NCBI GenBank assembly: GCA_005777315.1
Contig: SXMN01000195.1
Coordinates: 1 to 32,839, forward strand
Source of the DNA: Verrucomicrobiales bacterium
Lineage (GTDB): Bacteria; Verrucomicrobiota; Verrucomicrobiia; Limisphaerales; F1-12-MAGs170
Length of the DNA stretch: 32,839 nt
Direction: 5' to 3'
In this document: positions 1 through 32,839 of the stretch, one piece after another
Layout of the letters: every line of letters begins with the position of its first letter
Numbering within the stretch: position 1 is the first letter of the stretch
Position numbers and translations under genes: made by a program
The notes under the pieces: generated by a model
Databases searched by the model: none
The model's input: the letters and a program-made list of their open reading frames with translations, nothing else
What the model was told of the DNA's origin: nothing

Positions 1-135
1 CCTGCGCCAAGAGATCGCCGCCTGGACCCGGCGTCGCAATCAGCCCTCTTCCAAAATCAACTGGCGTTTCACCACCGACGATGCCCGCGTCAAACTCAAG
101 AAACTTTACCCCTCATTTGATGACTGACGGAGTAC
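1..135 (+). mobile_element. Right end of an IS630-like insertion sequence
   Basis: This covers the transposase tail plus the few bases to the TA at 134-135, which I take as the target duplication. Read inward from that TA, the end begins CTCCGTCA. The first eight bases inside the TA near the right edge of the window (32710-32711) are CTTTGTTA: five of eight identical and the other three all transitions. The boundary is an inference; the rest of the element is not in the window. Confidence 0.5.
2..127 (+). CDS. IS630-family transposase, C-terminal fragment
   Basis: The window opens inside an open frame encoding 41 residues before TGA; its 5' part lies beyond the edge. The visible tail runs from a TRRRN stretch through INWRFTTDDAR to KLKKLYP. 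This W-R-F-T-x-x-D/E-A-R-x-K-L-x-x-LYP ending is, from memory of the family, typical of one branch of IS630/Tc1-mariner transposases, which cut and paste DNA at TA dinucleotides. The catalytic DDE residues are not in view, so activity cannot be judged. The frame stops only 7 nt before a TA at 134-135, as expected when a transposase gene runs almost to the end of its IS. Confidence 0.72.
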   Translation: MRQEIAAWTRRRNQPSSKINWRFTTDDARVKLKKLYPSFDD

Positions 136-220
136 TAGCAGATCGAATGCCTGCTCCATGGATGCAATGCCCTTGAACGCCTTCCTTCGGATGAAAGCCC
201 CTGGAGTGAGATCGCAGCGG

Positions 221-2986
221 CTATCCCAGCCCGTCGGCTCCCGTTCCATCCAGATCGATCAATATGTCCCGCGGCTCCGCTCCCTTGCCCGGTCCGACAA
301 TGCCCCGGTTCTCCAGCTCATCCATGATCCTCGCGGCACGCGTGTAACCCAGCCGCAATCGTCGCTGCAGAAGTGAGACGCTTGCCTTTTGCTCGCTGCG
401 AATGACTTCGATGCATTGTTCGATCAATGACTCGTCCTCGTCCGAACCGCCCTCCTCACCGTCCAGGCTGCTCACTGGCTTCTGGAGCTGCTGATGAATT
501 TCCACCTCGTAGCTGGGCTTGCCCTGGCGCGCGATGAAGTCCACCACGCTTTGAATTTCCTGATCGGTGATGAGCACCCCCTGGGCGCGAATCAATCTCG
601 CGGAACCTGGCGGAAGGTACAGCATGTCGCCCTTGCCCAGGAGCTTGTCAGCACCCATCGCATCGAGAATCGTGCGGGAGTCCACACGCGAAGCCACCTG
701 AAAGGCTATTCGGGCGGGGATGTTTGCCTTGATCACACCGGTAATCACATCCACGGACGGCCGCTGCGTGGCCACGATGCAATGAATGCCAGCCGCCCTC
801 GCCATCTGCGTGATGCGGGCGATCGCCATTTCCACGTCAGCCGGCGCCACCAGCATCAAGTCCGCAAGCTCATCGATGATCACGACGACGTAGCTCAACT
901 TCTCCGGAATGATGATGTCCTCCTCACGAGGCACCACGATTTCCTCGTCGATCTCAACCGCGAAGCCGTCCGCCCCCGCTTCCACCTTCTCCTTCTTGGC
1001 GGTGAGTGGCAGTTCAAGCTCAGGCGTGGGCATCGGTTTGTCCTTGGGGCGATCGTTGAACGATTTGATATTCCGCACACCCACACGCGCGAAAATCTTG
1101 TAACGCTTCTCCATTTCGTTCACGACCCAGCGGAGTGCAAGGATGACCTTCTTGGGATCGGTGACGACCGGCACGACAAGATGCGGGAGGGCATTGTACT
1201 GCTGAAGCTCCACCACCTTGGGATCGATCATCACAAACCGGAGCTGGTCGGGTGAGAATTTGTAAACCAGCGACGCGATGATCGAGTTGATGCAAACCGA
1301 CTTGCCGGAGCCCGTGCTGCCAGCGATCAGCAAATGGGGCATTTCCGCCAGATCCGCGATGATCGGATGTCCATAAACATCCTTGCCAAGCGCGAGCGGA
1401 ATGCGCGCCTTGCTGTTCTGCCATTCAGGCGACTCGAGCAAGTCCCGCATGATGACCTTCGTCTTCACCAGGTTCGGCACTTCGATGCCAACCGAACTCT
1501 TGCCCGGCACGGGAGCCAGAATGTGAATGCGCTCCGCCTTGAGCGCGGCGGCAATATTGTTCGTCAACGCGGAGATCTTCTCCAGCTTCACGCCCGGCGC
1601 TGGATGCAATTCATAGCGTGTGATCGTGGGCCCCTTGGTGATGTCGCCGAGCGACACTTCAATGTCGAATTGAGCCAGCGTGCTTTGCATGAGCCGCGCA
1701 TGCGCCATGAGTTCCTCGCGCGATTCCGTCGGCCTCACCGTCATGTCGGGAAGTTGGAGGAATTCCATCGTGGGAAGCTGGTAGTTCCCAATCATGGGTG
1801 TGGCGGCCACGGTGATGGGCTTGGGCTTGCGCGGCTGCAACTTCGGTCTCGGCGGCGGAAGAACTGGCTCTGGGGTCGCCGGAGGCCGCGGTTCCAATGG
1901 CGGATTGGACGAGCTCTCCGCCTCAGTGGACTCGACACCCGACGGCGAAACGGTCGCGTTTAACTTTACGATTTCCTCCGACTTCAATGGTTCCGGCTCT
2001 ACCAGCGAATTTGGTGGAACCTTGAAATTTTCAGAACCTTTCGCGGTTTTCCTGCCCAGAACCTCATCGACCGTTGCTGCCTCGATTTCTTTGGCGGTGA
2101 TGACTCCTCCAGACTCCAGGATCGCTCCCTTACCCTCTTTGACATCAGGATCGCTCTTCTCCAGTGCAGGCGTCTTTCCACTTCGCGGACGTGGCGAGGG
2201 AACACTCAGATCGCGGACCATCGGTTCGGGCACTGGCTTCATGTCGGCACCCAGATTCGACTTCGCCGGCTCAGGCGCGACTGCCGGGACTGCCGGGACT
2301 TCCTTGGAAGACTTCACTCCTTCCACTTGCTGAGCAAGTTTGGCGGCCTGACGCTGAAGCTCCCGGGAACGTCTGTCCAACTCCAGCTCCTCTGGCGTGG
2401 CACCTTCACGGCTGAATCCGGCCTCTTTGCGCTTCTCCCAGATTTCACGCAACCACGGGCCCAACTGAAAATTCGTCAGATACAGAAGGCTGATCAGATA
2501 GGCTGTGACACACAAAATCGTAGCGCCCACACGTCCAAAGTGCCCCAAAAGCGCCCAGCTCAACGCCTGTCCCAGTATCCCCCCTGCCCTGCCCGAATCC
2601 ACATTCACCGCCAGCCTCAAGTCATCCGAATAAACATCGAGCAGCCCCATGCACGCGACGACGAGCACGCAGCCCCAGAGCCACTGCCGTTTCAGGTAGG
2701 ATAACAACTCGAAGAAGCACGCCAGACCAAACCCAAGGAACAACACAGGAATCAGGTAGGCGCCGGCGCCGAACACAAAGAAAAGGGCGTAGCCAGAATA
2801 GGCGCCCACCAGACCGCTCCAATTGTGCGGCGGATGGTTTGGCGAGCTGGTGTTGAGCGGAAGATCTCGCCGATCAAATGAGAACAACGCCACCGCGGAC
2901 AGCAAAGCGAATGCGATCAGCAGAATCCCGATGACGTCATTCAACCCACGATGTTCTGCTTTTTCTTCCGGCGGTTTCCGAGCCAT
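221..2986 (-). CDS. ftsK: DNA translocase FtsK
   Basis: The protein (921 aa) is a full-length FtsK/SpoIIIE-type pump that moves chromosomal DNA through the closing septum and activates dimer resolution. The N-terminus is a membrane domain with several hydrophobic segments in about the first 180 residues. A long charged and Pro-rich linker follows (about 190-400). The motor domain carries Walker A GSTGSGKS at 556-563, Walker B with IIDELADL, and the ATQRPSVDVITG stretch typical of the family. The last ~65 residues form the winged-helix gamma domain that reads polar KOPS-like sites (LQRRLRLGYTRAARIMDELE). An acidic insert lies between Walker A and Walker B, around the run EIDEEIVVPREED. The ATG start fits the usual membrane domain, although no strong ribosome-binding site is visible. 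It stands alone, with the IS end about 85 bp beyond its stop. Confidence 0.97.
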   Translation of the reverse strand: MARKPPEEKAEHRGLNDVIGILLIAFALLSAVALFSFDRRDLPLNTSSPNHPPHNWSGLVGAYSGYALFFVFGAGAYLIPVLFLGFGLACFFELLSYLKRQWLWGCVLVVACMGLLDVYSDDLRLAVNVDSGRAGGILGQALSWALLGHFGRVGATILCVTAYLISLLYLTNFQLGPWLREIWEKRKEAGFSREGATPEELELDRRSRELQRQAAKLAQQVEGVKSSKEVPAVPAVAPEPAKSNLGADMKPVPEPMVRDLSVPSPRPRSGKTPALEKSDPDVKEGKGAILESGGVITAKEIEAATVDEVLGRKTAKGSENFKVPPNSLVEPEPLKSEEIVKLNATVSPSGVESTEAESSSNPPLEPRPPATPEPVLPPPRPKLQPRKPKPITVAATPMIGNYQLPTMEFLQLPDMTVRPTESREELMAHARLMQSTLAQFDIEVSLGDITKGPTITRYELHPAPGVKLEKISALTNNIAAALKAERIHILAPVPGKSSVGIEVPNLVKTKVIMRDLLESPEWQNSKARIPLALGKDVYGHPIIADLAEMPHLLIAGSTGSGKSVCINSIIASLVYKFSPDQLRFVMIDPKVVELQQYNALPHLVVPVVTDPKKVILALRWVVNEMEKRYKIFARVGVRNIKSFNDRPKDKPMPTPELELPLTAKKEKVEAGADGFAVEIDEEIVVPREEDIIIPEKLSYVVVIIDELADLMLVAPADVEMAIARITQMARAAGIHCIVATQRPSVDVITGVIKANIPARIAFQVASRVDSRTILDAMGADKLLGKGDMLYLPPGSARLIRAQGVLITDQEIQSVVDFIARQGKPSYEVEIHQQLQKPVSSLDGEEGGSDEDESLIEQCIEVIRSEQKASVSLLQRRLRLGYTRAARIMDELENRGIVGPGKGAEPRDILIDLDGTGADGLG

Positions 2987-3101
2987 GGCAGGAGACTAAG
3001 CAGCGTGCGTAAATTGACAATGAATTTCAGGAGCCGTGCTGGCATTGCGGTGCCTCCAGAAGTTTTCGCTAACGAGAAGACCTCAAGACCGGGCGGACGG
3101 G

Positions 3102-3140
3102 GCGCGGAATTTATTGGTATCGTCCCAATCAATTCCGCGC
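3102..3140. repeat. Strong imperfect palindrome (hairpin)
   Basis: The arms GCGCGGAATT (3102-3111) and AATTCCGCGC (3131-3140) are perfectly complementary. They continue inward, after one mismatch, as ATTGG (3113-3117) and CCAAT (3125-3129). The loop is 7 nt. No T-run follows on either strand, so it is not a standard intrinsic terminator. It runs into a fragment of the 160-bp repeat family. Confidence 0.8.
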
Positions 3141-3170
3141 TCCATTACCGCCAACTCGTGAATGCACGGT
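3136..3170 (+). repeat. Fragment of the ~160-bp dispersed repeat
   Basis: About 35 bases here match the right end of the repeat copy at 8072-8236 (read on its minus strand) with only two differences, including the core CGTGAATGCACGG. The rest of the element is missing, so this looks like a decayed or truncated copy. Confidence 0.7.
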
Positions 3171-3386
3171 GGCATCGTGGTGCAACCGGAAGTTGCCCGT
3201 AAAGCGGGTGAGTTTGAAGGTAGAAAGGCTGGAAGCAACAGATTCAATTTCCTCACCACTCATGCCTGAAGAATACGTTCGACGCCGATTCCGGAAAAAC
3301 AGCGATTTCTGAACTTACTGAGGAGACCAAGCGATGGCCGATAATTCTCGGAGGTCTTGGAGGTGGCGCCGGCGCATTTGTTCAGC

Positions 3387-4595
3387 TCAAAACTTCTTTA
3401 GCAAATCTTCAAGCCCCCCTTCGTGGGGTTCGATCTCGATCGGACCGTCTGCATCGGATTTTCCACGCAGCGCTGGCCGGGCCCCGGACGTGGGCACCGA
3501 CAAATCAGGTGGAGTCGTCGAGGCGGCAGCTTTCGCGGGAGGCGGTAGAATTCCTGATCCATCGGCCTGGTCCGGCTCAGTGTCCGGAGTTTCTTCCGGG
3601 CGTGGGATGAACCAGTTGGTCCGTTTCTCCATCCATGTCTGGTACCGCTGGAATGTCCACATCCCCGACTCCGCGCCTGTCTCCAGCACTGACATGATCT
3701 TGAAGAAGTCCCCCTGCCGGATGAATGCCTTGACGGGATGCGTTCCCATCAACACCTCGCACTCAGGCACGCGGATTTGCAGATCGGGCCGGTAACGCAA
3801 GCGCTGGCTCACAACGGCGACAAGACAATCCGCAAGCTGGGCGCGAACGGCGCTCTGCATCTCAGCAGGGAATGCGGACACCACGCGCTGCAACGCCTCC
3901 GCGCACGTGGATGAATGAACCGTGGCGAGCACCAGATGCCCGGTTTCGGCCGCGTTCAACGTAAGGCGCATCACCTGCGGCTCTCGCATCTCACCAACCA
4001 TCAACACGTCGGGATCTTCGCGTAGTGAATCCAGAAGCGCCTGCTCGAATGACGGAGTATCCCTCCCGACTTCCCGTTGCCGGATGAACGCTTTCCGTGG
4101 CCGGAAGAAATACTCGATGGGACTCTCGACGGTGACGATATGACGGCTGTCGCAGAGGTTGATCTCCTGGATAAACGCCGCCAGGGTCGATGTCTTTCCC
4201 GAGCCCGTCGGCCCGCTCAGGAGGATCAAACCATGAGGATTGTGGATCAGGCGCCGAAGGTCTGGATGAAGGTTGAGATGATCGATGGTGACCTGAGCAC
4301 TGGACAGGAGTCGGATGGCAAAGCCCACGCCGCGCGATGATGTGAGCACATTGATCCGGCACCGCACACCGTGAATGGTGGATGACAGATCGAAGGACCG
4401 GCGGTCGAGAAACGACTGCCAATGAGCCGCCCCAATGACATGCCGGGCCGCTTCGAGCAGAGCCTTTCCTGCGACAGGTTCGCCGATGGCACGCAAGGTT
4501 CCCCGAATTCGAAACGCCGGAGGAAGCCCGGATTCCAGGTGCAGGTCACTCGCCCCTTGTTCCTTCGCTATCGCAATTAAATTTTCCAGATACAT
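3387..4595 (-). CDS. PilT/PilU-type type IV pilus retraction ATPase
   Basis: This 402-aa protein belongs to the secretion/twitching ATPase superfamily, hexamers that pull pilin subunits back into the inner membrane. Seen in the sequence: the N-terminal ASDLHL motif, Walker A GPTGSGKT (128-135), the Asp-box region (IVTVESPIEY), Walker B REDPDVLMVGEMRE (192-205), the His box TGHLVLATVHS (218-228), and the SQRL motif. The segment PVKAFIRQGDFFKI matches in position the AIRNLIREGK region of PilT. The last ~70 residues are a Pro/acid-rich, probably disordered tail that classical PilT (about 345 aa) lacks. The start gives the standard N-terminus. It has no pil neighbours in view, so PilT versus PilU-like accessory ATPase cannot be settled. 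Confidence 0.9.
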   Translation of the reverse strand: MYLENLIAIAKEQGASDLHLESGLPPAFRIRGTLRAIGEPVAGKALLEAARHVIGAAHWQSFLDRRSFDLSSTIHGVRCRINVLTSSRGVGFAIRLLSSAQVTIDHLNLHPDLRRLIHNPHGLILLSGPTGSGKTSTLAAFIQEINLCDSRHIVTVESPIEYFFRPRKAFIRQREVGRDTPSFEQALLDSLREDPDVLMVGEMREPQVMRLTLNAAETGHLVLATVHSSTCAEALQRVVSAFPAEMQSAVRAQLADCLVAVVSQRLRYRPDLQIRVPECEVLMGTHPVKAFIRQGDFFKIMSVLETGAESGMWTFQRYQTWMEKRTNWFIPRPEETPDTEPDQADGSGILPPPAKAAASTTPPDLSVPTSGARPALRGKSDADGPIEIEPHEGGLEDLLKKF

Positions 4596-4796
4596 GCGTT
4601 TCGGATTCGGTTCTCAGGCAGAACACCGGATTGGGGCGAAGGTTTTAAGCAGGCACCGGCAGGGTTGCGATAGACACTTGAACACCTCCGGCGGGCTGAG
4701 GGCAGCCAAGGCAAGTTCATAGAGCACCCAATTTCTGCAAGGCTGATGCGTTGGGACCATAAACTTCATTCGCTGTAGGGTGCGCCTGTGCTTCAA

Positions 4797-4890
4797 GCGC
4801 AGAGTTTCGGAGGACACAGAGGCTCTCAGGAAGGAATGAAAGCAGTCTTTCTCTGTGTTCGCCAAATCCCCGTGCTGAAACTGGCGGTTC
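4797..4890 (-). repeat. Palindromic dispersed repeat, CAGAGAAAGACTG type
   Basis: Read on the minus strand, this segment aligns end to end with 20982-21074: both start with CCGCCAGTTTCAGCAC, share ACACAGAGAAAGACTG, and end with GTCCTCCGAAACTC. The two outer arms are inverted copies of each other, so each copy can fold into a long hairpin. It does not code for protein. Confidence 0.85.
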
Positions 4891-4930
4891 ATCGAACAGG
4901 AAAACCACCAACATTTGGACGCGCATCCGG

Positions 4931-5020
4931 ACCATGAATCTGAGCACCTCCTCTCCCGCCCTTCGCGCACCCTCTCCTTCATCCCGAGTGGAGGAAAGGG
5001 ATGGAGAGAGGAGGTGCCCC
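4931..5020 (+). repeat. Palindromic dispersed repeat, CTCTCCC type
   Basis: The segment starts ACCATGAATCTGAGCACCTC and ends GAGAGAGGAGGTGCC. The opposite strand of 12402-12507 carries nearly the same sequence. The ends CACCTCCTCTC and GAGAGGAGGTG pair perfectly, giving a hairpin. The small open frame across it is repeat sequence rather than a gene. Confidence 0.85.
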
Positions 5021-5086
5021 GGTTTATCCAGGGGCCACCTCGCTCAAACCACGCCTGTGGCTCCGTATTTGTATTGGCGCGAACGG

Positions 5087-7900
5087 TTAAAACTCGTTCG
5101 ACGTGTAACTCGAGTCGAGGGTCTTGGCGATCCGTTGCTTGCATTCCATCAAGTGGGCGCGTGTCGTGTCATCCAGCCTGGCCCCGCGAGCGGTCAAAGC
5201 CTTCCCGATGCGTTCACCCAAATCCGACAGGTGCATTCGCGCCAGACTCTTCGCGTCGGCGGGCACGCTGCCGCCGCTCAGGAAAACGACGTATCCGTAC
5301 ATCTCCTCGGCAGGATTGCGACGGCTGCCCACAACCATCGTGCAAAGACGGCGCAAGTGTTCCCGCTGCAGGTTGCGTCGGATCGTCGAGATCGTGTCAT
5401 CTCCGTTGTTCAGCTCGGACCAGATGCCATCCGTGAGGGTTGAAAAAACTTCCGACACCCGCAGCGGTTTCGCGTTGGAATCGGATTGCAGCTCCTGGTT
5501 TTGTATCCGCCCAAGCACGCTGGCGTTGAAGCATTGGTTGAGCACGATGCGCTGGATTGCCAGAACGCGGTCGTAAACCCGGAAGTCCATTCCTCCGTAA
5601 AACCCCATCGAATCAGCGCCCCAGTGGTACCAGGTTTCAGTGGTCAGGCGTCGGAGAAGCGCGGGTGAGAACTTGAAAGTTTTGTCGCTCATCATTTCAT
5701 CCACAACAAACTTCAACGCTTCCCTCTGGCGCTCACCACTCACCGGCACAACAGGGTCCTGGCTTTTCTCGCCCTTGAAGTCGCGAGAAACATACTGGCC
5801 GCCGATGTAGCCGGCGGCGAGATAAGCGCCGTTGCCGTACTGCCCCAGCAGAACCGAGAAACCGCGGCGCAGGCGCTGCCATGATTCGCCGTCCTTCACG
5901 ATCCGGGAATCCAGATCCTTCAGCAGGCCGGCGGCGAGTGCGATTCTCTGCTGACCATATTTCAGGGGATCATTGCTCAGATCGTAAGTGTTGATCCGGG
6001 GATCATCGCTTAGATACATGTCTTCGTCCGTGCCAAAGGTCAGATCGGGTTCCGGTGATCGGGAGGCGATCTTTGCCAGCTCTTCCTTTTCATCACCGTC
6101 AACCTGCTTGTAGGCGTACTCGATGGCCCAGTAATCGTAAGGCCCGATGGTTGTTGAAGCGTAATCGCCCTGCTTCTCGCCCTTCGGCACAATGTTGACT
6201 GGGTTGTAGTCCATCACTGAACCGGCCATTCCCTTCACGCGGGTGATCGCCGGATCGTTGATCTGGTCGGGGGAAAGCATCGTGCTGGCTTTGAAGTTGT
6301 GGCGAAGGCCGAGCGAGTGACCGACCTCATGCATCACCACTTCCTTGATCGCCTGCCCCATGAATTCCTCGGGGAGTTTCGAGTCCGTGTTGGTTCCGCC
6401 CGTGGCGAGCGCCATGGCGGCCATGCTTAACTCAGAGTGCTTGCCGGAGATATACTGGCACGCGGTGTACTTGCCCGGTGCCATGCGGCGGCTCAGGGCG
6501 CGTTGCCAGGGGCTCGACTGCGCAGGCACAAGCTCGACCGGCTCGCCGCCCGCCATCTTTACGCCTGCCACATTGGCTCCCCGGTTCAACGGAAATGGCA
6601 GCGACACTCCAAACCCGCTCCTGGCAGCCAGCATCGGGCTGATGATTTCACCCACATCCAATGGCGTGAACGCATCCGGCCCCTGCGCAACAGGGTTGCC
6701 GCCGACAAGAAATGCGTACTCGGTCTTCCATGCGCGAATCCAGCTCGCGTCGAAAATGACATCGCCATCGATCATCTCGCCGGTCAGCGGGTTCGACCGC
6801 AATGCCGACATCGCGTAGGTGGAGCTCGTGGTGATCCAGCGGAAAGTGCAGTAGTTGATGTCCTCGGGATCGAACTCGTCCCGGTCATTCTGCCAGCGGA
6901 CGGCCAGCGCATTTCTGAAGCCGATCTTCTCGAATGCCTTGTTCCATTCCAGAATGCCTTCCTCGACGTACGGGCGGTACTCCTGGGGAACGTTATCCTC
7001 CACCCACCAGACGATCTGCTTCTTCGGAGGCGACAACTTCGCCTTGGGATCGGACTTCTCCAAACGCCAGCGATTGACCATGCGAACGAAGGATGTGTCC
7101 GGATTGTCCGAGCCAAAATCCTTTGTCGCGTTCAGGAAGTGCCCGACCCGATAATCGGCATAACGCGGCTTGTAGGAAGCATCCGGCAGCCGTGCGAGGC
7201 TGTAATGAATCACCAGCGTCAACCCCCGGCTGTCCGCGACACCGGAATCGTCCGAGTAACCAAAGCCACCCCGTCCGCTGAACGTGGCTTCGACTTGCAA
7301 CTCCACATTGTTCGGGAACGCCTTGATCTTGGTGAATGAACTCCGGTTTCTATCGAGGGCACCTATCCCCAGCTCCGCAAAGTCTGAGAGGAAGATCTGC
7401 GAGAAGTCGATCAACGAACCCTGACTGGACGGGTTGATGGTGACAATCGGCAGCGCCATGAGAATGGAATCCGTGTAGTTCTGTTTGACGGCTTTCTGGA
7501 GCGGAGTGTTGTCCGGCGCCTTGTAGTAAATGTTGCGGCGAAGGAGTTGAACCTTGTCTCCCAACTTCCGGAAGACAAGGATCCATTCATCACCAAAATT
7601 CAGCGGCCGGCCTGCCATCGCCAGGCCGCGAGCGATGGCCATGGGCGCGATGAAGGGCTGGTCAAATTGCGGCGGCTTGATCTCCGCGTAGAGCGTGTCG
7701 TTGGTTTTGTAGAGTGTGAACAGTCCCTCGAAACGCTCGGTCCCCTTGATCACTTCCGAATAGTCCTTGAACTTCGGGGGCGGCGCAGGAGTTGTTGCGG
7801 GCGGGGCCCCCGAAGGGGCGGCTGGAGCTTGCGCTCGCAAATCCGCCAGTGAAACTGTCAGCAGCATCGTCAGCGCGAATTGTTGGAAGAGAGCCTTCAT
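5087..7900 (-). CDS. Secreted zinc-dependent metalloprotease (DUF5117/DUF4953 type)
   Basis: The 937-aa product begins with a signal peptide (hydrophobic residues 6-20, ending near LRAQA), then a Pro/Ala-rich spacer. The active site is HEVGHSLGLRH at residues 524-534, giving the metzincin-style HExxHxxGxxH motif with zinc ligands H524, H528 and H534 and catalytic E525. A downstream SVMDYNP supplies the Met-turn seen in metzincins. Large size and layout match the family usually annotated as zinc-dependent metalloprotease with DUF5117, DUF5118 and DUF4953 domains, common in Bacteroidetes and PVC bacteria; the natural substrate is unknown. The ATG is chosen because it gives an intact signal peptide; no clear ribosome-binding site precedes it. 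It is a single-gene unit bordered by repeats. Confidence 0.9.
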   Translation of the reverse strand: MKALFQQFALTMLLTVSLADLRAQAPAAPSGAPPATTPAPPPKFKDYSEVIKGTERFEGLFTLYKTNDTLYAEIKPPQFDQPFIAPMAIARGLAMAGRPLNFGDEWILVFRKLGDKVQLLRRNIYYKAPDNTPLQKAVKQNYTDSILMALPIVTINPSSQGSLIDFSQIFLSDFAELGIGALDRNRSSFTKIKAFPNNVELQVEATFSGRGGFGYSDDSGVADSRGLTLVIHYSLARLPDASYKPRYADYRVGHFLNATKDFGSDNPDTSFVRMVNRWRLEKSDPKAKLSPPKKQIVWWVEDNVPQEYRPYVEEGILEWNKAFEKIGFRNALAVRWQNDRDEFDPEDINYCTFRWITTSSTYAMSALRSNPLTGEMIDGDVIFDASWIRAWKTEYAFLVGGNPVAQGPDAFTPLDVGEIISPMLAARSGFGVSLPFPLNRGANVAGVKMAGGEPVELVPAQSSPWQRALSRRMAPGKYTACQYISGKHSELSMAAMALATGGTNTDSKLPEEFMGQAIKEVVMHEVGHSLGLRHNFKASTMLSPDQINDPAITRVKGMAGSVMDYNPVNIVPKGEKQGDYASTTIGPYDYWAIEYAYKQVDGDEKEELAKIASRSPEPDLTFGTDEDMYLSDDPRINTYDLSNDPLKYGQQRIALAAGLLKDLDSRIVKDGESWQRLRRGFSVLLGQYGNGAYLAAGYIGGQYVSRDFKGEKSQDPVVPVSGERQREALKFVVDEMMSDKTFKFSPALLRRLTTETWYHWGADSMGFYGGMDFRVYDRVLAIQRIVLNQCFNASVLGRIQNQELQSDSNAKPLRVSEVFSTLTDGIWSELNNGDDTISTIRRNLQREHLRRLCTMVVGSRRNPAEEMYGYVVFLSGGSVPADAKSLARMHLSDLGERIGKALTARGARLDDTTRAHLMECKQRIAKTLDSSYTSNEF

Positions 7901-8324
7901 AATTTGGATTGAACCCTGTTATTCTCGTTGTCGTGGCCTGCAATGAAAAAACCTGAAGTCCTCCATCGTTCACAATGAGTGAACGCGGGCGGACTTAACT
8001 CAGGATGGGAATGGCCACTCCGTTCTCGGTAGAGAGTCACCGTGGTAAATGCAAGTGGAAAGCCGGAACAACACCGTGCATTCACAAGTTGGCGGTAGTG
8101 GAGCGCGACTGTGCTGAAAGTCAGTCGCAGCAGTATCGCTGGCTCGCCCTCACGCCAAACCTGCTGCGGCTGGGGCTTCGCACACAACCGCGCTCCTGGC
8201 CGACAGCCAGGTTCACCGACAATTTGCGAATGCATTGGGAACAAGGAACAACATCACTTCGGGAAATCCACTTGCCATTTGAGATGCCGCGCCACATAAA
8301 TGCCCCACAATTTCTAATCACCTT
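7901..8324. other. Divergent intergenic region holding one 160-bp repeat
   Basis: This 424-bp gap separates the divergently transcribed metalloprotease and ferredoxin genes. A complete copy of the ~160-bp repeat fills 8072-8236. Open frames here are translations of the repeat. Promoters for both genes should lie in the flanks, but I cannot assign them. Confidence 0.6.
8072..8236 (-). repeat. ~160-bp dispersed repeat with terminal inverted repeats, copy 1
   Basis: The opposite strand of this segment aligns along its whole length with 12794-12953 and most of 31196-31347. Its ends are inverted copies: GTGCATTCACAAGTTGGCGG at one end and, on the other strand, ATGCATTCGCAAATTGTCGG. Inside are two small hairpins: CCTGGC/GCCAGG around TGTCG, and GCGACT/AGTCGC around the sequence CTTTCAGCA. 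No protein-coding capacity is evident. Confidence 0.9.
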
Positions 8325-8558
8325 ATGGCTGACATTGCGAACAAGTACTCTGAAAACGTGGAGGGAAAATTCTTCGTCGATAACCAGTGCATCGACTGCG
8401 ACCTCTGCCGTGAAACCGCGCCGAACAACTTCACCCGAAACGACGACGGCGGTTACTCCTATCTCTATAAACAGCCCAGCACCCCAGAGGAAGAGGCGCA
8501 GTGCAAGGAAGCCATGGAAGGTTGCCCGGTCGAAGCCATCGGCAACAGCGGGGCATAG
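8325..8558 (+). CDS. Small ferredoxin, single [4Fe-4S] cluster
   Basis: This 77-aa acidic protein is a soluble electron carrier. Cysteines 22, 25 and 28 (CIDCDLC) and Cys67 followed by Pro (GCP) form the standard ligand set of a one-cluster bacterial ferredoxin. Cys60 is an extra cysteine. The second cluster motif of 8Fe ferredoxins is absent. The length fits the short single-cluster family. The start is the first ATG of the frame; no strong Shine-Dalgarno is visible. A terminator hairpin follows the stop, so it is probably transcribed alone. Its redox partner is not indicated by the neighbours. Confidence 0.92.
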   Translation: MADIANKYSENVEGKFFVDNQCIDCDLCRETAPNNFTRNDDGGYSYLYKQPSTPEEEAQCKEAMEGCPVEAIGNSGA

Positions 8559-8583
8559 CTCATCCTGTCCAGTCTGATTTCGT

Positions 8584-8626
8584 CACGCCCTGCCTGGTGT
8601 CAAAACCTCGCAGGGTGTTTTAGTTT
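8584..8626 (+). terminator. Intrinsic terminator after the ferredoxin gene
   Basis: A stem CCCTGC/GCAGGG, extended by a few pairs including one G-T wobble, closes a ~16-nt loop. TTTTAGTTT follows directly on the plus strand. It sits 26 bp after the ferredoxin stop. Confidence 0.65.
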
Positions 8627-8637
8627 GTGGCGCCTGC

Positions 8638-9903
8638 TCAACGGGCCATGGCTGCCCGCCGGATCATCTCCAGCGCCTGCTGCGACGTCACCCACTTGAA
8701 TGTCTCCCGGTCATAGCGATTGATCTGTCGTTGCACGGTCGTGCTCCTCTTCGTCGCCAGGGCGATGAACACGGTGCCCACCGGTTTCTCCTCCGTCTCG
8801 CCGGCGGGTCCGGCGATCCCGGTGACTGACAGCGCGAAGTCCGCACCGCTGACCTTCAACGCCCCTTGAGCCATCTCGCGAGCCGCGGCCTCGCTCACGG
8901 CTCCGTGGTCTTTCAACGTGGCCTCGTTCACTCTCAGGCATTTTTGCTTGGCGGCGTTGCTGTAGGTAACCCACCCGGCCAGCAGCACCGCGGAAGCGCC
9001 AGGCACATTCGTGATGCGGTTTCCAATGAACCCGCCCGTGCAGGATTCGGCAATCGCCAGCGTCTTCCCCTGCTCCGTCAATAACTTTACCACGACTTCT
9101 TCCAATCCATCGTCGCCGGTGCCGTAAATGTATTCACCGAGCAACTCACGGATCTTCGACTCCGCCGCTTCCGTCTGTTCACGACCCTGCTGACCAAAGC
9201 CGGCACAACGGACATCCACCTCCCCTACCCTCGCGCAGTATCCGAGATCCATCCCGGCATCCGTCAACTCCCTGAGCGGACCGGCAATCCGCTCCTCAAT
9301 CAGTGATTCACCCAAGCCCGTCGTCTTCAGCACCCGACAGACAAACTCCGAAGGCAGCGGACACTTTTCTTTCAGGAGCGGAACGACCTGCTCAGTGAAC
9401 ATTGGCCGAAGTTCGCGTGGCGGTCCCGGCAGCATCACCAGCAGACTGCCGCCCCCGGCTTGTCTGAAGCGCCCCGAAGCGATCTCCATCACAAGTCCGG
9501 GAGCCGTGCCATGCGCGTTCTGCAAAACGATGGCCCCCTCCGGCACGAGCGCCTGAACGCGGGTGGATTCGGGAGCCCTGCGATGCCGTCGTTGAAAGAA
9601 GTCCTCCAGGTTGCGCAACGCCTCGGCATCCTCGCGAAGTTTGCAGCCGAGCATTTTTGCGATTCGATCCCGTGTGATGTCATCGCTCGTCGGCCCGAGT
9701 CCGCCCGTGGTGATCACCACATCCGCCCGAGCCAGCGCTTCGCGCACCGCCTCATCGATCGCCGCCCCGGAATCATTGATGGCAGTCTGCCGGTTCACCA
9801 CGTACCCGATATCCGTGAGCTGGCGACAGAGCCATTGTTGATGCGTATTCAGCACGAAGCCCAGCATCAGCTCGCTGCCGGTGTTGATGATTTCCATTTG
9901 CAT
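8638..9903 (-). CDS. cinA: CinA family protein (NMN deamidase / competence-damage inducible)
   Basis: The 421-aa protein has both CinA parts. The N-terminal MoaB/MogA-like domain starts EIINTGSELMLG and carries VITTGGLGPTSDDITRD; in characterised homologues it has ADP-ribose pyrophosphatase activity. The C-terminal PncC-type domain carries AIAESCTGGFIG, GWVTYSNAAK and SVTGIAGPAG and deamidates nicotinamide mononucleotide in pyridine nucleotide salvage. The frame stays open for 30 more codons upstream, but those do not resemble the family. I place the start at ATG 9903; ATG 9897 two codons on is equally possible. A GGAGGG lies 17 nt upstream of 9903, rather far for a ribosome-binding site. Confidence 0.95.
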   Translation of the reverse strand: MQMEIINTGSELMLGFVLNTHQQWLCRQLTDIGYVVNRQTAINDSGAAIDEAVREALARADVVITTGGLGPTSDDITRDRIAKMLGCKLREDAEALRNLEDFFQRRHRRAPESTRVQALVPEGAIVLQNAHGTAPGLVMEIASGRFRQAGGGSLLVMLPGPPRELRPMFTEQVVPLLKEKCPLPSEFVCRVLKTTGLGESLIEERIAGPLRELTDAGMDLGYCARVGEVDVRCAGFGQQGREQTEAAESKIRELLGEYIYGTGDDGLEEVVVKLLTEQGKTLAIAESCTGGFIGNRITNVPGASAVLLAGWVTYSNAAKQKCLRVNEATLKDHGAVSEAAAREMAQGALKVSGADFALSVTGIAGPAGETEEKPVGTVFIALATKRSTTVQRQINRYDRETFKWVTSQQALEMIRRAAMAR

Positions 9904-10048
9904 CCGCCAAAGCTCGCACGCCCTCCAATTAGGAAAAGCCCGAAATTTGATCCGCCAAGAAAAACGATACCGCCGAGGAACGATGGAAAGCAAAGAGGGC
10001 TGCCGCCCCGGCTCAAGCCGTATGACTAAACTTAAAACCGGGAGTTCA

Positions 10049-10176
10049 AACCACGAAACACTCGAAACACACCAAAACAGAACCGTCTGGGCTGAACGAA
10101 CCTTTCACCCGCTGGGTGGGTCATCTCCTGGTTCCATGTTCCTCTTCTTTCGTGCTTTTCGTGTTTTTCGTGGTTC
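10049..10176. repeat. CACGAAA-type palindromic element
   Basis: The left arm starts ACCACGAAACACTCGAAACA. The right arm ends TTTTCGTGTTTTTCGTGGTT, whose complement reads ACCACGAAAAACACGAAAAG. The arms are therefore imperfect inverted copies about 28 nt long around a ~75-nt centre. Only one copy is in the window. Confidence 0.75.
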
Positions 10177-10299
10177 CAACTGCTTCTTCCAAGTTCATAC
10201 CCTTTCTGCTGCGACTCGCTGCGAGCCGGCATGGCTGCGTTGGCCTTTAGGGCTCGTGCAAAAACAAATTCCGGACACGAGGCGTAATTCTAACAAAAC

Positions 10300-10444
10300 G
10301 CCCCTCACCCTGACCCTCTCCCGTCCGACGGAAGAGGGAACCACCAAAAGGCCGCGTTCGCCATGGCCAGAGCGGATCGAGACCACGACCGACGGACGGC
10401 GTCCCTCCCTCTCCCATCGGATGGGAGAGGGCCGGGGTGAGGGC
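10300..10444. repeat. Composite CTCTCCC-type palindrome
   Basis: The outer arms, GCCCCTCACCCTGACCCTCT at 10300 and the complement of 10424-10444 (GCCCTCACCCCGGCCCTCTC), match at nearly every position. Inside the right arm lies a second perfect hairpin, CTCTCCCATC/GATGGGAGAG. It is related in theme to the repeats at 4931, 12402 and 20038 but is longer. Confidence 0.75.
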
Positions 10445-10518
10445 ATATCCCCAAAAACTCCGAAGTTGTTTTTGCGGGGATCTTGGTGCCGTTGCCCGCG
10501 TTCTTCTTCGTGTGACAA

Positions 10519-10554
10519 ATGAAAACCGCCGTGACCCAGTCTGGATCACGGCGG
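10519..10554 (-). terminator. Intrinsic terminator of the secreted-protein gene
   Basis: On the minus strand, CCGCCGTGA pairs with TCACGGCGG (inner CCAG/CTGG also pair), followed at once by TTTTCATTT. It is 56 bp after the stop at 10610. This is the best-formed terminator in the window. Confidence 0.85.
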
Positions 10555-10609
10555 TGTGAAGCGGATTCCTCGCATCCCAGCGTGTCATGCCGGGGGAGGA
10601 TGCAGTGCG

Positions 10610-12184
10610 TTATTTCTTTGGCACGTGGATTACGATGTTGCCGCCGCCCAATACGGTATCTCCATTGTCATAAACGGGAGCGTCACCGTTCTCCTTATCC
10701 CAGATTTGAATCCGGAACGTATCGGGAGTGGCATTCTTGGCCCCGTCCCAACCGCGGACCATGAAGCCGAAGTTGCCGATGCCGTTGATCTTTCCATCAC
10801 CCTTGAACTGCGCGTTCTGGCCGTTCGCATTCACCACCAGCCACTGATACGAAGTGCTGTGGAAGTTCAAGCCCCCGGCCTGGAATTGGAACTCCGTGTT
10901 GCCATCCGGAATGCTTGCACCCTTTTTGTATTTGGAAACGAAGCCGAAGTTGGCCTTACCAACAAGGTGATCATCGGTGTCGTCATTGGGCGTGTTGGGA
11001 GTGTATGCTCCGTCCGGTGAATTGATCCATCCGCCACCGGTCACGAAACCGGCGCTTGGATCATAAACGGCAAGAAGGATGCATTCCTCACAGGTGTTGC
11101 CAGCGGCATCAGTGGCACTCACGCAGACATTGTAGATGCCGGCCGACGTAATACTCAGTGTGGCTTTCACATTTTCGCTGATCTCATCAAAAGTTCCGTC
11201 CGAGGCAGTCATCGCCACAGGTGTGCCGTACTCAATACTATAACTGGCTGAATCAATGGTGGATCCTCCCGTCGTCGTGTCATCCACATTTGCTGTCAGG
11301 TCGAAAGGGGTGTTGATCGGCACCAGCGTTGGCTGGATGTTTGAGATGACTGGACAAATGTCGTCCGGAGGCACCACCGTGGTGGTCGCATCGAACACGA
11401 CATTGTTGTTGCCGAGCCCGTTAAGCGAGATTCGAACAGCGTTGCCGATCGTTCCAATGCCCGGGAAGGTGAACCCGAACGCATTGGGGCCGTACAGTGC
11501 CTGCATGGCGTCGAGGTCGAAGAGCATTTGGTACGAGTCCGCCTGCGCGAAGGCGCGGAAAGCCCAGTCGTAGCTTACGCCACTGCCGATACCGCCGGGA
11601 ATTGTCTGAAAGGTGCTCAGCCCACCGTAGAACGTACCGTTGCCAGCCTGTCCGTTGAGCGTGGTTCCTGCCCACGTGAGGCTGCTGGCGAACTGCACGG
11701 TGAAATCCTTGAATTCCGAATACGTGCCGGAGCTGGTTTGTCCGTCGCCGCCCGGCACCGTCGAGGCGGGCTGGTAGCTGTCGCTGTCCAAATCGAATCT
11801 CACTGTTGGCGTGAAAACGCTGATGCTTCCGCCGCTGACCACCCGGACGCCGATGCCCAGAATTCGGTTTCCATTGGCGAACGCTCCCCTGGAGAACCCC
11901 CCTGTGCCGAAGCCTGTGGCGCCACCGGTCAGGCCACCGCCCACTGCCCCGCCAGTAAAATCGGCGGAGTCGTTGTTGAAGCTAAAGGAAGTGGTGTAAA
12001 CCTCGTACACGGCCGTTTCCGAGCCAGAGCCATAAACGCCTAATTGGCTTGATAAGCCCTTGCTGGTCCAGCCGGTCCAAGACGAGCCGCCGTTAATGTC
12101 AACGGCCATCGCGGATGTTGAAAGCCCAATGGTAATCGCGAAGCCCATGGCGAAGCGTTTCGTGAATTGATGTGTTTTGTTCAT
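10610..12184 (-). CDS. Secreted modular protein with Ig-like and post-COAP-like C-terminal domain
   Basis: The 524-aa product starts with a Sec signal peptide (hydrophobic MGFAITIGLSTSAMA, cleavage after AMA). Residues ~25-265 form a Gly/Ser/Thr-rich domain I do not recognise. An Ig-like/HYR-type segment follows (~270-370: PVISNIQPTLVPINTPFDL to GIYNVCVSATDAAGNTC). The C-terminal ~150 residues start FVTGGGWINSPDGAY and include GKANFGFVSKYKKGA, YQWLVVN, FRIQIWD and VYDN, a pattern I know from proteins annotated with a post-COAP-1 domain. The upstream frame is open nine more codons, but ATG 12184 has AAAGGGAAAA just ahead of it and heads the signal peptide. It is probably a surface or extracellular adhesion/binding protein; its ligand is unknown. 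It is a monocistronic unit with its own terminator. Confidence 0.8.
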   Translation of the reverse strand: MNKTHQFTKRFAMGFAITIGLSTSAMAVDINGGSSWTGWTSKGLSSQLGVYGSGSETAVYEVYTTSFSFNNDSADFTGGAVGGGLTGGATGFGTGGFSRGAFANGNRILGIGVRVVSGGSISVFTPTVRFDLDSDSYQPASTVPGGDGQTSSGTYSEFKDFTVQFASSLTWAGTTLNGQAGNGTFYGGLSTFQTIPGGIGSGVSYDWAFRAFAQADSYQMLFDLDAMQALYGPNAFGFTFPGIGTIGNAVRISLNGLGNNNVVFDATTTVVPPDDICPVISNIQPTLVPINTPFDLTANVDDTTTGGSTIDSASYSIEYGTPVAMTASDGTFDEISENVKATLSITSAGIYNVCVSATDAAGNTCEECILLAVYDPSAGFVTGGGWINSPDGAYTPNTPNDDTDDHLVGKANFGFVSKYKKGASIPDGNTEFQFQAGGLNFHSTSYQWLVVNANGQNAQFKGDGKINGIGNFGFMVRGWDGAKNATPDTFRIQIWDKENGDAPVYDNGDTVLGGGNIVIHVPKK

Positions 12185-12401
12185 AGTTTTTCCCTTTGAT
12201 GATGTAACCAACGCTGTAATTTCCTGCCCTGTTCACCCACTCCAGGAACAACCTGGGGCCGCGACTTACGCCGCAGAACTGGCTGAGGAATGTCTTTTAC
12301 GACCGGCATTTTCGGGCCTGCGCGGAACCGGGCACAACCGTGATTTTTTTGGAAAAGCGGTGGTTTCTTTGGATCCCGTTCGAATCATCCGCCAGCAACT
12401 C

Positions 12402-12507
12402 TCCATGAACCAAAGCGCCTCCTCTCCCCTGCCCTCTCCTCCATTCTGAATGGAGGAGAGGGTGCCCGAAGGGCGGGAGAGGAGGTGCTCAGGTTCATGG
12501 TCCCGAT
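12402..12507 (-). repeat. Palindromic dispersed repeat, CTCTCCC type
   Basis: The minus strand starts GACCATGAACCTGAGCACCT and closely follows the plus strand of 4931-5020. A central hairpin is formed by CCTCTCCTCCATTC/GAATGGAGGAGAGG. The shared ATGAA(C/T)CTGAGCACC start gives similar short peptides in both places, but these are repeat translations. Confidence 0.85.
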
Positions 12508-12647
12508 GCGCGATCTCGAAATCGTGGAGGCCTCCCCATGAACCTCCTTCCCCATGAATTCAAAGCGTCCGTGAGCAGGTCCATTCGGAACAGGAAACTC
12601 TACAGGTTCTCCGCTGTTTTCGGTGAAAAGGATTTCGGGGATGCGTT

Positions 12648-12725
12648 GTCCCGTAGGGACATTTGACAATAGCCCAACGTTTCAACGTTGGGTTGTTGCG
12701 GGATGTCATCAAGTCCCGAAGGGAC
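12648..12725. repeat. Cluster of three short REP-like hairpins
   Basis: GTCCCGTAGGGAC (12648-12660), CCCAACGTTTCAACGTTGGG (12673-12692) and GTCCCGAAGGGAC (12713-12725) are three perfect palindromic stems in 78 bp, two of them near-identical. Spacing and form resemble REP/BIME clusters. Confidence 0.75.
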
Positions 12726-12793
12726 GGCTGAGGCACCGGAACAGCCTCCCGAGCCTGAAAGCAAGGTCAGGTTCAGTCGTCCCTTCGAGTCCA

Positions 12794-12953
12794 GTGCATC
12801 CGCAAGTTGTCGGTGAACTTGGCTGTCGGCCAGGAGCGCGGTTGTGTGCGAAGCACCAGCCGCAGCAGGTTTGGCGTGAGGACGAGCCATCGGTACTGCT
12901 GCGACTGGCTTTCAGCACAGTCGCGCATCCACCGACGGCTTGTGGATGCACCG
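12794..12953 (+). repeat. ~160-bp dispersed repeat with terminal inverted repeats, copy 2
   Basis: This is the clearest copy. It begins GTGCATCCGCAAGTTGTCGG and ends CCGACGGCTTGTGGATGCAC, an inverted repeat of about 20 bp with few mismatches. The central 110 bp matches the other copies, including the CCAGCCGCAGCAGGTTTGGC and TTTCAGCACAGTCGCGC stretches. Confidence 0.92.
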
Positions 12954-13020
12954 CTTCGGGACTCGTTCGACTTCCATTGGCTCCCGCGTCAAAGCGCCCA
13001 GCTATTGTTGGAAGTTCCCC

Positions 13021-14063
13021 TCAGCTTCTCCAGGCTGAAGGTGGGACGCCGGCGTGAGCCTTGAACGCGTGGCGAAACTGGTCGGCGCTGGCGTAACCCA
13101 CGGCGCACGCCACTTCACAAACACGCTGCTTCGGGTCAAGCAGAAGTTCCCTGGCTTTCGCCATCCGGACCTCCACGAGGTAGTGGTGAAAGGTCACCCC
13201 AAGATGGCGGGAGAAGAGGCCGCAGAGGTAGGCGGCATTCATTTTCAGCGCGGCAGCCACCTCACCCAGGCTCATCGGACGGTGATAATGCTGATGCACA
13301 TAGGCTACCATCGCCTGAACGATCGGAGGGACATGAGTGCCGGCCGCTGGTTGAATCCCTGAGCACACCGGCAACGGTTTCGATTGTCGCTCGAAAGGCT
13401 GGGTCAGTCTGGCGTTCTCCTTCGACAGGACTGTGTTCCGGCCCGGCGACTGGCTCAATGCCATCTCCGCCGTCTTCGCGCGATGCGACAGGGCCAGGTC
13501 TTGATGAATGAACCTCACCAGAGCCACTGCGCGCTCGAAGGTCACGGATGAAACTTCCGAGTGCCCCGCAGCGTCAACTCCGTCACTGATCCGGGCTTGC
13601 AACATCAAAGTGAGTGGGGCCGTGTCGTCGTCGGCCGGGAGGACAACTCGGAATGTGGTGAAGCCGCACGGGCCGATGAACCGGAGTTTTTCAGGAGTCT
13701 GGGATGTGGCCCGATTCCATTTTTTTCCAAACATTCCTGGCAAGTCGCGGTGATCTTCCCGTTCCAGTGGCCGTGGCTGGCCAGCGCTGGACAGAGCTTC
13801 AAGGCTGTGACCGGTTTGTCGAAATCCAACGACCGGCATCCTGAAGCGTGCAGCTCCAGGCCCGTCAGTTCTCGAACGAGAATCCTCATGGACTCAATGA
13901 CCTGCCTGTTGCGATGGATTTTCTCGAAGGAACTCGATGTCGTTACAGCAAAAGCAGGGAGTGCCGGAACACCACCCAACCCATCCACCCCACCCGGGCG
14001 ACGCGTGCCGACGGGGAAGACAACGGCGTCCAATAGTGCTTGTTGCGAAGCGAGAGGGTTCAT
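13021..14063 (-). pseudogene. AraC-family regulator interrupted by a -1 frameshift
   Basis: Two overlapping minus-strand frames together make one regulator. The upstream frame (from 14063) carries a sensory part containing ESMRILVRELTGLELHA and the cysteine motif CPAL...TCQECLE, as in PocR-like ligand domains. Frame two resumes it with RATSQTPEKLRFIGPCGFTT. It then carries the C-terminal double helix-turn-helix of AraC/XylS proteins (SLGEVAAALKMNAAYLCGLF and VCEVACAVGYASADQFRHAF). The junction falls in a run of seven A on the coding strand (13720-13726); one more A would restore a single frame. This may be real loss, a sequencing homopolymer error, or slippage that makes both forms. The DNA-binding frame alone could start at an internal ATG/GTG. 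The start at 14063 is uncertain. The target is unknown. Confidence 0.8.
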
Positions 14064-14447
14064 GATCTCAATGCCGATGGCTCTTGCCAGGGGGTGACCT
14101 TCCCCATGCTGGTCACCCGGATCTCCATTACAGGTGCACGGTTCACTGATTCCTGACTCAACATGTTTGTCGCAACCGCGACGAGCCGAAGCCAGCCCAC
14201 CCTCCTTGGCGTCACTGGTCTATAAATAGTGATTTTACCGGTCGGCTGGTGCATCGGTTAATGGTTAATCGTACTTCGCCACCTCTTTCTTGCAAGAATT
14301 TCAAAAAATCTTTGCCGGAGTGAACCAAGCCTGAATCTCCCGGAGTGATATGCGTAGGTTTAGCACATCCCAGGGGCGGCTGCCTATCACATGAAAGTAG
14401 TATATGGGTCTGTTTTGTTAGCCACTGCTGAGGTCCAAAGTGAAGGC

Positions 14448-14532
14448 GAATCCCAAAGGGATTCCGGCACGGAGTCGAGGGTTGCGAGGAACGAGCTACC
14501 CTGGGCTGGAAGACACAATCCCGTCGGGATTG
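14448..14532. repeat. Pair of short AATCCC palindromes
   Basis: GAATCCCAAAGGGATTC (14448-14464) and CAATCCCGTCGGGATTG (14516-14532) are perfect 7-bp stems with 3-nt loops, 50 bp apart. They share the stem AATCCC/GGGATT and resemble REP-type units. Confidence 0.65.
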
Positions 14533-14616
14533 AAGATGAGTCCAAGGAGCAGACTCATCTCTTCGTCGCGTTCACCTGGTCCAGTTCATTCCCAGAACTG
14601 TCAAACTCAGGGAGTC

Positions 14617-14646
14617 CCTCCGTCAGAGCCGGAGGATCTTTTTATT
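14617..14646 (+). terminator. Orphan intrinsic terminator-like hairpin
   Basis: CCTCCG pairs with CGGAGG over a 7-nt loop, followed by ATCTTTTTATT. The form is right for a plus-strand terminator, but no plus-strand gene ends upstream of it. Confidence 0.5.
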
Positions 14647-14732
14647 ATGGAAGGCGGATGAAAACCCGCTTGGCAACCCGGCTCATCTCCGATAACCACG
14701 TGCCGGTCAATTGCCGGAGCGCGACGGCGACC

Positions 14733-14902
14733 TACTGAGGAGACCGTGGGTTAGGCTACGAATGATGGCGAGCGCCACAGATGCAGATGCGAGGCGCGAA
14801 CGCGGGAGGATGCCCGCAGCGGCCTCCGACCAAGTGAGCAACGAAGCATGTGCGTCTGTGCCGCCGTCAAGATTTGCAGCCTATCCCACGATCTCCTCAG
14901 TA
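14733..14902. repeat. ~170-bp palindromic element with long inverted arms (MITE-like)
   Basis: The left arm 14733-14790 and the complement of the right arm 14846-14902 align over about 58 nt with about 47 identities by hand. Both start TACTGAGGAGA and share CGTGGG, TAGGCT and CACAGA blocks. The ~55-nt centre is GC-rich. It ends 21 bp before the start codon of the next gene, so it will lie in that gene's leader or promoter. No transposase is encoded inside. Confidence 0.85.
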
Positions 14903-14923
14903 AGCCCGTCGCCTCATGATACA

Positions 14924-17548
14924 ATGCTCAACCAATTTATTCTTCGTTCTCTGCCGCACAAACGCGTTGCGATCCTTAGAGCCTGTCTCGCTTTGGCTCT
15001 TGTTCTGATCCCAACGGCCTGTCCGCTCGCTCAAAGCGGGGACAAGCCCGGGGAGGAACAGCCGGCGCTTCCAACGAACCTGGTCATGCCGCCTTCGCCT
15101 CCACTTCCGCCCGTCGAGGCGCTCAAGACATTCCGTCTCCAGGCAGGTTTCCGCATCGAACTGGTTGCAGCGGAGCCGCTCGTCCAGATGCCCGTGGCGA
15201 TGCAGTTTGATACTCGAGGCCGCATTTGGGTTGTGGAAATGCGCGGCTACATGCCGAACGCTGATGGGGTCGGTGAAGATCAACCCTCGGGCCGCATCGT
15301 CGTCCTCGATGATACGAACGGCGATGGTCGGATGGACAAGAGCACCGTGTTCCTTGACGGCCTGGTCATGCCTCGCGCCCTTTGCCTGGTGCAGGATGGC
15401 GTTCTGGTCGCCGAGCCCCCACGCCTGTGGTTTTGCCGCGACACAAATGGCGATGGCAAATGCGACGAGAAGACAGAGGTGGCGAATGATTACGCCACTC
15501 AGAACGATCCCAAGCTCGGAAGGAATTCAAATCCCGAGCTCGGCGCGAACGGGCTCATGCTGGCGCTGGACAATTGGATTTATTCGCCCTACCACGGCTA
15601 TCGTTACCGCCACCATGACGGCCGTTGGTCTCGCGAACCGACTCTCGCCAGCCGGGGTCAATGGGGAATCTCGCAGGACAACTTCGGCCGCCTCTACTTC
15701 AATTCGAACACCGATCAGTTGCGCGGCGACCTCGTGCCTTCCCAATACCTGTCACGAAACACGAACTACACCGCTGCCGGTTCGAACGTGCGGATTGCCA
15801 CCGATCAATCCGTCTGGCCGGCGCGCGTGACCCCAGGTGTCAATCGCGGCTACCAGAAGGGCATCCTTCGAGATGGCAGGCTGGCCGAGTTTACGGCGGC
15901 ATGTGGGCCGGTGATCTACCGTGGAGATCATTTCCCGCCGGAGTTTCAAGGCAACGCATTTGTGGCCGAGCCGGCGGGGAACCTGGTTCATCGCAATGTT
16001 CTTCTCGAACATGACGGCATCGTGACCGCAACCAATGCCTACCATCAGGCCGAGTTTCTTGCCTCGACCGACGAACGGTTCCGCCCGGTGAACCTCTACA
16101 ATGGTCCGGACGGCGCGCTCTACGTCGTCGATTTCTATCACGGCATCATCCAGCACCGGATTTACATGACATCGTTCCTGCGCAAGCAGGTTGAGCAGAG
16201 AAGTCTCGACGCGCCAAACAACATGGGCCGGATCTACCGCGTGGTTTACGATGGCCGCCCACCCGCAGCGGCGCCTCGACTTCACAAAGCAGGCGCCGAC
16301 GAGCTGGTCAAAGCCCTCTCGCATCCCAACGGCTGGCAGCGTGACACCGCGCAACGACTGCTGGTCGAACGTTCCGATGCTTCATCGATTCCGAAATTGA
16401 GGCGGCTTGCCCTGTCCGGTGCCAACGAGCTGGGCAGACTGCACGCGCTCTGGACTCTCCAAGGACTCGCCAGGCTGGATGAACCAACCATTCTGGCGGC
16501 GCTCAAGGATTCAAACGCCAAAGTTCGTTCTGCCACCATTCGCGTGGCCGAACCTTTCGCCCGCCGCAATCCTGCCGTAGCCGATCCACTTCGCGCGCTC
16601 CTTCATGATCCGGACGCCTCTGTTCAACTCCAGCTTGCATTGAGCCTTGGCGAGTTTGGCGACATCGACTCGCTTGCCAGGATCGCTTCCCGGCACGCAT
16701 CCCATCTCTACATTCGCGATGCCATCATTTCCGGACTTGCGGGCCGCGAACTCGATTTCGTTCAACGACTGCTCAGGGAACCATCATGGTCCGAAACATC
16801 GGAGGGCCGCGTCACATTTCTCAAGAGCCTCGCCAGGGCTGTTTTCAATGAGCGAAACACTCCGAAAGTGAACCGTCTTCTGGAGATCGCCGCCGAGCAG
16901 AATTCTTCGTCAGCATGGCGTCAGGTCGCGCTCCTCGACGGCGTCCTCGGCGCCTTTCCCCCACCGCCGAACGACAAACCCGATCAGCAGCCGCAGCCCG
17001 CGAAGCTCGATGCGGAACCGGCGGCGCTTGCCGGCCTGCAAAAGATCCCTTCGCCTGAAACCAGGAGCCGCGTGGAAAAGCTCGCGGCTCTTTTGACGTG
17101 GCCGGGCAAACCCGAACCCGTGGCAGCTCCGGCTGCCGTTGCGGTTGCCCCGCTCACCGCCGAGCAGCAGAAAAGGTTCGATTCCGGCAAGGAACTCTAC
17201 GTCATCACTTGCGGTGCATGTCATCAACCGCATGGCGACGGTCAGGATGGGCTTGCTCCCCCGCTGCGCGATTCCGACTGGGCCATCGGCTCGGTGCAGC
17301 GCACGGTCCGCATCGCTCTCAATGGTGTCCGCGGACCCATCACCGTCAAAGGCAAGATCTACGAGCTCGAAATGCCTGGCATGGGTGTGCTCGACGACGA
17401 ACAAATCTCATCGATCCTCACTTACATCAGGCGCGAATGGGGGCACACCGCAAGCGCCATCGACCCCTCGGACGTCGCCGCCATTCGAAAAGACACTGAA
17501 AAGCGTGAAGAACCATGGACGCAGCCCGAGCTGTTGCGGATTCCTTGA
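14924..17548 (+). CDS. Secreted dehydrogenase-like beta-propeller with HEAT repeats and c-type cytochrome domain
   Basis: The mature architecture is typical of PVC bacteria. It has a signal peptide (residues ~14-36), a propeller-like domain (~60-470; FRIELVAAEPLVQMPVAMQFD, GRIWVVEM, NGDGRMDKSTVFLDGL, DGALYVVDFYHGII) of the TIGR02604/DUF7133 'membrane-bound dehydrogenase' kind, and HEAT-like repeats (~480-680). A monohaem cytochrome c domain ends the protein, with CGACH at 763-767 as the haem site and MPGMG as a candidate axial Met. Two NGDG-containing stretches may bind calcium. It probably oxidises a sugar or alcohol in the periplasm and hands electrons to its own haem; substrate unknown. 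The frame is open 71 codons further upstream, but that part lies on the palindromic element, so I take ATG 14924. rsmE follows after 14 bp. Confidence 0.88.
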   Translation: MLNQFILRSLPHKRVAILRACLALALVLIPTACPLAQSGDKPGEEQPALPTNLVMPPSPPLPPVEALKTFRLQAGFRIELVAAEPLVQMPVAMQFDTRGRIWVVEMRGYMPNADGVGEDQPSGRIVVLDDTNGDGRMDKSTVFLDGLVMPRALCLVQDGVLVAEPPRLWFCRDTNGDGKCDEKTEVANDYATQNDPKLGRNSNPELGANGLMLALDNWIYSPYHGYRYRHHDGRWSREPTLASRGQWGISQDNFGRLYFNSNTDQLRGDLVPSQYLSRNTNYTAAGSNVRIATDQSVWPARVTPGVNRGYQKGILRDGRLAEFTAACGPVIYRGDHFPPEFQGNAFVAEPAGNLVHRNVLLEHDGIVTATNAYHQAEFLASTDERFRPVNLYNGPDGALYVVDFYHGIIQHRIYMTSFLRKQVEQRSLDAPNNMGRIYRVVYDGRPPAAAPRLHKAGADELVKALSHPNGWQRDTAQRLLVERSDASSIPKLRRLALSGANELGRLHALWTLQGLARLDEPTILAALKDSNAKVRSATIRVAEPFARRNPAVADPLRALLHDPDASVQLQLALSLGEFGDIDSLARIASRHASHLYIRDAIISGLAGRELDFVQRLLREPSWSETSEGRVTFLKSLARAVFNERNTPKVNRLLEIAAEQNSSSAWRQVALLDGVLGAFPPPPNDKPDQQPQPAKLDAEPAALAGLQKIPSPETRSRVEKLAALLTWPGKPEPVAAPAAVAVAPLTAEQQKRFDSGKELYVITCGACHQPHGDGQDGLAPPLRDSDWAIGSVQRTVRIALNGVRGPITVKGKIYELEMPGMGVLDDEQISSILTYIRREWGHTASAIDPSDVAAIRKDTEKREEPWTQPELLRIP

Positions 17549-17562
17549 GGCCTGTCGATTTC

Positions 17563-18321
17563 ATGCATCGTTTTTATCTTCCCGGAGCCGGACGCATGGG
17601 ATCCAGCTTGATCCTGTCCGGCGCCGAGGCGCATCACGCGCTGCGCGTCCTGCGCGTTCGACAGGGTGAGCGCCTCGCAGTGCTCGATGGCGAAGGGAAT
17701 CAATTCATTTGCGAGGTGCGTGAGGCAGACCGTCGCGCATTGACGCTGGCGGTGGTCGAACGCAAGCAGATCCCCGCCCTGCCCTGCGCAGTGACGCTGG
17801 CCAAAGCTGTCACGAAAGGAAAGACGATGGATCTTGCCGTGCAGAAGGCCACGGAACTGGGAGTTCACCGGTTCGTGCCATTGATCTGCGAACGAACCGT
17901 TTCCCAGGTCGATGATGAAGGCGCGGCGGCCAGGGTCGCGAAATGGCAGGCCATCGCCATCGAATCCATCAAGCAATGCGGCTCCGCATGGCTTCCAAAG
18001 ATCGATTCTCCCGTGTCGCTGGAAAAGTTTGCCGCAGAGAATGCCAACTTCGAACTGTCGCTGGTCGGTGCGCTTACTCCTGAAGCCACTCACCCGCGCT
18101 CCCGCTTTGAGAACTTCCGAGCAAAGCACGGACGTCTCCCGGCTTCGATCTGCCTCTGGGTCGGCCCAGAGGGCGACTTTACCGAGGCAGAAATGGAAGT
18201 CATGAAACGGGTCGGCGCTCTTCCAGTGAGTCTCGGATCACTCGTTCTGCGCAGTGAAACAGCGGCGATCTACCTCACATCGATCACGAACTACGAGGTA
18301 CAAGGTTGCAGTTCGGAGTAA
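17563..18321 (+). CDS. rsmE: 16S rRNA (uracil1498-N3)-methyltransferase RsmE
   Basis: This 252-aa SPOUT-family enzyme methylates N3 of U1498 in 16S rRNA using S-adenosylmethionine. The N-terminal PUA-like part begins MHRFYLPG and contains GAEAHHALRVLRVRQGE. The methyltransferase part shows KGKTMDLAVQKATELGV, the SAM-knot WVGPEGDFTEAE, and LGSLVLRSETAAIYL. The start is ATG 17563; the frame is open 16 codons upstream, but those overlap the previous gene and are not family-like. A GAGG about 12 nt upstream could be the ribosome-binding site. It is only 14 bp after the dehydrogenase gene and probably co-transcribed, with no obvious functional link. Confidence 0.95.
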   Translation: MHRFYLPGAGRMGSSLILSGAEAHHALRVLRVRQGERLAVLDGEGNQFICEVREADRRALTLAVVERKQIPALPCAVTLAKAVTKGKTMDLAVQKATELGVHRFVPLICERTVSQVDDEGAAARVAKWQAIAIESIKQCGSAWLPKIDSPVSLEKFAAENANFELSLVGALTPEATHPRSRFENFRAKHGRLPASICLWVGPEGDFTEAEMEVMKRVGALPVSLGSLVLRSETAAIYLTSITNYEVQGCSSE

Positions 18322-18363
18322 TTCCCGCGAAAACCCGCGACTGCACTGCCCAGGACTTGCGGT

Positions 18364-18630
18364 TCAAAGTTCCCGATAGACTTCACGCCGGTGGCGGACG
18401 ATCGAGACATCGACCAGCCTGGCGTCGTCATCAATGGAATAAACGACTCGATAATCTCCCACACGCAGACGCCAGAGATTGCTTTCGCCTCGAAGTTTGA
18501 CAACGCCGCCTGGTCGAGGATTGACCGACAAAGCTTCAATCCTGGCGAGAAGCCGGACGACAAGCGAAGTCGGGAGATTCTCCAGTTCCTTGCGGGCAGA
18601 CCGCGCAAATGTGAGGCGATAATCAGCCAT
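18364..18630 (-). CDS. RelE/ParE-family toxin
   Basis: The 88-aa basic protein has the compact RelE/ParE layout: YRLTFARSARKELENLP at the N-terminus, the central GVVKLRGESNLWRLRVGDYRVVYSID, and the C-terminal VSIVRHRREVYREL. RelE-type members cleave mRNA in the ribosome; the LWRLRVGDYRVVY and H-R-R-x-x-Y signatures place it nearer RelE than ParE. It overlaps its antitoxin gene by 8 bp, giving translational coupling. It runs convergent to rsmE, 42 bp from its stop. Confidence 0.9.
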   Translation of the reverse strand: MADYRLTFARSARKELENLPTSLVVRLLARIEALSVNPRPGGVVKLRGESNLWRLRVGDYRVVYSIDDDARLVDVSIVRHRREVYREL

Positions 18631-18814
18631 TGCCCTTCTGGTCCACCCTCAGTCGCCGTTTGACTTCGGCCAGGCTCTCGCGTGGTTCGCGGGCACGGGA
18701 CCTGGCCAGAAGCGTGTCGTGAAAATCTTCCCACAACTCGCCGTGCTGACGAAGATCAATTACTGCCGCTGTCTTCCGTCCACGGCCATCAACGAGGAAT
18801 GATACACCACTCAT
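18623..18814 (-). CDS. Antitoxin of the RelE-type module
   Basis: This 63-aa protein precedes and overlaps the toxin. Its N-terminus SFLVDGRGRKTAAVIDLRQHGELWEDFHD resembles the short strand plus L-x-x-Y/H-x-x-L-x-E-D-x-x-D pattern of small RelB/Phd-like antitoxins, which dimerise and bind their own promoter. The charged C-terminal half (REPRESLAEVKRRLR) would wrap the toxin. The family within the antitoxins is not certain. Autoregulation is expected, but I see no clear operator in the ~150 bp upstream. Confidence 0.8.
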   Translation of the reverse strand: MSGVSFLVDGRGRKTAAVIDLRQHGELWEDFHDTLLARSRAREPRESLAEVKRRLRVDQKGNG

Positions 18815-18965
18815 ATTTCAAAGCATACATAACCGCACTGAGAACACCAACGGATCTTGCGAGCACTCGTGTCACTTACTTCCTTGCGAGGTGAGAAAAA
18901 CAATTACTGCCTCGGTAGCCAGACCGAGAACCCATGAAATTCCCTGGCTCTTCGATAGCATTGAA

Positions 18966-20003
18966 TCACGCGTTCACCAGCACCGCCTTCACAATCTCAC
19001 CCGAATGCATCGTCTCGAACGCCTCGTTCCACTGTTCCAGCTTCCATTGTCCTCCGATGACAGGATCGATGTTGAGCTGGCCGGAGGAGAGAAGTTGGAT
19101 CACGCGCTCCCAGATCGGCCAGTTATGACTGAAGCTGCCTTGCAGTCGGATATTTTTCTGCACCAGCGGATCGAGCGAATGGTTGAACGGTTGCGGGCCC
19201 CAGCCCACCTTCGTAATCCATCCAGCCGGACGCACAATCTCCATCGCGGTCTTCAACGAACCAGAGAAACCAGTGGCATCGATCACCCCGTCGGCACCGA
19301 GGCCGTCTCGCGCGCCGGCCCATCCAGTGGGATCGCCAATGATCGGGTTGCAGCCATAATGCTTCTCGGCGATGTCGAGTCGTTTTCGGTCCCGCTCAAG
19401 GCCAACAAGCCCGACTTCAGCGCCCCGCAGCCGGGCGATTGCAGCGCACAACATCCCAATCGGCCCCGGTCCGAGGATCACCACGCGGTCGCCGGGCTGG
19501 ATGCTCGAATTAATCACGGTGGCGTTGTAGGCCACGGCACACGGCTCCGAGAGTGCTGCTTTTTCGAGTGATAGACTGTCCGGCACGCGATGCAGGATGC
19601 GTGATGGCACGCGGACGAAGCGCGTCATGGCGCCATCCACCGCGGCGCCATAGCCTTTGCGCGTCGGATCCAGATTGTAGAGGCCGATGCGGCTCATGGG
19701 ATTTTCCGGATCGATGACGGCGGCGGTCTCGCTCACCACACGGTCGCCCAATTTGAAACTCTTCACACCGGCTCCGATCCCGGCAATGCGGCCTGCAAAT
19801 TCGTGGCCGAGAATGCACGGATACGCGACCTTCCATCCTTGATCCCCGGTCCACATGTGCAGATCGCTGCCGCAGACTCCCACCGCCGCGACCTGGAGAA
19901 GCACATCATTCTCGCCAATGGTGGGAATCGGAACATCGCGCAATTCGACGTTGTGGCGCTGTGGGCCGAAATTGACGACGGCAAGCTGAGTGGGGTTGCT
20001 CAT
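18966..20003 (-). CDS. Zinc-type medium-chain alcohol/polyol dehydrogenase lacking structural zinc cysteines
   Basis: This 345-aa MDR-superfamily enzyme resembles sorbitol and threonine dehydrogenases. Catalytic zinc ligands are Cys44 (VCGSD), His67-Glu68 (GHE) and probably Glu153 (SEP). The Rossmann loop is GPGPIG (178-183), with Glu203 at the end of the second strand suggesting NAD. Where the structural-zinc lobe normally has C-x2-C-x2-C-x7-C, this protein keeps the spacing but has Asp98, Asn101, Ser104 and Asp112. The second zinc is therefore absent. The next gene upstream encodes a hexulose-phosphate synthase-like enzyme on the same strand, with 156 bp and a palindromic repeat between them, so a joint role in sugar or polyol breakdown is possible. 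Confidence 0.92.
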   Translation of the reverse strand: MSNPTQLAVVNFGPQRHNVELRDVPIPTIGENDVLLQVAAVGVCGSDLHMWTGDQGWKVAYPCILGHEFAGRIAGIGAGVKSFKLGDRVVSETAAVIDPENPMSRIGLYNLDPTRKGYGAAVDGAMTRFVRVPSRILHRVPDSLSLEKAALSEPCAVAYNATVINSSIQPGDRVVILGPGPIGMLCAAIARLRGAEVGLVGLERDRKRLDIAEKHYGCNPIIGDPTGWAGARDGLGADGVIDATGFSGSLKTAMEIVRPAGWITKVGWGPQPFNHSLDPLVQKNIRLQGSFSHNWPIWERVIQLLSSGQLNIDPVIGGQWKLEQWNEAFETMHSGEIVKAVLVNA

Positions 20004-20037
20004 ATCATTGCTCTAAAAACATTCAGTCACTTGAACA

Positions 20038-20100
20038 CCCCTCACCCCGTCCCTCACCCCATCCGATTGGGAGAGGGTGTCCGAAGGACGGGAGAGGGGA
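20038..20100. repeat. Palindromic repeat, CTCTCCC type, short form
   Basis: The segment starts CCCCTCACCCCGTCC and ends GGACGGGAGAGGGG. These ends are inverted copies apart from a small slip. It lies between the decarboxylase/aldolase and dehydrogenase genes and could act as a terminator or stabiliser for the upstream message. Confidence 0.75.
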
Positions 20101-20159
20101 AAACTGTGTCTGGGCGAAATCAAACGCTCGCTGCATTCTTGTCCTCCATAAGCATCGGT

Positions 20160-20825
20160 CTAGCTGCGAGACTTGTAGTTCGATTTCACTTGTTGCACGT
20201 AGTCCTTTAGCGCACCCAGCACATCCGGGCTGTCAAAGAGCGGATGCCCAATGGCGACAAGTTGCGCACCCATCTTCGCCGCTTTCACCGCGTCCGCGAC
20301 ACCGAATGTCCCGATACCGACCGGAATGTTCACCACGTCCAGCACCGCCCCAAGCCATTGCGTGCCGTCTTTGGAAGCATCCGCGCGCCATTGATCGGCG
20401 GCGTAATGAAGGTAGAGCATATCCACGCCCCAACGGGCGCAAACACAAGCGCGCCCCGGCTGATCCTTTACACCGATGGTATCGACCACAACCTTGATGC
20501 CGGTTTGTTTGCCGGCGGCGATGGCGGCTTTGACGGTTTCATCCGTCGCGTTGCCGCAAACCGTCATGTAATGGCCGCCCTGTTTCTGGGTGAGCAGAAC
20601 GTTCTTCCCGCCAGAGTCCATTGTTTTGTAATCGGCGAGCACGGGATAATTCGGAAACGCCCTGGCGAGCTTCCCAATCGCACCCGCGCCTTCCGAGACG
20701 ATCAGCGGCGTGCCGGCCTCAATGATGTCCACTCCGGCGCGCACGCCGATCTCGGCAAAGCGCAGTGCTTCGTCGATGGTGGGAAAATCAAGCGCCAGTT
20801 GAACCAGAGGAAAAGTTGATTGCAT
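20160..20825 (-). CDS. 3-hexulose-6-phosphate synthase / 3-keto-L-gulonate-6-phosphate decarboxylase family enzyme
   Basis: The 221-aa protein is a TIM-barrel member of the OMP decarboxylase suprafamily. It shows LALD (Asp13) at strand 1, DIIEAGTP at strand 2, and the magnesium-binding DYKTMD at 65-70, near the DLKTMDAG of hexulose-phosphate synthases (aldol condensation of formaldehyde and ribulose 5-phosphate). KGPDC enzymes have a similar DxK-x2-D, so decarboxylation of a keto-gulonate phosphate remains possible. VDTIGVKD at strand 5 is again closer to synthases. No isomerase (PHI) is adjacent, which weakens a formaldehyde-fixation role. The dehydrogenase gene follows on the same strand. 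Confidence 0.85.
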   Translation of the reverse strand: MQSTFPLVQLALDFPTIDEALRFAEIGVRAGVDIIEAGTPLIVSEGAGAIGKLARAFPNYPVLADYKTMDSGGKNVLLTQKQGGHYMTVCGNATDETVKAAIAAGKQTGIKVVVDTIGVKDQPGRACVCARWGVDMLYLHYAADQWRADASKDGTQWLGAVLDVVNIPVGIGTFGVADAVKAAKMGAQLVAIGHPLFDSPDVLGALKDYVQQVKSNYKSRS

Positions 20826-20981
20826 GGCGTGACCCTACGAAATCGCCATCTGAAGTTCGAGAAGGAAAACTGCTCTTGTGCCGCGGAGAGATTCGGAGGG
20901 GTTCAACGAACGTTCAATGGGAAGCATCCCAAAGTTCCTTGCGGCGCGATGGCGATCCCCGTCCATAACGCACTCCAGATA

Positions 20982-21074
20982 AACCGCCAGTTTCAGCACA
21001 GAGATTTGGAGGACACAGAGAAAGACTGTTCTCCTCCCCTTCGGAGACTCTGCGTCCTCCGAAACTCCGTGCTA
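20982..21074 (+). repeat. Palindromic dispersed repeat, CAGAGAAAGACTG type
   Basis: The arms 20995-21020 and 21048-21073 are complementary at about 22 of 26 positions (AGCACAGAGATTTGGAGGAC against the complement AGCACGGAGTTTCGGAGGAC). It is a second copy of 4797-4890 in the opposite orientation. It lies 31 bp beyond the flgL stop, where it could end or protect the flagellar transcript. Confidence 0.87.
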
Positions 21075-21104
21075 AAAACCCTGTGCTACGAGGAAACAGG
21101 AAGG

Positions 21105-22040
21105 TTACCGGATGTAATCCAGCAAATCGTTCTGAAGGATCATGCTGCTGCTTTGCATGGCAGCCTGATAAGCGGTTTGAGTTTCGTGGAACTTGAGCAG
21201 TGTCTGGGCGAGATCCGCGTCGGATTCCTTGGAGATCAATCCTTCCAGTGAGTCTCCACGTTTGCGGCCTATGGCCGCCGTGGTCTCAAGGCGGGATTGA
21301 ACGGAACCATTGGTTCCAAAGTGGTAAAGCAGATTCTCCTCGTCCGCTGCGATCTGGGCATGATTCGTCGAGTTGATGGCGTCGGTATTTCCGGCAAGCA
21401 GGTTGTCCCTCAGTGAAATCAGGTGGTTGAAAAGGTCGGCGCCACTTCGGCTGTCGGTGAGGAGACCTCGAGGGCCGTTACCGGAGTTGTTTGAACCGAG
21501 GGCCTGCGAAGTGATCGTGACGTTCTGCGAAATTTCACTCTCGGCGATGGATTCGTTCCCCTGGTAAGCCACGCTCGTGATGAGTCCGCCCGCGTCAGTC
21601 GTTGCAACGAAGGCCTGCTGATCGCTCCGTGTGCCCGAGAAAATGTAATCTCCACGATTCCGTGTGTTGGCAAGTTGCACGGCCTGTTTGATCATCTCGT
21701 TGAGTTCCGTCGCATAGGTCGTCAATTCAGCCGGAGATTTGAGGCCATCGGCCAGCGTGGTGATCTCACCGGCGCGATCCACGACCTTTTTGAGCGATTG
21801 CATCGCGCCATAACTTGCGGTCGCCAGTTCGCTATGCCGGTCAATGTTCCTTTGATACTGGCCGAGTGACTTGGCCTCACCCTGCATGTCCAGCACGCGC
21901 CGCATGGCGGTTGGGTCGTCCTGGGGCAAAGTCAGCCGCTGGCCGGTGGCGGCCTGATTCTGAAGTTGATACTGCCGGACAGCCAGCCGGCTCAATTGAT
22001 CTCGAAGACTTATCGGGAAAGTGTTTGCTGTGATTCGCAT
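21105..22040 (-). CDS. flgL: Flagellar hook-associated protein 3 (FlgL)
   Basis: The 311-aa protein is the second hook-filament junction protein, linking FlgK to flagellin. It has the flagellin-like N-terminal D0/D1 coiled region starting MRITANTFPISLRDQLSRLA with the LPQDDPTAMRRVLDM helix. A middle stretch around NTRNRGDYIFSG is diagnostic of FlgL. The C-terminal helix is ETQTAYQAAMQSSSMILQNDLLDYI. It is the last gene of the flagellar operon, 104 bp after flgK, the largest gap in the operon. Confidence 0.95.
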   Translation of the reverse strand: MRITANTFPISLRDQLSRLAVRQYQLQNQAATGQRLTLPQDDPTAMRRVLDMQGEAKSLGQYQRNIDRHSELATASYGAMQSLKKVVDRAGEITTLADGLKSPAELTTYATELNEMIKQAVQLANTRNRGDYIFSGTRSDQQAFVATTDAGGLITSVAYQGNESIAESEISQNVTITSQALGSNNSGNGPRGLLTDSRSGADLFNHLISLRDNLLAGNTDAINSTNHAQIAADEENLLYHFGTNGSVQSRLETTAAIGRKRGDSLEGLISKESDADLAQTLLKFHETQTAYQAAMQSSSMILQNDLLDYIR

Positions 22041-22144
22041 GGCTGATTGATGTTATTGCTGTTCAATGATCCCGGCGCCTGCGAGCGCTCCCAGTTGGGC
22101 AGCTCGACCAGGTCCGCCTCCCATCCCATTATGATTTCGGCGCA

Positions 22145-23575
22145 TCATCGTTTCAGGTTCACAATGATTTCCAGCATCTCCTCCACGGTCGTGATCAGTT
22201 TGGCCGAGGCTTGAAATGCCTTCTGGTACTTCATCAAATCGGTCATTTCCTCGTCGAGAGAAACGCCGCTGAATGAGTCGCGTTGCCGCAACAACATCCG
22301 CTCGACGATGTTCTGATTCTCCAACTGGGTGTTCACGGAGTTCAATGACTGCCCCATTCCCGCCACAGACTGGCCAAACCGCTCGACGAACGTCTGACCG
22401 CCCAGTGCCGCAATGCTCTGGTTTCCCAATTGCGCCAGAGCCAGGGCCACCTGGTTGTCGCCCACGGCGTCGGCAACTCCGCTCACCTGGATCGCCGATG
22501 GGCTCGACGTCAACGCGCCATTGACCGCTATGTCCGCCGCTCCGGTTCCAGTGAAGAAATTTTGCCCCGTTGCACCCGTCAGGCTGAAGCCGCCGCTGTG
22601 GACGGCGTTGACGGAAGTGATGAGATTAGACGCAAGCGTGTCGATTTCGGATCGGAGCGAAGCAAGGGTACCGTCCCGCACTTCCATCGTGCCATGCAGG
22701 CTTCCGCCGATCAAAGAAAGCGTCTGCGCGGCGGTCTGGGCTCGGACGACCAGTTGTCCGGAGCCAGGATCGAATGCTTCCAGAGTGTCCTGGACCACGC
22801 CTGATGAAACCATGTTCACACCGTCAATGCTGACGTCCACGACGCCATCCGACTGGGTGACCGTGGAAATGTTGGCGAGCTTTGCCAGCTCCTCGATCCT
22901 CTGCTGGCGGACATCACGAAGATCATTGGCCACTCCACCGCCTCCCACTTCCGAGGACACGATCTGCTGGTTGAGCTTGGCGATGTCCTTCAGCAGAAGA
23001 TTCGCGTTGGAAACGTCCGCCTCGATGGATCGATTCAACGAGTCATTCACTTCACCAAGGCGGTTGGAGACCTGGTTGAACTGGGTGGAGAGGTTCTCCG
23101 CCTTGATCAGCAACACCTGACGTTCCGCCAGTGAAGTGGGATTTGTGGAGAGGCTTTGAAACCCGTTGAAAAGATCGGAAATGTTTTCGGCCAGGCCCTG
23201 CTGTCCTCCAACGCCACTTGCGGCGGACGATCCGGCGGGACCGCTGGCCTGGCGGTCGATCATCTGCCCGAGATTCGCCTCGGTGTATTGCAACCCCTGC
23301 TGCTGGGCTTCAAGCGAACTGCGCACGCTGGTCTCGCTTTGCACCTGCTGGTCCAGCAGGAGATTCCGCACCTGGACGATGGCGACTGACTCGACTCCCG
23401 TTCCCTGCAAGCCCACGGCACTGGGAACTGGAAGAGACGTCTGGAGGACCAACCGCTGGCGTGCATAGGCGGGATTGTTGACGTTTGCGAGATTGTGTCC
23501 GGCAATTTCCGATCCCTCACGTTGCGCCGACAGGGAGCGCACGCCGAGATTGAGAGTTCCAAAAAGTCCGAGCAT
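22145..23575 (-). CDS. flgK: Flagellar hook-associated protein 1 (FlgK)
   Basis: This 476-aa protein forms the first junction ring on the hook. The N-terminus carries LNLGVRSLSAQREGSEIAGHNLANVNNPAYARQR, the family's rod/hook signature. The C-terminus ends with YQKAFQASAKLITTVEEMLEIIV. The central region is short compared with E. coli FlgK (about 547 aa). The flgN chaperone gene ends 8 bp upstream, consistent with coupled production of FlgK and its chaperone. Confidence 0.96.
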   Translation of the reverse strand: MLGLFGTLNLGVRSLSAQREGSEIAGHNLANVNNPAYARQRLVLQTSLPVPSAVGLQGTGVESVAIVQVRNLLLDQQVQSETSVRSSLEAQQQGLQYTEANLGQMIDRQASGPAGSSAASGVGGQQGLAENISDLFNGFQSLSTNPTSLAERQVLLIKAENLSTQFNQVSNRLGEVNDSLNRSIEADVSNANLLLKDIAKLNQQIVSSEVGGGGVANDLRDVRQQRIEELAKLANISTVTQSDGVVDVSIDGVNMVSSGVVQDTLEAFDPGSGQLVVRAQTAAQTLSLIGGSLHGTMEVRDGTLASLRSEIDTLASNLITSVNAVHSGGFSLTGATGQNFFTGTGAADIAVNGALTSSPSAIQVSGVADAVGDNQVALALAQLGNQSIAALGGQTFVERFGQSVAGMGQSLNSVNTQLENQNIVERMLLRQRDSFSGVSLDEEMTDLMKYQKAFQASAKLITTVEEMLEIIVNLKR

Positions 23576-23583
23576 AACGTTGA

Positions 23584-24081
23584 TCAGCCGACGGCTTCGT
23601 AAATGGGACGTGATGAAACCATCTGGGCGTGCCGCACTCCATGATCGTTGTACGTCTGCACCTCACGGGTGGGAAAAAGCATCCCCATGAACCGTTGCAT
23701 GAGTTCAAGCGAGCGGCTCAACAACAGATGATTTTGACGGGCACGCTTCTGAACCCGTCGCATGAGATCATTGTTTTCGTTCACCAGCGCCTCGACCAGT
23801 GGCTGGTAATCCGGGGGCATCAGCGCGATCAGCGTGACGAACGCGGCATTCTCGTCAACCGCGAACCGCCGGGCGACACTTCTCTGCCGACCTTCGCGTT
23901 GCACCCGGGCTTGTTGCACGACGCGCGCCTGGGACTGGATGTCGGACACCGATTGGACCACCTCATCGGAGGCCCGCGCGATCACCTGCTCCTGCTGTCG
24001 CTCGAGCAGCACTAGAAGTTCACCGTACTGCTGGAGCTCCTCGCGCAGCGCGACAATCAAATCGTTTATCGGTTCAGTCAT
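23584..24081 (-). CDS. flgN: FlgN-like flagellar export chaperone
   Basis: The 165-aa protein is mostly alpha-helical and coiled-coil (LREELQQYGELLVLLERQQEQVI; LVEALVNENNDLMRRVQKRARQNHLLLSRSLELM). This matches FlgN, the cytosolic chaperone that brings FlgK and FlgL to the export gate. The sequence is weakly conserved, so the call leans on its place directly before flgK and its helical pattern. It overlaps flgJ by 8 bp. The C-terminal tail after TREVQTYNDHG is probably disordered. Confidence 0.82.
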   Translation of the reverse strand: MTEPINDLIVALREELQQYGELLVLLERQQEQVIARASDEVVQSVSDIQSQARVVQQARVQREGRQRSVARRFAVDENAAFVTLIALMPPDYQPLVEALVNENNDLMRRVQKRARQNHLLLSRSLELMQRFMGMLFPTREVQTYNDHGVRHAQMVSSRPIYEAVG

Positions 24082-24466
24082 GTTTCACTTTGTAACGCTT
24101 CGCCTCGGTTGGGGCGGTGAGCGTTTGCGCCGTTCCGGATGACGACGGCGCCTTGAGGGTTTGATGCGTCAATTGTCCTTCCAGGCTCGTGGCCAGGCCG
24201 AATGCTTTGCTGCGGCTGATGCTCTCGGCAATGCTCTCGTTGATCATGTCCTGATAGATGCTGGAGGTCGAAGATTCCGGATTCATCGAGGACTTGATCA
24301 CGTTCTTGCGCGCGGCGGTCAGGATCTGGCGGAGCAGGACGGCCTCGAACTGACGGGCCACCTCGCTGACCTTCTCCTTCTCTGAAATGTGCTTGTTGTC
24401 GGCGAGCTGCTCGAGCGGCATCCCGGCGGCCTTCACTTCTCCTGTATGGATTGCGGAAATTTGCAT
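24074..24466 (-). CDS. flgJ: FlgJ-type rod-binding protein, single domain
   Basis: About 130 aa, corresponding only to the N-terminal Rod-binding domain of FlgJ: VARQFEAVLLRQILTAARKNVI, then SSIYQDMINESIAESISRSKAFGLA. It should cap and help assemble the rod in the periplasm. The muramidase domain present in Salmonella FlgJ is absent, as in many other phyla, so a separate peptidoglycan hydrolase must make the hole. I take ATG 24466, which shares its A with the flgI stop (TGATG); a TTG one codon earlier is possible. Confidence 0.9.
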   Translation of the reverse strand: MQISAIHTGEVKAAGMPLEQLADNKHISEKEKVSEVARQFEAVLLRQILTAARKNVIKSSMNPESSTSSIYQDMINESIAESISRSKAFGLATSLEGQLTHQTLKAPSSSGTAQTLTAPTEAKRYKVKHD

Positions 24467-25575
24467 CAACGAAGCACCAGCTCAGCTTGAAGTGCGCCAG
24501 CCTGTTTCATGGCCTGAAAGATCGACATCATGTCGCGAGGTGTCACACCGAGGGCGTTCAAGGAGGAAGCTACTTTTTCAACCGTGGGCATGTCTGGCAG
24601 CGGGATCAACCGCCCCTTGCCCTCTTTGACATCGGTCTTGGTACTCTCCGTCACGGCTGTCGTGCCGGTCTGGCTAAGTGGCGTGGGCTGTGAGACATCC
24701 AATGTCGAAGCGATCGTGATTGTGAGATTGGCGTGCGAGACTGCGCAGCTTGAAATCTTGATTCGCGACGTGGCAACAATGGTTCCTGTTCGTTCATTGA
24801 TCACGATCCTGGCGGGAATGTCCGATTCCACCTCCACCGCTTCCAGCCGGGCAATAAAGTCCACAGGGTATCCTTCCGCGCCATCCGGCACTTTGACCTT
24901 CACCGAGGTCGAATCGATCGCGGAAGCACTGCCGGGAAACTTCTCATTGATTGCCGTCGAAAGTCGGGCTGCCGATGTAAAGTCCGGTTCGCGCAACAGT
25001 AGCTCGACGTGGTTGTCTCGCACCACTTCGGCAGGAATTTCCCGCTCGACCAGTGCTCCACCGAGAATCTGCCCCACCGTGGGATGATTTTTTTGCACCG
25101 AAGCTCCCCCGCCGCCATCAGTGCCGGCGGCGAATCCACCGATGGACAAGGCTCCCTGTGCCAGAGCGTATATTTTGCCATCAGCGCCCATGAGCGGCGT
25201 CTGAATCAACATGCCGCCTTGAAGTGTCTTCGCATCGCCCATGGAGGAAACGTTGACATCAATCCGGCTTCCCTTCTTTTTGAAGGCTGAGATGTCCGCC
25301 GTGACGATGACGGCTGCGACGTTCTTTGATGAGAGCTGGGAGGCTGGCACGGTGATACCGTGACGTTGAAGCATGTTGGCGATGGTTTGAAGCGTATAGA
25401 CCTGGTTTTTATCGCCCTCGCTGGAGATGCCCGTGACGAGCCCATAGCCAACCAACTGGTTGTCCCGGGCGCCGGCCACAACCGCGATGTCCTTCACGCG
25501 CGAACCGGCGGTCGCAGGAACCGCCGTGGTGACGAAGATGGCGATGGCCAGGACGATTGAAATAGTGATGCGCAT
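24466..25575 (-). CDS. flgI: Flagellar P-ring protein FlgI
   Basis: The 369-aa product begins with a Sec signal (ITISIVLAIAIFVTTAVPATA) and then SRVKDIAVVAGARDNQLVGYGLV, the family hallmark. GGMLIQTPLMGADGKIYALAQGALSIGG and GREIP-like VEREIPAEV lie in the middle. It polymerises around the rod in the peptidoglycan layer. The frame is open for 12 codons upstream into flgH; ATG 25575 gives the normal signal peptide and an 11-bp gap after flgH. Confidence 0.96.
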   Translation of the reverse strand: MRITISIVLAIAIFVTTAVPATAGSRVKDIAVVAGARDNQLVGYGLVTGISSEGDKNQVYTLQTIANMLQRHGITVPASQLSSKNVAAVIVTADISAFKKKGSRIDVNVSSMGDAKTLQGGMLIQTPLMGADGKIYALAQGALSIGGFAAGTDGGGGASVQKNHPTVGQILGGALVEREIPAEVVRDNHVELLLREPDFTSAARLSTAINEKFPGSASAIDSTSVKVKVPDGAEGYPVDFIARLEAVEVESDIPARIVINERTGTIVATSRIKISSCAVSHANLTITIASTLDVSQPTPLSQTGTTAVTESTKTDVKEGKGRLIPLPDMPTVEKVASSLNALGVTPRDMMSIFQAMKQAGALQAELVLR

Positions 25576-25586
25576 ACTATGATTCT

Positions 25587-26222
25587 TCAAAACGGCGATA
25601 CCTTGTCCCACACACGGCTGAACCAGCCTTTGCGTTGACTGTCGCTGACGGTTCCCTTCGAGGCGTACTGAATTGTCGCATCGGCAACATTGTAACTAAA
25701 GACGGTGTTGGCGGAGGTTACATCCTCGTTTCGAATCACTCCCCGCAGCACGGCATCCGTCGTTTCTCCGGAAATCTTGGTCTGCCGCTTGCCTTCAATG
25801 ACCATGCTTCCATTGGGCATCACATCCACGACCTTTACCGCGAATCGTGTCGTGATCTTTTCCGAGTTGTTGATCTCGCCCCCTCCATTGAAACTGTTCT
25901 TGCTGTTCATGGACATCGCGGGAAGTTTGCCGCCTTTCGTCAGCAGCGAACTGGCGCCGGGACTGAAGAGGAAGGAGCCGATCGAGGCATCCACGCCGCT
26001 CGAACGATCCGTCTTGGTGTTGTTCTGCTTGCTGGAAGCCGTGCTCTCCTGAACCACAACCGTAATGATGTCACCAACCGCCCTCGCGCGCTTGTCCCCG
26101 AACTGCGAACGATAGCTGTCCTCCTGGAAAAGAGAATCCGCGCGACCCGAGACCGCGCTCATCAGACACAATGCCACCGCCAGAGCCGTCGAATTACATG
26201 TTAACAACAATGGTTTGTTCAT
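25587..26222 (-). CDS. flgH: Flagellar L-ring protein FlgH
   Basis: 211 aa. The L-ring domain is clear: SLFQEDSYRSQFGDKRARAVGDIITVVVQESTASSK, then VVDVMPNGSMVIEGKRQTKISGE and LRGVIRNEDVTSANTV. It forms the outer-membrane bushing with FlgI. The signal peptide ends SGRADS with no lipobox cysteine at the cleavage site, whereas enterobacterial FlgH is a lipoprotein. ATG 26222 is preceded by GGAAAG at proper spacing and is preferred to the longer frame. It overlaps the end of flgA by 29 bp. Confidence 0.95.
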   Translation of the reverse strand: MNKPLLLTCNSTALAVALCLMSAVSGRADSLFQEDSYRSQFGDKRARAVGDIITVVVQESTASSKQNNTKTDRSSGVDASIGSFLFSPGASSLLTKGGKLPAMSMNSKNSFNGGGEINNSEKITTRFAVKVVDVMPNGSMVIEGKRQTKISGETTDAVLRGVIRNEDVTSANTVFSYNVADATIQYASKGTVSDSQRKGWFSRVWDKVSPF

Positions 26223-27153
26223 CTTGAATCTTTCCGAAGAACTCGCGTTTGGTTTTTGGGTTGCGAACGCGGACACGCTGGCCAGGCAGGCCATCTTCGA
26301 GCGCCTCCACTTTCATTGAGATTGTCATCGTGCCTTCGAGGATCAATGCCTCGACCACGCGGCCGCGCAGCACCGCTGGTTTGATCCTGACGGAGCGGGA
26401 CAACAGGGGCTGGCCCGCCTGCAACATTTCGGCAATTTCGAGGGAACCGTCTTCAAGCGCGGAGATCGGCAATGCTTCGCGCAAGGCAAGCACGTCGCGT
26501 CGTTCCCTGGTGATGTCCGCGTCGCGGAGCAATTGCCCGCGCTTGAGTGTGGATTGAGCGACTGGCACATCGCGCCAGACCCGGGCTTGCGCCACCAACT
26601 GCCAGTTGCCAACGCGCTCTTCGCCGCAGACGAGTTCAACACGGAGAACAGAGCTGGCTCCCAGCCCGCCGGCGGGAAGATCAACCACCTTCAACGCAAG
26701 GGCTTCATCCGGCACAACAATGCTGGCCCACGGACGTGCAAATCGAAGCTCCAGTTCTCCCTTTTCCTTCACCACATCCCGTTGGAGGACGGTCGTGAGC
26801 ATCTGTTTGAGTTCGGTCTCGTCGAGCTGCCGGGATCGACGCGTCACTCGGATTTTCGGCGCTCCCGTCAAATTCGTTGCCGCCACCTCGGGAGCATGTT
26901 GCTGGAGAAACTCAACGACTTGGGCGCTGCTCAACACGATAGCCTGGCCCCATGCTGGAGCGGGCGCGACACGCACATGCTGGAGCGGCTGATCCGCTGG
27001 CGCTTCCAGCAACTGATCCAGGAACACGCCGGAACTGTCCACCTGTCCGACAGCTTTCAACTGGAGCCCGGAGGCCGCGCCGGCAGTGGCAGTGCAAAGG
27101 AACGAGGTTGCGATCAGGCCGATGGCAATGCGGATGTAACCAATGCAGGTCAT
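26194..27153 (-). CDS. flgA: FlgA, chaperone for P-ring assembly
   Basis: 319 aa, with signal peptide (IAIGLIATSFLCTATAGAA). The C-terminal SAF-like and ChapFlgA region runs from RDVPVAQSTLKRGQLLRDADI through AGQPLLSRSVRIKPAVLRGRVV to LEDGLPGQRVRVRNPKTKREF, the best conserved FlgA signature. It acts in the periplasm to help FlgI form the P ring. The protein is longer than E. coli FlgA (219 aa), with extra N-terminal sequence, similar to FlgA of alphaproteobacteria and others. It starts 2 bp after the flgG stop. Confidence 0.93.
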   Translation of the reverse strand: MTCIGYIRIAIGLIATSFLCTATAGAASGLQLKAVGQVDSSGVFLDQLLEAPADQPLQHVRVAPAPAWGQAIVLSSAQVVEFLQQHAPEVAATNLTGAPKIRVTRRSRQLDETELKQMLTTVLQRDVVKEKGELELRFARPWASIVVPDEALALKVVDLPAGGLGASSVLRVELVCGEERVGNWQLVAQARVWRDVPVAQSTLKRGQLLRDADITRERRDVLALREALPISALEDGSLEIAEMLQAGQPLLSRSVRIKPAVLRGRVVEALILEGTMTISMKVEALEDGLPGQRVRVRNPKTKREFFGKIQDEQTIVVNM

Positions 27154-27155
27154 AA

Positions 27156-27938
27156 TTATCGCTTCAGGTTGTTGCTCTGTTGCATCATGTCGTCGGCGGC
27201 CTGAACAGCCTTCGAGTTCACTTCGTAGGCGCGTTGGGCGACGATCATGTTGACCATTTCCTCGACGACCTTGACGTTCGACATTTCGAGATACTCCTGT
27301 TGCATGGAACCGAAGCCGTTTTCACCAGGATTGCCAACTTCCGCCGTTCCAGAGGCGTTCGTCTCGCGATAAAGATTCCGTCCAATCGGCTCAAGGCCGG
27401 AGGGATTGACGAACCGCGACAACTGAACGCGAAAATTTTGAGCGCCACTGGCGCCGTTCAACGTCACTTCGCCATTGCTGGCAATACTGATCTGAGTGGT
27501 GCCGGCGGGAATCGGCTGGAAGCCGCCCTGCACTACCAGGCCATCGCTCGTCGTCACGCGTCCATCCGAGGCGGTCTTCAACGCGCCGTCACGAGTGTAT
27601 GCCTTCGACCCGTCCGGAAGCTGAACCTCGAAGAAACCATCTCCCTGAATCGCGATATCCAGGCGTTCGCCGGTGTGAGTAAGTTCTCCCGTGGTGAAAA
27701 TGCGTGAAGTGGCCACCGCGGCGGAACCCTGGCCAACCTGCATACCGGTCGGACGTTGATTTCCAGCCCCCTCCTCTGCGCCGGCGGCGCGTGAGGATTG
27801 ATAGAGCAAATCCTGAAACTCGATCTTGCTCTTCTTGAAGCCGGTCGTGTTGACGTTCGCGAGGTTGTTCGCGATGACATCGAGGTTGAGTTGCTGGGAT
27901 TGCATCCCGGCCGCGGAAGAGTAGAGGGCGCGTAACAT
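27156..27938 (-). CDS. flgG: Flagellar distal rod protein FlgG
   Basis: The 260-aa protein matches the usual FlgG length. The N-terminal SSAAGMQSQQLNLDVIANNLANVNTTGFKKSK and C-terminal YLEMSNVKVVEEMVNMIVAQRAYEVNSKAV are canonical. The extra N-terminal stretch FQDLLYQSSRAAGAEE is the FlgG-specific segment that distinguishes it from FlgF. It forms the distal drive-shaft under the hook. It is separated from flgF by 11 bp. Confidence 0.97.
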   Translation of the reverse strand: MLRALYSSAAGMQSQQLNLDVIANNLANVNTTGFKKSKIEFQDLLYQSSRAAGAEEGAGNQRPTGMQVGQGSAAVATSRIFTTGELTHTGERLDIAIQGDGFFEVQLPDGSKAYTRDGALKTASDGRVTTSDGLVVQGGFQPIPAGTTQISIASNGEVTLNGASGAQNFRVQLSRFVNPSGLEPIGRNLYRETNASGTAEVGNPGENGFGSMQQEYLEMSNVKVVEEMVNMIVAQRAYEVNSKAVQAADDMMQQSNNLKR

Positions 27939-27949
27939 AAATTAGAGAA

Positions 27950-28702
27950 TCAAGTGGGGCCAAGATCCGTCAGCACCCGCCCTGTCCGTTCGTCATTCAT
28001 CTGGATGATGCGCTGGTTTGCCTCGAAGGTCCGCATCGCGGTCAACATGTTGGCCATTTCCAGCACAACCGACACATTCGATCCTTCAACCACTCCCTGA
28101 TGGACTACAGAGCCCTCCGCTGGCCGGCCTTGAATGGCGGGATCGGTTGCCACGAAATAGCCACCGTTGGTGTTCGTCAGCAGATTGGGGTCGTTGAATT
28201 CCGTGAGGCGCAATTTGCCTCGCACCTCGCCTCCCATGGAAATCTCGCCCGCGGACGAAATGGCCAGCGTATTGGGGTTGTTGGTATCCAACTGCATAGG
28301 ACCATCTTCACCGAGCACTGGATAGCCTTGTTTCGTGACCAATTGCCCTTGGGCAGTCAGGCGAAATTCTCCGGTGCGCGTATAGGCTGTTCCGCCTCCA
28401 GGAAGCTGAACCTCAAAAAAACCTGATCCGGTGATGGCCAGCGCCGTCTTGGAGTCGCTGGGACGCAGTTCACCGGGGAGAAAACTCGTCGTCGCGACAG
28501 CCTTGGGCAGTGAATGCTCCATGGTGATGGCATTGGCGCCTTGGAAAGACTGTTTGAGAAGACCAGCCTGAACCGCCTCGAAGGAAAGTTCCTGCCGCTT
28601 GTATCCGGGAATCGTTGTCGAGTTGAGATTCTCCGCGATCATCTCCTGCCAACGCAGGTTGGCGTTCATGGCCGCCGCAGCTTGATAGACGCTGAAATTC
28701 AT
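27950..28702 (-). CDS. flgF: Flagellar proximal rod protein FlgF
   Basis: 250 aa, first gene of the operon in view. The rod-family N-terminus is divergent (AAAMNANLRWQEMIAENLNSTTIPGYKRQELSF, with SAxNxxxxPGYK replaced by TTIPGYK). The middle shows ALAITGSGFFEVQLPGGGTAYTRTGEF. The C-terminus shows VVEGSNVSVVLEMANMLTAMRTFEANQRIIQMND. It lacks the FlgG-specific segment and sits directly before flgG, so FlgF is the best name. No ribosome-binding site is evident ahead of ATG 28702. Confidence 0.87.
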   Translation of the reverse strand: MNFSVYQAAAAMNANLRWQEMIAENLNSTTIPGYKRQELSFEAVQAGLLKQSFQGANAITMEHSLPKAVATTSFLPGELRPSDSKTALAITGSGFFEVQLPGGGTAYTRTGEFRLTAQGQLVTKQGYPVLGEDGPMQLDTNNPNTLAISSAGEISMGGEVRGKLRLTEFNDPNLLTNTNGGYFVATDPAIQGRPAEGSVVHQGVVEGSNVSVVLEMANMLTAMRTFEANQRIIQMNDERTGRVLTDLGPT

Positions 28703-29115
28703 CGAGAGCGACGTTTAGCAGCAGATATGCCACTGAACTAAAATGCCTGTTTGCAGGCAAATGCCCCGTCACAACCCGACAACTGGCAAAACCTTCCCCC
28801 GGTACTGGAGAATTTTGCCTGTAAAAAAGGTCGGACTCCATGACGGCTGATCCTCGAAATACCGAACTTGCCAGCGCCTCAACGCCATCAGCATCACCAT
28901 CAGCCCGCGCAATAAATCAAGCGAGTCAAGCCGGCGACACATGGGGCAGTAGCGAGGGCAAGTCAGTTTTTTTCATTTTGTCCGTGAATTCCATCGCTCG
29001 TGCGGGGATTGGACCCGCTCTTGGCCGAAAAGCATGCCCATCTTCGTCTTCTCTGCGGCATCCAGCTTGATGAGCGGTAACCATAGCCTTTTGAAACCCT
29101 CTCTCTACTGGCGTT
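28703..29115. other. Region upstream of the flagellar operon
   Basis: This 413-bp gap should carry the promoter of the flg operon. It contains a sigma-54-like sequence (28717-28732), a hairpin TGCCTG-TTTG-CAGGCA (28744-28759) and, ~50 bp further, a second TTTTGCCTGT. No gene is supported; the 76-codon frame at 28840 is Ser/Ala-rich without family features. Confidence 0.45.
28717..28732 (-). promoter_or_regulatory. Possible sigma-54 promoter of the flg operon
   Basis: On the minus strand the sequence is TGGCATATCTGCTGCT, with GG and GC separated by the required 10 nt and TGGCA/TGCT matching the consensus (9 of 12 informative positions). Sigma-54 control of rod and hook genes is known in several phyla. 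Against it, the start point would be only ~5 nt before ATG 28702, leaving no room for a ribosome-binding site. Confidence 0.25.
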
Positions 29116-30159
29116 TTACTTCTGCCCTTTGGCCACGGCCTTTAACGTCGCGTTCAGGATCGCCTCCGACGTAATGGTGGCGCCGCTGGTGGCATCAACG
29201 CCCTTCGCTCCTTGTTTGAGGAGGATCTGCCGGCGGGTATCGACGATGGACGAGTACCATTGTTTCTCCGTGTGCCGCGTCACCTTCACATCGGAGATCC
29301 GCCCGCCGGCCACGGAGGCTTCGACGAACACCTGGCCGGAATAACCGACACTGCTGTCGCGATAAACTCCGTCGGGAACGCGTTTGATATCCAGCGTGTC
29401 CACGAGTTTCATGGCCTCGATGCTGGCCCTGGCGCGTTCTTTGGCTTGCTTGATATCTCCCTCACCGTTGGGCCCGTCCAACACTTTCTGATAATAACCG
29501 AGCGCTTCCTGGCTGCGGGCCATCGCGCGGCAGATATCGCCGGCCGCGAGAAACCCGACATGCGGATCGCCCTTCCCCCGTTCCGCGGCCATCTTCAACG
29601 CCTTGTCGTTTTCGCCCACCTCACTCCAGAGCCGGGCGACGCTGCAATGGCGCGTGTAATCGGCCGGGTACTTGTCAAGGATTCGGACGGCCATGGCCTT
29701 GGAGCCGAGTTTGAAATAGCAATGGGCCAGGTCGGTGTTGTCGGTGTTGCCCGCCTGCTCCCACCAGAAGGCGGCCCGTGCCCAGTCCTGGTGCAGGTTG
29801 TGGTACATGTTCGCCAGGGCGTTCATGGTCTTCCTGGACAGCTCGGAATTCTTTTCGTTGAGCACCAGGAAGTAGTGCAGAAATCGAATCCCCTCCTTCC
29901 AACGGGCTTCATTTTCGTTGATCGACGTCCAGATGAATTGTCCGACGTTCTTGCTCGGATCCCACTTGGCACCCGGAATCTCCGTCCAGGTGAAATCGAG
30001 CGTCTTGGGATACCGCAGTGGCGTTGCTTGAAACCAATCCGGCGGGGTCGAACCGATCCGTTTGATGAGAGCCCGGACTTCGGCCTCCGGTTTGTCAGCT
30101 GCGTTCAGCCTGAAGCTCACAAGCAGAATGACGCACCAGATGAGCAGTGTGGCTTTCAT
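29116..30159 (-). CDS. Exported TPR protein with C-terminal FMN-binding domain
   Basis: 347 aa. It has a signal peptide (LLIWCVILLVSFRLNAA), an alpha-helical TPR-like middle (~90-230, with repeated WARAAFWWEQAGNTDNTDLAHCYFKLG-style helices) and a C-terminal FMN_bind domain (~255-345). The domain ends in DATSGAT (Thr328 is the predicted acceptor), matching the D-x-x-[ST]-G-A-[TS] site where ApbE attaches FMN through a phosphoester, as in NqrC and RnfG. ATG 30159 overlaps the apbE stop as ATGA and has GAGGT at good spacing; a GTG two codons earlier is less likely. It is probably an extracytoplasmic one-flavin electron carrier; its partner is not in the window. Confidence 0.9.
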   Translation of the reverse strand: MKATLLIWCVILLVSFRLNAADKPEAEVRALIKRIGSTPPDWFQATPLRYPKTLDFTWTEIPGAKWDPSKNVGQFIWTSINENEARWKEGIRFLHYFLVLNEKNSELSRKTMNALANMYHNLHQDWARAAFWWEQAGNTDNTDLAHCYFKLGSKAMAVRILDKYPADYTRHCSVARLWSEVGENDKALKMAAERGKGDPHVGFLAAGDICRAMARSQEALGYYQKVLDGPNGEGDIKQAKERARASIEAMKLVDTLDIKRVPDGVYRDSSVGYSGQVFVEASVAGGRISDVKVTRHTEKQWYSSIVDTRRQILLKQGAKGVDATSGATITSEAILNATLKAVAKGQK

Positions 30160-31124
30160 GCGCACCTCGGAAAGTTTGGAGTGGAAACGAGGTCTCCATT
30201 CTTGAGGACCATGAGCGCCTCGACGCCCGAACGTGACGACGCCAGCTCCAGGCCTTTGTCCGGACCCAGGACGAAGATGGCGGTGGAAAGCGCGTCCGCC
30301 TCCAGTCCCGTCGGCGCGACCACCGAGACGCTGGACAACACCGTCGGGGAGCGACCCGTCGCGGGATCGAAAATGTGATGGGCTGAAAAATCCTCGCTGA
30401 ACTTGGTCTCGTAGTCGCCCGAGGTGGCGAGGAAGCAGTTGTCCAGTTCCGCGAGCGCGACATGGGCTTCCGGGATGCGCGGGTGCTGGATTCCGATCCG
30501 CCAGGATTCTCCTTCAGGCTTTTGATGGATGGCCCCGAACTCCCCGGAGTTGGCCAGGGCGTAGCGAATGCCGTGGGCCTTCAAAACGTCGCGCACGCGG
30601 TCGGCGGCAAATCCTTGGGCGATGCCGTTGAGGGTGACCTCCTGCCCAGGGCCGAGCCGGACACGGCGGGCGTCCACCGCCACTTTTCGCCAATCGACGA
30701 GTTGCCGCGTGGCCTGGAGTGGACCGGGATTCGGAACTCCGCCCTGCGCGTGGAGTTTCCACAGCGGTTGAACCGTGGGAGCGAACGCGCCATCCGTCAG
30801 GCGCGACCAGGCGATGGCCTCCCGCATAACGTGAACCAGATCCGGGTGGGGTCGGTCGAGAACACCGTCGCGATTCAGACAAGAGATCTGGCTTTGCGGG
30901 CGAAAGAGGCTGAGAACGTTCTCAACCTCATCGAGTGCCTTGAATGCAGCCGAAAGCGCGCGTTCCGCGACTGCACCGTCTTCATTGTAAACGACCAGTG
31001 ATATCTCGGTGCCAAGCGCCCACGCCTTGCGCTCGACTCGCACCAGGCGTTCCCGAGGAATTCCGGCCAGGCCGAGAAAACCGCCTGCCCCGACAGCCAG
31101 AGTGATGAAGCGCCGTCGATTCAT
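30156..31124 (-). CDS. apbE: FAD:protein FMN transferase (ApbE)
   Basis: This 322-aa enzyme transfers FMN from FAD to a Thr/Ser of target proteins outside the cytoplasm. Conserved parts: ALGTEISLVVY at the start, VLSLFRPQSQISCLN, GAFAPTVQPLWKLH, LNGIAQGFAADRV, HHIFDPATGRSP and the magnesium-binding ADALSTAIFVLG. The usual GGD loop reads ANSGEFGA, a variation. The N-terminus MNRRRFITLAVGAGGFLGLAG is a twin-arginine signal, so it is probably exported folded. The start is ATG 31124; the longer frame upstream runs into a copy of the 160-bp repeat. It is translationally coupled (ATGA) to the FMN-binding protein, its likely substrate. Confidence 0.94.
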   Translation of the reverse strand: MNRRRFITLAVGAGGFLGLAGIPRERLVRVERKAWALGTEISLVVYNEDGAVAERALSAAFKALDEVENVLSLFRPQSQISCLNRDGVLDRPHPDLVHVMREAIAWSRLTDGAFAPTVQPLWKLHAQGGVPNPGPLQATRQLVDWRKVAVDARRVRLGPGQEVTLNGIAQGFAADRVRDVLKAHGIRYALANSGEFGAIHQKPEGESWRIGIQHPRIPEAHVALAELDNCFLATSGDYETKFSEDFSAHHIFDPATGRSPTVLSSVSVVAPTGLEADALSTAIFVLGPDKGLELASSRSGVEALMVLKNGDLVSTPNFPRCA

Positions 31125-31195
31125 TATGGTTGATGGGGAAAGGATAGGGAGGTCCGCTATTGTGTCAAACGATCCATCGCCCGGAAGTCGGATTT

Positions 31196-31347
31196 CGGTG
31201 CATCCACAAGTTGTCGGTGAGCTTGGCTGGCGGCCCGGAGCTCGGTTGTGTGCGAAGCACCAGCCGCAGCAGGTTTGGCGTGACAGCGAGCTCACGATGC
31301 CGCTGCGACTGGCTTTCAGCACAGTCGCGCTCCACCGGATACACCGG
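31196..31347 (+). repeat. ~160-bp dispersed repeat, copy 3 (right terminus degraded)
   Basis: It begins CGGTGCATCCACAAGTTGTC and then follows copy 2 closely (shared GGTTGTGTGCGAAGCACCAG and CTGGCTTTCAGCACAGTCGC). After CGCTCCACCGG it diverges, so the inverted end seen in the other copies is not complete. It lies between apbE and the isomerase gene, upstream of apbE. Confidence 0.88.
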
Positions 31348-31382
31348 TCGGATTTTCAAATCCACTCCTCGGAACGTGCCTG

Positions 31383-32264
31383 TCAGGCATTGGCCGGAAA
31401 GATGCCACGCAGAAATTCTAGATTGGCGATGTAGCTCTCGACAAGTTTTCCCCCAGGCGGGACCGCGCCCTCAATTTGCATTGGGCCACGATAGCCGATG
31501 TCATCGAGGGCGGCGCGGACCTTTTTGAAATCAACGCGACCCTGGCCGAGCATGGCGCCGTTCTCCTTCATGTGGAACTCGCAAATCTGCCCCTGCTTTC
31601 CGAGCCAACGGATCTCCTTGAAGATGTCGTAGCCGCGCTCGGTCGAGTTCGCCACGTCGTAATAGACCTGCACCGCCGGCGAGCCCACGCGGTCGATGAT
31701 GCGCATGTGGTCCTCGGCGCTGAGCCAGCTTTCGATTCCAAGGATGAGGCCCGCCTTCTCAGCTTTGGGCGCGACTTCTTTCAAGCGGCGCACCGTTTCG
31801 TCCGTGCCAGGCTTGTCATCGCGCAAGTCGCCATTGCCGAAAAACGCGAGCAGGACGACGCGGCAGCCCATCGCGCGGCAGACGTCGATGGAATCGCTGA
31901 CCCACTGAATCGTGCGCGGGTCGCTCTTGTAAGGGATGTTGTTCAGCTCGCCGATGGCCAGTGACAACACATCCACGCCGGCCTTCTTCGCGGCGTCCTT
32001 GTAACGCTGCTGCACTTCGGGCCGGCGCAGGTGCATGTCGTTCGCCTGCGTACCGAGGCTCACTTGAACGCCGTCGAGGCCGATCTGCTTCGCGAGTTCC
32101 ATCGCCGCCGGGTCGGCCATCTTGCCGATGGACCAGTCGCACGCACCGATCTTGAAACTTGGTTTCGTGTCGGCGGCGAACAGTCGATCGAACCGGTCGA
32201 GTGCGACCAAGGCGGCGGCGCTACTGGCGAGGAACTGCCGGCGGCTGGTTGGCTGATGCTGCAT
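31383..32264 (-). CDS. Tat-exported sugar phosphate isomerase/epimerase-like TIM barrel
   Basis: 293 aa. The N-terminus has a twin-arginine signal (TSRRQFLASSAAALVAL). The rest is a xylose isomerase-like / AP-endonuclease-2-type barrel. The likely metal ligands are in LGIESW (Glu), VYYDVANS (Asp), CEFHMKENG (His) and MQIEGAVPPGG (Glu), all at the usual places, so it should be active. Such exported members are common in Verrucomicrobia and Planctomycetes; substrates are mostly unknown, with keto-sugars or inositols most likely. The frame is open 50 codons upstream; ATG 32264 gives the complete Tat signal and is preferred. It is divergent from the truncated gene at 32552. Confidence 0.9.
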   Translation of the reverse strand: MQHQPTSRRQFLASSAAALVALDRFDRLFAADTKPSFKIGACDWSIGKMADPAAMELAKQIGLDGVQVSLGTQANDMHLRRPEVQQRYKDAAKKAGVDVLSLAIGELNNIPYKSDPRTIQWVSDSIDVCRAMGCRVVLLAFFGNGDLRDDKPGTDETVRRLKEVAPKAEKAGLILGIESWLSAEDHMRIIDRVGSPAVQVYYDVANSTERGYDIFKEIRWLGKQGQICEFHMKENGAMLGQGRVDFKKVRAALDDIGYRGPMQIEGAVPPGGKLVESYIANLEFLRGIFPANA

Positions 32265-32551
32265 GGCGAGGATTTGGTGGTTCAGATCAATAGTTCTTTC
32301 TGCCAGATCCATCCCGTGCCCGGTGGCGGAAGCTTCGGGCACGCCTGAAGAAGTCTGACGAGCCGGGCTGAATGTAACCTCGATGCAATATGGGTTCAGA
32401 GATGAGCGTGGCACATGAGCAAGTGTAGAAAGCGCTGGTCACAGATGTCTTGACGTGCATCAAGTCGGTTTCGATCCGCGCGAGTGACAAATTCCTCATG
32501 CGCCGTCCAATACGATCCTCGGAAACCTCGGCGATGGGAAAACTGCAAGCC

Positions 32552-32731
32552 ATGACAATACACTCCTCATTCACCCGCCGCGCCTTCCTTCATTCCACTG
32601 CGGTCGCAGCGGGCGGCATCTCGCTCGCGCAACTGCCCACCGCCGCGGCCTCGCCTGCAACGGAAGTGCCGTCCAGCCGGCTCACGCGGCTGGCTGCGGG
32701 CGCTAATTCTACTTTGTTACGAATTGTTTAG
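32552..32731 (+). pseudogene. Truncated gene with Tat signal peptide, cut by an IS
   Basis: Only about 52 native residues remain: a twin-arginine signal (SFTRRAFLHSTAVAAGGISLAQL), a short linker and the start of a mature domain ending RLTRLAAGAN. From about 32710 the sequence changes character and the frame stops at 32731. This fits an insertion at the TA of 32710-32711. The original protein cannot be named; a Tat-exported enzyme of the glycoside-hydrolase or oxidoreductase kind would be usual here, but that is a guess. Confidence 0.6.
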
Positions 32732-32839
32732 ACTTGTTCCCGAGAAGCGCTAGACTGGTGTTGCGATTGCCGTTGGGCAAAAACGCATACTCACAGATCC
32801 GCAAAACATCACCCGAAAGGCGCGACGAACATCGCGCCA
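32712..32839 (+). mobile_element. Probable left end of an IS630-like insertion sequence
   Basis: Following TA (32710-32711) the sequence CTTTGTTACGAATTG begins abruptly inside the preceding gene, and a new open frame without ATG (GTG at 32758) runs off the window edge. Its first eight bases resemble, with three transitions, the inverted end of the IS at the left edge (CTCCGTCA). No transposase motif can be recognised in the ~27 visible codons. Confidence 0.4.

Follow-up and report, generated by a model that had tools for sequence, protein, structure and literature searches.

The ~161-bp repeat that recurs along the window (the whole stretch of 32,839 nucleotides analysed here) is, we are confident, a non-autonomous DNA transposon (MITE), very probably moved by a transposase of the ISKra4 group, that inserts upstream of promoters. 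New here is the insertion rule of these MITEs: they tend to lie upstream of promoters, with 26-28 bp between the edge of the element and the -35 box. The repeat is short and non-coding, has terminal inverted repeats (TIRs) and a target-site duplication of fixed length (9 bp), occurs in at least 69 copies and has its ends in common with an autonomous element. Mobilisation of a MITE in trans had been among the readings offered in an earlier note on this DNA, and it is supported by these shared ends, duplications and copy number and by the transposase-bearing element with matching ends.

The element, called family A in the following, reads CRGTGCATCC...GGATGCACCG, with edges of the form CRGTGCATCCACAAGTTGTCGGTG on either side and TIRs of ~24 bp at both ends, where ~20 bp had first been described; its lack of a coding frame was rightly seen. 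The source genome is a Verrucomicrobiota draft (5.66 Mb, 367 contigs, 82% complete), and the genome search proposed at the time returned at least 69 copies, a lower bound gathered place by place across the draft, 60 of them full length and with a mean likeness of 90%. The terminal-repeat pattern matched 113 times genome-wide vs 0 times for a reversed control pattern. When the nine bases outside each family-A edge were compared, 25 of the 69 copies had no mismatch and 13 a single one (38/69 with at most one), against 0.2% of randomly re-paired flanks, which answers the question of a target-site duplication. By genes called with a simple codon-usage script, 64/69 copies are intergenic; the statement that all of them are thus held for most copies and not for every one. 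The three full copies of the window are real and 88-93% alike, with corrected edges. These copies and the associated features are as follows.

12792..12953, plus strand: family-A MITE copy; duplication CTTCGAGTC/CTTCGGGAC with 2 mismatches at 12783-12791 and 12954-12962
8074..8237, minus strand: family-A MITE copy; perfect 9-bp duplication GGAACAACA at 8065-8073 and 8245-8253
31196..31346, plus strand: family-A MITE copy of 151 bp with shortened right end; perfect duplication GTCGGATTT at 31187-31195 and 31347-31355
3048..3169, minus strand: family-B element of 122 bp, internally deleted, ends as in family A; imperfect duplication TGGCATTG/TGGCATCG
31141..31168, minus strand: putative apbE promoter TTGACA-16-TATCCT (consensus match); -35 start and edge of the 31196 copy 27 bp apart
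2993..3020, minus strand: putative ftsK promoter TTGTCA-16-TAGTCT (consensus match); -35 start and edge of the 3048 element 27 bp apart
8272..8300, plus strand: putative promoter TTGCCA-17-CATAAA of a divergent plus-strand gene (consensus match); duplication's outer edge 18 bp away
12759..12764, minus strand: weak -35-like hexamer TTGCTT without a good -10 box, at the expected 27-bp offset, facing an Acido-Lenti-1 RNA

The stretch at 3136-3170, earlier taken for a terminal fragment of the same repeat, is in fact the right end of the complete family-B element. Judged from these consensus matches, the window copies are placed at likely promoters, namely those of ftsK, of apbE and of a divergent gene. 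In the last case seven extra base pairs (GGAACAA, 8238-8244) stand between the 8074-8237 element and the right copy of its duplication, and the promoter lies 34 bp from the element, the usual 27 lengthened by the 7 bp of extra duplication. The promoter cases at the 8074 and 12792 copies were picked by eye with the rule already in mind, which makes them weaker evidence. The only Rfam covariance-model match in the window is an Acido-Lenti-1 RNA (12647-12692, minus strand, 42.1 bits), which lies outside the elements and ~100 bp from the 12792 copy; this copy may sit upstream of the promoter of that RNA.

The spacing recurs across the genome. A sigma70-like promoter whose -35 box lies 26-28 bp from the edge is found on at least one side of 42 of the 69 copies, compared with ~10 expected from control offsets, and flanks aligned at the element edge show T-T at positions 28-29. 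Promoters were scored out of 12 against TTGACA-N16-18-TATAAT, with a softer threshold of at least 7/12, to which the 42 copies refer, and a strict one of at least 8/12. Under the latter, offset 27 collects 14 left and 7 right matches and offset 26 a further 6 and 3, so that 20/66 left and 10/63 right flanks have the -35 box at 26-27 bp vs ~0.7 expected (~0.4 per position). Seven other genomes of the order, with elements of different interior, supplied 134 flanks, and there too the only peak is at 26 (5) and 27 (15) over a background of ~0.2 or less per position, and 25 further copies from public MAG records peak, if modestly, at 26-27. About 40% of the family-A copies have no recognisable promoter at the offset. 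The distance breaks down into the 9-bp duplication and ~18 bp, together ~27 bp from edge to -35 box. Among 55 copies with both neighbours called, 30 stand in divergent and 2 in convergent gaps, with 8 and 12 expected by gap length; the background excludes gaps that hold elements, which lowers its divergent share. The position of copies near gene starts, which the earlier note had pointed out, is explained by this insertion upstream of promoters.

Could the same positions have arisen by selection alone, with insertion anywhere and survival of those copies that left genes and promoters intact? Purifying selection would equally predict the intergenic majority, but it predicts a minimum distance, not a peak that is 1-2 bp wide, sits at 26-27 bp on either side and recurs in eight genomes, and convergent gaps, where insertion should be harmless, are nevertheless avoided. 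We therefore consider an origin by selection improbable and keep to insertion directed upstream of promoters.

A candidate for the enzyme is carried by a 2191-bp element (L195) in genome G192, which has family-A ends, repeats that begin with C and a perfect 9-bp duplication (GTCCGCAGC), and which has genes for a DruA-domain protein (PF14236, E 3.9e-20) and for a transposase of the ISKra4 family (NF033572, E 2.5e-37; frame broken). With this transposase as query, matches were obtained in 15/22 genomes. In close genomes, comprising our own (C331), G090, G013 (2195 bp) and G279, the transposase gene ends ~30 bp from the terminal repeat; the ends that enclose it in G084 and G200 (2278 bp) are of a more divergent type. 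The partner in our own genome is cut by the contig end, with one end visible. A transposase gene with matching ends, as the earlier note had proposed to look for, is thus at hand both in L195 and at C331. The long transposase frames (433-484 aa) cover ~400 of the 422 NF033572 positions with E 1e-52 or better, and aligned sequences show conserved D and E residues. Since the most complete frames score 177-185 bits and miss the curated NCBIfam ISKra4 cut-off of 205 bits, we call the enzyme ISKra4-like, or a divergent ISKra4. DruA matches stand beside the transposase at L195, L228, L229 and L233, and the 1.5-kb L230 gave none in the single frame tested; the PADLOC DruA model barely matches one of the DruA-domain proteins of the partners. 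The DruA domain is named after an anti-phage system.

The MITEs and the partner element have only their ends in common, and the end variants of IS and MITEs are concordant within G013 and within G192. The partner displays ISKra4-type traits (the 9-bp duplication, a terminal C on the repeats and insertion upstream of sigma70-like promoters); promoter-like matches at 27 bp flank L195 and L233 on each side, unlike the other partner copies. Taken together, the ends indicate that the family-A MITE is very probably moved by the partner transposon. Three other candidates were dismissed: none of the five DDE_Tnp_1 (PF01609) genes of the genome bears family-A ends, a 911-bp TIR pair in C286 is not an intact partner, and neither is a 1028-bp TIR pair in C109, where a decayed remnant of an ISKra4-like transposase adjoins a family-B element.

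Both other readings raised in the earlier note fare poorly. Like REP and REPIN sequences, which would be moved by a RAYT (Y1 tyrosine) transposase, family A is palindromic, intergenic and present in many copies, and its interior hairpin occurs as a free-standing dispersed palindrome in other genomes; yet 9-bp duplications and long (~24-bp) terminal repeats are not RAYT-type features, and these same ends are found on a partner with a putative DDE transposase. REPINs are not known to have target-site duplications. As the ends and the duplications are typical of DDE transposition, a RAYT-driven origin is disfavoured to the point of being barely credible. A structured RNA or cis-regulatory leader would agree with the siting upstream of genes and with the strong predicted fold of family A (RNA z-score -8.4). 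Two small interior hairpins had been noted and are present, although as arms of a single hairpin that runs the length of the element. But the element lies upstream of the -35 box and hence outside the transcript of the neighbouring gene's own promoter, clear covariation is absent (3 double changes in 41 interior pairs), and the target duplications are the mark of an insertion. An RNA function as the origin of the repeat is accordingly very hard to uphold, and a MITE mobilised in trans stays the preferred reading.

We propose that a Mutator-type DDE transposase of the ISKra4 group, supplied by the ~2.2-kb element with the same TIRs, would recognise the MITE ends in trans and insert the MITE, leaving a 9-bp duplication behind. 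Insertion would be aimed at promoters and leave ~18 bp between the duplication and the -35 box downstream of it, and ~27 bp between the element itself and that box. From the extent of the RNA polymerase footprint on promoters, the element edge, at about position -62 from the transcription start, would come to lie near the upstream edge of that footprint, and the transposase might contact promoter-bound RNA polymerase. As the promoter would stay intact, insertions would be tolerated and would accumulate between genes, mostly divergent ones. It is conceivable, and we put it forward tentatively, that promoter-bound RNA polymerase steers the transposase, which would then integrate at the upstream edge of the complex; if so, the positions of the elements would show where promoters are active in uncultured Verrucomicrobiota, and the interchangeable hairpin interiors would be cassettes brought to the edges of promoters, where they might act as insulators. 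A related proposal, that copies were co-opted as regulatory or insulating modules and kept because the hairpin at the promoter edge alters flanking expression, would be in line with the strong hairpin, its fixed place at promoter edges and its reuse in two different transposon ends. The ~90% likeness among copies fits a recent spread without function, and we regard such co-option as unlikely on the sequences at hand.

Family B, of which the window holds a deleted copy, consists elsewhere in the genome of elements of ~193 bp (C23, C244, C109, C78) with family-A ends and another palindromic interior. Apart from the copies in the window and in C78, they mostly lack a recognisable duplication at the offsets tested. 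In C78 (own genome, L014 1294-1662) a family-B element directly adjoins a family-A element, and AGCAAGGAA flanks the B copy on both sides; repeated insertion at a single place relative to one promoter would produce such a side-by-side pair.

A search of relatives, also suggested earlier, found the same 161-bp family in the related MAG record SYMW01 and the same ends with other interiors in JACQWK01, VHDE01, CAINDV01 and CAIMTB01. The end sequence matched in 36/293 genomes of the order, many with only 1-4 matches and about a dozen with many. The hairpin arm GGAGCGCGGCTGTGT is by itself a dispersed palindrome in the order: genome G037 (L244 and further places) has 367 matches, many in facing pairs of ~129 bp, and transposon ends are nearly absent there. 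These matches are a free-standing palindrome family. In G001, of the same genus, a ~140-bp MITE (L107, L109, L111, L113, L115, L126, L133) has the same hairpin interior within other ends, CCGTGCCTATCCGGTTAGTTGCCAA; its 9-bp duplications resemble NNTTCAAAC and often end in TTCAAAC or similar, and the promoter spacing was not found in its flanks. Other ends, duplication type and lack of promoter spacing rule it out as the same transposon and make it a different family with the same cassette. Since the GGAGCGCGGCTGTGT hairpin is dispersed alone in G037 and inside different ends in G001, the interior looks like a reusable cassette, with the ends defining the transposon.

Prokaryotic Mutator-like transposases (p-MULT) are described as leaving 8-9 bp duplications and having a conserved terminal cytosine, and 13 ISs of their ISKra4 group as having promoters on both sides, with 13-17 bp taken as the distance, and nearly perfect inverted repeats (PMC3942029). 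Promoter-upstream targeting is already published for ISs of this group. The system described here agrees in the terminal C, the 9-bp duplications, the nearly perfect inverted repeats, the promoters on both sides and the nearly full-length match of the partner transposase to NF033572; it differs in that the transposase scores below the family cut-off and is accompanied by a DruA-domain gene, most copies are MITEs, and the Verrucomicrobiota host is absent from the published phylum list (PMC3942029). Measured from the repeat edge our spacing is 26-27 bp, and from the duplication 17-18 bp, as opposed to the published 13-17 bp, a difference that may only reflect how the duplication is counted. TnGBS, with ISLre2 (p-MULT 3), likewise keeps a constant distance from the -35 box when it inserts upstream, its duplicated sequence lying 15-16 bp away (PMC4701971) where the same measure here is 17-18; unlike our elements it has an 8-bp duplication and one orientation, is found in Firmicutes, and its transposase is only distantly similar to that of the partner (NF033529 E 3e-16). 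Correia elements (PMC10969869) are also short, non-coding and present in many copies, with TIRs and target duplications and often beside promoters; they carry promoters within, whereas the family-A MITE comes to lie a set distance upstream of a promoter already in place.

In the literature searched, with subscription journals mostly outside it and thus weak evidence of novelty, we came upon no ISKra4-group MITEs, no DruA-bearing partner and no paper on ISKra4 in Verrucomicrobia; the terms ISKra4 and 'mite' do occur together in four papers. A review of prokaryotic MITEs from 2024 is silent on ISKra4 (PMC10969869). For the family-A MITEs there is now a candidate mobiliser and an insertion rule exact almost to the base, by which repeat positions turn into promoter predictions in uncultured bacteria and a coupling of transposase and RNA polymerase becomes testable. 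It also links a DruA-domain protein to an insertion sequence.

Further repeats are found in the window. A second palindromic repeat at 4920-5027 and 12403-12512, in opposite orientations and 85% alike over 108 bp, has inverted ends near CCATGAACC/GGTTCATGG, and 4796-4893 and 20978-21073 are an inverted pair of copies of a dispersed repeat (AGCGCAGAGTTTCGGAGGACACAGAG), 83-87% alike. An inverted repeat at 14733-14902 and 3314-3348, with ends TACTGAGGAGACC/GGTCTCCTCAGTA, may represent a further dispersed family, the same word being found in L069 and L070.
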